Below, in pieces: positions 1 through 64,000 of a DNA stretch of 64,000 nt; position 1 is the first letter of the stretch; each line of letters opens with the position of its first letter. The notes beneath the pieces were generated by a model, which saw only the letters and a list, made by a program, of their open reading frames with translations, was not told the DNA's origin and did no database searches. The DNA comes from an uncultured Candidatus Saccharibacteria bacterium (GTDB lineage Bacteria; Patescibacteriota; Saccharimonadia; Saccharimonadales; Saccharimonadaceae), in contig CANOTH010000003.1 of assembly GCA_947570505.1 (NCBI GenBank), positions 1 to 64,000 on the forward strand, given 5' to 3'. The position numbers and the translations under genes are program-made.

Positions 1-96
1 GTGGCTAGCTGTATGATGGCGGACATTCAAAAATCTCGCGGTGAGAGTGCCGATCGGAACAAAGTTGGCATGCGAGGTAGCAAGTGGATGGAGTAG
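1..96 (+). CDS. possible C-terminal end of a gene cut by the window edge
   Basis: Frame 1 is open from the first base to a TAG at 94-96 (31 codons), giving a basic, hydrophilic tail that ends GSKWME. No start lies inside the window unless the initial GTG is used. I do not recognise the product. The reading frame could be chance, since the sequence right after it is non-coding and full of hairpins. Best treated as the possible 3' end of a gene that begins to the left. Confidence 0.2.
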   Translation: MASCMMADIQKSRGESADRNKVGMRGSKWME

Positions 97-138
97 AGTT
101 CGGAGACAAGTAGTAAAAATGAAAAAGAAGGAGGAATA

Positions 139-320
139 GGCAGACTAAATTGGTGCAACGTAGTTGCCCATTTGGTCTGCCGTTTTGGGGCTTTAGCCCC
201 AATGATGGTAAAAACATTTGCTTCCAGAAATGGAAGCAAAGTACGTTGGATCTGCGACTGATAAAGTCGCAGCGGGCTATCAGCCCGTTAAGCTACTTTT
301 CCACAAGAAATGCATTCTTG
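139..320 (+). ncRNA. tandem array of six hairpins (candidate structured RNA or DNA element)
   Basis: Six inverted repeats follow one another almost without spacers: 139-181 (long imperfect stem), 185-202 (TTGGGGC / GCCCCAA, TTTA loop), 217-240 (10-bp perfect stem with a GAAA tetraloop), 252-272 (CTGCGAC / GTCGCAG), 273-287 (CGGGCT / AGCCCG) and 304-320 (CAAGAA / TTCTTG). No credible coding frame crosses them. A GNRA-type loop and back-to-back stems suggest an RNA, but strand and function are unknown. Being about 1 kb from a retroelement RT makes a link to its RNA worth testing; the sequence does not prove one. Confidence 0.45.
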
Positions 321-618
321 ATCATGCCTATGCTTGTTAATTTCTTCCAGTTTGTGCTAGGCTACAATGTAGGGCAACCGCAACTTGACAAAGAATATTA
401 GCAAACTATGCAGGGGAAGGGAGGAAGAGTTTGTATGATGATAGAATTCGACTTTTGGATCTTTTATTTTAGCCTCACAATTATAAAGCTAAAAATTACT
501 CGCGCTAGAAAGCGCAAGTAATCAACAAACTAATAATTCCATTCTCGCACAACTTTTAGACCTAGTCAAGAGGGCGGTTGTCCTGATAAGATCAGATAAA
601 ATATGATGGGACGATAAT
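321..618. other. non-coding stretch with one hairpin and a putative promoter
   Basis: No gene is evident. A further hairpin sits at 496-521 (TTACT-c-GCGCT, AGAA loop, AGCGC-a-AGTAA). AT-rich boxes around 596-608 (TAAAAT, TATGAT) lie just before the ATG at 619 and probably form the promoter of the nuclease gene, whose mRNA would be almost leaderless. Confidence 0.4.
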
Positions 619-1011
619 ATGAAGAAATTGGAATTCGAAAGTGGTATTTTCATTCCCGCTAATCGTAAAGTATGGGAACATGAACGGCATGTAGCTGAAA
701 TATTAGCACAAGCAGGGCATTACGTTGAGTTTATATTGGAACATACTCAGAGGAGTGCGGACATTTTATTAGACGGAGTACCATATGAGATCAAATCGCC
801 TAAAACAACTTCAGCAAACTCGCTAGAACATATTATAAAAAAGGGCTTACGGCAGTGTTCAAATCTTATTATTGATTCATCAAGGACGAGGATGCATGAT
901 GATAATTTAAGAAAGTTTTTGATTTCGCAGATGCGCTCTAGAAGGCAAATAAAGCATATGCTATTAATTGCGAAGCGCGGTCAAATTGTTGACATCTCTG
1001 AGCTGATCTGA
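619..1011 (+). CDS. CdiA C-terminal-like nuclease domain protein (PD-(D/E)xK type)
   Basis: A 130-aa protein. From about residue 46 it reads SADILLDGVPYEIKSP, then a helix with regularly spaced polar residues, then QCSNLIIDSSRTR and a C-terminal strand (MLLIAKRGQIVDI). The D...E-I-K core matches the Asp-x(n)-Glu-x-Lys site of the PD-(D/E)xK fold. The following SNLIID-R pattern is what I associate with CdiA-CT tRNase-like proteins found in toxins and in phage or mobile elements. It stands alone here, with no toxin-delivery protein or obvious immunity gene, so a role as toxin or mobile-element nuclease is inference. It has no clear Shine-Dalgarno and starts close to its promoter. A rho-independent terminator follows and separates it from the convergent RT gene. 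Confidence 0.65.
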   Translation: MKKLEFESGIFIPANRKVWEHERHVAEILAQAGHYVEFILEHTQRSADILLDGVPYEIKSPKTTSANSLEHIIKKGLRQCSNLIIDSSRTRMHDDNLRKFLISQMRSRRQIKHMLLIAKRGQIVDISELI

Positions 1012-1026
1012 TAAGATAGAATTATC

Positions 1027-1073
1027 GAAACCTTGCACGGCGCCGAAGGTACCTACCGCAGGGTTTCTTTTTT
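1027..1073 (+). terminator. rho-independent terminator of the nuclease gene
   Basis: GAAACCTTGC at 1027-1036 pairs with GCAGGGTTTC ending at 1067, with a small inner GG-CC stem, followed by a run of T. Confidence 0.75.
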
Positions 1074-1124
1074 GTTTTGCTGTTTTTTCAAATTATCTTC
1101 AATCGTATTAGACCACATATCGAG

Positions 1125-1280
1125 CTACATTTGTAGCGCAAAGTTTTTTAACCAGCTCTTAAATTCATCTTGGGCTGAAAGGCAGGTCTCGCGCAGATAC
1201 TTGCCAACATTAAACCATTCTTTGCGGCTGTCGCTGGTGCCGTTTTTTGAAAATGAAATGTAATCGCTTGGGGCGCTCAA
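1125..1280 (-). CDS. small ORF immediately downstream of the reverse transcriptase
   Basis: On the minus strand a frame different from the RT stays open from inside the RT 3' end to a TAG at 1125-1127. It encodes a protein-like sequence containing SKNGTSDSRKEWFNVGKYL and DEFKSWLKNFALQM. The only usable start I see is TTG at 1280, giving 51 aa; the open frame extends further upstream and overlaps the last RT codons. It may be a small DGR accessory protein, a frameshifted C-terminal extension of the RT, or a degraded gene. I do not recognise the family. Confidence 0.35.
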   Translation of the reverse strand: MSAPSDYISFSKNGTSDSRKEWFNVGKYLRETCLSAQDEFKSWLKNFALQM

Positions 1281-1300
1281 TTGCCGATAAATTTGTTGGA

Positions 1301-2530
1301 TTAGTTGGGGCCGGAGGAGAGCTTGGGCTTCTTCATGCGCTTCCTATATTCGCGATATTCCTCTTCCGAGAGCCAATTAAAGTCCCAGCCGAAGCTATCA
1401 AACAGTTGCCTGAGGAATTTACGGCTATTGATGTGCTTCATGTAGCCCATGCGCGAGAAGATCCCTTCCACATCGCCTTCACCGTTGGTGGCGAGACGAT
1501 AAGCAGCTTTGTAGCAATTTTGGCGCACGCGTTTGCCGGGATAAATAAACCCAGGATAAACTACTGCTCCAATGAATGGTACTCCTTTATCTACTGGTTC
1601 GTGATAGATTTTCTTAGGATGGAGGGTAAGCTTTAGCTCGGTCTTAAGATATTTACGAATCACTCCGATATCGCGCAAAAGTTGAGCACGTTTCTCCATC
1701 GGGACAATGATGAAAAAGTCGTCTACATAGCGACCGTAATGCTCGTAACCGAGGTCGAAACGCACGAAACGATCCAGCTGATCTAAGAAAATATTAGATA
1801 AAAGTTGGGAAGTAAGATTGCCAATGACGATGCCACGTTCGGGCGGTTGGTTGAACAGACTTTTGCTTTTAGGTAGTTTGCGCCAGTCGGAGCGGCGACC
1901 GCGAATCGCAATATCGTCCATCGGGTGGTCAAAGATAATCTCATGCCAGAGATATTTGAGAGTTTGGTAATATTGGTGTTTATCGGCCGGATGACAATGA
2001 ATACCATTCGCTGCATCGGGCAAGGAACTATGATAGAATTGCCGCTCTAAACCCCAGAGTACTCGGTCATAGAGCTTTTGGTGGTTGAGGCTCATGAAGT
2101 ATCCTTGAATATCTAGTTTAACAGCGAAAGCTGGCTTGGTATAATTATCGGTAGCGCTGCGGATATGTCGGGCGAGGCGCTTTTGGCCGTAGAGGGTGCC
2201 TTTACCTTTGCGACAAGAATAAGAATCGGGAATGAAACGGCGATCCCACCAATCAACGCAATTATTATAGAGTAGGTGATGGACAATGCGATCGCGAAAC
2301 GGGGCAGCCACGATCTCGCGGATGACTGGATCGCGTACGATGAAGGCTACACCTTTGCTAGGTTTATAGTAGCGACGGATAATACTGTCTCTTAGGTCAA
2401 TGATGTCTTCCATATCATTTAGCTCAAAACGATGCTCATCGACGGTGTGACGTTTGCCTTTGCGGGCGGTGTGATAAGCTTCCCACAACTCACTGAGTAG
2501 GAACGATTCAAAGCGGGTATTATTTGTCAT
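1301..2530 (-). CDS. reverse transcriptase of diversity-generating-retroelement (DGR) type
   Basis: A 409-aa RNA-directed DNA polymerase. Visible RT motifs in order: KLDIQGYFMSL (motif A, catalytic Asp), GIVIGNLTSQLLSNIFLDQL (motif B) and YGRYVDDFFII (YxDD, two catalytic Asp), then FIGAVVYPG near the thumb. IGNLTSQ with Gln, where group II intron RTs have SP, is the known hallmark of DGR RTs, which copy a template RNA with adenine-directed errors into a variable repeat. It lacks the maturase and endonuclease domains of group II introns. I place the start at ATG 2530, which overlaps the upstream gene's stop by 11 nt and suggests translational coupling; an in-frame upstream start at 2593 also exists. 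No template repeat is visible next to it. The only adenine-pattern repeat pair in the window lies at 44.1 and 63.6 kb. Confidence 0.88.
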   Translation of the reverse strand: MTNNTRFESFLLSELWEAYHTARKGKRHTVDEHRFELNDMEDIIDLRDSIIRRYYKPSKGVAFIVRDPVIREIVAAPFRDRIVHHLLYNNCVDWWDRRFIPDSYSCRKGKGTLYGQKRLARHIRSATDNYTKPAFAVKLDIQGYFMSLNHQKLYDRVLWGLERQFYHSSLPDAANGIHCHPADKHQYYQTLKYLWHEIIFDHPMDDIAIRGRRSDWRKLPKSKSLFNQPPERGIVIGNLTSQLLSNIFLDQLDRFVRFDLGYEHYGRYVDDFFIIVPMEKRAQLLRDIGVIRKYLKTELKLTLHPKKIYHEPVDKGVPFIGAVVYPGFIYPGKRVRQNCYKAAYRLATNGEGDVEGIFSRMGYMKHINSRKFLRQLFDSFGWDFNWLSEEEYREYRKRMKKPKLSSGPN

Positions 2531-3515
2531 TTTTCTGTTTCGCTTCTTCGGTTTTGAGCTGCTTAGCATATTCGCGAGCGGTGATGCGCTCAATTTCTAC
2601 TAGTTTTTCGAGGATGCTACAAAGTTCGCGGTGATGCATGAGCCGGAGATTTTCGATATTAGCCATATTGTTACGGAGATTGCGGGTGTAGATAAGAATA
2701 TTGAAGAGATTTTGAGCTTGTGCGGAATGCGATCGTGGTTCTTTGACGGTGGAGACGGAGATATTTTGTAATTGTCGACGAATGATCCCGGCAGTAGGGC
2801 GAGCATTAGCAAAATTGAGATAGCTGACTAGAATTTCGTTGGCATCCAAAATCATTTGCTCAATGAGGGTGGCGCGGGCTAGGGAATCGGAGATTCTTTT
2901 ACAGTTATGATAGAGCAAGCGGTTCATTTCTAGGATGGTAGTGTAGAGCTCGGGTACGGGCGACTTAGGTACAATGATAGAAGTAATGCGTTCCACATCT
3001 TGGCGGGAACGATCACGCAGTTTGGCAATTTGTTCGTCGCTGTAGGTGCGAGGTAATTTATAAAAATGTAGTTCAGTAGTACTAAGCTTGCGGTCGGGAA
3101 ATATGTTAATTTCGGCGAGTTGGAATCCTAGTTGGTTCAGAGCGCGGATCGAGATGATACCATCTTCGGATCTTGAATAGTCGTCGGAATCGTTTTTGAT
3201 ACTATAACGACGATGAATCCGATCGGCAATGGTCAAAGTATAATAGAGGACGGAATGACCGCCAATTTTGGAGAAATTATCCGTAGAATCGAACAAGAGT
3301 AGGTGATGATCATTGGTTTGTTCGAATTCCATAGCCTGAGCTTTGATGTGCCGTTGGCGCTGGCGAAGAGCCTGACGTGCGGCACGCAAAGATGACTTAA
3401 TCTCGCGCGAAGGCGGATTTTCTTGCAACTGTTTTATTTTGCTCTCAAGCTGGTGTAGATCCAGCTGAGCGAATTCATCGATTTCGGAAGTTTTGATAGG
3501 AGACAGCTTTGTCAT
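2520..3515 (-). CDS. DGR accessory protein, probable MutS-I-like domain fused to an Avd-like helical domain
   Basis: A 331-aa protein directly upstream of, and overlapping, the RT. The N-terminal part (about residues 1-60) is helical and charged. Residues about 72-155 (LLLFDSTDNFSKIGG ... RALNQLGFQLAEI) resemble the mismatch-recognition domain I of MutS; MutS-like accessory genes are known beside DGR RTs. Residues about 190-320 form long amphipathic helices that could be the four-helix bundle of Avd, the structural cofactor that binds the RT and its RNA. The fusion interpretation is inference from pattern and position; no homology search was possible. There is a hairpin (CCTTAG / CTAAGG) and AT-rich sequence just upstream. 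No other gene follows the RT in the operon except the short ORF at 1125-1280. Confidence 0.55.
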   Translation of the reverse strand: MTKLSPIKTSEIDEFAQLDLHQLESKIKQLQENPPSREIKSSLRAARQALRQRQRHIKAQAMEFEQTNDHHLLLFDSTDNFSKIGGHSVLYYTLTIADRIHRRYSIKNDSDDYSRSEDGIISIRALNQLGFQLAEINIFPDRKLSTTELHFYKLPRTYSDEQIAKLRDRSRQDVERITSIIVPKSPVPELYTTILEMNRLLYHNCKRISDSLARATLIEQMILDANEILVSYLNFANARPTAGIIRRQLQNISVSTVKEPRSHSAQAQNLFNILIYTRNLRNNMANIENLRLMHHRELCSILEKLVEIERITAREYAKQLKTEEAKQKNDK

Positions 3516-3635
3516 TTTTATAAGTGTGTGTTTTTGGTTCCTTAGAGATATATTATCCCTAAGGATATTATAGCTTATGATAACTTAAAATACAAAAACA
3601 TAAGTTGTATGATATAATGGTAGAAAAGGAGGGAT

Positions 3636-3938
3636 ATGATTAAGATTGATGAGGATTTTGTGGCCGAAGTGGGTCTCAGCGAAATGCCGCCAGCGGAGAA
3701 GGAAGTTTTTATGGCTGAAGCAAAAGAAGAATTGGAGATGCGGGTCGGCGAGCATTTGGGGCGAGATTTATCTGATGAACAGCTAGAAGAGTTCGTCCAG
3801 ATTCAGGATCCGCGGCTAGCGGCAGAATGGTTAGAAAAGCATACTCCGGGTTATCGTGAGGCGGTGAAGCAGATTTTTCAGAATTTTAAAGAAGAGCTGT
3901 TTGCTGAGCGGGCGGAGATTTTGGGTGCTGCAGCTTAG
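3636..3938 (+). CDS. DUF5663-like small protein (CPR family)
   Basis: A 100-aa acidic, helical protein with the pattern ELEMRVGEHL ... LSDEQLEEFVQI ... AAEWLEKHTPGYREAVKQIF, which I associate with DUF5663, a small family common in candidate phyla bacteria. Function is unknown. A distant paralogue lies at 25009-25338 (shared LSDEQL / LTDEQL and a helix of about 30 residues after it). It has a TATAAT box at about 3614 and a strong Shine-Dalgarno (AAGGAGGG). It converges on fmt: the two stop codons overlap with no terminator between them. Confidence 0.7.
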   Translation: MIKIDEDFVAEVGLSEMPPAEKEVFMAEAKEELEMRVGEHLGRDLSDEQLEEFVQIQDPRLAAEWLEKHTPGYREAVKQIFQNFKEELFAERAEILGAAA

Positions 3939-4762
3939 TGATTTTTGGCATAGCCGTTGAGGAATGATTTTGCGTCCATTGGTTTTTTGCCTTCTGGCTG
4001 CAACCTGTCGATGACGACAAAATTGCGGTCTGCACACTTAATCATCAGGGGAGAACTCTGGTCGCCAATTCCGGCGGCTTCGCAGAGTATATCTGTCACT
4101 CGTAAGGTATGAGCTTGCAAAATGATACAAGTTTTGTTGTAGAATTGATATTTTGGTTTTGGAAAACCTTGATAGGCGACGATTTGGCGAAAGATTTGTT
4201 CGGCGGTGAATTTTTCGGGGTGTAATTCAGAATCAGATTTATCAAATTTAGTTGTATAAGTCGCTTCAGAAGCAGCTTGTGGTTGTGGTTCGCCAAGGTT
4301 GTTAAGGTGTTCTACTAGCCAGTTGGCTCCTGCTTCGGCTAGACCTTGATAAATATGCTCTTTATCAATCGGTAAATTTGGCACTGTTGTTTGATGATAA
4401 ATCGGTCCCGCGTCCATGGCTTTAGCTAGTTTCATAATTGAATAGCCAAATTCATTGTCGCCAGCCAGAATTGCGCTCTCAATTGGGGAGGCACCGCGGT
4501 ATTTTGGCAAGAGTGACGGATGGAGATTAATAATACCTTCGGGCTCGAAGAGTTCTAGTAAATCAGTTTTTATCATCACTCCAAATGAAGCCAAGATACC
4601 ATGTGCTTCAGGATGTTGTTTTTTAAGCTTAATTACCTCAGTTAAATCATCTTTGGTTCGGGCATGAAATATTACGTCGGTATGTTGCCTTAAAACCGCT
4701 AGCGCATGGTTCGCGAGTGGTCCATTGCCAAAGAAGATTACCTCCGTACTCATAGTGTTCAT
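3935..4762 (-). CDS. fmt: methionyl-tRNA formyltransferase
   Basis: A 275-aa enzyme that transfers a formyl group from 10-formyl-THF to Met-tRNAfMet for initiation. The catalytic signature is clear: INLHPSLLPKYRGASPI (Asn and His) and AMDAGPI (Asp), with an N-terminal Rossmann start EVIFFGNGPLANHAL and a C-terminal OB-like half. It is slightly shorter than the usual 310 aa. Its ATG overlaps the def stop codon (ATGA), so def and fmt form the common def-fmt pair, translationally coupled and transcribed on the minus strand. Confidence 0.95.
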   Translation of the reverse strand: MNTMSTEVIFFGNGPLANHALAVLRQHTDVIFHARTKDDLTEVIKLKKQHPEAHGILASFGVMIKTDLLELFEPEGIINLHPSLLPKYRGASPIESAILAGDNEFGYSIMKLAKAMDAGPIYHQTTVPNLPIDKEHIYQGLAEAGANWLVEHLNNLGEPQPQAASEATYTTKFDKSDSELHPEKFTAEQIFRQIVAYQGFPKPKYQFYNKTCIILQAHTLRVTDILCEAAGIGDQSSPLMIKCADRNFVVIDRLQPEGKKPMDAKSFLNGYAKNH

Positions 4763-5337
4763 TCTTCTGGAAATAGTTCGTGGTTATTTTTAATCTCGTT
4801 TTCGTAATCAGTCACGGGTCGAAGATTACCTTGATCGTCCATGCGATAAAAAGCTGTTTCATCGTCACGGATACGATCAATGAATAGGATACCGTCTAGG
4901 TGGTCAATCTCGTGCATGAGGGTGCGGGCTAGGAAACCATCGGCCTTGATACGCACCTCATTGCCATCTTCGAGCAGAGCTTTGACTTTGACCTTGTAAG
5001 GTCGGCCTACAAGACCATAAATTTCGGGTACCGACAGGCACCCCTCTTGCTCTTTAACGATTTTACCTTCGGTGCGGATGATTTCGGGATTAATTAAGGC
5101 TGTGAAGGAGTTATGCTTTTTATCGTCTAGATCATCACGAATAATGATAATGCGTTTGTTTTCGCCAATTTGTGGTGCTGCCATCGCAGCGGACAGTTCA
5201 TAAGGGTGATCTTTTTCCCACTCAATCGATAGTTTACGCATATCAGCAATAATATCCTCAATTTCGGGAGTGATTTGGTTGACCTTGGTGGACTTTTCGC
5301 GCAATCTAGGATCGGGAGTCGTAATGATTTTTCGCAT
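4759..5337 (-). CDS. def: peptide deformylase
   Basis: A 192-aa metalloenzyme that removes the N-formyl group from nascent proteins. All three motifs are present: AAMAAPQIG (motif I), EGCLSVPE (motif II, metal-binding Cys) and HEIDHLDG (motif III, HExxH). The acidic C-terminal tail is somewhat longer than usual. It is the first gene of the coupled def-fmt pair and lies 20 nt downstream of the priA stop, so priA, def and fmt may share a transcript. Confidence 0.96.
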   Translation of the reverse strand: MRKIITTPDPRLREKSTKVNQITPEIEDIIADMRKLSIEWEKDHPYELSAAMAAPQIGENKRIIIIRDDLDDKKHNSFTALINPEIIRTEGKIVKEQEGCLSVPEIYGLVGRPYKVKVKALLEDGNEVRIKADGFLARTLMHEIDHLDGILFIDRIRDDETAFYRMDDQGNLRPVTDYENEIKNNHELFPEE

Positions 5338-5356
5338 ATCTTTTATTATACCATAT

Positions 5357-7450
5357 TTATAATAATGACGGGGGATCTAATTCAATATGAAACTGGCTAT
5401 AAGGTGCCAAAACTTTGGCGAGGTAGGCTCGAGAGGTTGACTTGATGATGATTTGCCAGGTGAAGCCGCGGCGGGTGCGCTCGTGAAAGGCGGGCATGGG
5501 GGGAGATATGGAAAGTTTGGGGTAGGATTTGAGCCGCATATAGGCTTGGTTAATTTTATCGAGAGTAGTTTTTTCGGTTTTATAAGTAATGGCAAGTTTG
5601 GCAATATAGGTAAAAGGTGGTAGAGCTTGCTCGCGACGTTTTTTGAGGAGATATTCGGCAAAGCTGGTAAAATCAGATTTAGTGGCGGTCTGAATGGCTG
5701 GGTGATCAGGTTGATAAGTCTGGATGACGACTTCAGCTCTAGCCAAATGACCGCGTCCGACTCGTCCAATGACTTGGTTTAAGAGTTCAAAAGTACGTTC
5801 TTCGGCAGCAAAATCGGGCAGAGAAAGTCCAGTGTCGGCCTGGACGATGCCGACGGTAGCTAGGTGTGGCAGGTCTAATCCGCGGGCTAACATTTGCGTA
5901 CCAATGAGGATATCGATTTCACCATTTTGCACTGACCGATAAAGGGCGGCTAGACTATCGGTTTTCTTGTTGTCGCCATCGAAGCGAGCGATTCTGGCAT
6001 CAGGGAAGATTTTACTAAGCTCGGTTTCGAGCAGTTTAGTGCCGAAGCCTTTATGAATGATGCCGGTTTTACCACATTCAGGACAGCTAGTAGGGACTTT
6101 TTCTTGATGTCCACAGAGGTGACAGCTGAGCGAATAATGGTCGGCATCTAGAGTCATCGGCAAATAACAGTTAGGACAGAGGGCCTGCCAGCCACAATCT
6201 TCACAAATGGTTAAAGGGGAAGAACCGCGGCGATTATGAAAAATGAGAGTTTGATGTTGATCTTGAAGACTTTTTTTGATAGCTGTCAACATAGCCTCGG
6301 AGAAATAGCGATTTTTAACGAAATTATTGCGATCTTTGAGATCGACGATGGTAATTTTGGGTTCGATGGCAGTCTGTTTGGCTTTGGTGGTTAATTCGAC
6401 TAAGGTTTGATGGGCTTTTGCGAGGTGATAATCAACGATATTGGGTGTGGCACTGCCTTGGATGCAGGGAATGTGGAGTTTTTGGGCAATGAAGCTAGCT
6501 AAGCGCAGGGCTGAGTAGCGAGGGGCATTTTCTTGATAGTAAGCCCCTTCGTGGGATTCGTCGATTAAAACCAGGCCGAGGTTACCGAGGGGAGCCAATA
6601 AGGCAGAACGAGGACCAATTACGACGATGGGCTCGCTCTTGCAGTGAACTACGGTGTCAGAGGCTGTGGTACGCGGGAGTAGGGCCTTAAGCCCAACTCC
6701 CTTGCGTTCCGCGCCTCTTCCTTGTATTTCATCTGTAATAGTTTCGCCCTCAGATATTACGTCAGCTTCGCCCTGCACTGCCTCTGCGTTGGTTTTTCGC
6801 AAAATATCTAACCAAATTTGGCGCCGTTCGGTCAGGGTCTGTTGAGAATGAATTAAGACCACCCGATTACCAAAGGTCCGTTGGAAAATCTCTACTAATT
6901 GGCTAGTCAGGGCAATTTCGGGTACAAGTAAAATTACGGACTTTTGCTCTGAGAGAGCCGTAGAGGCTGTTTTTAGATAAATATTGGTTTTACCGCTACC
7001 AGTTACCCCTCGGAGGAGACGGGTGCTGCCAGAGGCTTCCTGAAGGCTCTGGAGGGCATTTTGCTGGTATTTGTTCAATGCGATAGGCTGAATGGGGTAA
7101 TTTTCCGCTTCTGGAGGCTTAATATCACGATCGGTTTTGACAGTACTAGAGGTGAGGCCGCTGGGGATCATCAAATTAGCGCATGTTGGCAGGGGTGCCA
7201 GATAGTACTGAGAAAGCCAAAAAATCCCCTCAAGCAGGTGTGTGGGCAAAGGCTGAGGCTGAAGTACTTCAATGATAGCTTTGGTCGGAAAATTCACATG
7301 CTCGACTCGTCGCCAAACAATCCCTACGACTTTTTTTCTACCTAGAGGAATCAGCACAATTTGTCCGGGTTGCAGGTGTAAATGGGACTGATAAGTTAGC
7401 ACATCTCCATTATCTCGAAAAACAGTTGTAGGTATCACCTCGAAAAACAT
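5357..7450 (-). CDS. priA: primosomal helicase PriA
   Basis: A superfamily 2 3'-5' DNA helicase for replication restart. Walker A is GVTGSGKTN, the DExH box is IDESHE, and paired cysteines of the zinc-binding region are visible (CEDCGWQALCPNC, CHLCG, SCPECG), followed by helicase motifs V and VI (GTQMLARGLDLPHL, QVIGRVGRG). I place the start at ATG 7450 (MFFEVIPTTVF). It is 7 nt from a TATAAT box, so the mRNA is leaderless; an open frame extends upstream to 7522. The sequence is interrupted in frame by about 50 residues encoded by a dispersed palindromic repeat (6640-6795), located between the helicase motif Ia region and EPIVVIGPRSALLAP. Confidence 0.93.
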   Translation of the reverse strand: MFFEVIPTTVFRDNGDVLTYQSHLHLQPGQIVLIPLGRKKVVGIVWRRVEHVNFPTKAIIEVLQPQPLPTHLLEGIFWLSQYYLAPLPTCANLMIPSGLTSSTVKTDRDIKPPEAENYPIQPIALNKYQQNALQSLQEASGSTRLLRGVTGSGKTNIYLKTASTALSEQKSVILLVPEIALTSQLVEIFQRTFGNRVVLIHSQQTLTERRQIWLDILRKTNAEAVQGEADVISEGETITDEIQGRGAERKGVGLKALLPRTTASDTVVHCKSEPIVVIGPRSALLAPLGNLGLVLIDESHEGAYYQENAPRYSALRLASFIAQKLHIPCIQGSATPNIVDYHLAKAHQTLVELTTKAKQTAIEPKITIVDLKDRNNFVKNRYFSEAMLTAIKKSLQDQHQTLIFHNRRGSSPLTICEDCGWQALCPNCYLPMTLDADHYSLSCHLCGHQEKVPTSCPECGKTGIIHKGFGTKLLETELSKIFPDARIARFDGDNKKTDSLAALYRSVQNGEIDILIGTQMLARGLDLPHLATVGIVQADTGLSLPDFAAEERTFELLNQVIGRVGRGHLARAEVVIQTYQPDHPAIQTATKSDFTSFAEYLLKKRREQALPPFTYIAKLAITYKTEKTTLDKINQAYMRLKSYPKLSISPPMPAFHERTRRGFTWQIIIKSTSRAYLAKVLAPYSQFHIELDPPSLL
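6640..6795. repeat. palindromic repeat inserted in frame inside priA
   Basis: Read on the priA strand, this block shares AGATGA-ATACAAGG-AGA and GGAACGCAAGGGA with the intergenic repeats at 12354-12480 and 42911-43090. It contains a strong hairpin (GGGAGT-t-GGGC / GGCCC-t-ACTCCC, about 6673-6701). It adds about 50 residues (EAVQGEADVISEGE onward) at a place where PriA proteins normally run straight from the helicase linker to the VIGPRSAL segment. The reading frame is kept open throughout. The situation resembles Rickettsia palindromic elements inside genes. Confidence 0.7.
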
Positions 7451-7456
7451 ATTGTC

Positions 7457-7499
7457 ATTATACATTGTGCTTGTGAAAATTACAACGTTGTCATATAAT
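7457..7499. promoter_or_regulatory. divergent promoters of priA and the winged-helix gene
   Basis: On the minus strand TTGTAA (7480-7485), a 17-nt spacer and TATAAT (7457-7462) place the start of transcription at the priA ATG (7450). On the plus strand TATAAT (7494-7499) serves the gene at 7525. The two cores interleave in about 45 bp. Confidence 0.7.
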
Positions 7500-7524
7500 G
7501 GGGTAGAGGAGAGGTAATACATAC

Positions 7525-7824
7525 ATGTTAGATATTTTCATTACATCACGAGTGCGGCGGAAGATTGTGGTAGTTTTTGCAAAATATCCTGATTTTAAGA
7601 CTCATGTGCGTGCTTTATCGAAGCTGATTAAGGAGGATCCGGGGAATATTCAGCGAGAGTTGCAGCGCTTAGAGCGAGGTGGGTTTTTGGTGGTAACTCA
7701 GAAGGGTAATACTCGGATTTATCAGATGAACAAGCAGTTTCCGCTGCTCAAGGAATTGCAGAGCATGGTGATTAAATCACAACAAATGTCCAAGACTAAT
7801 AAGGCCGACAAGACGATCGGGTGA
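7525..7824 (+). CDS. winged helix-turn-helix DNA-binding protein
   Basis: A 99-aa protein. Residues about 5-75 (ITSRVRRKIVVVFAKYP ... LSKLIKEDPGNIQRELQRL ... GGFLVVTQKGNTRIYQMN) have the order of a winged HTH: recognition-helix segment EDPGNIQRELQRLE, then a beta wing with KGNTRIY. This is similar to ArsR- or MarR-like regulators that sense gene state through dimerisation. No metal-binding cysteines are present. It overlaps the recJ start by 4 nt (GTGA), so the two are cotranscribed. It could regulate its own promoter, which interleaves with that of priA. Confidence 0.75.
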   Translation: MLDIFITSRVRRKIVVVFAKYPDFKTHVRALSKLIKEDPGNIQRELQRLERGGFLVVTQKGNTRIYQMNKQFPLLKELQSMVIKSQQMSKTNKADKTIG

Positions 7825-9476
7825 GTGCGTTATTTGACCAGTTGTTGCGGGTGCGGCACCTTGAGGCAGATTTTTTGTCGCCAAAATATGAAGAATGTTA
7901 TGATCCGGATTTTTTGCCTGATTTGCCGGAAGCGGTAGCGCGGATTGTGCAGGCGGTGAGCCGGGGTGAGAAGGTTCTGATTTATGGTGACTATGATGTT
8001 GACGGAGTGACGGCTAGTACAGCTTTGTTTGATGCGCTGAGCTTGACTGGCCTGAAGGACATTCAGGTGATGTTGCCGAATCGTTTTACAGATGGTTATG
8101 GCATGAGCGAGAAAATAGTGGAACGAGCGCATGAGACGGGGGTGAAGCTAGTAATAACAGTGGACTGTGGTAGTCGCAACCATGATATTATTGCGGAGCT
8201 AAAAGCGGCAGGGATTGATACGATTGTGACCGATCATCATGAATGTGGCGAGACTTTGCCAGCGGCGGTGGCTGTGGTCAATGCTAAGCGTGGCGATGCG
8301 ACGGAGGTGGTTGCAAGGCAGTTGCCGGAGGCTAAGAATATTGTGCAGACGGTGCAAGATTTGCGGGGCTTGGCGGGGGTAGGAGTGGTGTTCAAGCTGG
8401 CCCAAGGCTTGGTAAAGGCGGGGGTGTTGCCGGCTGGTCAGGAGAAGTGGCTGCTAGACTTGGTGCTGATTGGCACGATTTGCGATAATATGGTCTTGAT
8501 GGGCGAGAATCGTCGTTTGTGCTATTTTGGCATGAAAGTGCTTGCCAAGACTCGACGACCAGGCTTGAAAGAGTTAATGCGAGTGGCAGGCACCAAGCAG
8601 ATTGATAGCGAGACGATTGGCTTTCAGATTGGTCCAAGGTTGAATGCGGCTGGCCGGATGGAGACGGCTGAGCATGCTCTGCGGCTGCTTATGGCGAAGC
8701 AAAAGGTATTGGCGGTCAAGCTGGCACGGGCGCTAGAAGATCTAAATTCCGCACGTAAACGTCAGCAGTTGGGGGCGATTGAGGAAATTCATCATCGGGG
8801 AGTGGGGAATCAGCCGGTGATTGTGGAGTGTGGTCAGTGGCACGAAGGAGTGCTAGGGATTATCGCGGGAAGGTTGCTGGAGGAGTACCATCGTCCGGCC
8901 TTTGTTTTGGCGGAAGTGGATGGTTGTCTCAAAGGCTCAGGGAGGAGTTTCGGTGAGTTTAATTTAGCTGATGCTTTGGCAGTCTGTGATCAATATATTC
9001 TAGGCGGTGGTGGGCATGCTGAGGCTTGTGGTTTGAGAGTGTCGAGTGATGGCTTGACGGGATTTCGGGAGGCAGTGAATAGCTATTATCAGAGTTTGAA
9101 TTTGGTGGATCAGGAGCGATATTTTGAGGTACAGGAGGATTTGGTAGTAGAAGAATTTGAAGAATTTAGCCTAGAGCTGATGGAAAGCTTGCGTCTGTTG
9201 GAGCCTTATGGGCATGGCAATATGGAGCCGGTATTTTTGTTGCCAGAGGTGAAGGTGGTGGATGTGGCAAAAATGGGTAGCGATGGGCAACATCTCCGCT
9301 TGACGGTATGGGATCGGAATGGTCGGAGTTTAAAATTAATGTGCTTTTCGGCTCCAGAGAATTATTTGCGCCTTAGGGGTGGGGAAATTGTGAATGTGTG
9401 GATTAATTTAGTAGAGAATGAGTTTCGGGGGATTAGGAGTGTGGAAGGGCGAATTTTGAGGTTGGTTGTGGCCTAG
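7821..9476 (+). CDS. recJ: single-stranded-DNA-specific exonuclease RecJ
   Basis: A 551-aa 5'-3' ssDNA exonuclease of the DHH/DHHA1 family. Visible motifs are YGDYDVDGVTAS (motif I), TVDCGS, VTDHHE (the DHH motif), GPRLNAAGRME (motif IV) and GGGGHAEACGL (DHHA1), followed by the C-terminal OB domain. It starts at GTG 7821, overlapping the stop of the HTH gene. Length is close to that of other bacterial RecJ proteins. Confidence 0.94.
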   Translation: MSALFDQLLRVRHLEADFLSPKYEECYDPDFLPDLPEAVARIVQAVSRGEKVLIYGDYDVDGVTASTALFDALSLTGLKDIQVMLPNRFTDGYGMSEKIVERAHETGVKLVITVDCGSRNHDIIAELKAAGIDTIVTDHHECGETLPAAVAVVNAKRGDATEVVARQLPEAKNIVQTVQDLRGLAGVGVVFKLAQGLVKAGVLPAGQEKWLLDLVLIGTICDNMVLMGENRRLCYFGMKVLAKTRRPGLKELMRVAGTKQIDSETIGFQIGPRLNAAGRMETAEHALRLLMAKQKVLAVKLARALEDLNSARKRQQLGAIEEIHHRGVGNQPVIVECGQWHEGVLGIIAGRLLEEYHRPAFVLAEVDGCLKGSGRSFGEFNLADALAVCDQYILGGGGHAEACGLRVSSDGLTGFREAVNSYYQSLNLVDQERYFEVQEDLVVEEFEEFSLELMESLRLLEPYGHGNMEPVFLLPEVKVVDVAKMGSDGQHLRLTVWDRNGRSLKLMCFSAPENYLRLRGGEIVNVWINLVENEFRGIRSVEGRILRLVVA

Positions 9477-9706
9477 AGCGGGTGGGTGTGAGATAATACG
9501 CAAATGTTGACAATTTAGTGATTCCATGATAAGATGAGAATAAGCCTCATGCAGGCTCTATCTGTAGTGTTAGGAGATAAGCATAAGGTTTGTTCTTTAA
9601 GATGACTAGAAGGACCATTTTTGATTTTCGGGATATTTTTGAGTGGTGCCAAGTGGGGGCTTAGCACCACTCAAGAGGTGGAAAATAAAAATGGAGGTAT
9701 CTAATT
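9477..9706 (+). promoter_or_regulatory. promoter and structured leader of the 9707 gene
   Basis: TTGACA at 9508-9513 with TAAGAT about 17 nt later makes a good promoter. The leader then holds two hairpins, AGCCT-catgc-AGGCT (9543-9557) and GAGTGGTGC / GCACCACTC (9641-9672), before the Shine-Dalgarno GGAGGT. The second stem has no T run, so a terminator is unlikely. An mRNA stabiliser or regulatory leader is possible. Confidence 0.5.
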
Positions 9707-10582
9707 ATGATGAGAAAAATTGGTAACAATGAGCTTGATTTGGCGAGGGAAACATTGGGTTTGGAAGAATGGGACAAGATACACGCGACACGGGCCGGTT
9801 TCCGTTTTGAGGATGGGGTCAGTGGGCTTGAGATTGTGGCGCCGCGGTTTTACCATGTGGGTGTCGATCATCGGCTGATGAATCCGGCAAGTTTGTTGCC
9901 GGATTTGCACAATCGTATTCCGGCAGCGATCGGACGCGGGCTCATGTCTTCCGCATATGGCTTCCTGATGGGTAGCTTCGATAGTGTAAACCAGCGGTTC
10001 AGCTTGCTGGAGGCTGTGGAAGACGATGATCTGAGCAAGCTCAATACTTCTCATATTATGGTTTTCTCGTTTTTTGATCGCGCAATCGGTGCTCCGGGCC
10101 TCAAGGCGGCGGAGCGGAAGCAACTTAACCATCTCTACTTTCACGAATTCTATGACGATCCAGTTTATAAAGTGTCCGGGATACAGGTTTTCGTGTTAGA
10201 GGTGGCGAGTAGCTCACAGCTGCGGACTTTAGTGGAGCAGGCTTTAAGAACACGGGAAAAGGTTTTGGCCTATGCCGAGCAGTCGTTGCAGCAGTTTGAA
10301 GTCAATAAGGACCGAGTGGCGCAGTCGATTCGCACTCAGCTGAACAGCTTAATGGAGATCGCTTTACCGTGGAACTATAATTTGATGATCTATGACGACT
10401 CGCCGGATTGGACGGGCTGGGTGATTTATGAGTTACCCCAGCCGGGAACGAAGAGTTGTGCTGGAGTGGTAGGGCTGAGTAAAGTCGGGGCGAGATATTG
10501 GCATGACCAGCCGGGAACTAATAAGTGTAAAGCGGATGTGAAGAGAGCCAGAGAGAAAGCCATGAACGGTCAGTTGTTCTAG
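9707..10582 (+). CDS. protein of unknown function, 291 aa
   Basis: No family recognised. It is a soluble protein without signal peptide or membrane segment, rich in aromatic residues. There is a helical stretch around residues 170-215 (QLRTLVEQALRTREKVLAYAEQSL) and a mixed region near the C-terminus (WNYNLMIYDDSPDWTGWVIYELP). A second ATG directly follows the first; the Shine-Dalgarno GGAGGT fits either. It has its own promoter, leader and strong terminator, so it is a single-gene unit. Confidence 0.75.
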   Translation: MMRKIGNNELDLARETLGLEEWDKIHATRAGFRFEDGVSGLEIVAPRFYHVGVDHRLMNPASLLPDLHNRIPAAIGRGLMSSAYGFLMGSFDSVNQRFSLLEAVEDDDLSKLNTSHIMVFSFFDRAIGAPGLKAAERKQLNHLYFHEFYDDPVYKVSGIQVFVLEVASSSQLRTLVEQALRTREKVLAYAEQSLQQFEVNKDRVAQSIRTQLNSLMEIALPWNYNLMIYDDSPDWTGWVIYELPQPGTKSCAGVVGLSKVGARYWHDQPGTNKCKADVKRAREKAMNGQLF

Positions 10583-10615
10583 CAAAAAACGGTAACGGAT
10601 TCTAGTCAAAAAAAT

Positions 10616-10641
10616 GGGTCAGGTGTAAACCTGGCCCTTTT
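10616..10641 (+). terminator. rho-independent terminator
   Basis: GGGTCAGGT (10616-10624), loop GTAA, ACCTGGCCC (10629-10637) and TTTT, 34 nt after the 291-aa gene. Confidence 0.85.
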
Positions 10642-10651
10642 GGCTTGGCAG

Positions 10652-10721
10652 TCAAAACAAAAAGTGGTGTCATCGCTTGATAAACACCACAAAACATAGA
10701 TGGCCACCGGAGTGACCATCT
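10652..10721 (-). terminator. terminator region of rpsU with two hairpins
   Basis: Read on the minus strand just after rpsU: AGATGG / CCATCT with a nested CAC-CCGG-GTG type stem (10698-10721), then a second stem GTGGTGT / ACACCAC at about 10652-10680. The T run is short, so termination strength is uncertain. Confidence 0.55.
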
Positions 10722-10725
10722 AAAA

Positions 10726-10944
10726 TTATTTCAACCCAAGACGCATGCGCTCGGCTTTTTCGGCCCGACGAATTTCGCGGATAATAGCCTTGCTACGGCG
10801 CTCGCGCTTAGAAATCGGCTTTGCGAAACGCATCTGAGATTTCTTCAGCGGCATCATCCCACTCTGTAAAACCTTGCGGTTGAACCGGCGGATGAGGTTC
10901 TCATTCGCTTCGTTCTGATCTTTTCTTGTAACTTTGATTGCCAT
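10726..10944 (-). CDS. rpsU: 30S ribosomal protein bS21
   Basis: A 72-aa, very basic protein with the bS21 pattern: N-terminal strand AIKVTRKDQNEANENLIRRF, then NRKVLQSGMM and an Arg/Lys-rich helix (RERRSKAIIREIRRAEKAER). It binds the small subunit near the anti-Shine-Dalgarno region. The promoter on the minus strand is TTGCAT, 17 nt, TATAAT (10955-10960 as read on minus), only a few bases before the ATG. Confidence 0.9.
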   Translation of the reverse strand: MAIKVTRKDQNEANENLIRRFNRKVLQSGMMPLKKSQMRFAKPISKRERRSKAIIREIRRAEKAERMRLGLK

Positions 10945-11015
10945 ATTAGATACATTATAGCAAAATCATCTCTATTATGCAATACTTTTTGTGAAAATAG
11001 GTGTATAATGGAGCT

Positions 11016-11558
11016 ATGATTATACTGATGGGTTTAGCAGGCTCCGGTAAAAGTACACAGGGCCAGATTTTAGCTGAGGAACGTAATGGAGTATGGCTGT
11101 CGGCGGGCCAGGTATTAAGAGATACCGATAATGAAGAGGTACACGAAGTCCAGAAGCGCGGTGAGTTGGTGGATGATCGCTTGACGATTCCTTTGATGGC
11201 AGAGGCGATTGCGGCGGTTCAGCAATCTGGTAAAGAGGTGATTTTGGACGGTTATCCGCGCACGGTAGAGCAAGCTGAGTGGGTGGCCGATAATTTGGCT
11301 GCACAGATTGAGGCAGTGGTACAGATAAATGTGCCGAAAGCAGAGTTGATACAGAGGCTGAAATTGCGTGGGCGGGCGGATGATGAAGATGCAGGGGTGA
11401 TTGAGGAACGGTTTCGGGTGGTTGAACAAAATATTCATACAGTTTGCGAGATCTTGGCGGCGAAGGATGTGAGTATTTTACAGATTGATGGTGTGGGCAC
11501 GATGGAAGAGGTGACTCGGCGCTTGCATGAGGTATTGAATACGGGCCGCGTAGCCTAG
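11016..11558 (+). CDS. adk: adenylate kinase
   Basis: A 180-aa nucleoside monophosphate kinase (AMP + ATP to 2 ADP). The P-loop MGLAGSGKSTQG is at the N-terminus and VILDGYPRTVEQAEW is the NMP-binding segment with the invariant Asp-Gly-x-Pro-Arg. The LID is short (RLKLRGRADD), as in small adenylate kinases without a zinc LID. The start is ATG 11016, a few bases downstream of TATAAT (leaderless); an in-frame upstream codon would overlap the promoter. map starts 3 nt after its stop. Confidence 0.9.
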   Translation: MIILMGLAGSGKSTQGQILAEERNGVWLSAGQVLRDTDNEEVHEVQKRGELVDDRLTIPLMAEAIAAVQQSGKEVILDGYPRTVEQAEWVADNLAAQIEAVVQINVPKAELIQRLKLRGRADDEDAGVIEERFRVVEQNIHTVCEILAAKDVSILQIDGVGTMEEVTRRLHEVLNTGRVA

Positions 11559-11561
11559 AGA

Positions 11562-12353
11562 ATGGAGAAGGAAGTGAATAAAAAATTTATACAAGCCAAA
11601 GAGAGTGAGAACTTAACCGAGAAGGTTGAGGCGATGCGCGCTGGGGGTAGGATTTTGGGGCAGCTGTTGCTAGATTTGAAAGCTTACGTGCAGCCAGGTA
11701 TGACGGGCAAAGAAGTGGATGCTTGGGTGAGATCAGAAATTGTGAAGCGAGGGGCAGAGGTGGCTTATGATGACCCAGATTTGAATTTTCCAGGGGCGAT
11801 TTGTATTTCGGTGAATGATGAGCTGGTGCATGGTGCGCCAAATGACTATGTTTTTGAAGAAGGTGATAAGGTAAGTTTTGATCTGGATATTTTGTACCAG
11901 GGTTATTATACGGATTCGGCTTTTACGATGCTGGTAGGCAAGAAGGGCTCGCCAGCGGTGAAACAGATGATTGCAACGACGGAGCGGGCGATGTGGGCAG
12001 GAATTGATGTTGTGAAAGCGGGGGCGAAGACTGGTGATATTGGTTACGCGGTGGAGAAGGTGCTAAGGGCGGGGAAGCTTGGGGTGATTGAGAATTATGT
12101 GGGGCATGGGATTGGTAAAAAAATGCACATGAAGCCGGATATTCCGAATTATGGTACTAGGGGTCATGGTTATGTCTTGAAGGCGGGTGATACGATTTGT
12201 ATTGAGCCGATGTCTTGTTTGGGTAAGCCAGGGAATTATGTGGATAAAAGTAGTAATTGGACCGTAAAGATGAAGGATGGCAGTATTGGCTGTCATTGTG
12301 AGCACACAGTGTTAGTGACGGAAGATGGGTGTGAGGTGTTGACGAAGGTGTAG
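11562..12353 (+). CDS. map: methionine aminopeptidase, type I
   Basis: A 263-aa enzyme that removes N-terminal Met after deformylation. The metal ligands are in their family contexts: SFDLDILYQGYYTDSAFT (two Asp), YVGHGIG (His), IEPMS (Glu) and CEHTVLV (Glu). The adk-map pairing is common in bacteria, where it sits in the ribosomal-protein operon; here it is detached from ribosomal genes. There is no N-terminal zinc-finger extension. Confidence 0.96.
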   Translation: MEKEVNKKFIQAKESENLTEKVEAMRAGGRILGQLLLDLKAYVQPGMTGKEVDAWVRSEIVKRGAEVAYDDPDLNFPGAICISVNDELVHGAPNDYVFEEGDKVSFDLDILYQGYYTDSAFTMLVGKKGSPAVKQMIATTERAMWAGIDVVKAGAKTGDIGYAVEKVLRAGKLGVIENYVGHGIGKKMHMKPDIPNYGTRGHGYVLKAGDTICIEPMSCLGKPGNYVDKSSNWTVKMKDGSIGCHCEHTVLVTEDGCEVLTKV

Positions 12354-12480
12354 GGGCTAGGTCTTGGAGCGAATTTCTTCGTCAGATTTTCCGGTACGCA
12401 GTCACCGTACCGGAAGTACGGTTCCTTTGCGTTCCTCTAATCTTCCTCGAACTTCATCTCCAATACCGTCGCTCCTAGCC
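12354..12480. repeat. dispersed palindromic repeat, intergenic copy
   Basis: It begins right after the map stop with GGGGCTAGGTCTTGGAGCGA and ends with the inverted-looking TCGCTCCTAGCC. An internal hairpin is ACCGTAC-ttcc-GGTACGGT (about 12403-12422 region). It shares CTTCATCTCCA and CGTCGCTCC with the copy at 42911-43090, and GGAACGCAAAGGA on the opposite strand with the priA insertion. Confidence 0.65.
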
Positions 12481-12665
12481 TTGCTTCTAGCCGGAGTCTG
12501 ATGTTGTATATTGCAATCTGCATCGAAATGTCGTTATATACCCATGGATTAACCACGGGTATTTTGACTAAATTAAAATTAGTGATATTATATGAGGTAT
12601 GGGGACGGTGGATCCCTCGTTTCTGGTGAGTCAAACTCATCAAGAATTAAAAAGGAGGTTTGAAT

Positions 12666-13346
12666 ATGGACAGTAAGAATAGGCGAAAAAAGGCAGAGAA
12701 ACTGGTGGCGGAGCTGAATAGGCTCTACCCAGAGCTCAAGGCGCACACAAACTTGGAGTCATGGAGATATGAGTTGAAGCGGGTGACGAATGGTGTAGTG
12801 GCAGTATGGATACTATTTTTGGAAATGATTCTTATCATAGCTCTTGCGGTTTTTAGCGACGAGACGGTACCGGTGGCTGTAAAGGTTTTTAAGGCGGTGA
12901 TTTCTCTTGTATTGTGTGGCATAATATTGTTCGCTCTCATATCTTTACGTCTTACACATTTGGATAAGAATAATATAGACGTTAAGTTGCAGACCAGCTG
13001 GAGCAAATTCTCATTAAAATATTTGCAGGAGAAGTTAGACTTGGCGAATGAGGTTTTGTCGGAATATGACGAGCAGGTACAGGCGGTTATGCCGTTAGTT
13101 TTGCAAGTTGAGCGGCTGGGGGTGATAATTGAAGAAGAGGACATCGGCTGGCTACGTAGCATTTATGAGAAGCAACCGTTCAGTATTGAGGGAGTCATTT
13201 ATGATGAGGCAGTTAAGTATGACCTAACTTCGGAAGGTTATGAACGGGTATTGCGTAGGGTGGTTCGTGCTTATTATGGTGGTGGTGACAAAAATATTCA
13301 GGCATTCAAAGAGGCCTTTAATCTTGAAGGCAAAAGCTGGGCTTAA
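12666..13346 (+). CDS. membrane protein of unknown function
   Basis: A 226-aa protein, family not recognised. It has a charged N-terminus, two adjacent hydrophobic segments (about residues 43-65 and 78-100: VVAVWILFLEMILIIALAVF and KAVISLVLCGIILFALI), then a soluble helical C-terminal part. The ATG at 12666 sits 7 nt after a strong Shine-Dalgarno (AAAAGGAGG). The promoter is probably TTGACT, 16 nt, TATTAT, about 70 nt upstream. The stop codon is inside the terminator hairpin. Confidence 0.75.
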   Translation: MDSKNRRKKAEKLVAELNRLYPELKAHTNLESWRYELKRVTNGVVAVWILFLEMILIIALAVFSDETVPVAVKVFKAVISLVLCGIILFALISLRLTHLDKNNIDVKLQTSWSKFSLKYLQEKLDLANEVLSEYDEQVQAVMPLVLQVERLGVIIEEEDIGWLRSIYEKQPFSIEGVIYDEAVKYDLTSEGYERVLRRVVRAYYGGGDKNIQAFKEAFNLEGKSWA

Positions 13347-13360
13347 TGCTCAGCTTTTTT
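13331..13360 (+). terminator. rho-independent terminator containing the stop codon
   Basis: AAAGCTGgGC and GCtCAGCTTTTTTT form a stem around the TAA of the membrane-protein gene, followed by T7. Confidence 0.8.
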
Positions 13361-13397
13361 TATTGTGTTTTATTGAATTTTACATTATAATAAGCTT

Positions 13398-14624
13398 ATG
13401 GATGAAATTTCGCGTTATGCTACCGGTATTGATGTTGGGACGAGTAACGTTAGAGCAGTAGTTGCGAGTATTAGTGATAAGGGGGCTTTGAACGTTATTG
13501 GTTATGGTGAGGTAGCGAACTCGGGGATGCGACGTGGAGTGGTGGCGAATCTGTCTGGTCCGGGTGAGGCGATTGATAAGGTCTTGGGCGAGGCTGAGCG
13601 GATGAGCGGTCACGAGGTGAATTCGGGTGCTTTGTCGATTAATGGAGCTTCGATTACTTCTACACGTACTGAGGGGATGATTGCCGTGGGAGCGATGGAG
13701 CATGAGATTAACGAGGGCGATCTAGATCGAGTAGAAGATGTGGCGATTCGGGGGCGGATTCCGGCTAACCAAGAGATTTTAAACATTGTGCCTTTGCAGT
13801 ATATTCTGGACGGTCAAGGTGGGATTAAGAATCCACTGGGAATGGTGGGATCGCGTCTGGAGATGCAGGCAAATGTGGTGTCGATTCTCAGCCCGAATTA
13901 CGAGAATTTGCGGCGTGCGGCGGAGGGAGCAAATGTCACTCCGGAACAGGTGATCCCGAGTGTCTATGCAGCGGCGCGGGCGGTTTTGACCGAACGTCAG
14001 CGCGAGAATGGGGTGGCCGTGGTGGATATTGGGGCAGCTACGACTGGGGTGGCAGTGTTTGAAGAGAATGATTTGCAGTATATTGGTGTGGTGCCAGTGG
14101 GTTCGAATAATATCACCAATGATCTCGCGGTGATGCTGGCGATTGATACAGAGGTGGCAGAAGAGATTAAGCGGCGCTTTGCGAGTGGTAATTTTGGCAT
14201 GGTTGATAGCCCCGTGGTGATTCGCTGGCGCGGTAAAGAGGTGCGGTTTGAGCGCAGTCAGGTCGACGAGGTCGTGGAGGCACGGCTAGAAGAGATTATG
14301 GAATTGGTGCGCAAGGAGCTGAAGAAGGCGCATTACGAGCAGAGGCTGCCTGAGGGAATTGTCTTGACTGGTGGCGGGGCAAAGATGCGTGATATTGATA
14401 AATATGTGCGGGATATTTTGGAGACTTCGGTGAAGATTGGGGTGCCGTCTGGTTTGAATGGAGTAGCGGATGCGATTTGTAAGCCCGAGTATGCCGCAGC
14501 GGTGGGCTTGATGCTGCTCGCGGCGGAGGGGACACATGAGGGTGCCTGTGGCAAGAAGCCAGGGAGGAAGGCGAAGAAGAATAAGGAGCCGGGTATTATA
14601 AGGCGGTTTTTCAGCAAGTTCTAG
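13398..14624 (+). CDS. ftsA: cell division protein FtsA
   Basis: A 408-aa actin-like ATPase that tethers FtsZ to the membrane. Its phosphate-binding motifs are ATGIDVGTSNVRAVVA (phosphate 1), VVDIGAATTGVAVF (phosphate 2) and IVLTGGGAKMRDID (adenosine motif). The C-terminus ends in the amphipathic, basic segment IIRRFFSKF that is expected to insert in the membrane. TATAAT lies just before the ATG, so the mRNA is leaderless. ftsZ follows after a 400-bp gap with its own promoter. Both genes are far from the main division cluster at 48.8-56.6 kb. Confidence 0.95.
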   Translation: MDEISRYATGIDVGTSNVRAVVASISDKGALNVIGYGEVANSGMRRGVVANLSGPGEAIDKVLGEAERMSGHEVNSGALSINGASITSTRTEGMIAVGAMEHEINEGDLDRVEDVAIRGRIPANQEILNIVPLQYILDGQGGIKNPLGMVGSRLEMQANVVSILSPNYENLRRAAEGANVTPEQVIPSVYAAARAVLTERQRENGVAVVDIGAATTGVAVFEENDLQYIGVVPVGSNNITNDLAVMLAIDTEVAEEIKRRFASGNFGMVDSPVVIRWRGKEVRFERSQVDEVVEARLEEIMELVRKELKKAHYEQRLPEGIVLTGGGAKMRDIDKYVRDILETSVKIGVPSGLNGVADAICKPEYAAAVGLMLLAAEGTHEGACGKKPGRKAKKNKEPGIIRRFFSKF

Positions 14625-14668
14625 GGGGCTAGCCATTGGAGCGAGCTACTGCGTTAGGACCTGCGGCT
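14622..14668 (+). repeat. partial copy of the dispersed palindromic repeat
   Basis: 47 bp beginning GGGGGCTAGCCATTGGAGCG at the ftsA stop are repeated almost base for base at 42911-42957 after rnhA (one A/G difference seen in CTGCGTTA[g/a]GACC). Only the left half of the element is present here. Confidence 0.8.
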
Positions 14669-14741
14669 GCGGGCTGGTATAATAATCAGGAAGCGGCTGA
14701 TGCGGCGGAGAGTGGACGCAACGTATTATAGGGTTACTTCT

Positions 14742-14879
14742 ATGATTTCTGGACGAGAATCAATCGAGCCAGAGATAGATGTGGACGATTATACCGTAGA
14801 TATTTCAACGGGCTATAGAGTAGCTTCATTACAGGAAATAGCCGAAAGTTGGAATGACGGAGTGGTAGAAGGCTTTTAG
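14742..14879 (+). CDS. small acidic protein of 45 aa
   Basis: An ATG follows a TATTAT box (about 14724). The frame runs to a TAG just before a strong terminator. The product is acidic (about residues 7-20 IEPEIDVDDYTVDI) with a short helical end (ASLQEIAESWNDGV). The promoter-ORF-terminator layout supports a real small gene between ftsA and ftsZ. Function unknown. No clear Shine-Dalgarno. Confidence 0.5.
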   Translation: MISGRESIEPEIDVDDYTVDISTGYRVASLQEIAESWNDGVVEGF

Positions 14880-14921
14880 TTTTTTAGATAGGCTCATGAA
14901 TTTTGTACTACCTAGGTAGTA

Positions 14922-14951
14922 GTGGCAGGAGCAATCCTGCCACTTTCTGTT
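14922..14951 (+). terminator. rho-independent terminator
   Basis: GTGGCAGGA (14922-14930), loop GCAA, TCCTGCCAC (14935-14943), then TTTCTGTTT. Confidence 0.8.
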
Positions 14952-14974
14952 TAAAGGATATTGGATTTTTTTTA

Positions 14975-15002
14975 TTGCCAGACTAGCGACGTGTGTTATA
15001 AT
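14975..15002 (+). promoter_or_regulatory. promoter of ftsZ
   Basis: TTGCCA (14975-14980), 16-nt spacer, TATAAT (14997-15002), about 28 nt before the ATG at 15030. The upstream TGTG of an extended -10 is present (GTGTGTTATAAT). Confidence 0.75.
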
Positions 15003-15029
15003 GGGGGTAGATAAAAAGTGGAGAATGAA

Positions 15030-16442
15030 ATGCCTGAAATTAAGCCAACAGAGGTAGAGAGTGCAGCAAGTATTAAGGTTGTCGGTGTAGGTGGCGCTGG
15101 TGGCTCAGCCATTGATCGGATGAAAGAAATTGGTTTGTCGGGTGTGGAATTTGTGGCCGTGAATACTGATGCTCAGGCTTTGCATCACTCGACGGCAGAG
15201 ACTAAGGTACATATTGGTCGTGGGTTGGGTGCTGGCGGTGATCCTGAGAAGGGGCGCGATGCGGCTGAAAGTGCGCGTGAAGCGATTGGTAAGTCCCTAG
15301 AGGGGGCAGATATGGTTTTTATTACTCTAGGTGCTGGTGGTGGTACAGGTTCTGGTGCTGGTCCGATTGTCGCAGAAGAGGCGAAGAATCGTGATATTTT
15401 AACTGTAGGTGTAGCGACGAAGCCGTTTACTTTTGAAGGCGCGAAGCGCCGTGAGAATGCGGATACAGCGATTGAAAATTTGTCACATAATGTGGATGCT
15501 TTGATTACGATTCCGAATGATCGGTTGCTACAGACGATTGACCCGCGCACTCCACTTACAGAGACGTTTAAGATTGCGGATGATGTGTTGAGACAGGGTG
15601 TGCAGGGGATTTCTGAGTTGATTACAGAGCATAGCTTGATTAACTTGGATTTTGCAGATGTAAAGGCGATTATGAAGAATGCTGGTTCGGCTTTGATGGG
15701 GATCGGTCGGGCGAGTGGCGATAATCGCGCGGTACTAGCAGCTCAGCAGGCGATTGAGTCACCTTTGATTGAGGTGAAGATTGATGGTGCGCGCGGGGTG
15801 TTGTTCTCGGTAGCTGGTGGTTATGATATGGCAATGAGCGAAGTGCAAGATGCAGCAGAGATTATTACTGGGGCGGTAGCTCCGGATGCTAATATTATCT
15901 TTGGTGCCAGTATCCGTCCGGAGTTAGAGGACGAAATTGTTGTAACGGTAGTGGCGACTGGTTTTGATTCGGAGTATTATCAGAAGATGGGTAGTACGGC
16001 GAGTGCGGTGACTGAGACGGCTAGCAGTACAGTACCGACGGTAGCCGATGCTCTAAGGCAAAGAGATTATGTAGACAGTAGTGTGAGCACCGGTGGATAT
16101 AGTGCTGGTACGGGTACAAGTGTGAGCGGCACGAGTAGCTACGGTGGTAGTGTGAGCAGCTATGGCACTGCTAGTGGCATGTATGGGGGTGAGAGCATGA
16201 ATACGATGAGTACAGCTGGGGCGGGATCGGTTACTAGCCAGGGGTATGGGTCTAGTGTGCAACAGGCTACAGTGCCAGAGCCGCGGCTGTCGATGCAACA
16301 GCCAGATACTGGCAATACAGCAGATTTTACAGCTGAGCCGCGGGCTAATATGTGGGATTCAATTCGTACGGATAGTACGGATGATGATTTGGATGTGCCA
16401 CCGAGTTTGCGCGATCGGTTACGCGGGAAGAACCGGGAGTAA
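15030..16442 (+). CDS. ftsZ: cell division protein FtsZ
   Basis: A tubulin-like GTPase forming the division ring. Its GTP-binding features are KVVGVGGAGGSAIDRM (T1), the tubulin signature GAGGGTGSGAGP (T4) and NLDFADVKAIMKNAG (T7, catalytic Asp). The core is followed by a Gly/Ser/Thr-rich linker of about 110 residues and the conserved C-terminal peptide DLDVPPSLRDRLR that binds FtsA. I prefer ATG 15030, with GTGGAG as Shine-Dalgarno, over the in-frame GTG at 15018. The long low-complexity linker is unusual in length. Confidence 0.96.
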   Translation: MPEIKPTEVESAASIKVVGVGGAGGSAIDRMKEIGLSGVEFVAVNTDAQALHHSTAETKVHIGRGLGAGGDPEKGRDAAESAREAIGKSLEGADMVFITLGAGGGTGSGAGPIVAEEAKNRDILTVGVATKPFTFEGAKRRENADTAIENLSHNVDALITIPNDRLLQTIDPRTPLTETFKIADDVLRQGVQGISELITEHSLINLDFADVKAIMKNAGSALMGIGRASGDNRAVLAAQQAIESPLIEVKIDGARGVLFSVAGGYDMAMSEVQDAAEIITGAVAPDANIIFGASIRPELEDEIVVTVVATGFDSEYYQKMGSTASAVTETASSTVPTVADALRQRDYVDSSVSTGGYSAGTGTSVSGTSSYGGSVSSYGTASGMYGGESMNTMSTAGAGSVTSQGYGSSVQQATVPEPRLSMQQPDTGNTADFTAEPRANMWDSIRTDSTDDDLDVPPSLRDRLRGKNRE

Positions 16443-16451
16443 TGTTAGCCT

Positions 16452-16913
16452 ATGGGAGCGACTCCGAGGATTTGTGATAGTAAGGTTCTCGAGAGCCGAG
16501 AAACTGATGATGGCACGACGATTCGTCGTCGTCGCGTGAGTGCAGATGGGCATAGGTTTACGACTTATGAGCGAATTGAGTTACCCCAGTTGTTTGTGCG
16601 CAAACGCAGTGGTAATCGTGAAGTGTTTGACCGCGATAAGCTGACGAATTCGATTAAACGTAGTGTAGGCAAGTTTATTAATTCTGAGCTAGAAGTTGAA
16701 GAAGTGGTAAATGCCGTGGAGGATTTACTGCGACAGTGTGGTGATGACGTGGTGGCCTCGACGGAGGTGGGTAATGCGGTTTTGACGGTACTCGCGGAGC
16801 GCAACGAGGTAGCATATGTGCGGTTTGCGAGTGTGTTTCTAGAGTTTAAGACTTTGGATGATTTTGAACAAATTTTACGTAAAAGAAGAAAAGAGGAGGG
16901 AAAATGCGAGTAG
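16452..16913 (+). CDS. NrdR-like ATP-cone regulator lacking the zinc-ribbon cysteines
   Basis: A 153-aa protein that aligns along its length with NrdR, the repressor of ribonucleotide reductase genes: DSKVLESRETDDGTTIRRRR and RFTTYERIELPQLFVRK, then an ATP-cone domain ending NEVAYVRFASVFLEFKTLDDF. In NrdR the zinc ribbon carries four cysteines (MxCPxC at the start, CxxC before the RFTTYER segment). Here those positions read MGATPRIC and VSADGH, so at most one cysteine remains. DNA binding in the usual way is therefore doubtful. It lies 9 nt after ftsZ and overlaps the next gene by 10 nt. Confidence 0.85.
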   Translation: MGATPRICDSKVLESRETDDGTTIRRRRVSADGHRFTTYERIELPQLFVRKRSGNREVFDRDKLTNSIKRSVGKFINSELEVEEVVNAVEDLLRQCGDDVVASTEVGNAVLTVLAERNEVAYVRFASVFLEFKTLDDFEQILRKRRKEEGKCE

Positions 16914-17167
16914 TATTTGTATGGCGTGATCAGACCGATTATGCGCGAATGGTAGAGGAATGGATTACGGAGTTTGAACGTCGGACGGGCAAAGAGATAG
17001 AAAGCATGAGTCCAGATTCTCCCGAAGGTGTGGGGTTTTGCAAGGCTTATGACATTGTAGAATATCCAAGTATTTTGGCCTTGGATGATGATGGGTCGGT
17101 TCTCGCATCGTGGCGAGGAAAAATGCTGCCAACTTTTGACGAAGTGAATTATTGGACTATGCAGTAG
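16904..17167 (+). CDS. small thioredoxin-fold protein
   Basis: An 87-aa protein with the second half of a thioredoxin fold: GFCKAYDIVEYPSILALDDDGSVLASWRGKMLP has the cis-Pro loop (VEYPSIL) and the following beta hairpin. There is no CxxC; the single Cys is at about residue 47, so it is unlikely to be a classical disulfide reductase. Its ATG lies within the NrdR-like gene's 3' end, with GAGGAGGG as a strong Shine-Dalgarno. Confidence 0.65.
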   Translation: MRVVFVWRDQTDYARMVEEWITEFERRTGKEIESMSPDSPEGVGFCKAYDIVEYPSILALDDDGSVLASWRGKMLPTFDEVNYWTMQ

Positions 17168-17181
17168 CGAGTTGCAAGAAA

Positions 17182-17213
17182 AATGGCCTCTGCATAGAGA
17201 GACAGAAGCCATT
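17182..17213. terminator. bidirectional terminator hairpin
   Basis: AAATGGCCTCTG pairs with CAGAAGCCATTT across a 10-nt loop, between two convergent genes. Confidence 0.6.
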
Positions 17214-17234
17214 TGAGGTGCGATTGAAGGTTGG

Positions 17235-17918
17235 TTAGGCGGGCGGGTTGCCAATGCGTAGGTCGCTGGAATGGATTTGGGCAAGCAGCGCAGTGTATTT
17301 TGGTGGAACATACTGATGCTTTTCTTCCAGACTACGAGTAATAATATCCGTGGTACTATAGGATAGTAAGAGACCTTCCAGTGAGTCAACTTGTTTGAGC
17401 GGATCAATCAAGACACGGATGATATTGTTTTCTCCAGGCAAGTAAAGCCGACTATCAATGTCCGGATTGTTATGATATTTCTCTGGCAGATTAAAGACGA
17501 AGCTACCATAGCGGACGGAGATGATTTTGGCAGTAATAATGGCGGCGCCTTTTTTGTCTTTGACTCCGGGACCTTCGACACATACAATATTGCAATTAAC
17601 TGTGTAGTGACTGTGCTCGCCTAAAGCATAATCGACAATCTGGTTTCTTTCCATTACATTTAACATTGGCTGAATAGTCAGGGCGATTTTGCTGCCTGGA
17701 AATTTGATATAACGTGTACCCGTCACTTTAAAAATATATTCAAATTTGTTCCGGGCTGGCTCTTTGGGCGGTTTTCCTAGGGAATCAACCCAACTTTTAA
17801 AGTGACTGGACTGACGTAAGTCAGTCCAGGGAGATCGTTGTCTAGATTTTGTCTGACGATTGTATGATTGACGACGATCTCCCCAAGTTTCATGGTGTAT
17901 ACCTTTGTGATAGTTCAT
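17235..17918 (-). CDS. protein of unknown function, 227 aa
   Basis: Not recognised. The first 60 residues are basic and polar (MNYHKGIHHETWGDRRQ), the rest alternates beta strands and loops (KFEYIFKVTGTRYIKFPGSK, HYTVNCNIVCVEGPG) and could form a beta-barrel or OB-like domain. No signal peptide or membrane segment. I place the start at ATG 17918, 9 nt after GGGAG; an upstream in-frame TTG also exists. A small palindrome (17969-17978) sits upstream. Confidence 0.7.
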   Translation of the reverse strand: MNYHKGIHHETWGDRRQSYNRQTKSRQRSPWTDLRQSSHFKSWVDSLGKPPKEPARNKFEYIFKVTGTRYIKFPGSKIALTIQPMLNVMERNQIVDYALGEHSHYTVNCNIVCVEGPGVKDKKGAAIITAKIISVRYGSFVFNLPEKYHNNPDIDSRLYLPGENNIIRVLIDPLKQVDSLEGLLLSYSTTDIITRSLEEKHQYVPPKYTALLAQIHSSDLRIGNPPA

Positions 17919-17965
17919 GCATATCAACTCCCTTCAATAATGAATTAGTAAAGAACAATATTTGT

Positions 17966-17984
17966 ACTATGGTACCATGATAGT
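17966..17984. promoter_or_regulatory. short palindrome, possible operator
   Basis: ATGGTACCAT (17969-17978) is a perfect palindrome inside a slightly longer imperfect one (ACTAT ... ATAGT). It lies between the 17235 gene and the 18054 promoter. No known regulator is assigned. The rest of 17919-18053 shows nothing further. Confidence 0.3.
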
Positions 17985-18053
17985 TCATTTTTGGCAAATA
18001 GGGAAGATTTTGAATTTTTTATCTACTTCTGGGCAGCCTATGATGCAAATTGC

Positions 18054-18364
18054 TTGACAAATTTACTAATCTATGCTACAATGGTCTTGTAAGTTCGTCA
18101 TCCGTGGTGAGGAACTTGGTATTTTGATGATTACTACTGATAGCTATGAGATAGGGCAGCGCAGAATTCGTAGTAGGGTGCGGGTTGTGCGCTGCTCTAT
18201 CATGAGTAGTTCTTCATTCGAAACAGGAGTAGGTTTTGCGGGTCGTGGCTAGGTGCTCAGCGACAGGAATTGAAACTTGAGTAGAACTCTAAGAGGTAAA
18301 AAATTTCGGGAGCCAAAAGGTATGAGCCAAATCCTCGCTCGTTCCCAAGAAAGGAGAGTTTAAT
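18054..18364 (+). ncRNA. strong promoter followed by a long structured leader or ncRNA
   Basis: TTGACA (18054-18059), 17-nt spacer, TACAAT (18077-18082). The next 280 nt contain no ORF. They form a large hairpin in which GATAGGGCAGCGCA (18150-18163) pairs with TGCGCTGCTCTATC (18188-18201); outer arms ACTACT / AGTAGT extend it across an internal loop. The layout could be a 5' leader of the membrane-protein gene at 18365 or a separate 6S-like RNA (long hairpin with central bubble); I cannot decide. Confidence 0.5.
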
Positions 18365-18913
18365 ATGAAGAAATTATTTAATGTAACTATTGGAGGCTAT
18401 TATCTGTGCAGCATGGTGCTGGGAACATTATTGTTCGTGATTATGTTGCTCTTGCCGCATGACATGAATTATTGGTTTTACTATCACTCCAAGGGGACGT
18501 TTGAGAGGGCGATGGTGGCCAATAGGATAGAAAAGTTCCTGCCGTCGGTGTATCTCTATAACTGGCTCTTTATTGATGGGGATTCGTATTCGTCTATGGT
18601 AGTAGCATTGTGTTCAATCATGGCTGTAATGATCGCGGTGGCGATGATTGACGGTCGTGGCACTAGCAAGGTGTGGCGAACTAAGATATTACAATCGGTA
18701 GGTTGCGTCGGTCTTCTGATTTGCATAGAAATGGCATTTCAATATGCTATTGCACACATGTATGATCAGATGATCCCGCTGATGCTGTTTGTGCCAGTTG
18801 TCTTAATGATTGTTCCGCTCTTGATTTTAAAGAAGACACGGCAGCTAAAGCCGACGCAGGGCTTGGATCTCATTGTGGAGCCGGTAAAGCGGACAGTAGA
18901 ATCTGAAAAATAG
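18365..18913 (+). CDS. membrane protein with four predicted segments, unknown function
   Basis: A 182-aa hydrophobic protein not assigned to a family. Hydrophobic segments are at about residues 10-32 (GGYYLCSMVLGTLLFVIMLL), 78-96 (MVVALCSIMAVMIAVAMI), 108-128 and 140-158 (LMLFVPVVLMIVPLLILK), with a polar C-terminal tail. Shine-Dalgarno AAAGGAGAG sits 6 nt before the ATG. It is the only gene on a transcript with a 280-nt structured leader and a strong terminator. Confidence 0.75.
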   Translation: MKKLFNVTIGGYYLCSMVLGTLLFVIMLLLPHDMNYWFYYHSKGTFERAMVANRIEKFLPSVYLYNWLFIDGDSYSSMVVALCSIMAVMIAVAMIDGRGTSKVWRTKILQSVGCVGLLICIEMAFQYAIAHMYDQMIPLMLFVPVVLMIVPLLILKKTRQLKPTQGLDLIVEPVKRTVESEK

Positions 18914-18936
18914 CCAAAAGTAATCGCTGGCGATTA

Positions 18937-18967
18937 GGGACGGTAAAAGTTTTACCGTCCCATTTTC
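18937..18967 (+). terminator. rho-independent terminator
   Basis: GGGACGGTAAAA (18937-18948) pairs with TTTTACCGTCCC (18950-18961), followed by ATTTTC. Confidence 0.8.
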
Positions 18968-18991
18968 ATGGAGATGTGTTATAATTGGTTT

Positions 18992-19193
18992 AGACAAAGC
19001 GCTTGAGCGGCCATCAACCGCGATGCTGGCGAAAGAACGGATAATCTTAGTAGAATCGCCCGTGAGTCTGCGTGAAGGATGAAATGAGAGTTTTTCCGGT
19101 TTAAGGAAAAGAAGTTAGATGGTACCGCCCGCTGGGTTCTAACGGCATTGATTTAGAAGTTAAATTAATAGCCGGGAGACGGCGGGAGTTGTT
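18992..19193 (+). promoter_or_regulatory. candidate translational T-box riboswitch of ileS
   Basis: A 200-nt leader between TATAAT (18980-18985) and the ileS ATG. It contains a stem TTTTTCC / GGAAAA (about 19091-19110), then AGATGGTACCGCCC (19117-19130), a close match to the T-box consensus AGGGTGGNACCGCG that binds the tRNA 3' end. CCGCC of this motif can pair with GGCGG at about 19181-19185, directly covering the GGGAG Shine-Dalgarno before ileS. That is the arrangement of translational (sequestrator) T-boxes known upstream of actinobacterial ileS. I could not assign the specifier codon with confidence. Confidence 0.7.
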
Positions 19194-22100
19194 ATGAAAT
19201 ATCAGGCAGGAAATCGACGCAAGGCTGCGGAATATGAGAAGGCTTTGGTCGAGTGGTGGAAGAAGAATAAAACTTTTGAAAGGTCAGTTGAGCAGCGGCC
19301 AATTGATGATTCGTACGTGTTTTATGATGGTCCTCCCTTTATTACTGGGATGCCGCACCATGGTACTTTGCTTTCTAGTATTGTGAAAGATGCCGTGCCG
19401 AGGTATTGGACGATGCGGGGTAAGCGAGTGGAACGGCGCTGGGGTTGGGACTGTCACGGTTTGCCGGCGGAGAATTTTGTGGAGAAGCAGCTGGGGATTA
19501 CCGATCGTCGGGAAATTGGTACGAAATGGTCGCTAGAAGATTATATTTTGAAGGCGCGGGAATCGATGGTGGCGAATTCTGAGACTTGGGAGGGAACGAT
19601 TGACCGAATTGGGCGCTGGGTGGATTTTAAGGGTGCGTATCGAACGATGGACAAGAATTTCATGGAGTCGGTCTGGTGGGCATTCAAGACTCTGTATGAT
19701 GCAGGGAAGATTTATGAAGGTCGCAAAGTATTGATGTATGATACGAAGTTCGCCACACCGGTCTCTAAGTCGGAGGTGACGATGGATAATGATGCCTATC
19801 AAGAGGTGACTGATCCGAGTGCGTATGTTAAATTTAAGTTGACACCGGGGCAGAAGTGTCATAATGGTGAGTGGGAAATTAGTGACAATACCTATATGTT
19901 AGCTTGGACGACGACACCTTGGACTTTGCCGGCGAACCTTTGTCTTGCGGTTAATCCGGAGATGGAATATGCTGAGGTGGAGGTTTGGGCGCCGGATGGT
20001 GTGAAGGCGAAGGCACCGCAACCGGAGGTGTTTATTTTGGCAAAGAGTCGTCTCGAGGAGGTGCTAAATGAGGTAGACTATAAGGTTATTTACGATGATA
20101 TTAAGGGAAGTGATCTTATTGGCTTGACATATGAGCCAATCTGTGCTATAATAGATGTAGAATCCAAGTTGAAAGACACTTGGACGGTTCTTGGCGGGGA
20201 TTTTGTGTCAGATGAAGATGGTACAGGGATTGTACATATTGCGCCGTATGGTGAAGACGATTACAGGATGATTACTGAGAATGAGATTAATTTTTATGAC
20301 ATCTTGGACGAATATGGGTATTATTTGCCCGAGGTGGCAGAGAAATTGCACGAGCTGGGTGTGCGTGATACGGACGAGCGGGGAATTGAGATTTGGGCTG
20401 GAAATAAGTTTATCGCCAAGTGCCTGGAAGAAAAAGGTGTGGTTTGGAAAATTGAGTATATTAAGCACGAGTATCCCTTTAACCCGCGCTCGAAGCAGAG
20501 GATTATGTACCGGGCGTTCCCGAGCTGGTTCTTTGATGTGCAAGGTCAGAAGGAACTGATGATTACCCAGAATGAGAATATTAATTGGTTCCCAGAATAT
20601 TTGAAGCATGGGCGGTTTGAGAAAAACATTGAGCAGGCCCCAGATTGGAATTTGAGCCGTGATCGTTTCTGGGCGACGGCGATGCCGGTCTGGAAGGGGG
20701 ATAAGGGGACGGTGAAAGTGGTGGGGAGCTATGCTGAGCTGAAGGAACTTTCTGGTGTGGAGCTGGAGGATTATCATCGGCCGTGGGTGGACGAAATTGA
20801 GTTTGATATTGATGGGGAACATTTCAAACGGATTGAAAAGGTGCTGGATTGTTGGTTTGAAAGTGGCTCGATGCCCTTTGCGCAGCTACATTATCCGTTT
20901 GATAATAAGGAGAAGTTTGAGCGGAATTATCCGGCAGATTTTATTGTGGAATATGTGGGGCAGGTGAGGGCTTGGTTTTATTATGTGCACTGTGTGAATA
21001 CAGCGCTGGCTAGTGTAGGAGCTTTCGGTGATACATCGCAGGCGCGAGCAGAGAAAAACGCATTCAAGAATGTGATTACGACAGGAACATTGGCGGGGAA
21101 CGATGGGCGGAAGATGTCGAAGTCACTAGGAAATTATACTGACCCAAATGTCCTCATGGATCAGTATTCGGCGGATGCGCTGAGGTTTTTGCTACTTTCT
21201 AGCCCAGTGCTGAGCGGTGAGGATTTTGCGCTGACGGATAAGGATGTGAGCGACGTGCAGCGGAAGTTGGCGATGATTTGGAATGTGTATGACTTCTTTG
21301 TCACCTATGCGAGTGTCGACAATTGGGAGGGGCCGGAGATTGGTATACCAAGTTTCGGCCACATGACGGCTGATGTCCACTGGCAGGGCGAGCTGAAGAA
21401 TCCACTGGATATTTGGATTATCGCGAGGTTACACGAGTTGAAGCGTGATGTAATGGCAGGAATGGAGGAATATAATATCCCGAAGGCGCTCTCGGTGGTG
21501 TTGCCGTTTGTGGATGATCTCAGTAACTGGTTTGTGCGCAGATCAAGAAGGCGTTTCTGGAAGAGTGAAGATGATAATGACAAAGCAGAAGCTTATTGGA
21601 CTTTGTGGAAGACTTTGACTAATTTGGCACGAGTTTTGGCGCCGTTCACACCGTTCTTAGCGGAAGAGCTGTGGCAAAATTTGGCAGGAGATTGGGATCC
21701 GGAGATGAGTGTGCATATGCAGGATTTCCCGACCTGTACGGAGTTGGGTGAGGAAATGGGGCGCATACTGGAACAAATGGCGCGAGTGCGCGAGGTGATT
21801 AATGAAGGTTTGAAACTTAGAATGCAGAAGAATGAGAGTGAGGTGCAGGTGAAAGTGCGGCAGCCGCTAGCAAAGTTGGTTTATGCGGGTGAGAAGTTGC
21901 CAGAGTGGGGCGAAGAAATTGTGAAAGATGAGGTGAATATCAAGGCGGTCGAGCAAGGTGAGGAGACTTGGATTGATAAGGATATTACGGATGAGCTGGC
22001 GCGTGAAGGCTGGATGAGGGAACTAGTGCGGGCGGTACAGAGTGCGCGCAAAAGAGCTGGCTTGAATGTCGATGACCGAATTAAACTAAGTGTGGGTGCT

Positions 22101-22238
22101 GACGTTCCAGAGGAATGGCAAGAGATGTTGAAGGCAGAGGTGTTGGCTGAAGAATTAGTACAGAATGCGAACTTCGCTTATGACGAAATCGTGAAGGTTG
22201 ATGGGGAAAATATTACGATTAGTTTGGAAAAGATGTAG
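19194..22238 (+). CDS. ileS: isoleucyl-tRNA synthetase (eukaryote-like type 2)
   Basis: A 1014-aa class I synthetase. The HIGH-equivalent is YDGPPFITGMPHHGT at about residue 53, and KMSKSLGNYTDP is at about residue 639. The editing domain lies between (WTTTPWTLPANL) and the anticodon-binding domain is at the C-terminus (LSNWFVRRSRRRFWKS). The GPPFxTGxPHxG form belongs to the eukaryote-like IleRS group that in some bacteria confers mupirocin resistance; resistance here is not shown. It is regulated by the T-box-like leader. Confidence 0.95.
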   Translation: MKYQAGNRRKAAEYEKALVEWWKKNKTFERSVEQRPIDDSYVFYDGPPFITGMPHHGTLLSSIVKDAVPRYWTMRGKRVERRWGWDCHGLPAENFVEKQLGITDRREIGTKWSLEDYILKARESMVANSETWEGTIDRIGRWVDFKGAYRTMDKNFMESVWWAFKTLYDAGKIYEGRKVLMYDTKFATPVSKSEVTMDNDAYQEVTDPSAYVKFKLTPGQKCHNGEWEISDNTYMLAWTTTPWTLPANLCLAVNPEMEYAEVEVWAPDGVKAKAPQPEVFILAKSRLEEVLNEVDYKVIYDDIKGSDLIGLTYEPICAIIDVESKLKDTWTVLGGDFVSDEDGTGIVHIAPYGEDDYRMITENEINFYDILDEYGYYLPEVAEKLHELGVRDTDERGIEIWAGNKFIAKCLEEKGVVWKIEYIKHEYPFNPRSKQRIMYRAFPSWFFDVQGQKELMITQNENINWFPEYLKHGRFEKNIEQAPDWNLSRDRFWATAMPVWKGDKGTVKVVGSYAELKELSGVELEDYHRPWVDEIEFDIDGEHFKRIEKVLDCWFESGSMPFAQLHYPFDNKEKFERNYPADFIVEYVGQVRAWFYYVHCVNTALASVGAFGDTSQARAEKNAFKNVITTGTLAGNDGRKMSKSLGNYTDPNVLMDQYSADALRFLLLSSPVLSGEDFALTDKDVSDVQRKLAMIWNVYDFFVTYASVDNWEGPEIGIPSFGHMTADVHWQGELKNPLDIWIIARLHELKRDVMAGMEEYNIPKALSVVLPFVDDLSNWFVRRSRRRFWKSEDDNDKAEAYWTLWKTLTNLARVLAPFTPFLAEELWQNLAGDWDPEMSVHMQDFPTCTELGEEMGRILEQMARVREVINEGLKLRMQKNESEVQVKVRQPLAKLVYAGEKLPEWGEEIVKDEVNIKAVEQGEETWIDKDITDELAREGWMRELVRAVQSARKRAGLNVDDRIKLSVGADVPEEWQEMLKAEVLAEELVQNANFAYDEIVKVDGENITISLEKM
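20124..20152 (+). promoter_or_regulatory. consensus promoter inside the ileS coding sequence
   Basis: TTGACA (20124-20129), 17-nt spacer, TATAAT (20147-20152), preceded by TGTGC as in the organism's extended -10 boxes. It matches the consensus at all 12 core positions, yet lies about 930 nt into ileS. It may make an internal transcript for the C-terminal part or be accidental. Confidence 0.45.
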
Positions 22239-22253
22239 TATAATTTATTTTTT

Positions 22254-22418
22254 CGTCCGCTGTTTTTAATATATAGTTTATAGTCCTGACTCGTAATATG
22301 GGTCTATGTATTTCTGCTACTACTTTCTCAGTCCGGGTGGAGCAAGGCTTATCTAAAGATGCGCCTTAGCTCCAGCCTTCCGAGCCGTCATGACTTCGAG
22401 AAGTAGTAGCAGAAATAC
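22254..22418. repeat. cassette-associated palindromic element (copy 1)
   Basis: CGTCCGCTGTTT (22254-22265) is a perfect inverted copy of the 3' end of cassette A (22465-22476). Between them lies a long palindrome: 22308-22329 pairs with 22398-22418 (stem GTATTTCTGCTACTAC...), enclosing TCAGTCC and a block ending GAGCCGTCATGACTTC. The same architecture with changed but still pairing arms recurs at 43986-44119. Confidence 0.75.
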
Positions 22419-22454
22419 ACTAACACTCATCTGCTGGCTAAACTAATAGGTAAA

Positions 22455-22656
22455 CTAGTATATCAAACAGCGGACGGGGTCACCGATGGCACGACCAGTA
22501 ATATCGGATGAGTGAATAACCCGAGGAGCAAAGTTGAGGTACAGTGCACGAGGTAAGTCGGACGAGCTATCAGTAGCAGAGCGAGACCACATACGACCAT
22601 CAAGACCAAAGTGTCTCAAAGATCCGCTAACTAAAGCAATAAGCCCGCTACGGACG
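22455..22656 (-). repeat. variable cassette A (FISUMP/CLec-like domain end)
   Basis: The 5' border CGTCCGTAGCGG is at 22645-22656 and the 3' border CCGTCCGCTGTTTGATATA ends at the stop 22455. It encodes VRSGLIALVSGSLRHFG ... DPVRCLIY. It lacks the usual W-S-x-x-x-x-Y-S spacing in places and has GDP for GFP, so it is probably diverged. There is no upstream domain: the frame starts a short way outside the border. Confidence 0.8.
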
Positions 22657-22921
22657 TTATCCCCCTTGGGACGGATCCTGATAAAAAGGGCTGCAAATAG
22701 AGTAAAAAGTAGATTCTGCACAGGCTTACATTTTTTAAAAAATGTAAGCCACATCTACCACTAATAACAGGGGTGGAGATAAAATTTTAGGTTATCATTT
22801 TTTCATTTTTGATAGTATAAAATATACTAGCAATATTACATTACATCCCCACAGTAGCTCAGGCATCTTATCTTTTCTTCGATATCACAGATGCCGACAG
22901 CTCACGTAGCCGGTTACGTCT

Positions 22922-23119
22922 ATACGGACGGGGAAACCGCGCCAGCGATAGTAATTGGTGGTTGTGCCGACACTAGAATCATTGAAGTAGAGGTATAAAG
23001 CACTAGTGGATCCAGCTGACGGTCCAGCATAATTTTCGGCGATATTTGACCAACTGTCGCCATCTTCACCAGGCCCACGTATGCTACTATTTTGGAGATA
23101 AACATTACCGCTACGGACG
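22922..23119 (-). repeat. variable cassette B, 3' end replaced
   Basis: The 5' border is at 23108-23119. It encodes FVRSGNVYLQNSSIRGPG ... YYRWRGFPVR, then departs from the family after CCGTCCG: GFPVRIDVTGYVSCRHL instead of CLVY. This marks a recombination or truncation point exactly inside the 3' border. Confidence 0.8.
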
Positions 23120-23341
23120 AAGTTTAACATGAACACGAATCATTTATGCAGGGGTGGGAAGGATATTTTTTGACTTCTAGGCAAGAATTAAGCATAAAAG
23201 GTATTGACTTTTTTGCTGATGTGTGCTAGACTAAAAATAAGTTAGATAATAAATAAACACATCTAACAAACAAAAATAAACATTACGAAAGCTAGAGTGT
23301 AGGCCGTAGTCAACAAACATAAACCTAATAAAGGAAAAACC

Positions 23342-23602
23342 ATGAGCGAAAATACTAAACTTAATATAGAAGGAGCTACCTATGTAATACCAGGAGAAGA
23401 GCCGTATAATGAGGCGGAAACTAAGCACCCTCAAGACGCAGATTGGAATGACTTTCAAGTCATGGGCAGTGATGATACAGAGGAAGGAGAATATGTGCCC
23501 CCAGTTGATGCTGATCCAAAACAGGTAGCGGAAGCTTTAAGAAGAGCTAAAAGTATTCGTTTTGGTAGAGGAGTGTTAAGCCTCTTTAGCCAAACGGCTT
23601 AG
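23342..23602 (+). CDS. small acidic protein of unknown function
   Basis: An 86-aa, Glu/Asp/Pro-rich protein (DDTEEGEYVPPVDADPKQ) ending in a basic helix (EALRRAKSIRFGRGVLSLF). No family recognised. A promoter-like TTGACT with TAGACT 17 nt later lies about 120 nt upstream, and AAAGGA precedes the ATG. About 100 nt of apparently empty sequence and a terminator follow. Confidence 0.5.
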   Translation: MSENTKLNIEGATYVIPGEEPYNEAETKHPQDADWNDFQVMGSDDTEEGEYVPPVDADPKQVAEALRRAKSIRFGRGVLSLFSQTA

Positions 23603-23705
23603 ATAGAGTAAGTATAAACGTAAAAGGATTTTAAGTATAAGTTAGATCAGAAAAAAATCAGAATTAGCGACTAGTAACTTTAAGAGGAAAAAAATATGAT
23701 GAGAT

Positions 23706-23732
23706 AAACCCGAACTTAAGTTCGGGTTTTTA
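23706..23732 (+). terminator. rho-independent terminator
   Basis: AACCCGAA (23707-23714) pairs with TTCGGGTT (23721-23728), followed by TTT. Confidence 0.8.
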
Positions 23733-23799
23733 GGGCTTGTGCGTTGAATTTCGATCCTGATTGTGCTAAAATGGAATTAAGATAAGAGGTAAGATAAAA

Positions 23800-24936
23800 G
23801 TGGCAGTAGCAGAATCGTTTAATTCGTATCATAATTTGGGGAATGGCGACTTGCCTAATACTCCTAATGATGTACAGAATGCCTGGGATGAGTTGGCTGC
23901 TTTGGCGAGAGATGGAGCTGAGTCTGGTCCTGTTGATATGACTTTTGCTAGTGCGGTGGAGACGGATGATGTCAATCGTTATGATATAGCCGAGATGGGG
24001 CAGACGGTAGATTATAGTCATGAGCTGGTCGAGGATGTGAATGAAGAATTGCGGCGGGTTGCTCCAGAAGGTTATGATGTTAGTGTTGATTTGGATTTGC
24101 AGCCGAATACTGATGCCATAGAATTGGCAGAGGATGAGCCAGATAGAGTTGGGGCTGAAGAAGCGGAGTCACCAGATGTCCGTGAAACGATGGTGAAGAG
24201 TTTGCGTGAGCGCTTGAAGTCACGTCCAAGTTTCGTGAAGCAGGTTGGTCGAGCAGTGCAGGGGATGATTGAACGGGTGCGGAGTAGGCTTGGTCGTACT
24301 GAGGTAGAGGATGATAGTGCAGTACAGTCCGCGGAACAGGAGATGCCGGCGGGTGATGAGGTGCAGGAGCAGGAGGCAAACCAGCCAGTGGAATATGGGG
24401 TATCTGAGCAAGATATGGAAGAGCAGTTTCGGAAGGGCGAGGGGGCGACTCAAGAGAAACGGCGCCAGAATATTCGGAGATTGGAGGGTATTAAGGCGGA
24501 GCTGGAGAGGCGGATTTGGCAGAGCCGGGATAATTTGATGCAGGAGCGCTTGGCGCAGATGCTTGATCAAGTTGAGGCGAAGATTTTGGCCACTAGGGCA
24601 ATAATTGTAATGGTAGAACGTCAGGAACAGATGAGGTTTCGTCCGCGCACGGAGATGGAGAGTCATGGACAGTTTGCTTTAGAGTATTTGCAGGCGAATG
24701 GGATTTTTGAAGGACCGTATGACGAGGAAGGCCTAAAGGATTTGCGAGACTTGCGCGAAAAGTTGGAATTGAAGGTAGTAAAAGCAGCAGTGGATCAAGA
24801 TGAGATGGCTGGCAATGAATATGTAACGCAGTTGGAGTATATCCGGCCAGCGATTCGGGAGCTAGAGCGGGCGATTCATCATCCGGACGAATGGAAGAAG
24901 ATTAAGTTTATCCAGACTGACCAGAAGGCAGGGTGA
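23800..24936 (+). CDS. charged, coiled-coil-rich protein of unknown function
   Basis: A 378-aa acidic protein starting at GTG with AGAGG upstream. The first 110 residues are polar and acidic. Residues about 125-160 hold a basic helix (SLRERLKSRPSFVKQVGRAV), and about 215-290 and 300-370 form heptad-like helices (QNIRRLEGIKAELERRIWQS). No membrane segment and no recognised domain. It opens a run of five genes on the same strand that ends with an LPxTG surface protein, so a structural role at the envelope is possible but unproven. Confidence 0.75.
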   Translation: MAVAESFNSYHNLGNGDLPNTPNDVQNAWDELAALARDGAESGPVDMTFASAVETDDVNRYDIAEMGQTVDYSHELVEDVNEELRRVAPEGYDVSVDLDLQPNTDAIELAEDEPDRVGAEEAESPDVRETMVKSLRERLKSRPSFVKQVGRAVQGMIERVRSRLGRTEVEDDSAVQSAEQEMPAGDEVQEQEANQPVEYGVSEQDMEEQFRKGEGATQEKRRQNIRRLEGIKAELERRIWQSRDNLMQERLAQMLDQVEAKILATRAIIVMVERQEQMRFRPRTEMESHGQFALEYLQANGIFEGPYDEEGLKDLRDLREKLELKVVKAAVDQDEMAGNEYVTQLEYIRPAIRELERAIHHPDEWKKIKFIQTDQKAG

Positions 24937-25008
24937 GATATGGTTTTGACAGTTGAAAAAGCTTGTGGTAAATTAAAGATAAAGAAAGTCATGTAGAAAG
25001 GTATTAGA

Positions 25009-25338
25009 ATGCCAGTAATAACACCAACTAAAGATTCATTATTAACTGCCTTCGTAAATAAAATGATGGAGGAAAAGGGTACGGGTGATTTGGACTCGGA
25101 AGCTCGTTTGAGGCTACGAGTGCAGCTTCGAGAAAAGTTGGAGCAACGTGTAGAGGAGAATATGATCCGGATGTTGACCGATGAACAGTTGGTGGAGCTA
25201 GAACGGTTGCTGGATGCGGATGTTTCCGACGCGGCTCTAGAGCAGTTTTTTGACGAAAGCGGGGCGGATTTTGCGCAGGCCGCTACTCAGGCGATGATGA
25301 CTTTTCGGCAAGATTATTTGCAGGCGGAGGCGATGTAG
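25009..25338 (+). CDS. DUF5663-like small protein
   Basis: A 109-aa helical protein distantly related to the gene at 3636: RLRVQLREKLEQRVEENMIRM ... LTDEQLVELERLLDADVSD with a C-terminal helix. Function unknown. Its own promoter (TTGACA ... TAAATT, about 24948-24976) precedes it. It abuts the next gene: the TAG stop is directly followed by ATG 25339. Confidence 0.7.
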   Translation: MPVITPTKDSLLTAFVNKMMEEKGTGDLDSEARLRLRVQLREKLEQRVEENMIRMLTDEQLVELERLLDADVSDAALEQFFDESGADFAQAATQAMMTFRQDYLQAEAM

Positions 25339-27741
25339 ATGGCAGTGGGAGAAAAGTTTGATGCAGGGGCGGATGGAGATAATGTTGGAGAGCAAGCTCT
25401 AAGTCCGGAAGAGCGCGCGGCAATGGAGCAAGAAGCGGGGCGCAAGGTGATTGATGCAGCAAATAGTACTGAGGGGCAGCGCATAGGAGATAAGGTAGAA
25501 TGGACTCCGGAAAACTTGCGTAAGTTTTTTGGAAAGATTCAAGACAAAAGTGGCCAGCCTTATTTTTCTAAGGAGACGATAGATCGTCTGGTGGACAGGG
25601 GTGAGGCGGTGGATCCGGTTCAGGAAGAACAGGATGCGGCTATAAAGAAGGCTCAGGATGCTGCTTATAAGGCAGCACAAATGGAGATTGCCCGGACCTT
25701 GAATGGACGGAGTATTAATAAGTATTTGACTGATTCTCACCGTGATTTGGTGAAGTTACAAGGTGAGATTAAGCGCCTCAGCGAGAGTGTCTATAATGAT
25801 CCCTTGCTCAAGAAGATGCAGCAGCGCCTCTTGGCTGATGCTGAGGGTGAATTATTATCGATGAATCGTCGACGTAAGATGATTGAGAATCTGAAAAATG
25901 GTGAGCAGGCAGAGCCGGTGGGTTCGGAGGAATATGGCGATTTTAATGCTGTGAATGCTGAGTTAGAGATGAATCAGCCCGAGACAGTTACGGCGGTCAA
26001 GATGGATCTTGCAGCCTTCGATCGAATTTTGCCAATGTTTAAGAATGATCCAGAGGTAGCAGCAAAGTTGTTGCGAGCGAGAGAGAAGTATGTGAAAGCT
26101 GCAGAGGCAGAGGACGAGGAAGCGGAATTTGCGAGTACTGAGACTGGTGAGACCACTGATGAAGAAGTGGCAAGTACGGCTGCGGCAGCTGGGGGTGCAG
26201 CAGATGGGAAAGCGGAGAAGCCAGTCAAGGACACGAATAAGGAAAAGAAGAAGTCTGCGAAGAAGCAGAAGAGTAGGGCTGATGAGAAGAAGACGCATGC
26301 TGAGAAGTTGGCGGATATAGCTAAGGAAACACGTGCGGGTTCTTGGATGTCGGATGAAGAGAAGGCTGAAGCGAAGACGCACGAAAAACAGGTTGAGCGA
26401 GTAGCCAAGAAGGCTAGGAAGCGCAAAGGGTTTAAGCAGACCGTGGCGAGAGTATTGGCCGTGATTGGTTTAGGTGCGATGTTAGCGGGGGAGGCTGGAG
26501 AAACGGCGCAAGCGGCTGAAATGACTACAGTGCAAGAGACTGAAGAAGGGCGACAGATGCGTGAACAGGCTGAGTTGACTGCCATGGCAGCTCAGCTGGG
26601 AATCACACCAGCTGAGCTAGTCCAAAAGAATTTATTGGATTTTGATGCAGTGCCAGAGCAAGCGATAAGTGATTTCGGAGCGAGCTATTATGAAGGATTC
26701 ATGAATCGGGAAAATAGTCAAGAGCTATCTAATGGTTTGCGTGCAAATTATACTTTGTATGAGTCAAAGAAGAATAGCAAAAATAGTTATGGACCAGATC
26801 AGTCGTATATTTATGATATGGCTGAAGGTCGCGAGGCGGAAGCGAAGAAGAAATTACTAGAAATGATTCGCGATCAGCCGCAAGCACTGGCTTCGTTTAC
26901 GGCTAATTACCCACGGTTACTGAAAGCTTGTGGAGTAGATGGGGCAATTTTGCAGGAGCAGAATTTGGAACTTAGGTCGCAGGCGGTAATGAATTTGATG
27001 CTTGGTGAAGGCGGAGGGGAACTACAGAATAAGCTGATGGGGGCGGCAGCGATGGCTCTTAATAATGAGAATACTTCGTTTGATTTTTACCTAGAGAATG
27101 GAATGGAGCGGTCGTTCTATATGAAGAAGATAGATCCAAATGGTCCGAACACACCAGATAATATTATGCTAAAAACCTCAAAGATTTATCGTGATAATGT
27201 GCCACAGGTGCAAATTACCTTGACATATGTGGATGGTATTCAGGAATATTCAGACCAGAACTTAAAGTGCTATTTCCAGAGTAATATGACTGTGAATACT
27301 TATCAGAAACGAGAATCTGTGATTGAAGTGAGGCTTGATCCACAGACTGAGCAAGTAGCCGTACAGGAGCAGCATACGGACGATGAACCGGGTGGTGGAA
27401 CACCGGATGATGGGATGCAGGACGACGAGACAGACGATGACGGTGGCGAAGATGATGAAGATGAGGACGTGGAGCAGAAGGATCCGGATAATCAGAAAGA
27501 GAAAGTAGAAGAAGGCGGGCAAACTAATCCGGTCACACCGGATCCAGAAGATGGCCTAAAGGAAGAAACAGATGAGGAGGAAGCAACTCCGAGCGAAGAT
27601 AATAAGGAACAGACTGAGAATATGACTGATGACGACTTCTTGGACTTTGTGGAAAGTGTGATTAATGAAGTCGATGCTGATAATGCAAATGTGAATGTGG
27701 TTCAAGCGGATCAGCAACAACCTAGTGGCCAGCAAAGTTAA
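25339..27741 (+). CDS. large acidic protein with an internal membrane segment
   Basis: An 800-aa protein. Residues 1-240 are helical. About 245-360 are Ala/Lys/Glu-rich low complexity. A single hydrophobic segment lies at about 368-392 (VARVLAVIGLGAMLAGEAGE, then TAQAAE, which resembles a signal-peptidase site). About 395-670 form a soluble domain, and the rest is an Asp/Glu-rich tail. This suggests a cytoplasmic half, one membrane pass and an external half. No family recognised. After the TAA (27739-27741) the same frame stays open for 32 more codons of Gln/Thr-rich sequence like the tail before it and ends at TAA 27838-27840, so the annotated stop may be a recent nonsense mutation. Confidence 0.75.
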   Translation: MAVGEKFDAGADGDNVGEQALSPEERAAMEQEAGRKVIDAANSTEGQRIGDKVEWTPENLRKFFGKIQDKSGQPYFSKETIDRLVDRGEAVDPVQEEQDAAIKKAQDAAYKAAQMEIARTLNGRSINKYLTDSHRDLVKLQGEIKRLSESVYNDPLLKKMQQRLLADAEGELLSMNRRRKMIENLKNGEQAEPVGSEEYGDFNAVNAELEMNQPETVTAVKMDLAAFDRILPMFKNDPEVAAKLLRAREKYVKAAEAEDEEAEFASTETGETTDEEVASTAAAAGGAADGKAEKPVKDTNKEKKKSAKKQKSRADEKKTHAEKLADIAKETRAGSWMSDEEKAEAKTHEKQVERVAKKARKRKGFKQTVARVLAVIGLGAMLAGEAGETAQAAEMTTVQETEEGRQMREQAELTAMAAQLGITPAELVQKNLLDFDAVPEQAISDFGASYYEGFMNRENSQELSNGLRANYTLYESKKNSKNSYGPDQSYIYDMAEGREAEAKKKLLEMIRDQPQALASFTANYPRLLKACGVDGAILQEQNLELRSQAVMNLMLGEGGGELQNKLMGAAAMALNNENTSFDFYLENGMERSFYMKKIDPNGPNTPDNIMLKTSKIYRDNVPQVQITLTYVDGIQEYSDQNLKCYFQSNMTVNTYQKRESVIEVRLDPQTEQVAVQEQHTDDEPGGGTPDDGMQDDETDDDGGEDDEDEDVEQKDPDNQKEKVEEGGQTNPVTPDPEDGLKEETDEEEATPSEDNKEQTENMTDDDFLDFVESVINEVDADNANVNVVQADQQQPSGQQS

Positions 27742-27859
27742 CAGACTCAGCAATCTCAAGGGTTGACTGAAACAACGGGCCAAACGCAGCAGCCAGGAGA
27801 ACAAGGTGCAACAGTTAATGCGAATAATGTAAGTTCTTAAAATCAAAAGGAGTAAGAAA

Positions 27860-28768
27860 ATGAAACATAAACATAAAAAAATAATAGCTTGGGGGCTGAG
27901 TGCGGCTTTGATGTTGCCTTGGATGGCCGGAATGCCAGTGCAGGCTTGGGGCCCCAATCGCCCGACTTATACTAATGAGAAACCGGCCGACCACGCAGTA
28001 TTCAATTCAATCACTAATAATGCAGCGGTGGGGGATGAGCGGGATTTTGTGCGGATTGAGGAGAAGAGTTCTGGTCGGCCGTATACGAGTGAGATTGAGG
28101 TCGAAGCTGGAAAGCAGTATGAAGTATACATTTATTATCATAATGATGCTTCGGCGACTTTTAATGATAAGGCTCATAATTATGTAGGGATTGCACGCGA
28201 TGTGCGGCTCGCTAGTAGCTTTCCGCATGAGCTGAAAGCTGGTGAACGTGCGGCAGTGACTGGTAAAATTACTTCGACTAATACGAATCCGGCAGCGGTC
28301 TGGGATGAGGCCTATGTGACAGCCAAAGAGGACATGACTTTGCATTATGTGACCGGTTCGGCCAAGATTTATAATTCACATGAGACTAATGGGTCGATTT
28401 TGTCGACTAGCTTGTTTTCGAGCGCGGGAACTTTCTTAGGCTTTAAGGAGCTGAATGGGGTAATTTTTGGCTGTGATGAATACTCTGGACAAGTGGTATA
28501 TACAATTCAGATTCAGGCGGTGGATAGTCCTGATGATCCGGAGCCGGACGAACCGGAACCTGATGATCCCGTGCCAGATGAACCAATCCCGGATGAGCCT
28601 AAGCCGGAACCAGAGCCAGAGGTTCCGAGTGAGTTACCAGAGACTGGTCCAGCTGAAATCGTTCTCGCGGTGATTATCGCGCTGTCATTGCTGGCTGGTG
28701 GGATATATTGGTATCGAACGCATAATGCTGTGCAAAAGGCGACTAAGAGAGCAAAAGGGCGCAAGTAG
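27860..28768 (+). CDS. LPxTG (sortase-anchored) surface protein
   Basis: A 302-aa secreted protein. It has a signal peptide (KHKHKKIIAWGLSAALMLPW ... VQAWG), an extracellular domain of about 200 residues, then a Pro-rich stalk of DEPEPDxP-type repeats. The C-terminal sorting signal is complete: LPETG at about residue 266, a hydrophobic stretch (AEIVLAVIIALSLLAGGIYW) and a basic tail. A sortase would link it to the cell wall. The sortase itself is not in this window. A strong Shine-Dalgarno (AAAAGGAG) precedes the ATG. Confidence 0.9.
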   Translation: MKHKHKKIIAWGLSAALMLPWMAGMPVQAWGPNRPTYTNEKPADHAVFNSITNNAAVGDERDFVRIEEKSSGRPYTSEIEVEAGKQYEVYIYYHNDASATFNDKAHNYVGIARDVRLASSFPHELKAGERAAVTGKITSTNTNPAAVWDEAYVTAKEDMTLHYVTGSAKIYNSHETNGSILSTSLFSSAGTFLGFKELNGVIFGCDEYSGQVVYTIQIQAVDSPDDPEPDEPEPDDPVPDEPIPDEPKPEPEPEVPSELPETGPAEIVLAVIIALSLLAGGIYWYRTHNAVQKATKRAKGRK

Positions 28769-28779
28769 TTTTATAGCTA

Positions 28780-28808
28780 TTGACTTATGCGGCAATGTGT
28801 GCTATAAT
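28780..28808 (+). promoter_or_regulatory. promoter of rplU
   Basis: TTGACT (28780-28785), 17-nt spacer, TATAAT (28803-28808), with TGTGTGC before the -10. A hairpin of the form GGGTG ... CACCC follows in the 90-nt leader, possibly an L21-type leader. Confidence 0.75.
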
Positions 28809-28902
28809 GGAGGTATAGGGGTGGTCCTTTAGGGAATCACCCTTGCTTCTGGTGGAGAAGTGTGCTAAAATAACGGAAGATATTATAAAATTAAGGGAAA
28901 TT

Positions 28903-29211
28903 ATGAAAAAAGCAGTTGTACTCATCGGCGGTAAGCAATACTTGGTCGAAGAGCAAGAGACCCTACGGGTGGACCTCCTCCCGGCAGGAACCAAAGAGCT
29001 CGAAACTGGTGCTTTACTTGTAATTGACGGCGACAAAGTTAGTGTTGGTGCGCCAGAGGTTGCAGGTGTCAAGGTAAAAGCGAAGGTAGTCGAGGAATTA
29101 GTTAAAGGTGATAAGGTGCGGGTAATTCGTTATCACTCAAAGAAACGAGTTCATAAAGAGACTGGTCATCGCCAAAAGTATTCATTGATTCAAATTGAGC
29201 AGATTGGATAA
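28903..29211 (+). CDS. rplU: 50S ribosomal protein bL21
   Basis: A 102-aa protein with the bL21 pattern: KKAVVLIGGKQYLVEEQETL, then VKVKAKVVEELVKGDKVRVI and the conserved end YHSKKRVHKETGHRQKYSLIQI. The start is ATG 28903 after AAGGGAA. No rpmA follows, unlike most bacteria; a terminator comes 10 nt after the stop. Confidence 0.95.
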   Translation: MKKAVVLIGGKQYLVEEQETLRVDLLPAGTKELETGALLVIDGDKVSVGAPEVAGVKVKAKVVEELVKGDKVRVIRYHSKKRVHKETGHRQKYSLIQIEQIG

Positions 29212-29221
29212 TCTTGATGAA

Positions 29222-29250
29222 AAATCCTCTGGGAAACTGGAGGATTTTTT
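29222..29250 (+). terminator. rho-independent terminator of rplU
   Basis: AATCCTC (29223-29229) pairs with GAGGATT (29240-29246), then T run. Confidence 0.85.
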
Positions 29251-29265
29251 GATATACTGAGAGCA

Positions 29266-30951
29266 ATGCAGGGAGCAAAGGTGGCGCAAGGTGCGAAACG
29301 AAATTGGTTTGGGAAACATTTAGGTCTGATTTTGATTATTTTGGTGCAGACAGCAGTGTATATTTTGGCGGGAGTTAATAAAGCCTATCTACATATGGAT
29401 GAGGCTTTTTCTTTGGGCTTAACCCATTTCGAACAGATTGATCCGGCTAGCCAAGCGGATTTTTACGATCATTGGCATAGCGGGGAGTACTTTGAAGATT
29501 ATTTGGCGGTAGATAAGGCGGAAGTGTGGGATCTTGGCCCGGTGTTTCGGAATCAGAAGAATGATGTACACCCGCCGTTGTTTTATTTGTTGCTGAGGTT
29601 GAGCCAGAATATGGTGGCGGGGCAGTATTCGAAATGGCCGGGAATTATTTTGAACATCTTGATAGCGGCTGGGAATACGGTGCTGATTTTTGCAATTTTG
29701 AATAAACTTCTGCAGAAGGAAAAGCAGAGTAAGATTAAAACACTAGTGATGACGGCGGTAGTGGCATTGACGATTGCGACAGTTAGCGCTGTAGTGTATA
29801 TACGGATGTATCAGCTGTTGACTTTTTGGGTGTTGCTGACGACTTGGCTACATTTGCAGCTGTACGAGAGGGAGAAGCTTAGCTGGAAATTGTTGGTGAC
29901 GATTGGTGTGACTGTGGTAGCGGGCATGTTAACACAGTATTATTATTTGTTCTTTTTGGCGCCATTGTGGCTGGTATTGTTAGTGAAATATGTGCGAGCG
30001 AAGCGGTGGAAAGAACTAGGATGTTATACTGGGACTTTGTTGTTGGCAGGAGGGGTTTCGCTGGCGATTTGGCCGGTGATGCTACAGCATATGTTTTTTG
30101 GTTATCGTGGGCAGGGTGTGTTAGGAAGTTTGTTGGATTTGTCGCGACTGGTGGGGCAGGTGTGGGAGTATATTTTGATTGTGGATTATTATGATTTTCA
30201 TCGGATGTTGATCATAGCGGTGGCGATTTTGGTAGTAGTTTGGTTGATGCGAAATTTAAAGATGGAACGTAGCACAGCTCAGACGGCGGAAAAAACGACT
30301 TGGGAAATGAAAATCGGTCTGAAGTTTAAGGTGGGTGCCAGAGAACATGGGGCGGGGAATCTATGGCCGGTGATGGGGTGGCCGACGATGGTATATTTCT
30401 TGATTGTGGCGGCAGTTTCACCATATATTGAATTAAGATATGTGATGCCGGTGTGTGGATTGATAGTGATAATAGTGGTGTGGTGGCTGTATCGATCTCT
30501 AGGGCAAGTTTTGACAGAGAAGATGCGTAATGCAATAGTGGCGGGATTTCTAGGGGTGATGTTGGTGGCAGCTCCAGTGCAATTAGCGACTGGAGCGATG
30601 CGCATTGAGCTTTTATACAGGGATAAGGAAGCGCTGATGGAGGAGCTACAAGCCAATAATGAGGTGCCGACAGTGTACTTTATCACGACGGAGAATAATA
30701 GATTTCTGGATAATTTGTTACCCTTCGTAGTAATGGATCAGTCGTATTTGGCTCTGGACCGACGGCCAGGCGAGTTGAAAGTGGAGCAGATTGTGCGAGG
30801 TAGGGATTTGTCGCATGGTTTGTATGTGTGGATTAGTGATCAGTATAAACATGAAGAGATTTTGCAGGAAGTGCAGGAAGCGACAGATTTGGATAAGGTA
30901 AGGCATGTGCGTGGGGTGAATACTTGTGATATTTATTATCTAAGTAAGTAG
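29266..30951 (+). CDS. polytopic glycosyltransferase, GT39/PMT-like
   Basis: A 561-aa membrane protein with about ten hydrophobic segments. The N-terminal loop carries YLHMDEAFSLG and then VHPPLFYLLLRL, the acidic catalytic loop and His-Pro pattern of the GT-C fold (PMT, ArnT and related lipid-phosphate-sugar transferases). It probably transfers a sugar from a polyprenyl-phosphate donor to an extracellular acceptor, which fits a cell with many surface proteins. The 3' end has a short soluble domain. The stop codon (30949-30951) touches the border of cassette C. Confidence 0.75.
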   Translation: MQGAKVAQGAKRNWFGKHLGLILIILVQTAVYILAGVNKAYLHMDEAFSLGLTHFEQIDPASQADFYDHWHSGEYFEDYLAVDKAEVWDLGPVFRNQKNDVHPPLFYLLLRLSQNMVAGQYSKWPGIILNILIAAGNTVLIFAILNKLLQKEKQSKIKTLVMTAVVALTIATVSAVVYIRMYQLLTFWVLLTTWLHLQLYEREKLSWKLLVTIGVTVVAGMLTQYYYLFFLAPLWLVLLVKYVRAKRWKELGCYTGTLLLAGGVSLAIWPVMLQHMFFGYRGQGVLGSLLDLSRLVGQVWEYILIVDYYDFHRMLIIAVAILVVVWLMRNLKMERSTAQTAEKTTWEMKIGLKFKVGAREHGAGNLWPVMGWPTMVYFLIVAAVSPYIELRYVMPVCGLIVIIVVWWLYRSLGQVLTEKMRNAIVAGFLGVMLVAAPVQLATGAMRIELLYRDKEALMEELQANNEVPTVYFITTENNRFLDNLLPFVVMDQSYLALDRRPGELKVEQIVRGRDLSHGLYVWISDQYKHEEILQEVQEATDLDKVRHVRGVNTCDIYYLSK

Positions 30952-31152
30952 TATACCAAACAGCGGACGGGGTAACCGTTGTAACGTGGATAGTGACCAG
31001 CGGGCCAAACAAGGTTGTAGTCGAAATTATTACCAAAACTGCGGGCTGCGGTAACAGAGGTATAATCTTGTAGGGCACTACTCCAATGAAAGCCGTTACG
31101 ACCGAAATGACTGAGACCACCATGTTGAGAATAAGTTTCTCCGCTACGGACG
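30951..31152 (-). repeat. variable cassette C
   Basis: The 5' border is at 31141-31152 and the 3' border starts at 30951, directly at the stop codon of the glycosyltransferase. It encodes NFVRSGETYSQHGGLSHFG ... PRYNGYPVRCLVY. The reading frame is intact but there is no stop at the border: it runs a few codons into the opposite strand of the glycosyltransferase. Confidence 0.85.
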
Positions 31153-31200
31153 AAGTTTTTCTGCTCATCATCTGGACCATGTGTTATAATGGTAATAGTT

Positions 31201-31968
31201 ATGGCGAAGGTGATTTGTATTACGAATCAAAAGGGTGGTGTAGGTAAAACGACGACGTCGGTGAATTTGGCTTATTTTTTGGCAAAGGACAAGTTTCGAG
31301 TTTTGCTGGTGGATGTTGACCCTCAAGGCAATGCTTCTAGCGGTTTGGGCTTAGATAAAAATGCTCTGGAGGCTACGATGACTGAAGTGATGATTGGTGT
31401 GAGTAGCCTGGGTGACGTAATTCAACATACGACTTTTAAGAATTTTGACTTGGCTCCAACTACTCCGCAGCTCGCTAATGCAGAGGTAGAAATGGCGGGG
31501 ATGAATGGCAAATTCGGGATGCTGAAAAAGGCAGTGGCGACGGTGCAGGACGATTATGATTACATTATTATTGATTCGCCACCAAGCTTGTCACTTCTAA
31601 CTGTGAATGGGATGATTGCGGCCGATTATTTGATTTTGCCGGTACAGACAGAGTTTTATGCTCTAGAAGGTGTGGCGCAGCTGCTTGAAAGTATGGCAAT
31701 GGTGCGTAAGGCTATGAATCCGCAGTTGAAATTGTTGGGAGTAGTGGCGACGATGTATGATAAACGCACGAGTTTGAGTGTGGAGGTTTTGGCGGAAGTG
31801 GAGAGGTACTTTAAGGATAAAGTTTTTGAGACGACAATTCCGCGGAATGTGCGGGTGGCAGAGGCGCCGAGCCATGGTGTGCCAGTAGGGGCTTATGATA
31901 AATTTAGTAAAGGTGCCAAGGCTTATAAAGATCTGGCGCGAGAGGTAGAGGAAAGGACGGCAGAATAA
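31201..31968 (+). CDS. parA: ParA/Soj chromosome-partitioning ATPase
   Basis: A deviant Walker ATPase of 255 aa: KGGVGKTTTSVNLA (deviant Walker A with the signature Lys), VDVDPQGNAS (A') and YIIIDSPPSLS (Walker B). It moves or positions DNA together with ParB. I choose ATG 31201 because the upstream in-frame ATG overlaps the TATAAT box; the mRNA is then leaderless. parB follows with no gap. Confidence 0.95.
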   Translation: MAKVICITNQKGGVGKTTTSVNLAYFLAKDKFRVLLVDVDPQGNASSGLGLDKNALEATMTEVMIGVSSLGDVIQHTTFKNFDLAPTTPQLANAEVEMAGMNGKFGMLKKAVATVQDDYDYIIIDSPPSLSLLTVNGMIAADYLILPVQTEFYALEGVAQLLESMAMVRKAMNPQLKLLGVVATMYDKRTSLSVEVLAEVERYFKDKVFETTIPRNVRVAEAPSHGVPVGAYDKFSKGAKAYKDLAREVEERTAE

Positions 31969-32826
31969 ATGGTAGCAAAGAGGAGTATGGGCCTGGGGCG
32001 GGGTTTTGATAGCTTGATTCCGACGAACTTGGTAGAGGAGGAGTTTGATCCGACTAGTAATGAGGATGCTAAAGTGAGCCAATTAGTTGAGCTGGATCTA
32101 GATAAAATCGTGCGGGACGAGGAACAGCCACGGAAGAATTTTAGCGAGGACAGTTTGCGTGAGCTGGCGGATTCAATCGTGGAGCATGGAGTGTTGCAGC
32201 CGATTGTAGTAGTTAAAAAAGCTAACGGCTATCAGATTGTGGCCGGTGAGAGGCGTTGGCGCGCATCTAAGCTGGCTGGGCTTAAGACAATCCCAGCGAT
32301 TATTCGGACTTTGAGCGATCAGAATCGTCTAGAATTGTCGATTATTGAGAATGCGCAGCGCGAGGATTTGAGTCCAATTGAACTTGCGACGGCTTATGCA
32401 AAGTTAAAAACACAGTTTAATTTGACGAACGAGGAAATTGGCCGCAGAGTAGGGAAGAGTGCGATTAGTGTAATTAACACTATGAGGCTGTTGAAGCTGC
32501 CGGAGGAAGCGAAAAAGGCAATGCGCGAACATCATTTGATGGAAGGGCCGATGCGACCTTTGATTTCGGCAGACCCAGAGACGGTACATGAAATCTTGCC
32601 AAAGATGATAGAAGAGGGGTGGTCGGCTCGCAAGGTTGAGCGATATATTGCTGATCATAAGAAGAAGAGCTCCGAGATGATTGTGAAAAAGACCAATACT
32701 TTTGTGAAGGAAGAGGCGAGGTTATGCAAGAAGTATGGTGCAGAGGTCAGGGTACGGGGACGCAGTGTGACTTTTAGTGCCAAAAATGATGAGGAATTAC
32801 GAAAGCTGTTGGAGAAGTTGGGATAA
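31969..32826 (+). CDS. parB: ParB/Spo0J partition protein
   Basis: A 285-aa CTP-dependent DNA clamp. The N-terminal domain has VAGERRWRASKLAGLKTIPA (the C motif) and ENAQREDLSPIELA, followed by the HTH that reads parS (TNEEIGRRVGKSAISVINTM). The N-terminal basic stretch VAKRSMGLGRGFDSLI is the ParA-stimulating peptide. The C-terminal domain is short. No parS consensus (TGTTTCACGTGAAACA-like) was seen in the window. Confidence 0.94.
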   Translation: MVAKRSMGLGRGFDSLIPTNLVEEEFDPTSNEDAKVSQLVELDLDKIVRDEEQPRKNFSEDSLRELADSIVEHGVLQPIVVVKKANGYQIVAGERRWRASKLAGLKTIPAIIRTLSDQNRLELSIIENAQREDLSPIELATAYAKLKTQFNLTNEEIGRRVGKSAISVINTMRLLKLPEEAKKAMREHHLMEGPMRPLISADPETVHEILPKMIEEGWSARKVERYIADHKKKSSEMIVKKTNTFVKEEARLCKKYGAEVRVRGRSVTFSAKNDEELRKLLEKLG

Positions 32827-33018
32827 GGGTTCTGGGAAAGTTTCGCAGTTAATTATGGCTGTGTGAGATTCTTCTTTATTAAAATTAAGATCAGTATCGT
32901 AATTAATAAAAATAAGTTACCGTAGCTAATACGGCAACTTACAAAAACTTCTAATTAGAGTATAGCTTAATACTATAATTACTGTCAAGCTTAGAATTGG
33001 CCGTTTTTCGTAATTAGT

Positions 33019-33229
33019 ATTACCAAACAGCGGACGGGGGAGACCATACCAACGCGTACCATAATATGATGGGTTAACACCTGAGGCACTGAAGCGCAGA
33101 AAGATTCCTGTGGCTTTAAAAATATCGTCAATGTAGTCGACGGCAACACTGGGCAGACCATATCCATGGCTACCAAAAGTTGCTGGCAATCCCGTTACAA
33201 CGAACAAATCTATATACCCGCTACGGACG
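33019..33229 (-). repeat. variable cassette D, frameshifted
   Basis: The 5' border is at 33218-33229 and the 3' border is near 33019. It encodes DVRSGYIDLFVVTGLP ... ASGVNPSYYGTRWYGLP. One extra C in the final CCCCC run shifts the frame, so the end reads PRPLFGN instead of PVRCLV. It shares the ASGVNPS segment with cassettes G and K. Confidence 0.8.
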
Positions 33230-33435
33230 TCCGTAGCGGAGAGATCCGTCATGATGCTGGCACATTAAAGTATCCTAGCTTACGTGGTCATGTCTGGTCT
33301 CGTCTTGCCTTGGGCTATGGTTATAACGGATGGGCTAGTCGAGCATATACTCTGTATGCTGGTGATAATGGTACAAATCCTTCAAGCTCTGATGCTCGTT
33401 GGTACGGTGTCCCCGTCCGCTGTTTGGTATACTAG
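33228..33435 (+). repeat. variable cassette E, inverted next to D
   Basis: The 5' border is at 33228-33239 and the stop is at 33433-33435. It encodes DVRSGEIRHDAGTLKYPSLR ... WYGVPVRCLVY, intact. D and E meet head to head, and their borders create a 22-bp perfect palindrome at 33218-33239. The rest of 32827-33590 is AT-rich with nothing else evident except a promoter (TTGACT ... TATAAT, about 33488-33515) for the next gene. Confidence 0.85.
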
Positions 33436-33590
33436 TTGGCTAACTGAGGTAAATTATGATTTGAGGCTTGACGTAGGATAAAAATATTGACTATTTTGTA
33501 AAAGTGTGCTATAATGAAAGGAGAGGGTGAAAATTATCTTTTCTCCCTAGGTTTTGCGTGCCATAAAATAATAAAATGGGGGTGAGTTGA

Positions 33591-33959
33591 GTGTTTTTTA
33601 AACGCAAAAATAATTACTTCGACTGCATAGTCGAAGTAATAGATCGCGATGGATCTATTATTCGTACCTTTACTGAGCCTGATGATCAGGACAAATGGGT
33701 TCTCTGGTGGTTGATTCAGTGGTGGAAAAACAGACATAATGCTGTGGAAGCCGAGAAATACAAGCTGATTGTACTGGCAAAACTTTGGTTGGCCGCGCTG
33801 ACAGTGCTCAGGGTTTTAGCCCTGATCGTTTTTATACCATTAGCTGTTGCGGTGGTGATCGCTGGTATTGTATTGGTACTGGCGGTGGTAGTTTTGCTGA
33901 TTTTGACAGTATTGGTCAAATTCGTGTTTGAGAGGTTCTACCATAGGGATGCACATTAA
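33591..33959 (+). CDS. small membrane protein of unknown function
   Basis: A 122-aa protein with a GTG start after GGGGTGAG. The N-terminal half is soluble and charged (DCIVEVIDRDGSIIRTFTEP ... WWLIQWWKN). The C-terminal half is one long hydrophobic stretch, probably two membrane segments (about residues 62-83 and 87-110). Family not recognised. It has its own promoter and terminator. Confidence 0.65.
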   Translation: MFFKRKNNYFDCIVEVIDRDGSIIRTFTEPDDQDKWVLWWLIQWWKNRHNAVEAEKYKLIVLAKLWLAALTVLRVLALIVFIPLAVAVVIAGIVLVLAVVVLLILTVLVKFVFERFYHRDAH

Positions 33960-33965
33960 AGAGAG

Positions 33966-33999
33966 CGATAGAGCCTGGACCGAGAGTCTGGGCTTTTTG
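33966..33999 (+). terminator. rho-independent terminator
   Basis: AGAGCCTGGAC and GTCTGGGCTTTTT form an imperfect stem with a short purine loop, then a T run. Confidence 0.75.
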
Positions 34000-34088
34000 C
34001 GTGGGAAGGTCTTGTGCTTTTAGTGATTTTTGATATAATGAAGATATCTAGAGGAACTTTGGGGGTTTATAATAACGGAAAAGGAAAG

Positions 34089-36284
34089 ATGAGTAATAAA
34101 AGTGAAGATGAGAGGCGCGCGCGCCTCATGAAAATGCGTGATGAGCGCTTACCGGATATTAAGAAGCAGTTTGAAGAGTCGCAGAAGCGCAATTTTAATT
34201 CTAATTTTGCCGAAGGTGGTAAAGACGAGGCTTTGGTGCGGAGAACTGGACGTGGCAAGGGAGCAAGAGCAGCTCGGACCAGTGATAAAGCAGTGCGGCC
34301 GGCGAGTAAAAAAGCCGCGGCTGGGAATGTTGGCAAGACGACGAGGGGTCAGGGCAGTGCGAAGGCGGCCAAGACCGCTAAGGTGCCAACCGCGGCGCAG
34401 AGTAAACGCGCCGGCCTGGGAGTCTCAGTACGCAAAGGAGAAATGGTGCATCACCAGAGAATGCTTTCGCAAGACGTCAATGCTCAAGCTACGCAGCATA
34501 TTATTGGTGTGCCAGTGAACAAAAGTCGCTATAATGGTTATGGCGGACAACAGGTGACCAATGCACAGTTGAAAGCGGCGCGGCCAGATCCAGAAGCCGT
34601 AAGAATTATCCCACTGGGTGGTGTGGGCGAGTTTGGCATTGGTAAGAATATGACCATTATTGAGTATAAAAAAGAGATGATTTTGGTCGATATGGGTTCA
34701 CTGTTTGCGGGTGCGGATTACCCAGGTGTGAATTATATGATTCCAGATATTCAATATTTAGAAGACAATAAAGACCACGTGAAGGCAATTTGTTTTACCC
34801 ATGCTCATCTTGATCATATTGGAGCTTGTCGCCATTTGTTGCCGAAATTTAATCCTTTAACTCCGATTTATGCTACGCAGTTTACGATCGGTATGATTGA
34901 AAAACAGATGTCGGAGCTTGACGATGTACCAGAGCTAAACTATCAGGCGGTTGATCCTTTGAAACACGAAAAGATTAAGGTTAGTGAGCATTTTAGTATT
35001 GAGTTCATTCATACTCTGCACAGTATTCCGGGCAATACTGCGATTGTGGTGCGGACACCGAATGGAGTGATTTATCTTTCTGGTGACTGGCGCCACGAGG
35101 AGAATCCGCTGGGGCGGCAGACTGATTATGAACGGATCGACGAGATTGTGAAGAAGGAAGGGGTGGCTTTACTTCTAAATGAGAGTACCAATATTGATAG
35201 TCCGGGGCGACATCCGCATTCGGAGTATGATGTGGGTGAGAATTTGGGTCGAGTGATGGATCATTATGCCAATGGGCGGGTGATTGTGAGCTGTTTCTCC
35301 AGCCAGATTAAACGGATTGAGTTGATTTTGAACGAAGCATATAAACGCGGCCGTAAGGTAGCTTTTGCGGGATTCTCGATGATTAATAACGTTGAAGTGG
35401 CTCTCAGGACGGGAGTGATTAAGATTCCCAAAGATACCATCATGAAGATGGAGGATATCATTAAGCTGCCAGATGATAAAATTACGGTGGTTTGTACGGG
35501 TTCGCAGGGTGAGCTAAATGCAGTGTTGAACCGTATGGTGAGCGGGGCGCATAAGTATATTAAGATTAAACCTAGCGATGTGATTGTTTTTTCTAGTAAT
35601 CCGATTCCGGGCAATGAGCCGCACGTGGTGAGTACCGTGGATGGGTTGTTGCGCGAGGGTGCGGGAGTGATTCAGAATGGCAAAACCCATATTACGAATT
35701 TGGGGCCGCTGCATTTGTCAGGCCATGCGTATTATGAAGACCATGTGGAATTTTTGGAGCGAGTGAAGCCAAAGAATTACTTGCCATATCACGGTGAGTT
35801 CTATATGTTGGAGCACAATGCTGAGATGGCGGAGAATGTGATTGGGATTCCGAAAGATAATATTTTGGTAGCGGATGATGGTGATATCATTGAGCTGATG
35901 CCGGATCAACATATTCGTAAGAATGGTCGGATTCACGTGGGTAATGAGCTGTTTGACGATACGGATAAGCCAGTGCATGAAGCGGTGGTGAAGGATCGGA
36001 TTCATATTTCGCGCGAAGGTATTTTTGTGATTGTGCTGACGATTAGTAAGAAAAATAACCGCTTGGTGAAGACTCCGGATATTGTGAGCCGTGCCTTTAT
36101 TTATTTGGATAATTCAGAAGAGTTGGTGGCGAAGATTAGGCATTATCTGCGGGTGCGGACGGAGAAGTTGCAAGGTGATGACCTGAAGGCTTTTAAGGAA
36201 GAAATTAAGGAAGATGTGACTCATATCTTGTTTGATGCGACGGGGCATACTCCGATTGTGATTCCGGTGATTAATCGAGTATAG
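34089..36284 (+). CDS. rnj: ribonuclease J
   Basis: A 731-aa metallo-beta-lactamase/beta-CASP RNase (5'-3' exo- and endonuclease) for mRNA decay and rRNA maturation. The metal site is THAHLDHIG at about residue 236; LSGDWRHEENP and the beta-CASP motifs LLNESTN, SCFSSQIKRIE and HLSGHAYYEDH follow. About 180 basic, Lys/Arg/Ala-rich residues precede the catalytic core, as in actinobacterial-type RNase J with an RNA-binding tail. I choose ATG 34089, with AAAGGAAAG upstream, over in-frame starts at 34014 that overlap the promoter. The mazG-like gene starts 3 nt later. Confidence 0.94.
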   Translation: MSNKSEDERRARLMKMRDERLPDIKKQFEESQKRNFNSNFAEGGKDEALVRRTGRGKGARAARTSDKAVRPASKKAAAGNVGKTTRGQGSAKAAKTAKVPTAAQSKRAGLGVSVRKGEMVHHQRMLSQDVNAQATQHIIGVPVNKSRYNGYGGQQVTNAQLKAARPDPEAVRIIPLGGVGEFGIGKNMTIIEYKKEMILVDMGSLFAGADYPGVNYMIPDIQYLEDNKDHVKAICFTHAHLDHIGACRHLLPKFNPLTPIYATQFTIGMIEKQMSELDDVPELNYQAVDPLKHEKIKVSEHFSIEFIHTLHSIPGNTAIVVRTPNGVIYLSGDWRHEENPLGRQTDYERIDEIVKKEGVALLLNESTNIDSPGRHPHSEYDVGENLGRVMDHYANGRVIVSCFSSQIKRIELILNEAYKRGRKVAFAGFSMINNVEVALRTGVIKIPKDTIMKMEDIIKLPDDKITVVCTGSQGELNAVLNRMVSGAHKYIKIKPSDVIVFSSNPIPGNEPHVVSTVDGLLREGAGVIQNGKTHITNLGPLHLSGHAYYEDHVEFLERVKPKNYLPYHGEFYMLEHNAEMAENVIGIPKDNILVADDGDIIELMPDQHIRKNGRIHVGNELFDDTDKPVHEAVVKDRIHISREGIFVIVLTISKKNNRLVKTPDIVSRAFIYLDNSEELVAKIRHYLRVRTEKLQGDDLKAFKEEIKEDVTHILFDATGHTPIVIPVINRV

Positions 36285-36287
36285 TGG

Positions 36288-36617
36288 ATGCTAAGTGCTA
36301 ATAAATATCAGAAACGGGCAATGCGGACGTTGAATCCTGAATTGTCGAAGTCTGAAGGCATGTTGATTGATGGAGCTTTGGGTTTGGCGGGTGAAGCCGG
36401 CGAGGTGGTGGATTTGATTAAGAAATGGTATGCTCAAGGCCATGACTTGAAACGGGACTTGATTCTGGAGGAGCTAGGTGATGTTTGCTGGGCGGTGGCG
36501 GAAGTGGCGATGGCTCTAGATATAGATTTTGAGGAGATAATGCAGGCGAATTTGAAGAAAATAGAGAAGCGCTATCCGGATGGTTTTGAGGTGGAGCGAT
36601 CGATAGAGAGGGGATAA
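36288..36617 (+). CDS. MazG-like nucleotide pyrophosphohydrolase
   Basis: A 109-aa all-alpha NTP-PPase. The signature is GEAGEVVDLIKKWYAQGH ... ILEELGDVCWAVAEVAMAL (EExxE-like then ExxD metal-binding helices). It would hydrolyse NTPs or dNTPs to monophosphates, probably house-cleaning of nucleotide pools. It is cotranscribed with rnj (3-nt gap). The cassette-F hairpin begins 8 nt after its stop. Confidence 0.85.
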   Translation: MLSANKYQKRAMRTLNPELSKSEGMLIDGALGLAGEAGEVVDLIKKWYAQGHDLKRDLILEELGDVCWAVAEVAMALDIDFEEIMQANLKKIEKRYPDGFEVERSIERG

Positions 36618-36625
36618 ATTTCTGC

Positions 36626-36892
36626 CCGCTGTTTCTTAATGCTTATAGGGAATATTTTTAGCTCCATTATTCTCATAAGTAGTATATCAAACAGCGGACG
36701 GGGAAACCGAGATAACGATTATTTGGTCGGTCTGTTGCAGATACGGATGTTGGCCAAAAAGTTGGATAGTAACTGTTAGCCGAAGTAGCGGATATGTAAT
36801 TTCCGCTAATTGATGTCCAGAGATTGCCGTTTTGCCCCAAAAAACCTAAGAACTGATTGACATCAGCCAAGTTGACGTGCCCGCTACGGACA
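36626..36892 (-). repeat. variable cassette F with a short downstream inverted repeat
   Basis: The 5' border is at 36881-36892 and the 3' border at about 36682. It encodes VRSGHVNLADVNQFLGFLG ... NRYLGFPVRCLIYYL. Downstream, CCGCTGTTT (36626-36634) is an inverted copy of the cassette end (36689-36697), giving a stem with about 54 nt between. Here the long palindrome seen with A and G is absent. Confidence 0.85.
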
Positions 36893-36908
36893 GGATTTAT
36901 TAGTAAAA

Positions 36909-36932
36909 ATAGACCCGCGAGTGCAGGTCTAT
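36909..36932 (-). terminator. terminator of the 36973 gene
   Basis: Read on the minus strand: ATAGACC, 10-nt loop, GGTCTAT, followed by TTTTTAC. Confidence 0.8.
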
Positions 36933-36972
36933 AGTCGATATGGTTTAGGGGTTTCAGGTGGTGGGCCGCGAT

Positions 36973-37536
36973 TCAGGACACCTTGAGCTCCTCTTTGGGA
37001 ATACTATTGCCGTGGAGATCAGTGACGCGGTAAATAATACCATAATGATTGGCCAACTCGTCAAGTGCGAGGTGACTAGCAGTGGCCCAATTACAATTAT
37101 GGCGCCGGGATTGTTGAATTTTCTTAATTAAGATACTGTATTCTTCAATCCATTCGTTGCCCTCAGGCCAGCCTTTAGTGGGGCGAAAGAGGTAAAAATT
37201 ATAGCTTGGTGTGACTACGATGCTAATGCCGAGGTCGAAATTTTTGCTGGCGATCAAATCACCTGTCGAAAAGGTGCGGTCGATGACGTGATTATGCACC
37301 ATGAGATTGGCTAGATCGCGCCATTCATCTGGCATGGCAACTACCACGGCTTCGTAACTATGGTTGGTTTTTTCGCAGATTTTTTGTCCGCAACAATCAA
37401 ACATAGCGCCCACCTCGTAAGGACGATGACGGATATTGGTCATGACTTCTTGGAGGTTGTTGCCACTTTCGGAAGTGTTGTGCTGAATGTTGTTTATTGC
37501 TGATTCGATATAGGTTGATAAAGTTTCTTCGGTCAT
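36973..37536 (-). CDS. protein of unknown function with a poly-C tract in its leader
   Basis: A 187-aa soluble protein (MTEETLSTYIESAINNIQHN onward), with cysteines at FDCCGQKIC and no recognised family. Its start at 37536 follows a strong Shine-Dalgarno (AGGAGGG). The promoter (37718-37746) lies about 175 nt upstream, and the leader holds a run of ten C. The same frame is open upstream through the tract (as PPPP), so a longer N-terminus is possible but has no good start. Confidence 0.7.
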   Translation of the reverse strand: MTEETLSTYIESAINNIQHNTSESGNNLQEVMTNIRHRPYEVGAMFDCCGQKICEKTNHSYEAVVVAMPDEWRDLANLMVHNHVIDRTFSTGDLIASKNFDLGISIVVTPSYNFYLFRPTKGWPEGNEWIEEYSILIKKIQQSRRHNCNWATASHLALDELANHYGIIYRVTDLHGNSIPKEELKVS

Positions 37537-37604
37537 TTTAAGACCCTCCTTTGCTGATTTTGACAAGACACATGAATAACCCGCTCCAAGCAGAAAAATC
37601 CACT

Positions 37605-37614
37605 GGGGGGGGGG
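37605..37614 (-). repeat. homopolymer tract, ten C on the minus strand
   Basis: Ten G on the plus strand, then T and three more G. It lies in the 5' leader of the 36973 gene, about 70 nt before the start codon and about 100 nt after the predicted transcription start. Tracts of this length are often phase-variable. Confidence 0.7.
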
Positions 37615-37717
37615 TGGGCATTTATGAGCATACAAACTTCTAAGTACTCTTAAACCATTAAGGTGCGATGGCTGAACCGCATGCCAAAACAAGACATGAA
37701 TCTATGCCGTTATCTTT

Positions 37718-37746
37718 ATTTTATCATATGATGCGAAAAATGTCAA
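37718..37746 (-). promoter_or_regulatory. promoter of the 36973 gene
   Basis: On the minus strand TTGACA (37741-37746), a 17-nt spacer and TAAAAT (37718-37723). Confidence 0.75.
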
Positions 37747-37933
37747 GTAGAAAATGGAGAAATACGGGGATTTTGGGCCAAAGATGGGCTATTTTGGAAA
37801 AATGTAGGAGAAAATTAGCATTTGGTGCTGATGATTATGAGTATGGTTTGAAGGCTTTTGGGGATAGCCTAATATGTATACGATTGGCAAAGTCGAGAGT
37901 TGAGCGAAGCTTTAACTCATTGGTTAGGTAATA

Positions 37934-38080
37934 GTGTATATTATAGCGAACTTGCCACAGGATAGCAGCGACGATAAGTCTGCTACTCCACCAGCTTTGC
38001 CGAACACTGGAGCAGTCGGCATGGGGAATCCGACGGCAGTTTTGGTGAACGTGAGTGCCGCGGTGATTGGTATAACGTAA
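37934..38080 (+). pseudogene. remnant of an LPxTG surface protein
   Basis: A 48-aa reading frame from GTG encodes the end of a sorting signal: SATPPALPNTGAVGMG, then PTAVLVNVSAAVIGI, the typical hydrophobic part, after which a stop comes early. A one-base shift would continue the hydrophobic stretch and a basic end (TIVVWGKW). No signal peptide or body of the protein remains. The 390 bp before it (37537-37933) show only the promoter and poly-C tract of the opposite gene. Confidence 0.65.
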
Positions 38081-38164
38081 CAATAGTGGTATGGGGAAAG
38101 TGGTGAAGCTACATACGAAGCATCTGAAGCTTAAAAAGTACTAACTTCGCAGAGAATCACTAAA

Positions 38165-38191
38165 TTAGCACTCTTTACAAATGAGTGCTAA
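38165..38191 (+). promoter_or_regulatory. CIRCE operator (HrcA site) of clpC
   Basis: TTAGCACTC (38165-38173), nine bases, GAGTGCTAA (38183-38191): a perfect CIRCE. It overlaps the promoter TTTACA (38174-38179) and TATAAT (38197-38202), which is 6 nt before the clpC start codon. HrcA would repress clpC until heat shock. Confidence 0.95.
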
Positions 38192-38208
38192 TTTGCTATA
38201 ATGGGGCT

Positions 38209-40695
38209 ATGGATAGTGAATTTAGTGAAATGATGAATCGGTTATCGGAGAATGCAAGGTTTGCACTTCAGAAAGCGGATCTTTTTAGTAAGAAATATAA
38301 TAATGGCTATATGGGCACGGAGCATATTTTGCTGGGGATTTTGTCACAAGATGCTTCGACGGGGGCGCATTTGTTGAGAGTATATGGGGTGGATTTGGAC
38401 AAAACCGAGAAGGCTTTGGGTCAGGAGGCGAGTGAGGTCAATACTAATTCGGCGATGGCGATGATGTCGCTTTCGGAGGCGGCGGTTTTGACTATCCGAA
38501 TGGCTAGTCATTATGCTGCAGAGAAAGGGGTGCCGGTAATTGGCACGGAGTATTTGCTTTATGCTTTGCTCTGTCAGCCTAATTCGCGGGGAGCAGTATT
38601 GCTACAAAAGATGGGGGTAGATGACGAAGCTTTAATTAATGAGATTGAAGATCAGATGGATCATGCTGCGACGGCGGAACGTAATCAAGAGAAAAAGAAA
38701 GAATATCACAAAAAGCCCTTGAAGTGGTTGAAGCGCTTTGGTACGGACCTGACGGAATTGGCTAAAGAAGACAAGCTAGACGTGGTGATTGGACGGGAAC
38801 GTGAGATTGAACGGGTAGTGACGGTGCTTAGCCGGCGCACGAAGTCTAATCCGGTCTTGATTGGTGAGGCTGGGGTGGGTAAGACGGCGGTAGTAGAAGG
38901 TCTAGCTGAGCGGATTATAAAAAACAATGTGCCAGGAGCCTTGATTGGCAAGCGGATTTATCAGGTGGATTTGTCGAATATGGTGGCGGGTACGAAGTTT
39001 CGTGGGGAATTTGAAGAGCGGATTAAGGGTGTAATTGATGAGGCAGTGGAGAACGAGGACGTGATTCTCTTCATTGATGAATTACATTTGCTTACGGGTG
39101 CGGGTTCGAGCGAAGGGACAATGGATGCGGCCAATATCTTGAAACCGGCTCTGGCGCGGGGTAAGATTCAGCTGATTGGGGCGACGACTTTGGACGAATA
39201 TCGTAAGAATATTGAGAAAGATAAGGCCTTAAGCCGACGATTCCAGATCGTGATGGTGGAGGAGCCAAGCCCGGAAGTAACTTTGAAGATTCTGAAGGGT
39301 ATTAAGGGTCATTACGAGAAGCATCACGGAGTGGAAATTCCGGATGAGATGCTGGAAGTGGCGATTAATATGTCGGGACGGTATATTAATGACCGTTTTA
39401 TGCCGGATAAGGTGATTGACGTGATTGATGAAGCTGCGGCGATTGCTAAGGTGGAGGCAGATAAACGGGGTGGCTCGCAGTATAAGAAACTCAAAGTCCA
39501 GCTGAAAGAAGCCGAAGAAAAAATGGCCGAGATGGCTGATAAAGAAGATTTTGAGGCGGCGGCTCTGTGTAAGACTGAGGCAGAGAAAGTCAAGCAGCAA
39601 CTCAAGGAGATGAAAAAGAAAGGAGCGGAAAAGAAGCCGGTCTTGGTCGAGGATGATTTAGCGATGGCGGTGAGTCTGAAGACGGGGATCCCGGTGTCGA
39701 AGGTGCATGGCAGTGAGCTGCAGCTGTTGAGTAAGCTAGAGGAACACTTGAAGAAGGCGGTGGTGGGTCAGAATGAGGCAATTACGGTGGTATCGCGGGC
39801 GATTCGACGGGGGCGGAGTGGGATTGCTAGCCCAGACCGGCCGATTGGTTCGTTCCTCTTCATGGGGCCGACCGGAGTAGGTAAGACTGAGCTTGCTCGG
39901 GTGATTGCGCGAGAAGTGTTTGGGGGAGAAAATGCTTTGATTAAGATTGATATGTCGGAATTTGGTGAGAAGCATAATGTTTCGCGCTTGGTAGGTGCGC
40001 CAGCGGGTTATGTAGGATATGAAGATGGTGGTAAGCTGACCGAAGCAGTGCGGCGCAAACCGTATTCAGTGGTGTTGTTTGATGAGATTGAAAAAGCGCA
40101 TCCAGAGGTCTTTAATATGCTGCTGCAGATTCTGGAGGACGGAGTACTGACTGATGGTCAGGGTAATAAGGTAAAGTTTAATAATACGGTAGTGATTTTG
40201 ACCTCTAATCTTGGGGCGGAGGACATGTATCGTGAGAATGAGCTGGGCTTCACGGCTAAAACTTTGAAGAATAAGCGCGAGCTGAATGAAGAATATGAGG
40301 CAAGTAAGGAAGCAGCGATGAAAGCCCTGAAAAAGGTGATGAAGCCGGAGCTAATTAATCGTTTGGATGGGATTATGGTGTTTCATCCGTTATCGGCTGA
40401 GAATATTGAGCGGATTTTTGATAATTTGCTAGAGGAGCTGCGTAAGCGCTTGGCGGCAAAGAAACTAGGTTTGAAAGTTTCTCCAGAAGTGAAGAAATAT
40501 TTGATTCGCGAAGGTCACGATCCGAAGAATGGAGCGCGACCATTGCGTCGGATGATTGAGGATCGGATTGAGGCAATTATTGCGGAAGAAATGATTGCTG
40601 GAACTTTGCAACCAGGAGATATTGCGGCGATTGGTTTGGCCAAGGGAAAAAATGCAAAAGAGAAGAAGTTGGAGTTGAAGGTGGTGCATGAATAA
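38209..40695 (+). CDS. clpC: ClpC-type AAA+ unfoldase
   Basis: An 828-aa Hsp100 protein that feeds ClpP. It has an N-terminal double Clp_N repeat (about residues 5-145), first ATPase GEAGVGKTA (about 219) with FIDELH, a middle domain with a UVR motif ([16 protein letters not shown], about 443) and second ATPase GPTGVGKTE (about 553) with [14 protein letters not shown]. The UVR motif marks ClpC rather than ClpB. The start ATG 38209 is leaderless under CIRCE control; an in-frame GTG upstream lies inside the operator. clpP is two genes downstream. Confidence 0.95.
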
Positions 40696-41701
40696 TGATC
40701 CTGATCAGGTCGAAGCTGTAGCGAAGCCGAGCTTCTGGCGGCGATATGGCTGGTCAGTATTGTTGGTAGGTTGTGTTTGTGGGGTGGCGGTATTATGTAC
40801 TCCCATAGTGCGAGATTGGTGGCAGGGATGGTTTTATAGTCCCGAGGCAGAAGTAGTAGAAATGCGTGCGGAATTAGATTTGACCGCTAGGGGGAATCGA
40901 ATTTTTAACGCGACTCATCCCGCTCTAGAGGATAGTGAGGTTTTTAACCAAGTATGCAATAGTCATAATGCTGATATTACGTTGCTAGGCTGTTATACAG
41001 AGGGGAAGATTTATGTTTACGAGATTAAGGAAGACCAGTTACGTGCAGCTAACAAGGTGACGATGGCGCATGAGTTTTTGCATGCTGTCTGGGAACGTTT
41101 GTCAGCTTGGGAACGGAACCAGGTTGAAGGTTGGCTAAACGAGGTCTATGAGGGTCGCAAAGAGTGGTTTGACGGAGAATTAGAAACTTATGATGATGCG
41201 GATCGCTTGGAAGAAATTTATGCACGAGCGGGCACGAAGCTGGAAGATTTGCCAGATGACTTGGAGCGACACTATGCGAAGTATTTTCGGGAGCGAGTGC
41301 GGATTGTGGCTTATTATCAAGAGTATGAAGCTCCGTTTCTGGAGTTGAGGTTGAAGCTAGAGGAGTTAGTGGCGCAGATTGAACAGGCCAAGATCGAGAT
41401 TGACCGGGAGCGAGCAGAATATATGGACGGAGTGCAACAGCTGGACGAAAAGATTACATGGTTTAATCAGTGTGCAGCGACGGCGGGATGCTTTCAGAGT
41501 CAAGCTGAGTTTGCGCGGCAAAGGAGTGAATTACTGGCGGAACGTACGAGTTTGGAAGAGGTGCGAACCAGGCTAAACGAAAAAATTATTGATAATAATA
41601 CTAAAATTGAAGAATACCGTGCAATTCAACAGAGTCTAGGGAGGTTAAATGATGCGATGAATTCAAATATTGAGCTGCTAGAGGAAGCTCAGGATATATA
41701 A
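40688..41701 (+). CDS. membrane-anchored putative zinc metalloprotease
   Basis: A 337-aa protein with one N-terminal membrane segment (about residues 18-40, [20 protein letters not shown]), a catalytic-looking [13 protein letters not shown] (HExxH zinc motif at about residue 128), and a C-terminal coiled coil (about 215-330). No family assigned. The active site would be outside the cell. It overlaps the clpC 3' end by 8 nt and lies just upstream of clpP, so it belongs to the heat-shock protease operon. Confidence 0.75.
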
Positions 41702-41720
41702 TATTAGGAAAGGAGAGAAA

Positions 41721-42305
41721 ATGAAAAATTATTTAGTGCCTACGGTGGTAGAGGAAACGAATCGGGGAGAACGAGCTTATGATATTTATTCAAGGTTGCT
41801 GAATGACCGAATTGTGTTCTTGGGTGAGCAAGTGGATGCGCATACGGCGAATTTAATAGTGGCGCAGTTGCTGTATTTGGCTAATGAAGATCCGAAGCGC
41901 GATATTAAACTGTATATTAATTCTCCGGGCGGATCGGTTTATGATGGTCTCGCGATTATTGATACAATGAATTATATTGCGCCAGATGTGCAGACGATTG
42001 GGATTGGCTTGCAGGCTTCAATGGGGGCGATGTTGCTGGCTTGTGGCGCAAAAGGTAAAAGATTTGTATTGCCGAATGCGCGGATTATGATTCATCAACC
42101 CAGCTCTGGCACGGAGGGGAAGATCACCGATCAGGAAATTGCCCTGAAAGAGGGGATTTATCTGAAGAAACGGCTGGTAGAGATCTTTGCTAGGCAGACC
42201 GGAAAGAGTGCAGAACAGGTGGAGAAAGACATGGATCGCGATAATTGGATGTCGGCTGAGGAAGCTCTGAAGTACGGGATTGTAGACGAAATTATTGACA
42301 AATAA
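41721..42305 (+). CDS. clpP: ATP-dependent Clp protease proteolytic subunit
   Basis: A 194-aa serine protease. Its catalytic triad contexts are [10 protein letters not shown] (Ser), [13 protein letters not shown] (His) and an Asp at [12 protein letters not shown]. It assembles with ClpC. Strong Shine-Dalgarno AAAGGAGAG. It ends the CIRCE-controlled operon. Confidence 0.96.
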
Positions 42306-42437
42306 GCATAAGTGTGATAGGATGGGGGTGTGATGCGAATAAGGTTCGCGGGTTTTTGAGGCTGGGTCAACGGATTTGGTCCAGCAACTTTTGACGAAAA
42401 ATAGGGAAGATTTTTAAGTCGGGCTGGGAATGGTCTG

Positions 42438-42468
42438 AAAAAGTGTCGCGAAGGGCGGCACTTTTTGT
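42438..42468 (+). terminator. rho-independent terminator
   Basis: AAAAAGTG-t-CGC pairs with GCG-g-CACTTTTT, then TTATAATAAGG, which also provides the -10 box of rnhA. Confidence 0.75.
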
Positions 42469-42494
42469 TATAATAAGGAAGTAATGGAGGTAGA

Positions 42495-42914
42495 ATGGTA
42501 AAAGTGTTGTGGACGGATGGCAGTGCGAGTCCAAATCCAGGCCCGGGAGGGTTTGCGGTAATTGAGAATAGTAAGCCGGTAGTCCTAGGAAGCGAGAAGA
42601 AATCGACTAATATTCGCATGGAGGGGAAGGCGATAATTGCGGCGATTAAGTATGCTGATGGTGAGCCCTGCGAGATTCATAGTGACTCGGAATTTTGGAT
42701 TAATGTGGTGACGAAGTGGGCGGCAGGCTGGATGCGCAATGGCTGGAAGAAAAAGACTGGTGAGATCGCTAATTTGGATATCGTACAGGAATTATATCAG
42801 TTATATTTAGATAACCCAGTGGAGCTAGTCTGGGTGAGGGGGCATGTTGGCACGGCGGAAAATGAGCTGGCGGATACTTGGGCGAATAAGGCTCGCCAGG
42901 GCGAGGAACTGTAG
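42495..42914 (+). CDS. rnhA: ribonuclease HI
   Basis: A 139-aa RNase H1 that cuts RNA in RNA-DNA hybrids. The acidic residues are in place: WTDGSASPNPGPGG (Asp), RMEGKAII (Glu), HSDSEFWI (Asp) and NELADTWA (Asp). WVRGHVG holds the conserved His. TATAAT (about 42468) and GGAGG precede it. Confidence 0.93.
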   Translation: MVKVLWTDGSASPNPGPGGFAVIENSKPVVLGSEKKSTNIRMEGKAIIAAIKYADGEPCEIHSDSEFWINVVTKWAAGWMRNGWKKKTGEIANLDIVQELYQLYLDNPVELVWVRGHVGTAENELADTWANKARQGEEL

Positions 42915-43090
42915 GGGGCTAGCCATTGGAGCGAGCTACTGCGTTAAGACCTGCGGCTACTCCCTCACCGTACTAAGAGTACGGCTCGCTCCGCTGCTCG
43001 GTCTTGCCTTGTATCTCATCTCCACTGACGTCGCCCCCGTCTTGTACTGCATCTCAGATGGCTTCGCTCCTAAGTTTCCGTGTTGGTTCC
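42911..43090. repeat. dispersed palindromic repeat, full copy
   Basis: It starts at the rnhA stop with the same 47 bp as at 14622-14668. A hairpin ACCGTAC-taaga-GTACGG follows, then CCTTGTATCTCATCTCCACT and GACGTCGCCCC, which match the priA insertion and the 12354-12480 copy. It overlaps the 3' end of no gene but stops close to 43114. Confidence 0.7.
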
Positions 43091-43113
43091 GAGCTAATTT
43101 TTGCTTCTGGAGT

Positions 43114-43881
43114 TTAGGCTTTGCGGCCAGGGCGATAGGATTTTTGGCGACTGCTAATGATAAGGGCAAGGATAATGCCAAGGCCAGCGGCAGAGATAAT
43201 GATGAAAGCTAGTGGGTGGCTGTCGAGAGTGCCACGGTTGGACTTTTGCTCACTGGGTGTAGGTGTGCTGGTGGCTGGGACTTCGATTGGAAGGGTGGCG
43301 ACTTCTTGAGGCTGAGAATTTTCTGCTACGGTTTGATTAGATGATTCGGCATTGGATGACTGTTGTGTGCTTTGGGGAGTGGTAGACGTAGGAGGAGTAG
43401 GAATATTTTGCGTAACAGAGGAAGTTGATTGTGTTGTGGTTGAATTAACTTGTGGGGTCTGAACAGGGGCGGTTGTAGGTTTGTCTTGCTCCGTAGTTGT
43501 TTTCTTGATTGTGCCGAATTTAAGATTATGAGCGATAATCGCATCATCGGCAGCTGCCATAATCATATCAAGGTCGGCAGGAGAAGTTTGCTCGTAATTT
43601 GCTAACATAGATTCGGCAGTATTAACAAGGGCAAATAGATAGAGATAATTCTCAGCATAGTCGGTAATGTATGGTAAAAATTCAGGATCTAAAGTGGAAT
43701 ATTCGGCATAACCTTCGATAGCTTTGACTTCGCTGATTTTGGCGGTCAGTTGAGCTTTGGTGGGAATTGTTTGAGTGACTTGTGTGTTTTGGCTGCTACT
43801 AGTAGCAGATGCAGGCCGCGGTAAAGTTGCAGTTACAGTTAAAGTTAAGAGTAAGGCGCTTAAAATGCAAGCTTGTTTCAT
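43114..43881 (-). CDS. secreted, C-terminally membrane-anchored protein
   Basis: A 255-aa protein. It has a signal peptide (KQACILSALLLTLTVTATLP ... ASA), a helical domain (about residues 40-125), a long Thr/Pro/Gln/Ser-rich stalk (about 128-215), then one membrane segment (AFIIISAAGLGIILALIIS) and a basic tail. The layout is that of a cell-wall protein but without an LPxTG motif, so anchoring is by the membrane segment. Family unknown. Confidence 0.7.
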   Translation of the reverse strand: MKQACILSALLLTLTVTATLPRPASATSSSQNTQVTQTIPTKAQLTAKISEVKAIEGYAEYSTLDPEFLPYITDYAENYLYLFALVNTAESMLANYEQTSPADLDMIMAAADDAIIAHNLKFGTIKKTTTEQDKPTTAPVQTPQVNSTTTQSTSSVTQNIPTPPTSTTPQSTQQSSNAESSNQTVAENSQPQEVATLPIEVPATSTPTPSEQKSNRGTLDSHPLAFIIISAAGLGIILALIISSRQKSYRPGRKA

Positions 43882-43963
43882 ATTAAATAATTCCCATTAA
43901 AATTTAATTGTATTCTAGCAAAACCGTCGATTATTTGCAAGCATAATGGAAATATGGTAGTCC

Positions 43964-44119
43964 ACTGCTTCCTAATAATACCTAATGTGTTTCTGTCCCT
44001 ACTTTTTCAGTCCAGGTGAGCCTCTCAAAATCGAACCCCTCGCTAAAGCTCGGGTCGTGATTTTGACCCGGCTCAGCCCTTCGAGCCGTCATGACTTCAA
44101 AAGTAGGGACAGAAACACA
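43964..44119. repeat. cassette-associated palindromic element (copy 2)
   Basis: Arms 43986-44006 and 44099-44119 form a 21-bp perfect stem (TGTGTTTCTGTCCCTAC...). They enclose TCAGTCC at the left and TTCGAGCCGTCATGACTTC at the right, as in the 22308-22418 element, with a second inner stem (TCAAAATC / GATTTTGA). Outside it, GTCCACTGCTTCCTAATA (about 43962-43979) is a degenerate inverted copy of the end of cassette G. Confidence 0.8.
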
Positions 44120-44124
44120 GCAAA

Positions 44125-44333
44125 CTAGTATTACCAAACAGCGGACGGGGAAACCGTACCAACGAACATTGTTATCGGACGGGTTAACACCTGAGGCATT
44201 GAAGTTGAGGTTGTAAGCTTTAGCATTCCAGGTACCAGCCCCGTAAACAGTAGCAATACGAGACCAATCGTAGCCATTGATGCCGAAGTTCCTCAAAGCG
44301 CTATTATTAAGATTAATCCACCCGCTACGGACG
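44125..44333 (-). repeat. variable cassette G, adenine-rich, possible template-like copy
   Basis: The 5' border is at 44322-44333 and the 3' border near 44128. It encodes FVRSGWINLNNSALRNFG ... NAKAYNLNFNASGVNPSDNN ... GFPVRCLV with AAT and AAC codons at the positions that differ in cassette K. All nine differences to K fall on adenines of this coding strand (plus-strand positions 44170, 44173, 44175, 44199, 44200, 44206, 44227, 44268, 44278). That makes G the less mutated copy or a template-like repeat. Confidence 0.85.
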
Positions 44334-44345
44334 AAGCCTAGACTA

Positions 44346-44550
44346 TTATACCAAACAGCGGACGGGGAAACCACGGAAGCGATAGTTTTGGTCATATGAT
44401 GGACGGATGCCGCTGGTATAGAAGTCAAGGCCATAAGCATTGGCTGTGGTAAGTGATGAATAGACTCTAGCAATACTTGACCAACCATAGCCCCGGTTAC
44501 CGAAGTACACTATATGGCCATTGAGCAAATTTACCATCCCGCTACGGGCA
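44346..44550 (-). repeat. variable cassette H
   Basis: It lies 12 bp from G in the same orientation. Its 5' border is mutated to GCCCGTAGCGG (ARSG instead of VRSG, 44539-44550). It encodes SGMVNLLNGHIVYFGNRG ... YRFRGFPVRCLV and ends in TAA. The tandem of G and H shows that cassettes can be stacked. Confidence 0.85.
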
Positions 44551-44671
44551 TTAGTTAAACCAAAAACAGATCAATTTTATCTCTGTTATTCTCAAGTTGA
44601 ACTTGTAAACGGTTTACAAGTTGCCCTTTTTTGTTTTTGGCTTTCGCCCAGAGAATTCATATCAGTTACTT

Positions 44672-44879
44672 CGTCCGTAGCGGGAATATCAGCTTAAACA
44701 ACGGCTCACTGAGGGACTCGGGCTACATTGGCTACGACTGGTCGCGTACCTCTGTAGCTTACTACTCTGCGACCTCGGCTAACTCTTACTGGTTTGACTT
44801 TAATGTCTCAGAGTCTCGCCCGTCCTACGGCCCGTACAGTCGTTGGTACGGTTTCCCCGTCCGCTGTTTGGTATACTAG
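44672..44879 (+). repeat. variable cassette I
   Basis: It is opposite in direction to G and H. The 5' border is at 44672-44683 and the stop at 44877-44879. It encodes YFVRSGNISLNNGSLRDSG ... SRWYGFPVRCLVY, fully open. A hairpin CTTGTAAAC-g-GTTTACAAG lies just upstream (about 44605-44624) with a following T run, a probable terminator or barrier. Confidence 0.85.
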
Positions 44880-44899
44880 TCGACCTTGAGCTAGGAGGT

Positions 44900-45307
44900 T
44901 CAGATTTTGATCTTTTCTAAATTTCCATTAAGGATTTTTGGTTCAAAAGCATGGATTTCATCATGAATATATGGCTGATTTGGCAGAGGAAAGAGAGTAA
45001 AGACGGGTTTATCAAAATATTTGGCCACAAACATCTCTGCAAAACTATTTGCACCAATATAGTGGTCGATGCCGTTCTTGGAATAATTACAAACTAAGAC
45101 AGCATCAGCGGTGCGGATTTTGTCGGTGTGAAGATGGACGGGATCAGTTTCAATTTTGGTTTGGATGGGATCGTAATTTGGCTGTTCGGCTAGATGATTA
45201 ATCACTCCGTTTGGCAGTAGAACTTCATGACCGAGGGCTTCAAGTTGTTGGGCAATTTGCAAGACTTCTTTAGTAAAACTTAGACTACAACAAATACATA
45301 TTTTCAT
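44900..45307 (-). CDS. nucleoside 2-deoxyribosyltransferase-like protein
   Basis: A 135-aa Rossmann-like protein. KICICCSLSFTKEVLQIA at the N-terminus, ADAVLVCNYSKNG in the middle and IGANSFAEMFVAKYFDKPVF (a Glu in the A-E-M helix) match the small NDT-like/SLOG-type fold that binds nucleotides or nucleosides. The precise substrate cannot be told. Shine-Dalgarno AGGAGGTT precedes the ATG. Confidence 0.7.
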   Translation of the reverse strand: MKICICCSLSFTKEVLQIAQQLEALGHEVLLPNGVINHLAEQPNYDPIQTKIETDPVHLHTDKIRTADAVLVCNYSKNGIDHYIGANSFAEMFVAKYFDKPVFTLFPLPNQPYIHDEIHAFEPKILNGNLEKIKI

Positions 45308-45387
45308 GAACCTCCTTTGAGTTTATTATAGCATGGCTGTTGTTTGAGATGGGTATTTCTATAATACTTATGCTATAATGTAATTGT

Positions 45388-45957
45388 ATGAAGAAGTTGA
45401 TAATCAAGTGTCAATTAATAGATCGAGCTGATTTTGAATGCAGAGCGGCAGAGATTGGTTTGGAATTTGGGTCGACGATTTGGCAGCACGAGCGAATTTA
45501 TGTGCCGAGCGACTATCGACCAAACATGAATCATCCGCGGATGATTCTGCGTACTGAAGTTCGCCAAACTAATCAGCCGGCGAATTATACCATGTTTTTG
45601 AAGCGGCATATTGAAGATAGTGGGGTGGATATTGTGCATAAGACAGCGGTGGGAGATTATACAGAGGCAACAGCAATGATCCATCAACTGGGTTTTCGTA
45701 AGGCAGCGGAAGTGAGCCGACAACGGCAAGAGTTGGCATTAGATGAACATACAAAAATGTGTCTGGATATTGTGGAAGGACTCGCTGGCTCTTTCCTTAA
45801 GATTGAGGCAGAATTAGCGGAAAATGTGGCGGTTGAGGCTTTGAGGAGGGAAGTTTTTCGCACTTTGGAGCTATTTGGTCAGGAAACGTTTATTATGCAG
45901 ACCTATGCTGATTTGATGACTGAGCAGATGCAGCCGTATTATTTGCCAGAATATTAG
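45388..45957 (+). CDS. CYTH-domain protein (class IV cyclase / triphosphatase fold)
   Basis: A 189-aa protein with the order of the CYTH tunnel fold: KLIIKCQLIDRADFECRAAE, QHERIYVP, MILRTEV, MFLKRH, a segment with V-K/R pairs (AAEVSRQRQEL) and LDIVEGLAGSFLKIEAEL. Family members act on triphosphates such as thiamine triphosphate, tripolyphosphate or ATP. The first ExExK is not intact (IIKCQ), so activity is uncertain. TATAAT 11 nt before the ATG: leaderless. Confidence 0.7.
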   Translation: MKKLIIKCQLIDRADFECRAAEIGLEFGSTIWQHERIYVPSDYRPNMNHPRMILRTEVRQTNQPANYTMFLKRHIEDSGVDIVHKTAVGDYTEATAMIHQLGFRKAAEVSRQRQELALDEHTKMCLDIVEGLAGSFLKIEAELAENVAVEALRREVFRTLELFGQETFIMQTYADLMTEQMQPYYLPEY

Positions 45958-45961
45958 TATT

Positions 45962-46060
45962 TATCCTCGTGGTGGTTCGGTGTGTCACCCTTGACCACTA
46001 CTGCGTCGCTCAAATAAAAATGCAGGCATTTTTATTGTTCGCTATCCTCGTGGTGGTTCG
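45962..46060. terminator. bidirectional terminator with flanking direct repeat
   Basis: AATAAAAATGC pairs with GCATTTTTATT (46013-46036) between two convergent genes. An 18-bp direct repeat (TATCCTCGTGGTGGTTCG) flanks it at 45962-45979 and 46043-46060; the right copy overlaps the last codons of the DUF4868 gene. Confidence 0.7.
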
Positions 46061-47193
46061 CCTTCGGGTTCGGACAGTAGCTTCTTTGATTTAATTTCGT
46101 AGCGACGACCATTAACGGGCGAAATATAATAGTCTTCACTCAAGAGATTTACGAACATGGTCAAGTCTTTATCGTCCATGATAATGATGGAACCATCGTC
46201 GTCGGTCATTAGTTCGAGCTGCATTTCGTCAGCATAGTCAATTAACTTGTCTTGGGGCATTTCTTCGGCAATGTCTAGAGCTTGAAGTTTTTTTACTAAG
46301 GGTTTTTTGTCTTGCAGCAGGCCATTGAGAGTGAGACCTTCTGCAAAGGAAAGTTTGTATTTGTCGCTGAGCTCTTTGGCTTTAGCATCGGCGATGACCT
46401 GAGATTTGTAATCATATTGGAAAAGATTTTCAAATTTTGTCTGGTTAAAGATGATTACGTTGTCATCAACAATTGCGACTTGATTGTCATCGGGCATTTT
46501 TAGGGCGACTTCGGCTGAAAAAGGCTCAAAACCCTCACCATTGAGCTCCCAGGACGAGCCGCCTTTGAGAGCAGCCGAAGCGGAAATCCCCTTAGCAATA
46601 TAGAATGTTTTAGTGCCGCCTTCGTTGCCAGGATAAGTGAAGCGGGCGATAATGCCTTTGATTTTTTTGAATTCGTCGATGTGATCGCTCATAGAGTCAA
46701 TATCGCGATATTCGTGTTCGATGAGATGAATAAGAGTTTCGGCACGACCGACATTAGTGAGTTTGGTGCGGTAAATAACTTTCTCTTCGCCGTCGGATTT
46801 TTCGTATTCGCGACACTCCAGACCTTTGTCAGCTTCTTTGATGATATAGCCGGTGGCTTCTTGCATGAAGAGGGCTTTGACACTAGCAGTGAGCTGGTCA
46901 GAATAACGTACTCGGTAGGGGGTGTAATTTTTGTTGAAGAGAAAGAGCTCTACGGAAACGTTATTTTTCATCTCGTCAACTTCGTTAGCCCAATGGAAAA
47001 CATCAAAACTCGCTGGTGGTAGGGAAGTAGACTGATTAGCTGATTCGGTAGGAGTGTCTGGAAGTGCGGAGGTAGGAGTAGTATTAGTGGTATCTTGATT
47101 GGTGGTATCGTCAGTCGCAACTTCCATAACAACGTCCGTCTCTATTGTTACATCGTTGTTAGTTGCATCACCATTAATCTGTTCGTTATCCAT
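46042..47193 (-). CDS. DUF4868-like protein (related to KwaB)
   Basis: A 383-aa soluble protein. The first 60 residues are acidic, Thr-rich and probably disordered. The core contains VAIVDDNVIIFNQTKFENLF and then a helical C-terminal half (QVIADAKAKELSDKY ... LVKKLQALDIAEEM), a pattern I associate with DUF4868. That domain is found in KwaB of the Kiwa anti-phage system. A KwaA-like membrane partner would be expected. The divergent gene at 47466 is a membrane protein, but it is not in the same operon and I do not see KwaA features. Family assignment is moderate, defence role speculative. Confidence 0.5.
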   Translation of the reverse strand: MDNEQINGDATNNDVTIETDVVMEVATDDTTNQDTTNTTPTSALPDTPTESANQSTSLPPASFDVFHWANEVDEMKNNVSVELFLFNKNYTPYRVRYSDQLTASVKALFMQEATGYIIKEADKGLECREYEKSDGEEKVIYRTKLTNVGRAETLIHLIEHEYRDIDSMSDHIDEFKKIKGIIARFTYPGNEGGTKTFYIAKGISASAALKGGSSWELNGEGFEPFSAEVALKMPDDNQVAIVDDNVIIFNQTKFENLFQYDYKSQVIADAKAKELSDKYKLSFAEGLTLNGLLQDKKPLVKKLQALDIAEEMPQDKLIDYADEMQLELMTDDDGSIIIMDDKDLTMFVNLLSEDYYISPVNGRRYEIKSKKLLSEPEGEPPRG

Positions 47194-47465
47194 ATTTACC
47201 TCGCTTTTGGTTTATTATAATGCAAGCTGACTAAAAACACAACAAAAAACCTTAGTATAGGGGTAATTTATTGACTTTTATAGCTATCTGTGCTATAATG
47301 GTAGTATGGAATGACGAAAATCATTCTGATACGACTGTTTTTGAGGTGGAAGAGCCAGAATTTGGTAATTTTACTCTTAAAAAGTCAAGGAACAAAAAAT
47401 TGCACCTTAATATTCTGAAGAATCTGAATAAGGGGTGCCTATCTATTTTTCTGGGAGGGAAAAAA

Positions 47466-48179
47466 ATGAAGGATTTTAAGATTATTTTTGCGCAAATTAT
47501 CCTACTGCTCGGCTTGACACTGATAGGTGCTGGGATCATTAGTTCATTTGGGGTACGTAGTGCGGGTAAAGCCTCAATTAATTACAACTCAGAAGGAGAA
47601 GTGATTGAAGTAACAGAGAAGGACTACTATGCCTACGCACAGTTGAACTTTCCGGTATCTTGGGCAATTGCGGCTCCGACTTTGTGGTTAGAACACGATA
47701 ATTGGCGGCCTGAGCTGGCTTATCGTCGCGCGACTTTGCGGACGTTGACGATACTCGGAATCATCTGTGCGATGATCGCAGCTTGGATGATTTGGTATGA
47801 GTTTCACCAGCTCAAAAAGTCGCGCACTGATGCGGCAGATGAGGAGGCCGAAGAACTAAGAGCGAGGCTGCCCTTTAACGGTTGGACTATGAGCTACATG
47901 TTGATGTTCGGCATCGTTTCTCATGCTGTCACCGTGGGTTGGGGGATTGTGGTACTCGTGCCCTTTATGATAATCTGTGAAGCTATTCGCTCCATCCTTT
48001 ATGCACGTAGAGGTAGAGTGAAGAAGCGCTGGAGGCTGGTACATGAAGTGAAACCAGCAGAAGATAGTAAAACGAAGAAGGTTCGTAGGGTGGATGATGT
48101 AGACGAACCGACTTTGCCGCCCTCGCGGCCGGTTAGGACTGGAAGAGGACCAATTTATCCGGTGCGGCCGAGAAGTTAG
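47466..48179 (+). CDS. membrane protein of unknown function
   Basis: A 237-aa protein with hydrophobic segments at about residues 5-28 (IIFAQIILLLGLTLIGAGII), 95-117 (LTILGIICAMIAAWMIWYEF) and 145-180 (two passes around MSYMLMFGIVSHAV and IVVLVPFMII), and a basic, Pro-rich tail. I choose ATG 47466 because GGGAGG lies 7 nt upstream; the same frame is open back to 47271, but that would include the promoter (TTGACT, 17 nt, TATAAT, about 47273-47300). It is divergent from the DUF4868 gene. Confidence 0.7.
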   Translation: MKDFKIIFAQIILLLGLTLIGAGIISSFGVRSAGKASINYNSEGEVIEVTEKDYYAYAQLNFPVSWAIAAPTLWLEHDNWRPELAYRRATLRTLTILGIICAMIAAWMIWYEFHQLKKSRTDAADEEAEELRARLPFNGWTMSYMLMFGIVSHAVTVGWGIVVLVPFMIICEAIRSILYARRGRVKKRWRLVHEVKPAEDSKTKKVRRVDDVDEPTLPPSRPVRTGRGPIYPVRPRS

Positions 48180-48201
48180 GCAGATTCTTCGGAAGAATCC
48201 T

Positions 48202-48231
48202 GGGAGATCATTTCCGATCTCCCTATTTTTT
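48202..48231 (+). terminator. rho-independent terminator
   Basis: GGGAGATC (48202-48209) pairs with GATCTCCC (48216-48223), then TATTTTTT. A second small hairpin GATTCTTC / GAAGAATC precedes it. Confidence 0.85.
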
Positions 48232-48254
48232 GTGTGAAGAATGTGGTGGAAAAC

Positions 48255-48310
48255 TTTTCCACAGATACGTAAATAGGGGTGGATATGGGACTTTTACACA
48301 CTGTGGAAAA
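48255..48310. promoter_or_regulatory. cluster of three DnaA-box-like nonamers
   Basis: TTTTCCACA (48255-48263, plus), TTTTACACA (48292-48300, plus) and TGTGGAAAA (48302-48310, minus strand) match the relaxed DnaA box TTWTNCACA. No dnaA or dnaN is near, so this is more likely a DnaA-binding regulatory site than oriC. Confidence 0.35.
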
Positions 48311-48365
48311 CTTTTAAGGGGATCAAACATTTTAGAAAAAAGCTGGAGAAAAATGAAAAAAGCAC

Positions 48366-48800
48366 TTGCACTTTTTAAAAAAGTCGACTATACTGAAATC
48401 AGTGGACGAACACCCACACAAACAAGTGAAAAATTACAAAATATAAAAATAAAAAACGTAGCAAACACGATTAGCGGGGAAGTACCACAAGCAAACATAT
48501 TAAGTATAGTAAATTAACAAGGTTTGAGATCGGCCAACTAGGAGTTTTTGCACGCGTTTAGGATACGCGTAACCGAAACCAATACGCACTTCAAATAAAC
48601 ACCTCCCAATTAACTCTATAGGTCGACATTTATTTGTAGACCTCAACCCACTTTTACACTTTAAGTCTCTCAACGGCTGTGAATGTGGTTGGCTAAGGCC
48701 GACCAGATCACGGTAGATAAATAGTGTAGCAACACAAATAAAAATATACGCAAAACACAAAAATGCGGAAATTTCTAGTTGAACGGTCTCAAACGAAATA
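48366..48800 (+). ncRNA. promoter and candidate structured RNA upstream of rsmH
   Basis: TTGCAC (48366-48371), 17-nt spacer, TATACT (48389-48394) form a good promoter. Downstream, GTTTGAGA (48522-48529) can pair with TCTCAAAC (48787-48794), closing a region that holds at least two local stems (ACGCGT-ttaggat-ACGCGT, AGGTC ... GACCT). A 54-aa A-rich frame (ATG 48353 to 48517) overlaps the promoter and is probably not a gene. The RNA class is not recognised; I looked for tmRNA, RNase P and SRP signatures and found none. Confidence 0.4.
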
Positions 48801-48816
48801 GTGTATAATAATACAC

Positions 48817-49692
48817 ATGGAAGAACTTCATCAACCTGTATTATTGTCGGAAGTACTTGAAGTTTTGCAGCCGAAGCTCGGGGAATCTTATTTGGATCTC
48901 ACAGCGGGGTATGCAGGGCATGCAAGTGAAATTTTGGATGTAACACAGAATTATAAGGATTCGGTCTTGGTAGATCGAGATCATAATGCGATAGAGGTGC
49001 TGAGGGCGCGGTTTCATGATCGACCCCTGAGGATTATCGAGGTAGATTTTTATAATGCGGTGCTACAGGAAATTGAGTGTGGAAACACTTTCGATATGAT
49101 ATTAATGGATTTTGGAGTTTCTTCTCCGCAGCTAGACAGGGCAGAGAGAGGTTTCTCTTTTGCTAAGGATGGTCCATTGGATATGAGGATGGATCAGAAG
49201 CAAGAATTGGATGCTGAAAGAATTGTGAATAAATGGAGTGAACGGGAAATTTGCAGCATCTTGGAGAAATATGGTGAAGAGAAGCCAGGTTTTGCGAAGC
49301 TAATTGCACGGGCGATTGTGCATGGGCGACCATGGAAGTCGACTTTGGAGCTAGGTGAGGCGCTGAAGAAGTATGGACGAGGAGGAAAAGTCCATCCGGC
49401 GACTCGTACATTCCAGGCGATTCGGATTGCCGTGAATGATGAGCTGGGTGAAATAGAGCGAACATTGCCGCTGCTTACGAAGGTTTTGAAGCCGGGTGGC
49501 AGGGTAGCGATGATAACTTTTCATAGTCTAGAAGACCGGTTGGTAAAGGATTGGATGAGAGAAATGTCCAGTTTTGGCGAGGAATCAGAGATAGAGGTTT
49601 TGACGAAAAAACCAATTACTGCGGAGGAACAGGAGTTGTTTATCAACCCGAGAGCACGGAGTGCGAAACTGCGCGCAGCGCTGAAATTGTAG
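48817..49692 (+). CDS. rsmH: 16S rRNA (cytosine-1402-N4)-methyltransferase
   Basis: A 291-aa SAM-dependent enzyme (MraW). SAM-binding region SYLDLTAGYAGHASEIL (more often GTLGxGGHS), MILMDFGVSSPQLDRAERGF (family signature) and RVAMITFHSLEDRLVKDWM. It is leaderless: TATAAT (48804-48809) lies 7 nt before the ATG. It is the first gene of the division/peptidoglycan cluster, as in the classical dcw order. Confidence 0.95.
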   Translation: MEELHQPVLLSEVLEVLQPKLGESYLDLTAGYAGHASEILDVTQNYKDSVLVDRDHNAIEVLRARFHDRPLRIIEVDFYNAVLQEIECGNTFDMILMDFGVSSPQLDRAERGFSFAKDGPLDMRMDQKQELDAERIVNKWSEREICSILEKYGEEKPGFAKLIARAIVHGRPWKSTLELGEALKKYGRGGKVHPATRTFQAIRIAVNDELGEIERTLPLLTKVLKPGGRVAMITFHSLEDRLVKDWMREMSSFGEESEIEVLTKKPITAEEQELFINPRARSAKLRAALKL

Positions 49693-49833
49693 AGTGTGGA
49701 GACTTTGCGAGAGCTAGCTGTGAGAGTGGAGTGAGCTGGGCTTCGGAATGATAAAGGCGACGAGGTGAACTGGCGATCGGGAGCTAGGGAACTGAGCCGT
49801 AAATAAAAACCAAACATAAAAAGGAGGCAAAAT

Positions 49834-49902
49834 ATGCCACGACAAATTATTGTAACCAGCAATCGTTCTCGCACTCAAAAAGTGCAAGTACACTTCCGCT
49901 AA
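49834..49902 (+). CDS. short basic peptide of 22 aa
   Basis: The ATG follows a perfect Shine-Dalgarno (AAAAGGAGG, 6-nt spacing). The 22-codon frame (MPRQIIVTSNRSRTQKVQV, then HFR) ends in TAA. It could be a leader peptide for the structured RNA region that follows or a very small protein. No homologue recognised. Confidence 0.45.
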   Translation: MPRQIIVTSNRSRTQKVQVHFR

Positions 49903-50180
49903 TTAGTCGCAGAGGCTAGTTAGCACGGAAAACTGAGGTATCGATTTTCCCACGAGCTAGAATATGGGAGGGTGCGTTCGCCGAGTTTTTGATACCTATA
50001 TGGGCCGGATAAGGCTCACCACGGTTGGAGAGTTAAAACCGTAGAGTGTTTACCAAGTTACATGACCTTCCTGAGGTATGCCGCATGATTACTTATGGCT
50101 CTGTCATGCGCGCAGCCTCGGTCTAAGATTCTGCTGAGGTAACTGGAACTCGTACAACCTTTTGAAATTGGAATTATTAA
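49903..50180 (+). ncRNA. structured non-coding region between rsmH and the FtsL-like gene
   Basis: No ORF. Several stems can form in order: AGGTATC / GATACCT (enclosing CCCA / TGGG), ACGGTT / AACCGT, CATGAC / GTCATG (enclosing GCC / GGC) and CCTC / GAGG. GC content and stem density are higher than in ordinary spacers. With the small peptide upstream it looks like a regulatory leader or stable RNA. Family unknown. Confidence 0.4.
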
Positions 50181-50213
50181 ATTTAAAACAAAAACAGCGA
50201 GGAAACAAAACTA

Positions 50214-50561
50214 ATGAGACCACAGACATATGTGACAAGGCGCTCAGCGACCTCAAGTGGTTGGTCACGGAATTATAATACAGTACGTCATACACCGAAG
50301 ACTTTAGGATCGATATCGAATTTAATGATTGTGGGCATGTTGGTTTTGATCGTGGGCTTGATTTACGTGGCGCAGGGGACGCAGGCAACTAATTATGACT
50401 ATGAATTGTCGGCGATTGAGGACGAAATTGCGGAATTGGAAGCTAAGAAGGAAGATTTGGCAGTGGAGAAGGCTAGGTTGACGTCGATTGCAGCGAGCGA
50501 GAATAGTACGGTAGCGAATAGTATGGAAACGGCGGCAAATAGCGGATTTGTGGCAGAATAG
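50214..50561 (+). CDS. FtsL/DivIC-like bitopic division protein
   Basis: A 115-aa protein with a basic cytoplasmic N-terminus (45 residues), one membrane segment (about residues 37-55, LMIVGMLVLIVGLIYVAQ) and an external coiled coil (LSAIEDEIAELEAKKEDLAV). Size, topology and position between rsmH and the PBP gene match FtsL, which with FtsQ and FtsB activates FtsW-FtsI. FtsL is poorly conserved in sequence, so this rests mostly on context. Confidence 0.7.
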   Translation: MRPQTYVTRRSATSSGWSRNYNTVRHTPKTLGSISNLMIVGMLVLIVGLIYVAQGTQATNYDYELSAIEDEIAELEAKKEDLAVEKARLTSIAASENSTVANSMETAANSGFVAE

Positions 50562-50655
50562 TGTTTTCTGCACTACAGATAAGCCCAGTTGAGGTGGGAT
50601 TATCTTAAGTTTAGCACAAGTAGTTTAAGTTGTCAAGATATGATATAATATAATC

Positions 50656-52392
50656 ATGAGCAGGAACAAAGTCCTTAAGTATGGTCTTTTGGCAGTGCTG
50701 ACGGTGATAGTCGTACGTCTGTTTTTTATTCAGATTATTCAGCATGATGTATGGACTGAGAAGGCTTTGGCGCAACAGACGAAGCAGAATGTTTTGAAGG
50801 CGAAGAGGGGGGAGATTTATATGATGGATGGTGATGAGCCGGTGGCGGTAGTAATGAATGCGACCGTCTATACGGTGATTGTGGATCCGATGTTGGCAAA
50901 TAGGGAGGAAATTGCAGAGAAGATTAGCGGTATTGTGGGTGAGCGGCAAGTTGCGACGTGGGATGAGGTATTTTCTAATAAGACACTGCGCTATTATATT
51001 GTGGCGAAAAATGTGGAACGCAAGGCGGCGGAACAAATTGTTGAGCTGGATCTGACGGGAGTGTGGTTGCAGGCCAGTACAAAGCGAGTGTATCCAGAAG
51101 GGAATTTAGCGGCAAGTGTGCTGGGATTCGTGAATGCGGATGGTGTGGGTCAGTATGGGGTAGAGGGAGCAATGAATGAGACTCTGTCGGGTCAAGATGG
51201 CTTGTTGAAGACGATTAAGGATGTAAATAACGTCGCTTTGTCGATTGGTGATGACAATATCAAGGAGCCAGCAGTGGATGGTGAAGATATTGTGCTTACG
51301 ATTGATAAGACGATGCAGTATAATGTAGAGAAAATTTTAGCACAGAAAGCTCTAGAAGTAGGTAGTGCGAATGCTAGTGCAATTGTGATGGATCCAAATT
51401 CAGGGCGGATCTTGGCGATGGCTAATTATCCGGGGTATGACCCAGCGGATTATGGCAATGTGACTAGTGCGGCGGCCTATGTAAATCATGCGATAGAGGA
51501 TCCTTTTGAGCCAGCTAGTATTTGTAAGACTTTGACTTTTGCGACAGGTATAGATTTGGGAGTGATGAATGCAGAGAAGACGTTTGTAAATACGGGCGAG
51601 ATCACTGTGGATGGGTGGCCGATTAGGAACTCCAATATGGATACGTCGTTGCTTGGAATACAAACGATGCAAAAAGCTTTTAATTATTCGATGAATACGG
51701 GGTCAACGCAGGTCTTGAAATGGTTGGGTGGTAGTGAGACGGAGATTACGGATTTGGGCAGGGCTAGGCTGTATGATTATTTTTATAACCATTTTGGACT
51801 AGGTCAGTATACAGGGTTTGAACTGTACGAATTACCAGGATTCTTAGTAGAGCCGAATGCCGACATGTATGGTTTGGCATCATTGTATGCAAATATGACT
51901 TTTGGTCAGAATATGCAGACGACGATGATCCAGGTGGCAGCAGCGATTAGCTCGGTGATCAATGGAGGCAAATATTATACACCAACGATTGTGGCAGGGA
52001 AGTTGAAGAATGGGGAATTAGTGCCAGCAGAGAGCAAGGGTGCAGTGCGTCAGACGGTGAGCGAGCAAACTAGTGCTGAGATGCGTGAAATGATGTATGG
52101 GACAAGAGTAGTCTCACGTTCGTCCGGCATGGATAAACCAGGATATTATATTGGAGGTAAAACTGGCACGGCACAAGTAATTAAAGATGGTGCGTATTCA
52201 ATGGACGAGCTCCAGGCGACTTATATTGGATTTGGCGGGACGGAAGGGGAGATGCCAGAGTATTTGATTATGGTGCGCCTTTGGGAAGAGGGAAAGAAGC
52301 TAGAAGGCCATGTTCATGCTCAGCCAGTGTTTGATGCTCTGAATGTCTATCTGCAGGATTATCTGAGGGTTCAGCCAAAGTTAGCGGAATAA
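50656..52392 (+). CDS. ftsI: penicillin-binding protein 2 / FtsI transpeptidase
   Basis: A 578-aa class B PBP. It has an N-terminal membrane segment, a pedestal domain (about residues 40-200) and a transpeptidase domain with ASICK (SxxK, about residue 286), SMN (SxN, about 346) and KTG (about 500). It crosslinks septal peptidoglycan as partner of FtsW. TATAAT just upstream of the ATG (leaderless). It precedes mraY with a 21-nt gap. Confidence 0.93.
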   Translation: MSRNKVLKYGLLAVLTVIVVRLFFIQIIQHDVWTEKALAQQTKQNVLKAKRGEIYMMDGDEPVAVVMNATVYTVIVDPMLANREEIAEKISGIVGERQVATWDEVFSNKTLRYYIVAKNVERKAAEQIVELDLTGVWLQASTKRVYPEGNLAASVLGFVNADGVGQYGVEGAMNETLSGQDGLLKTIKDVNNVALSIGDDNIKEPAVDGEDIVLTIDKTMQYNVEKILAQKALEVGSANASAIVMDPNSGRILAMANYPGYDPADYGNVTSAAAYVNHAIEDPFEPASICKTLTFATGIDLGVMNAEKTFVNTGEITVDGWPIRNSNMDTSLLGIQTMQKAFNYSMNTGSTQVLKWLGGSETEITDLGRARLYDYFYNHFGLGQYTGFELYELPGFLVEPNADMYGLASLYANMTFGQNMQTTMIQVAAAISSVINGGKYYTPTIVAGKLKNGELVPAESKGAVRQTVSEQTSAEMREMMYGTRVVSRSSGMDKPGYYIGGKTGTAQVIKDGAYSMDELQATYIGFGGTEGEMPEYLIMVRLWEEGKKLEGHVHAQPVFDALNVYLQDYLRVQPKLAE

Positions 52393-52413
52393 GTGTTATA
52401 ATTAGGGATAGAT

Positions 52414-53442
52414 ATGCAAGATACACTGAATAACGAGACGTTTTACGGATTAATTTTAGCTTTGTCGGCTTTTTTCTTGGCCACCTTTTTAACTCCGATT
52501 TATACGTATTTTGCTTACAAATATAAGTTTTGGAAAAAGCAGAAGAAGACTACTTTGACTGGTGAGGCTTTGCCGGTAATGACGAAGCTGCATGCGAAGA
52601 AGTTTGCACGGCATTTTCCGACTATGGCGGGGATTATCGGGGTGGTGACGGTGTTTTTGGTGACGTGGATTTGTAACTTGAATCGTGAGCAGACTTGGTT
52701 GCCTTTGGTGGGATTCGTAGGGGGGAGTGTGGTAGGGTTGATTGATGACTTGATTAACGTGTTTGGTAGCGGTAAGGGAGCAGCAGGGCTCAGGGCTCCG
52801 GTGAAGTTTGCGATGATTACGGCTATTAGTGTGATGTTGGGCTGGTGGTTTGCGGTGAAATTGGGCTGGACGGCGATTGAAGTACCCTTCGTAGGTGATT
52901 TGCAAGTAGGCACGATAGGTATGATTGTAATCTTTACCTTTGCTGTAGTGGCAACTTCAAATGCCGTGAATATTTCTGATGGTCTGGATGGCTTGGCTGG
53001 TGGGTTAGCAATGCTAGCATATGGGTCCTATGGGGTGATTGCTCTTTTTCAGGGGCAATGGATGTTGACAGGGTTTTGCTTGACGGTGGTAGGTTGGCTG
53101 CTGTCGTATATTTGGTTCAATGTGCCGCCAGCGCGTTTTATGATGGGTGATGTAGGCTCGTTTGCGTTAGGAGCAGGTCTGGGGGTAGTAGCGATGATGA
53201 CAAATGCGTTTTTCTTGCTGCCGATTATTGGAATTATGTTTGTGGTGGAGGCGGGATCGAGCTTGATACAGATGTTTTGGAAGAAAGTTTTTCATAAAAA
53301 ATTGTTTATTTCTGCTCCAATTCATCATCATTTGGAAGCTAAAGGCTGGGGTGAAGCAAAGATTGTGATGCGTTTTTGGGTAATTGCCGGAGTCTTTGCT
53401 ATCGTTGGGATATTTTTGGCGGTGCAGGGAGGAATTTTGTAG
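52414..53442 (+). CDS. mraY: phospho-N-acetylmuramoyl-pentapeptide transferase
   Basis: A 342-aa polytopic enzyme that makes lipid I from UDP-MurNAc-pentapeptide and undecaprenyl phosphate. VGLIDDLINVFG (catalytic DD), NAVNISDGLDGLAGG (nucleotide-binding NxxNxxDG) and APIHHHLEAKGW (HHH) are conserved. About ten membrane segments. It is followed without a gap by a 39-aa membrane peptide. Confidence 0.95.
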   Translation: MQDTLNNETFYGLILALSAFFLATFLTPIYTYFAYKYKFWKKQKKTTLTGEALPVMTKLHAKKFARHFPTMAGIIGVVTVFLVTWICNLNREQTWLPLVGFVGGSVVGLIDDLINVFGSGKGAAGLRAPVKFAMITAISVMLGWWFAVKLGWTAIEVPFVGDLQVGTIGMIVIFTFAVVATSNAVNISDGLDGLAGGLAMLAYGSYGVIALFQGQWMLTGFCLTVVGWLLSYIWFNVPPARFMMGDVGSFALGAGLGVVAMMTNAFFLLPIIGIMFVVEAGSSLIQMFWKKVFHKKLFISAPIHHHLEAKGWGEAKIVMRFWVIAGVFAIVGIFLAVQGGIL

Positions 53443-53562
53443 ATGAGTAACAACATTAGCGATATGGTAAAAAATTTGTTGAAGGCAGTAGTGGGTATTT
53501 TGTTTGCTATTTTACTAGTGATGATGATTGCAACGTTCTTAATGGATAATCAATGGCTATGA
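53443..53562 (+). CDS. 39-aa single-pass membrane peptide between mraY and ftsW
   Basis: The ATG directly follows the mraY stop and the TGA lies inside the ftsW start region, so it is coupled to both. The product is MSNNISDMVKNLLKAVVGIL followed by FAILLVMMIATFLMDNQWL: a short polar start and one hydrophobic helix. Position and topology suggest a small subunit of the septal peptidoglycan machinery. No homologue recognised. Confidence 0.65.
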   Translation: MSNNISDMVKNLLKAVVGILFAILLVMMIATFLMDNQWL

Positions 53563-54782
53563 TGCGTAAACATAAGAGCGATAGGATTATTGGTGTTTTG
53601 ACCGTGATTTTGCTGGGCTTGGGCTTGATTGTGATTTATGCGATTGGTCCGATGCGAGCTAATGTAATGAATTCAGCATATGGGACAGATTTGGACGAAA
53701 ATTACTTTTTTATTCATCAGTTGATTAGTGTGGTTTTATCTCTGGCGGTGGCTTTTTTGGCATTTGTGGTGCCGTATAGTGTGGTGCGAAAGTGTGGTAA
53801 GTTTGTTTTGCTGGCTGGTCTAGGTATGTGTGCGTTGCTGATGATATTGTCGATGGTAAATAGCCCACTAGCGAAATGTGAGCTGGGGGCTTGCCGTTGG
53901 ATTAATGTTTCTAGCTCGTTGAGCATCCAGCCAGCAGAGATTTTGAAATTGGGCTTAGTATTGTATCTGGCTAGTTTGATTGTAGAACGGAAGAAGGAAG
54001 GACGTCTGGAGTCGAAGGATTTTTGGATTCCGTTTGTGATAGTAAGTGTGTTGGCATTGGGTTTTGTGGTGGTGATTCAGAAAGACTTGGGGACGGGGGT
54101 AAGTATTATGGCAATTATTCTAGCCATGTTGTTCATGAGTGGAGTGAAGCTTAGGTATTTTATGATGGTTTTAGCGGTGATTCTAGTGGCGGGGGTGGGA
54201 GCGATTATGAGTTCGCCACATCGTAGGGAGAGGCTACTGACTTTTGGTAGTGCGGAATCAAGCGATTCTTACCATATTGAGAATGCGATGATTGCGATTG
54301 GTACAGGTGGATTCTGGGGGGTAGGAATTGGTAATAGTGTGCAAGCGACTGGGTATTTGCCAGAGTCCATTAATGATTCGGTGTTTGCGGTGATGGGAGA
54401 GACTTTTGGGTTTGTAGGGCTGTCGGCAATTGTGGCTTGTTTTGCAGGGTTACTGTTTAGATTGTTGCGCACGGCCAGATTTTTGCATGATGATGAACAG
54501 TCATTGATAGTGATTGGGATCTTTGCTTGGTTGACAGCACATGTAGTCCTAAATATTTCGTCAATGACTGGGCTAATGCCACTGACAGGGATTACTCTGC
54601 CATTACTCAGCTCGGGCGGAACTAGTATGTTGTTTTCGGCGGCGGCGCTGGGGTTAGCTTTGCAGATATCTTGTTATACGGCTAGGGAACCACGTAAGGA
54701 GACAACCGTGACGACAAAGACCGTAAATTCGGAGACGAATATAGTACGCAGGCAAGAGGCGAGGAGGGAAGTACGATTATGA
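53553..54782 (+). CDS. ftsW: FtsW, septal SEDS peptidoglycan polymerase
   Basis: A 409-aa SEDS glycosyltransferase with about ten membrane segments. Signature residues: ACRWINVSSSLSIQPAEILK (the RWI-x-QPSE-type motif), VIQKDLGTGVSI (catalytic Asp) and GITLPLLSSGGTSMLF near the C-terminus. It polymerises lipid II with FtsI. Three possible ATGs stand close together (53553, 53559, 53562); the first is used here. murG overlaps its stop (ATGA). Confidence 0.93.
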   Translation: MAMMRKHKSDRIIGVLTVILLGLGLIVIYAIGPMRANVMNSAYGTDLDENYFFIHQLISVVLSLAVAFLAFVVPYSVVRKCGKFVLLAGLGMCALLMILSMVNSPLAKCELGACRWINVSSSLSIQPAEILKLGLVLYLASLIVERKKEGRLESKDFWIPFVIVSVLALGFVVVIQKDLGTGVSIMAIILAMLFMSGVKLRYFMMVLAVILVAGVGAIMSSPHRRERLLTFGSAESSDSYHIENAMIAIGTGGFWGVGIGNSVQATGYLPESINDSVFAVMGETFGFVGLSAIVACFAGLLFRLLRTARFLHDDEQSLIVIGIFAWLTAHVVLNISSMTGLMPLTGITLPLLSSGGTSMLFSAAALGLALQISCYTAREPRKETTVTTKTVNSETNIVRRQEARREVRL

Positions 54783-56026
54783 AGATTTTAGTGGTAGGTG
54801 GGGGCTCTGGCGGGCATATTACTCCAGCGGTAGCGGTGATTCGAGAAGTACTAGAAGAGAAGCCGCGTACACGGGTGGAGTTTTGGACGGACCGGAAGTA
54901 TTACAAGAATGTTGTAAAAATTACAACAGAATTGGGAGTGAGCTGGGGCTCACGGAGGCAACAGGGACATAACAGTCGTAAAAATGCTTATATTAGGGTG
55001 CGACGGATTTGGTCGGGAAAATTTCACCGTTATGCTGGCTGGAGCTTTAAGGACTATTTTGTACATTGGCAGGTGACTTTGCGAGATTTGGTCTGGGGAA
55101 ATATTGTGGGATTTGTAGGGTTTGTCGGCGGGGTGGTACAGAGCTTCTTTAGGTTGATTTTGCCAGGGAAGAGACCAGATGTAATTTTCTTAAAAGGAGG
55201 TTTTGTGGGTTTGCCGGTGGGGTTAGTAGCACGATTAGTTAGAATCCCCTATGTAGTGCATGAGTCGGATACGGTGCCAGGGCTAGCAAATCGTTTATTG
55301 ATGAAGCATGCTGCAGTAGTGGCTACAGGGTGGGGTGAGCTGAAAGGTGCGGAAAAGATTGTGCAGGTAGGGATTCCGGTGGCGGCGGAGTTTAGAGCTA
55401 CAACGACGAGTCAACAGAAGAGTTTAAAGAAGTCTTTTGGCTTTGACCCAGAGCGATCGTTAGTAGTGGTGACAGGTGGAAGTCAGGGGGCATTGAGCTT
55501 GGATCAGGCGGTGGCAGAAATTTTGCCTGAGTTGCTGAAGTTTACTAGTGTTGGTTTGGTGGCGGGTCGCAAGCATTATGAAGAGATGGTCGAATTAAAG
55601 CGCTATGAGGAATGGGATAAGGCGAAATTGCAGTCGAATTTTCGGATGTGGGAATTTAATTCGGCGATGAATGAGCTGATGGGGGCTGCTGACGTGGTAG
55701 TGAGCCGGGCGGGTGCTACCACAATTGCTGAATTGGCGGCGCTGAAGAAAGCGGTAGTTCTGGTGCCATTTGAGATGTTGCCAGGTGGACACCAGACGAA
55801 AAATGCTGAAAGATTGCAGGAAGTAGGGGCCGTAGTGGCGATTCCGAATGAAAAATTGATTCAGCAGCCCAGTGTTCTGTTGGAAGAGGTGAGACACTTG
55901 GTGCGGGCGCCACGGGAACGGGAGAATTTAGCGGAAAAGTTGCATCTTGAGGTAGCGCGGCCAGAAGCGGCCAGGAATTTGGCGAAGATTATTTTAGAAG
56001 TTGGAGAGCAAAAGGCGAAGAAATAA
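54779..56026 (+). CDS. murG: UDP-GlcNAc:lipid I N-acetylglucosaminyltransferase
   Basis: A 415-aa GT28 enzyme that forms lipid II. GGGSGGHITPAVAV is the N-terminal Gly-rich loop, VVTGGSQGALSLDQAVAEI the second loop, SRAGATTIAEL the UDP-GlcNAc-binding motif and MLPGGHQTKNAE the final motif. It is about 50 residues longer than usual because of an insertion at about residues 60-130 that includes a hydrophobic stretch (IVGFVGFVGGVVQSFFRLIL), perhaps a membrane anchor. Confidence 0.94.
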   Translation: MKILVVGGGSGGHITPAVAVIREVLEEKPRTRVEFWTDRKYYKNVVKITTELGVSWGSRRQQGHNSRKNAYIRVRRIWSGKFHRYAGWSFKDYFVHWQVTLRDLVWGNIVGFVGFVGGVVQSFFRLILPGKRPDVIFLKGGFVGLPVGLVARLVRIPYVVHESDTVPGLANRLLMKHAAVVATGWGELKGAEKIVQVGIPVAAEFRATTTSQQKSLKKSFGFDPERSLVVVTGGSQGALSLDQAVAEILPELLKFTSVGLVAGRKHYEEMVELKRYEEWDKAKLQSNFRMWEFNSAMNELMGAADVVVSRAGATTIAELAALKKAVVLVPFEMLPGGHQTKNAERLQEVGAVVAIPNEKLIQQPSVLLEEVRHLVRAPRERENLAEKLHLEVARPEAARNLAKIILEVGEQKAKK

Positions 56027-56580
56027 TGCGTGGGCAGAACAAAATGAAAAGGATGCGGGCGGGTCAGACGATTGTTGCGGAGCGAGAAAGGGCAGAATCT
56101 GAATCTGAGCGCATGCAAGCGCGTAAGAAGGCGCATCGCAAGAAAACTACCTCTGTTGTGATGGCACTGCTAGTGATGGCGATTATTGGACTGGTGTGCT
56201 ATATAGCAATAAAGGAGTTTTCTGAACAGCATAGTCAAGTATCAGAAAAGGTAGCAGAAGACATTCGAGTAAATGCGCAGATCGTGGATGAAGATAATAG
56301 AGGCCAAATTTCGGTGCGAATCAAGGAGTATATTGCGCAGCTAGAGCAAGATTTGCAGGATTTGGGTTATCGAGTAACGAAAGTAACTTTACCGACGAGC
56401 ACAAGTCGGGAGCTTTATGTAGACTTGGATGGTCAAGAAACGTATTTTAAAATTAATACTGATCGAGGAACCGCGGTCTCAGCTGAGGACGTTAAACGGA
56501 TGATAAAGTATCTTGAGGAGCGAGATTTGCATCCAGAGTATGTGGATGTGAGAGTGGAAGGTAGGGCATATTATAAGTAG
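56026..56580 (+). CDS. FtsQ/DivIB-like division protein
   Basis: A 184-aa bitopic protein with a basic cytoplasmic N-terminus (about 45 residues), one membrane segment (VVMALLVMAIIGLVCYIAI) and an external domain whose end (YLEERDLHPEYVDVRVEGRAYYK in two parts) resembles the C-terminal strand of FtsQ. The external domain is too short for a full POTRA plus beta domain. It overlaps murG by one base, the usual place of ftsQ. The assignment depends on context. Confidence 0.6.
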   Translation: MRGQNKMKRMRAGQTIVAERERAESESERMQARKKAHRKKTTSVVMALLVMAIIGLVCYIAIKEFSEQHSQVSEKVAEDIRVNAQIVDEDNRGQISVRIKEYIAQLEQDLQDLGYRVTKVTLPTSTSRELYVDLDGQETYFKINTDRGTAVSAEDVKRMIKYLEERDLHPEYVDVRVEGRAYYK

Positions 56581-56619
56581 TTCACTATCTCCTAATAGTC
56601 CTCAGAAAGTAGAAGGACC

Positions 56620-56743
56620 TATTTGTGGCATGCAGTCACATCAGCCCGCCGCCCTGAGTGCTGTGCTGCTTCGTTCGACCAGCCTACGGCTGGCTGCGTC
56701 CCAAGGGGCAGTTCGCTCGTAAGCTCCGAAAGATCCACAAATA
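56620..56743. repeat. palindromic element next to cassette J
   Basis: TATTTGTGG (56620-56628) pairs with CCACAAATA (56735-56743), with an inner hairpin CCAGCC / GGCTGG. It lies downstream of cassette J as the elements at 22308 and 43986 lie downstream of A and G, but the inner sequence differs. Only a trace of the inverted cassette end (TTCACTATCTCCTAATAG) is at 56581. Confidence 0.5.
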
Positions 56744-56769
56744 ACTAACTCATAGTTCCTTATAACTAG

Positions 56770-56971
56770 CTATACCAAACAGCGGACGGGGAAACCATCG
56801 TAACGATCGTATGGCCCAGCCGATGGAACGATTGAGACTCCAAACCAAAGGTGGTAGGCAAGAGCATCAATATCTGAACTGTATTTTGCTGCGGTATTGG
56901 ACCAAGTTCTACTAGATCCATTAAATCCCCTCAAAGCGCCGGTATTGAGATAGACGTTCCCGCTACGGACG
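56770..56971 (-). repeat. variable cassette J
   Basis: The 5' border is at 56960-56971 and the stop at 56770. It encodes YFVRSGNVYLNTGALRGFNG ... DRYDGFPVRCLV, fully open, with GTATAGCTAG at the end as in cassette K. No signal peptide or upstream domain: the frame begins a few codons before the border. The rest of 56972-57337 is AT-rich without a gene. Confidence 0.85.
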
Positions 56972-57337
56972 AAGTAAAGAGGCATAAATCGGGTACCCGG
57001 TATATTGTTTTTAAGCTGTAGTTCTCTGTTTTTGTTCGGGTTTTGTTCGGACAATGGAGAATATGAAAAAGTAAGTTTTTTGCGCAAACTTGAATAATTA
57101 GCATACAGTGTGTGATGGGTTTGTTTTGTGTGAAAAAAAGAGGGGAATTATTGAAAAATAAAAAAGCTTACGGAGTTGGGGTGGCTGAGGGTGGCTGGTT
57201 ACATAAAAGGATTTTTGATTGAATATATGTTGATACGTATACCCGTCCACTGATTGTATGTCGTAAAAGATATATTGTGCGACATAAGTAGTGTAGGTTC
57301 GATAACATATTAACATTAACCAAACGAGGTAAAAATA

Positions 57338-57502
57338 ATGGATAATTCTCTACTAAACAAAGTAAAAGATATTAAATTAGTCACAAAGCAGAGTAAAGCT
57401 GGTAATACCTATCAAATGTTACAAATTATGTTTACTAATGGTTATGCTCTTGAAACTTTTGTCAAACACGAACAGTTATTTATCATCAATAATATCAAAT
57501 AA
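57338..57502 (+). CDS. small protein of 54 aa
   Basis: The ATG follows CGAGGT and the frame ends at TAA 57500-57502. The product is polar with strands (LLNKVKDIKLVTKQ, YQMLQIMFTNGYALETFVK) and looks like a compact folded protein. More AT-rich than its neighbours, so possibly acquired. Family unknown. Confidence 0.5.
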   Translation: MDNSLLNKVKDIKLVTKQSKAGNTYQMLQIMFTNGYALETFVKHEQLFIINNIK

Positions 57503-57616
57503 TCAACTTTAACACTTAGTCGTACTTCTGCGTTAGGGCGAGGCTAAGCATCCCTAAAGGGAATTACTAATTCCCTGCGTGTCACGCGACTATTGTAAAG
57601 TATCGGTTCATGCCTT

Positions 57617-58348
57617 TTAAGTAATTTGAGACATTTTATCTTGTAGCTGAATTTTAATCCAGTTGCTGAGAACTCGACAGGTGCTATCGTGAGCGCAATC
57701 ATGAATCGCTTCATGGTAGACATGCTTTTTATCGGTGTTATTACGAGGAAAACCGGCAATAATCGGTACATATCCGAGGGAGACTGCGAGTTGATCGGTA
57801 ACCACACGTGCGATACGACCATTGCCGTCAAAAAAAGGGTGAATACGTATGAATCCATAGTGAAATTCAGCCAGGAAACGGCAAACTTCATCGATATTGG
57901 TAATTTCAACGCAATTAATACTACCGCAAAGACGACGAGCAAGTGCGTAGAGCTCATTATAGACCTCGGCGCCACCAAGTGGGATATGATGAAGCTCTTC
58001 GTCTCCAGGTGCCCCAAAACGCACGTCGTAGCCTCTAGGACGCAATTCTCCGCATTTACGGTAAACATAGCCAAAAAGTGTGCGATGCATAGTTTTCCAA
58101 CTGTCGATCCAGTCGTTTTCTTGGCGCAAGGCAAGTTGCTCACGGATATTAGGGGTATGCTCTAGTTCTTTTGCAAAGTTTAGGATCACGTCGTTTAGAC
58201 CTTTTTCCTCGCCTGTACGCACTAAGGGGTGTATCGAACTAATGGAATAGTGGCGACCACTTTTGTATTCGGCGGTTTTGCGGTATTTGCGCCAAAGTGC
58301 TTTGGTGACATCTTCTGAAGCAATTTCGCAACGTTCCCCTTCGCTCAT
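57617..58348 (-). CDS. Fic-family protein (AMPylase-type toxin candidate)
   Basis: A 243-aa protein with the complete Fic motif HPFFDGNGRIAR (about residues 168-179), whose His transfers AMP or a related group to a target. EFHYGFIRIHPFFDGNGR also has the preceding helix. An inhibitory (S/T)xxxE(G/N) helix was not clearly seen. It is the last gene of an operon and overlaps the upstream gene's stop by 4 nt (ATGA). With the Panacea-like partner it forms a probable toxin-antitoxin pair. Confidence 0.88.
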   Translation of the reverse strand: MSEGERCEIASEDVTKALWRKYRKTAEYKSGRHYSISSIHPLVRTGEEKGLNDVILNFAKELEHTPNIREQLALRQENDWIDSWKTMHRTLFGYVYRKCGELRPRGYDVRFGAPGDEELHHIPLGGAEVYNELYALARRLCGSINCVEITNIDEVCRFLAEFHYGFIRIHPFFDGNGRIARVVTDQLAVSLGYVPIIAGFPRNNTDKKHVYHEAIHDCAHDSTCRVLSNWIKIQLQDKMSQIT

Positions 58349-58953
58349 TTTTTAGCCTCCTGATCGTGTGGCGGAGTTTCATCGGGATATTCTAGATCGG
58401 TACTTTCTTTGACAATATCTTCCAACATGCCACGCAATAGATGGGCCTGCAGGGCACCTAGATGGCTAGGCTGGCGACGTTTGATGTGGATTTTGAGGCG
58501 AATATGGGGTAAGGGGAAGGTATTGCGAAGATCGGCAGGAGAAATCACATATTCTTCCCCGTTTTGGTGATTTTGCCAGCTAGGGTCTTGGCTAGCGATG
58601 ACTAGCTCAGTTGTAGAATGAGTTTTGAGAAGCTGCAGAAGCCTCTGAATTATAGGTACGACATCTTCGGAAATAGACTCAGTATTTGGTTCGATATAAT
58701 ATTCCTCAGCGACATATAATATATGAGTAGGGATGGGTCGAAGTTTAATGTCAGGATGTTCCCTGGTGAGATTCAGAAAATTAGCTGGCACTGGCCCAAG
58801 TGGTAAACGGAGGTAGGGGATATCCTCGGGCTTCATCTGACCTTTGCGAATAAGCTCCTTATGGATAAAATAGATAGTTTTAGTAAAACGTACACGATCA
58901 ATTGGCTGTTGGCTTACCGCGAGGATGGCTTTACTTAATTCATAGAGGTTCAT
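58345..58953 (-). CDS. Panacea/SocA-like (DUF4065) antitoxin candidate
   Basis: A 202-aa protein. FTKTIYFIHKELIRKG at the start and PYLRLPLGPVPANFLNL resemble the DUF4065 (Panacea, SocA/GepA) pattern of LxKLLYFA ... GPV. Panacea antitoxins neutralise many unrelated toxins, including Fic proteins. It stands directly before the fic gene with overlapping stop and start, the usual antitoxin-toxin arrangement. Similarity is moderate. Confidence 0.6.
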   Translation of the reverse strand: MNLYELSKAILAVSQQPIDRVRFTKTIYFIHKELIRKGQMKPEDIPYLRLPLGPVPANFLNLTREHPDIKLRPIPTHILYVAEEYYIEPNTESISEDVVPIIQRLLQLLKTHSTTELVIASQDPSWQNHQNGEEYVISPADLRNTFPLPHIRLKIHIKRRQPSHLGALQAHLLRGMLEDIVKESTDLEYPDETPPHDQEAKK

Positions 58954-61829
58954 TGGTTGGGCTTAGCTGAGTTGTTAGAATTGTTGCGATTGGGGCGATT
59001 TTTATTGAAACGTTTTTTGCGACTACTGTGGTTCTTGTTATTCCCCTGACTTCTGTTTGGAGCTTCTTGGTTCTGAGCTGCTACGTTATCTATTGGGTGT
59101 TCCGGTTGTATTGTGGGCGAAGTAGAAGGATCGTCATTCCCTACCTCGTTAGCCTTCTGAGCGGCAAGCATGCCTAAGTCCTTAAGCCCAAGTCTCTCCT
59201 TACCTTCAGCGGTATTAGGTGACATTTTTAGCTTACGAAAGTCCTGCTGCGGGCTAGGTATGAATTGGAAATTGGGTCGCTCGTGACTGTTATTATGATT
59301 CCCTGGTCGACCAGAATGTTGCGAACGAAGATCTAGCTCTGACCCGTTCGTTAATTCTCCGTCAGCTTCTTGACCTACACGGCCAGAATCGGAAAGTTCC
59401 TTTTTGTATTTTTCAGCTTGTTCAATGGCGGCACGGATTTCGTCTTCGACTTCTGAGCGGTTGCGAGCATATAATTTGCGTGAGCTTTCCACAATTTGAT
59501 CGAAATTATCCTGAGGAGTAGTAGGTAGAGCTAGAGTTGTAGCTGAAAAGGCGGGAGTTTTCTCACCATTCACGATCATGGAAATTACGAAATGCCGGTT
59601 GTTCATCTGAATAAGATCGGATTGATCAAAAATGGGCTCAAACTGCTTGGCTAGGATGGGGGCATCATCGGCCGAAACTCGGAAAGAAATCGTAGTACCG
59701 ACGTTACCAAAGACGGCATCGCGCACGGAATCAGTCATTTGGGAAATATATTGGTTAGCAACAGTAAGGTTCAAACCGTATTTTCTAGCCTCAGACAAAA
59801 TCACTGCAAAAGAATCTGTAGCGAAGTTTTGGAACTCATCGACATAGAGGTAGAATGGGCGGCGATCAGCTACGTCTGGGATGTCACTCCTCGACATGGC
59901 GGCTAGCTGGACTTTAGTGACCAAGAAGGCTCCCAAGATACCCGCATTGTCTTCGCCGATTAGTCCTTTGGAGAGATTGACAACCAAGATTTTTCCCTCA
60001 TCCATAATTTTGCGCACATCAAAGCTGGATTTGGGCTGGCCAATAATATTACGGATGATTGGATTAGCTGTAAAGGCTCCGACCTTATTAAGTACTGGGG
60101 CAATACTTTCGTTAACTTGTTTATCATTCCATTGGCCAAATTCGTGTTTCCAGAATTGTAATACGGTGACGTCGCGGCAATAATCCAGAGTCTCTTTACG
60201 AAAATCTTTATCTGTCAAAAGGCGCGAAATATCGAGCAAAGTTGTCTCGGGGCGATCTAGCAAAGCTAGCAGGGTATAGCGCAAAATATGCTCCAACCTT
60301 GGACCCCAAGAATCGCCAAACATGCGTTTTAGTACTCCAATCACCTCAGAACAAACGTTTGGTTTACGGGCGGGATCACTTAACTCTAATGGGTTAAAAG
60401 CTACGGGATAGGCGGTATCAGCAGGGTTAAAATAAATAACGTCTTTAATACGACTCTCAGGTACGAACCTTAAATTATTAATAGCAAAATCGCCGTGAGG
60501 ATCAATAATACAATAGCCTTGGTTATAAAACGTATCGCTGAGGGCAAACAATTCTAGCATCCCAGATTTACCAGCACCAGTCTGACCAATAATATAAACA
60601 TGTCTAGAACGGTCGCGACGTAGCATGCCAAATTGATGGTTAATGCCGCGGAAATTGGTCAAACCAAAGGCAGAGATATTCTCATCGTGGGCGGGGTCAC
60701 CAGTAATGAGGGGTAATTTTGCGGGTGGTTCGGCTGTCTTAGAGCTAGCCCAGACGATGTTGGGGGTTTCGACTGAAGTATGTGGAAGATGGTAGACACT
60801 GGCCAGCTCAGAAATATTAAGAATAAAACCGCGCTGATTAAATTGGCGCATTTTGTAAGCATCTAAATCTTCAGCCTTAAAGCTGCCACCACTGAGACGG
60901 AAACCATTGAGATTGGTAGAGTTATATTGCTTGAATGTACCCACAAGAGCTTGCATATTAAGTTTAGCATTTGTAGTATCATTCCCTAGATAAGTTAAGC
61001 GGATCTTGACCTCATAGCCCAGCTTGGTGGCTTTTTCTTCGGCTTTAGCAATGCGAGTCTTGTCCCGTTCAGACAACTCGGGTTTTGATTCGCTGCCACC
61101 TTCTGGTGGTTTAAAGAGTGCGCCCAGTGCTTGAATAATCCAAGTCCAGTCTGGTCCGGAGCTGTTACCAAATAGACCCTTGCGACCGGATTTGACCTTT
61201 TTGACCCATTTATCAGTAGTCTGTTTATGCCAGTCATCTGGGATTGGACGAGTGAGAATTTGAATCCAGAGCTCCTCGGAGTTATCGGGATTGAGCTTAG
61301 CTAGGGTGCCGGTAATACCAGCTAGCGGGTCAACTTCAAAGTTCTCAAAAGTTTTAATTGGTAAGGCTTCGTTCTCAGTTAAAGTGAGCTCAGCAGAATA
61401 CGAGACCGGATATTTATTGCGATCGTCGACATAGTCGTCCTTCATTTTATAGATTTGCACGGTAGGGTATTGGGCATAAATTTGCCCCTCGACGAAACTT
61501 TGGAGAATTTTTGGCACCCAAACATAGAAGCGGATTTGCCCGCCAGTTGAGACAATTTCGAAGCTAAGATGCTCTTGCACTCCGTTAGAATTTTTTAGTT
61601 CAGCTTTGTCGCGAAGGATACCATGAAGGCTAGCAAAAAGTTGTTCCGCAGCTAATTCCTTTTTGTCGTTGGCTTTAGGGATTTCTAACATTAACAGCAC
61701 AGAATCGACGTTTAAGACTTTGAGCTTGTTAAGTTTTTTATAATTACGGTAAGTTAAGAATCCCAAAATTAGCACAATTGGTATCCAAACAATTGGCATG
61801 ATAATAAATTGGATAATTTGAGAAAACAT
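58950..61829 (-). CDS. TraG/VirD4/VirB4-like membrane ATPase
   Basis: A 959-aa protein. An N-terminal membrane segment (IIMPIVWIPIVLILGFLTY) is followed by a large domain of about 390 residues, then a RecA-like ATPase with Walker A GQTGAGKSGML (about residue 413) and Walker B FYLYVDEFQNF (about 660), motor motif VANQYISQM, and a disordered Asn/Lys/Arg-rich tail (about 820-959). It fits coupling ATPases of type IV secretion or DNA import in CPR bacteria. It is the first gene of the operon with the Panacea-like and Fic genes, linked by 4-nt overlaps. Confidence 0.8.
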   Translation of the reverse strand: MFSQIIQFIIMPIVWIPIVLILGFLTYRNYKKLNKLKVLNVDSVLLMLEIPKANDKKELAAEQLFASLHGILRDKAELKNSNGVQEHLSFEIVSTGGQIRFYVWVPKILQSFVEGQIYAQYPTVQIYKMKDDYVDDRNKYPVSYSAELTLTENEALPIKTFENFEVDPLAGITGTLAKLNPDNSEELWIQILTRPIPDDWHKQTTDKWVKKVKSGRKGLFGNSSGPDWTWIIQALGALFKPPEGGSESKPELSERDKTRIAKAEEKATKLGYEVKIRLTYLGNDTTNAKLNMQALVGTFKQYNSTNLNGFRLSGGSFKAEDLDAYKMRQFNQRGFILNISELASVYHLPHTSVETPNIVWASSKTAEPPAKLPLITGDPAHDENISAFGLTNFRGINHQFGMLRRDRSRHVYIIGQTGAGKSGMLELFALSDTFYNQGYCIIDPHGDFAINNLRFVPESRIKDVIYFNPADTAYPVAFNPLELSDPARKPNVCSEVIGVLKRMFGDSWGPRLEHILRYTLLALLDRPETTLLDISRLLTDKDFRKETLDYCRDVTVLQFWKHEFGQWNDKQVNESIAPVLNKVGAFTANPIIRNIIGQPKSSFDVRKIMDEGKILVVNLSKGLIGEDNAGILGAFLVTKVQLAAMSRSDIPDVADRRPFYLYVDEFQNFATDSFAVILSEARKYGLNLTVANQYISQMTDSVRDAVFGNVGTTISFRVSADDAPILAKQFEPIFDQSDLIQMNNRHFVISMIVNGEKTPAFSATTLALPTTPQDNFDQIVESSRKLYARNRSEVEDEIRAAIEQAEKYKKELSDSGRVGQEADGELTNGSELDLRSQHSGRPGNHNNSHERPNFQFIPSPQQDFRKLKMSPNTAEGKERLGLKDLGMLAAQKANEVGNDDPSTSPTIQPEHPIDNVAAQNQEAPNRSQGNNKNHSSRKKRFNKNRPNRNNSNNSAKPNQ

Positions 61830-61878
61830 ATACTTTTATTATAGCATAAGTCCGCGACTTATACTGGTGTCAACTAAA

Positions 61879-62964
61879 TTATTGATTTTCTGGAGATAAC
61901 TCGTAAGAATCTTTGTCGACTTTGGAAAAGAGTTTTTTGTTTTGCAGGTTAAGTAGGACTGTGGTCTCTTTGACTTTACGGGCTCGCAGCACACGTTTGA
62001 CAATTTCTTCACGAGTTAATGGTTCGCCAGCTTCTTTTAAGATATTAGTGATGATGTCGGCTACCGTACCTCGGGCATAACCCCAAGAATTTAGGGCATA
62101 AATACCACGACCAATCAAGATGAAACGTGGGTCTTTGATTAGTTCATTATGAATAGCTTGGATGGTGACGTTTTTACGGCGAAATTCGGATTTAGAAATA
62201 GCCTCGGCAATGTCGGAGAAGTGCATTGGCTCTTTTTTCGCCTCCAATACCACGAAAATCTTATCACGAATGTTACGAGGGTTGACAGTAGGCCACTTCG
62301 CCAGACCCCATAAGCCGTTGAGCGAGGCCAGTAACTTTGAGATTGAAGCAACTGCGCGGATATGATCTGGGTGCTCGTAGTCTAGAACCTCATCAAGCTG
62401 TTCAATGGTCATAGGCTCTTTGTTTTTCTTGATAATATCGACGATTTTGTCAACTCGGGCATGTACAGTTTTGGCATCGCCATATTCCGCAATACCAATC
62501 GCGGCATAATAAAGGTCATTCTCGTCAATAGCGGTGAGATTATTAGAAATCGCGCTAATGAAGGTAAGTTTAGCGCGTTCGGCTGGGGTGGCTTTGTGTC
62601 CGTAGATGCGATCAGCGAGGTCGGTAGTACGGGCGACTCGGCCTAGCTCAGTCAGATTGCGGATGATGAGCTTTTCGGCCGCCGCTAAGTCTTCAATTTG
62701 ACCTTCTTCCGCACCAATACGCAAGCGCACGAGAATGGCTTTTTCAAGCTGGCGTACCCGTTCACGAGTAATATTAAGTAGTTCCCCGATTTGTTCGAGT
62801 GTCTCTTTTTGACCGGATAAACCGAAGCGCCGAGAAATAATCTCGCGCTCACGATCCTGTTCGATGATATTTAGACTGCCTTTAATGGCTTTTTCGATAG
62901 TGCTGGTATGCTGATCCATCAGATTCCCTTTGTCCCCTTCGACTCTAAAGTTAATATTTGTCAT
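61879..62964 (-). CDS. sigma-70 region 4 and HARE-HTH transcription regulator
   Basis: A 361-aa protein. An N-terminal helix-turn-helix of sigma region 4 type (EREIISRRFGLSGQKETLEQ ... ITRERVRQLEKAILVRLR, about residues 38-85) is followed by two winged domains: a middle one and a HARE-HTH (RpoE-delta-like) domain at about 255-320 (FSDIAEAISKSEFRRKNVTI). Sigma regions 2 and 3 are absent, so it is not a complete sigma factor. It probably binds RNA polymerase or promoters as a modulator. TATCAT box 15 nt before the ATG. Confidence 0.8.
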   Translation of the reverse strand: MTNINFRVEGDKGNLMDQHTSTIEKAIKGSLNIIEQDREREIISRRFGLSGQKETLEQIGELLNITRERVRQLEKAILVRLRIGAEEGQIEDLAAAEKLIIRNLTELGRVARTTDLADRIYGHKATPAERAKLTFISAISNNLTAIDENDLYYAAIGIAEYGDAKTVHARVDKIVDIIKKNKEPMTIEQLDEVLDYEHPDHIRAVASISKLLASLNGLWGLAKWPTVNPRNIRDKIFVVLEAKKEPMHFSDIAEAISKSEFRRKNVTIQAIHNELIKDPRFILIGRGIYALNSWGYARGTVADIITNILKEAGEPLTREEIVKRVLRARKVKETTVLLNLQNKKLFSKVDKDSYELSPENQ

Positions 62965-63094
62965 TTACTTTATGATAGCATATTTTCGTGTTACCGTCAA
63001 CAGCTGAAATTAAAATCAGGCTAACTTTCTATAGCTATTATATCACTTTTTGGTGAAAAAATGGGAAAATTGCTATAATATTTTTTTGGTCCGC

Positions 63095-63166
63095 CCATCA
63101 TAACAGAGGTAAGTAATTTCTTTATCCTCTTATGCCTATTTACTTGGAATAGGTCTTTTATGATGG
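63095..63166 (+). ncRNA. candidate small three-way-junction RNA
   Basis: TATAAT at about 63075 precedes a compact fold: P1 CCATCATAA (63095-63103) with TTATGATGG (63158-63166), P2 AGAGG (63105-63109) with CCTCT (63126-63130), and P3 CCTATT (63135-63140) with AATAGG (63148-63153). The P2 loop has AAGTAA (63111-63116) and the P3 side TTACTT (63140-63145), which are complementary and could kiss. The fold resembles purine riboswitches in shape but lacks their junction sequence. No gene follows on this strand, so it may be a free small RNA. Confidence 0.5.
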
Positions 63167-63290
63167 ATAATTGGACTCTATACTACTATTTTATCACAGT
63201 TTGCTATAAAAGTCAATAAAAATACCTTTCCTCAATCTTCAAGTACTGGGCATACCACAAGAGGAAGTACAGAATCTGGGCAATACATTC

Positions 63291-63303
63291 TCGCTACGGA
63301 ACG
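63291..63303 (-). repeat. orphan 5' border of a cassette (L)
   Basis: TCGCTACGGAACG is a mutated copy of the 5' border (CCGCTACGGACG, with one inserted A). The following minus-strand sequence does not encode the domain, so only the border survives. Confidence 0.5.
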
Positions 63304-63499
63304 TTACTGGAAGCGCCGTAAAACTTTTCTGCAACAAAAGCACATACACTATACCGCCAAGACAGCAAGGAATTAAGCACTTGCCGGTCATACGAGAAGA
63401 TTGCGCCGACTAGGGTTAAAATATATTTCCAAAAACCTTTTTCGGTTTTGGTAGATTTTGATTTTCTGGCGGTTGCTGCACTATGGGTGGTTGAGCCAT
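63294..63499 (-). pseudogene. broken membrane-protein gene fused to a cassette border
   Basis: From ATG 63499 a frame gives MAQPPIVQQPPENQNLPKPK and then KVFGNIF and a stop (63416-63418). The alternative frame continues with WKYILTLVGAIFSYDRQVL and ends at TAG inside the orphan cassette border 63291-63303. A Pro/Gln-rich cytoplasmic start followed by a hydrophobic segment in the next frame suggests a frameshifted surface or pilin-like protein whose variable C-terminus was once here. Confidence 0.45.
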
Positions 63500-63559
63500 C
63501 GGCGATTGATCTCCTTCTTTCTGACAATCATTATCATGAAACAGCAACAGCATAACTAG

Positions 63560-63764
63560 CTATACCAAACAGCGGACGGGGAAACCGTACCAACGAACAT
63601 AGTCACCGGACGGGTTAACACCTGAGGCAGAGAAGTCGAGGTTGTAAGCTTTAGCATCCCAGGTACCAGCCCCGTAAACAGTAGCAATACGAGACCAACC
63701 GTAGCCATGGATGCCGAAGTTCCTCAAAGCGCTATTATTAAGATTAATCCACCCGCTACGGACG
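63560..63764 (-). repeat. variable cassette K, adenine-mutated sibling of G
   Basis: The 5' border is at 63753-63764 and the stop at 63560. It encodes FVRSGWINLNNSALRNFGIH ... DAKAYNLDFSASGVNPSGDY ... GFPVRCLV. It differs from cassette G at nine bases, every one an adenine in G. Coding changes are Asn to His, Asp, Ser or Tyr and Asp to Gly, typical of DGR variable repeats. Confidence 0.88.
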
Positions 63765-63877
63765 AAAGATTTCTTATAAGCGATGATTCCGTCCAAAATA
63801 TAGGATTTTAAAAGATAATTCTCCAGGAGACTATAATTCTATTGTATCACGAGTTTTGTAAAAAGTCAATATTAATT

Positions 63878-64000
63878 TTATGATTTTGCAGATTTTCGAC
63901 TAGAAGTCTTTTTGGCGCCCGTCTTGCCCTTACTTTTGCTCGTCTTAGCTTTAGTAGTCTTCTTGGTGTCTTTAGTGGTTTTACTACTTTTACCACTTTT
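63878..64000 (-). CDS. Lys-rich C-terminal tail of a protein cut by the window edge
   Basis: On the minus strand 40 codons run in from beyond 64000 to TAA 63878-63880. The product is almost only Lys, Ser, Thr, Gly and Ala (for example SKTTKDTKKTTKAKTSK), a histone-H1-like tail as found at the end of topoisomerase I or DNA-binding proteins. The body lies outside the window. Confidence 0.7.
   Translation of the reverse strand, partial: KSGKSSKTTKDTKKTTKAKTSKSKGKTGAKKTSSRKSAKS

Follow-up and report, generated by a model that had tools for sequence, protein, structure and literature searches.

A probable trans-acting DGR with dispersed templates and a dispersed pool of VR cassettes in an uncultured Candidatus Saccharibacteria bacterium

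Results

We found that a DGR of an uncultured Candidatus Saccharibacteria bacterium probably works in trans and that its several templates, like its large pool of cassettes, are dispersed, a reading which is based on sequence comparison. The window analysed here (64,000 nucleotides) lies at the head of contig C3, the first position of which is window position 1. The genome carrying the window (G000) is a 1.23-Mb MAG of 72 contigs with 6.5% contamination, so its cassette totals may include strain variants; G039 and G042 (1% contamination) give the same picture. The contig ends of the assembly overlap by exactly 55 nt and contigs often terminate in cassettes. All of the accessory-gene relatives which bear names are uncultured Candidatus Saccharibacteria.

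Template RNA genes

G000 contains five unlinked template-RNA genes, on contigs C1, C2, C6, C9 and C15. Each comprises a promoter-like -10, a conserved, covarying leader of ~190 nt, a 206-nt TR and the tail CGCGGTTCGGTGCCGATCTTT; this 18-nt tail is identical in all five templates, every one of which is remote from the reverse transcriptase (RT). The exact tail occurs five times in the whole of G000 and not at all on C3. The templates keep the cassette 5' border and the CCCCGTCCGC motif, followed by CYTRTTTTRTCGCGGTTCGGTGCCGATCTTT and usually then by a hairpin, and their transcripts are expected to end after GTGCCGATCTTT at the five loci. VRs end in ...CGTCCGCTGTTTGGTATACTAG and TRs in ...CGTCCGCYTRTTTTRTCGCGGTTCGGTGCCGATC, giving the differing TR and VR 3' ends (IMH vs IMH*) of a DGR.

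The ~190-nt leader is common to the five G000 templates, G042 and G039. Within its alignment 15 of the 31 predicted pairs are changed on both sides (for example GAAGTTA/TAACTTC, GAGGCTG/CAGCTTC and GAAGTTC/GAACTTC), and a -10-like TATGNTAAAAT is found upstream of nearly all leaders. The leader covariance model matched 6 of 80 congeners: G000, G039 (12 loci), G042 (1 locus) and, weakly, G013, G040 and G014. Every genome with leader matches carries a close relative of the window RT. All 12 loci of G039 have leader, TR and tail, with none adjoining the G039 RT, and in G040 the weak matches recur at a spacing of ~440 nt with cassettes in between.

Template leaders were also observed upstream of cassettes with a VR-type 3' end at C14:25381, C11:219 and C28:3596 of G000; these are apparently relics or converted templates. 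An interrupted RT adjoins a leader and a cassette in G013 (C16:2123-3376), a genome with 74 cassette matches, and the system of that genome is possibly recently dead.

Substitution at template adenines

We compared 17 VRs of G000 which were ≤ 16% divergent from their nearest template. Changes from TR to VR were found at 213/639 adenines (33%), compared to 75/956 C (8%), 46/824 G (6%) and 38/845 T (4%), that is 0.33 vs 0.045–0.078, and the reverse comparison, with the VR as reference, gave no excess at A. The 18 VRs compared to the single, RT-linked TR of G042 were changed at 341/810 A (42%), 47/1044 C (4.5%), 59/864 G (6.8%) and 21/828 T (2.5%), that is 0.42 vs 0.025–0.068. Asn AAY codons fall from 26% in the G042 TR to 3% in its VRs and from 17% to 7% in G000. 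The G042 target gene, which is cut by a contig end, has the TR sequence with changed Asn codons up to that end. Judged by sequence, this adenine-focused change from TR to VR is the signature of a DGR.

It should be noted that only about a quarter of G000 cassettes resemble an existing template closely enough for this comparison, older cassettes differing from the templates at all bases, and that none of the 38 VRs read in G039 lies within 30% of its 12 templates, which is too distant for the adenine test. The initial annotation had proposed that the system may act in trans on remote cassettes. This proposal is supported by the five unlinked templates, which are of one family with the cassettes and from which the cassettes differ mainly at template adenines.

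VR cassettes

Searching G000 with one cassette gave 133 matches, nearly all of them stop-free, and 124 full-length cassettes were read. Besides the five templates there are ~119 full-length VR cassettes of ~206 nt, mostly intergenic and with an open frame, including 11 in the window (Table 1). The borders ACTTCGTCCGTAGCGG and CCCCGTCCGCTGTTTGGTA are near-invariant in DNA, including third codon positions, and this holds across > 120 copies, while the interior is variable. Only 7 of 124 cassettes lie mainly inside ORFs of ≥ 200 aa, compared to 69% of random positions, and a stop codon was found in 1 of 121, where a neutral simulation expects 20–80%. The cassettes avoid genes and their frames stay open. 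Within the window, the cassettes at 63563 and 44132 differ at 11 sites, 9 of which are A in the latter. Cassettes were oriented against the G-rich strand at ratios of 81:36 in G000, 49:16 in G042 and 25:25 in G039; we leave this bias without interpretation because gene direction is uncontrolled in these counts.

Table 1 Location of the features identified in the window
Feature	Position	Strand	Remarks
Second conserved flank element CTCGCGGTGAGAGTGCCGATCGG	17-59	+	Resembles template tail
Conserved hairpin element	131-190	+	Flanks RT locus in five Saccharibacteria genomes; outer limit of relatives' TR place
Small ORF	619-1011	+	CdiA C-terminal toxin domain, PF18451, E 1.4e-10
DGR-type RT, 409 aa	1301-2530	-	IGNLTSQ and YVDD; phrog_1423, E 1.7e-72
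Accessory protein, 331 aa	2520-3515	-	Predicted MutS-domain-I-like N-terminus and Avd four-helix bundle
DUF5663 gene	3636-3938	+	PF18908, E 5.2e-14
VR cassette	22461-22660	-	First in window
VR cassette	22915-23123	-	Altered 3' end
VR cassette	30954-31156	-	None at syntenic G039 site
VR cassette	33021-33233	-	Head-to-head with 33224-33429; 4 nt from cassette C2:49821
VR cassette	33224-33429	+	Head-to-head with 33021-33233; head-to-head pair here in G039 too
VR cassette	36685-36896	-	
VR cassette	44132-44337	-	C15 template cohort
VR cassette	44349-44554	-	
VR cassette	44668-44873	+	C9 template cohort; A 7/39, other bases 8/158
VR cassette	56773-56975	-	G039: no cassette found ≤ 3 kb from left flanking gene
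VR cassette	63563-63768	-	C15 cohort

The target gene and cassette movement

A long upstream frame was found for only one cassette, on contig C27. This gene encodes a protein of 609 aa with an N-terminal hydrophobic segment, the last ~70 residues of which are the cassette, so that the VR is at the C-terminus. The product is predicted to be secreted and FISUMP-like, with a match to Fib_succ_major (E 0.031) which is below the cut-off. No other full-length homologue of its upstream part was found in G000: as in silent-cassette systems, one expressed locus, the one full-length target among the G000 homologues, is accompanied by silent cassettes. The C27 VR and cassette C19:7633 have 2 differences in 212 nt and unrelated flanks.

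Across ten related cassette pairs, identity stopped right at the cassette borders, with unrelated flanks, in eight; one pair also shares its 5' flank and one has matching flanks with differing cassettes. Pairs of equal length had 0–11 core differences. The site at 30954 is filled in G000 and empty in G039, while G000 and G039 both carry a head-to-head cassette pair flanked by the same two genes. The border-limited identity and this filled or empty site indicate that cassettes are exchanged as units and also arise at new sites.

The RT locus and its empty template place

The initial annotation had recognised an RT with the IGNLTSQ and YVDD motifs of DGR enzymes, and this was confirmed by a match to phrog_1423 (Reverse transcriptase, phage RT family) spanning residues 14–404; Pfam RVT_1 also matches (E 1.3e-9). 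The RT gene overlaps the accessory gene. G000 contains two RT matches, the second being on contig C22 (L003). We treated the C22 RT as a contaminant because the contig is Bacteroides-phage-like and a VR-like coding stretch belonging to this RT lies immediately upstream of it, and we rejected it as the owner of the cassettes, its target being different. C22 is a case of contamination in which a contig with its own DGR lies inside this MAG.

DGRs usually, though not strictly, carry the TR near the RT. This is the arrangement in G042, where ~150 nt separate the RT from a downstream TR on the same strand and the conserved hairpin element lies beyond the TR, and in L191, where the order is RT, leader-TR-tail, hairpin and second element; in both, templates of this leader family directly adjoin orthologues of the window RT. 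The window, G039 and L188 have both flank elements and an empty template place, and the window DNA between these elements and the RT contains other ORFs and no template. As both elements are present and the place between them and the RT is empty, the TR has been lost from the place which it ancestrally occupied, and its absence is no edge effect.

That no cassette borders lie within 1-3640, as had been reported, held on searching: this interval contains no template, the first cassette is at 22461, the template-leader model R1 has no match anywhere in the window and no template tail is on C3. The suggestion that the template may lie to the left of the window was not upheld, since the syntenic place is inside the window and empty, the TR of G042 and L191 sitting between the RT and the flank elements. 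We also rejected a template cut by the left window edge, for which the likeness of window 35-58 to the template tail might have argued, because L191 and G042 have the same element besides a real TR, further from the RT.

The two flank elements, which are conserved near the RT in five genomes, are possibly a separate structured RNA; Rfam searches of the window and of 1-1300 gave no family at useful scores. The element at 17-59 is found again at C11:874-928, where a template-type terminator is joined to it. Exact 55-nt overlaps join window 1-55 to C11:874-928 and the end of C27 to C11:586-640, so a walk from C27 through C11 to the window is possible, in which the target VR would sit ~270 nt left of position 1. 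These assembly overlaps suggest that the DNA left of the window is a VR cassette, which may belong to the full-length target gene of C27; C11 itself has another cassette at the place where that VR would sit. At the template place of the relatives the window has the small ORF with a CdiA toxin domain, and G039 has a different ORF there.

The accessory protein

Sequence-only family searches with the accessory protein gave nothing significant, and PF01624 matched 1 of the 24 family members, weakly (E 0.041). An AlphaFold model built from 24 homologues (pLDDT 89.6) places an Avd four-helix bundle at residues 184–324, of which residues 188–324 compare to BPP-1 Avd 4dwl with Z 14.9 and rmsd 1.6 over 109/110 residues and to the Avd of the DGR ribonucleoprotein 8ub7 with Z 14.6; two S23-type four-helix proteins score slightly above Avd. 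The C-terminal half is thus firmly predicted to be Avd, an accessory protein of DGRs. When the N-terminal domain was modelled alone (pLDDT 92.9), E. coli MutS domain I topped the list for residues 52–147 (Z 5.5–6.3, ~85 residues, rmsd ~4), making MutS domain I a plausible assignment. The fusion of MutS-I and Avd-like parts which had been proposed is therefore well supported by fold for Avd and moderately for MutS-I, the suggested profile check having returned no significant family. The DUF5663 gene adjoins the accessory gene in the window, and similar ORFs also adjoin it in G039 and G042.

Discussion

We propose that the RT-accessory complex would bind the leader and tail common to every template RNA and make adenine-mutagenised cDNA from it, which would use the invariant borders to home to VR sites at any genomic position. 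The 3' end of the C27 gene for a full-length secreted FISUMP-like protein would be one of these sites. The gene-less cassettes would most likely be a pool of past and spare variants, swapping one by one both among themselves and with the expressed gene, and we infer that they supply that gene. In its fullest form, this is a genome-wide library DGR in which one RT reads many free-standing template genes, stocks > 100 silent cassettes and refits a single surface-protein gene; we give this form slightly under an even chance. If true, hypermutation and silent-cassette switching would be joined in one system of an episymbiotic bacterium.

The cassettes may instead be an archive. Mutagenesis by the DGR would then be confined to the VR of the expressed target. 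Spent VRs would be copied to cassettes, and from one cassette to another, by RecA-type gene conversion or duplication, the RT never writing a cassette directly. The cassette-limited identity between loci, including that of C27 and C19:7633, speaks for such copying, as does the resemblance of silent cassettes with one expressed locus to the vls and pil systems. However, many different G042 cassettes each derive separately from one TR, with ~40% of its A mutated, and an archive would require a large number of independent copying events; copying into cassette-free sites is no easier than for an RT which writes cassettes in trans. We consider an archive unlikely, while still taking it seriously.

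It is improbable, and was already disfavoured, that the cassettes are inert remains of a mobile or duplicating repeat next to an ordinary DGR whose template was missed by the assembly. The contigs which often end in cassettes with 55-nt overlaps would fit this, as would the site at 30954, but five templates with intact tail and leader exist, the place of an RT-linked template can be seen to be empty, and frames are kept open and borders invariant in > 120 copies. Nor do we expect, except at a very small probability, that the window RT serves an unrelated template and target while another RT of that cell owns the templates described here. The assembly does contain a second RT, but its contig C22 is Bacteroides-phage-like with a VR-like stretch of its own just upstream of the RT, templates of this leader family adjoin window-RT orthologues in G042 and L191, and all leader-bearing genomes have a close relative of the window RT.

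Like the pil system of Neisseria, in which antigenic variation uses silent cassettes, the trans-acting system proposed here combines a single expressed surface gene with numerous silent cassettes whose borders are shared, whereas its cassettes are spread genome-wide and bear the adenine signature of an RT-made origin. The same likeness and difference apply to the silent-cassette antigenic variation of Borrelia vls (PMC11499132). With Bordetella phage BPP-1 (bRT, Avd, TR, mtd) it shares a DGR-type RT, the Avd fold, A-mutagenesis and differing TR and VR 3' ends; it differs in that a predicted MutS-I-like domain is fused to Avd, the TR is non-adjacent, there are several templates, and the template RNA begins with a conserved leader (~190 nt) and finishes with a tail (~20 nt).

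Thiohalocapsa PB-PSB1 provides an established case of DGR action in trans (PMC10907252), and cyanobacteria have remote variable proteins and remote VRs (PMC7517822). These resemble the system proposed here in that RT-TR units diversify VRs elsewhere, with adenine-specific changes; their VRs lie in CLec-type domains, as ours may do. However, their remote VRs sit in genes and their templates in DGR loci, whereas here 5–12 free-standing template genes lie apart from the single RT, with no linkage to it, and the VRs, > 100 in number, are for the most part gene-less and intergenic. The DGR survey of Roux et al. 2021 states that remote targets are undetectable to it and has one clade in Patescibacteria (PMC8144416); this Patescibacteria (CPR) DGR clade 2 consists of cellular DGRs of the same superphylum, and is likened to ours by superphylum alone. 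The open-access papers searched contained no DGR in which one RT has several free-standing templates and none with > 100 gene-less VR cassettes; as the search covered open-access literature only, an earlier description may exist.

DGR surveys seek the template close to the RT, so that systems such as this one would escape them or be labelled incomplete. If our reading is true, one RT serves many unlinked templates via a shared leader and tail, which would define a minimal template RNA and open a way to modular targeted mutagenesis. An episymbiont with a reduced genome could in this manner keep in store a large repertoire of variants of a cell-surface binding domain.
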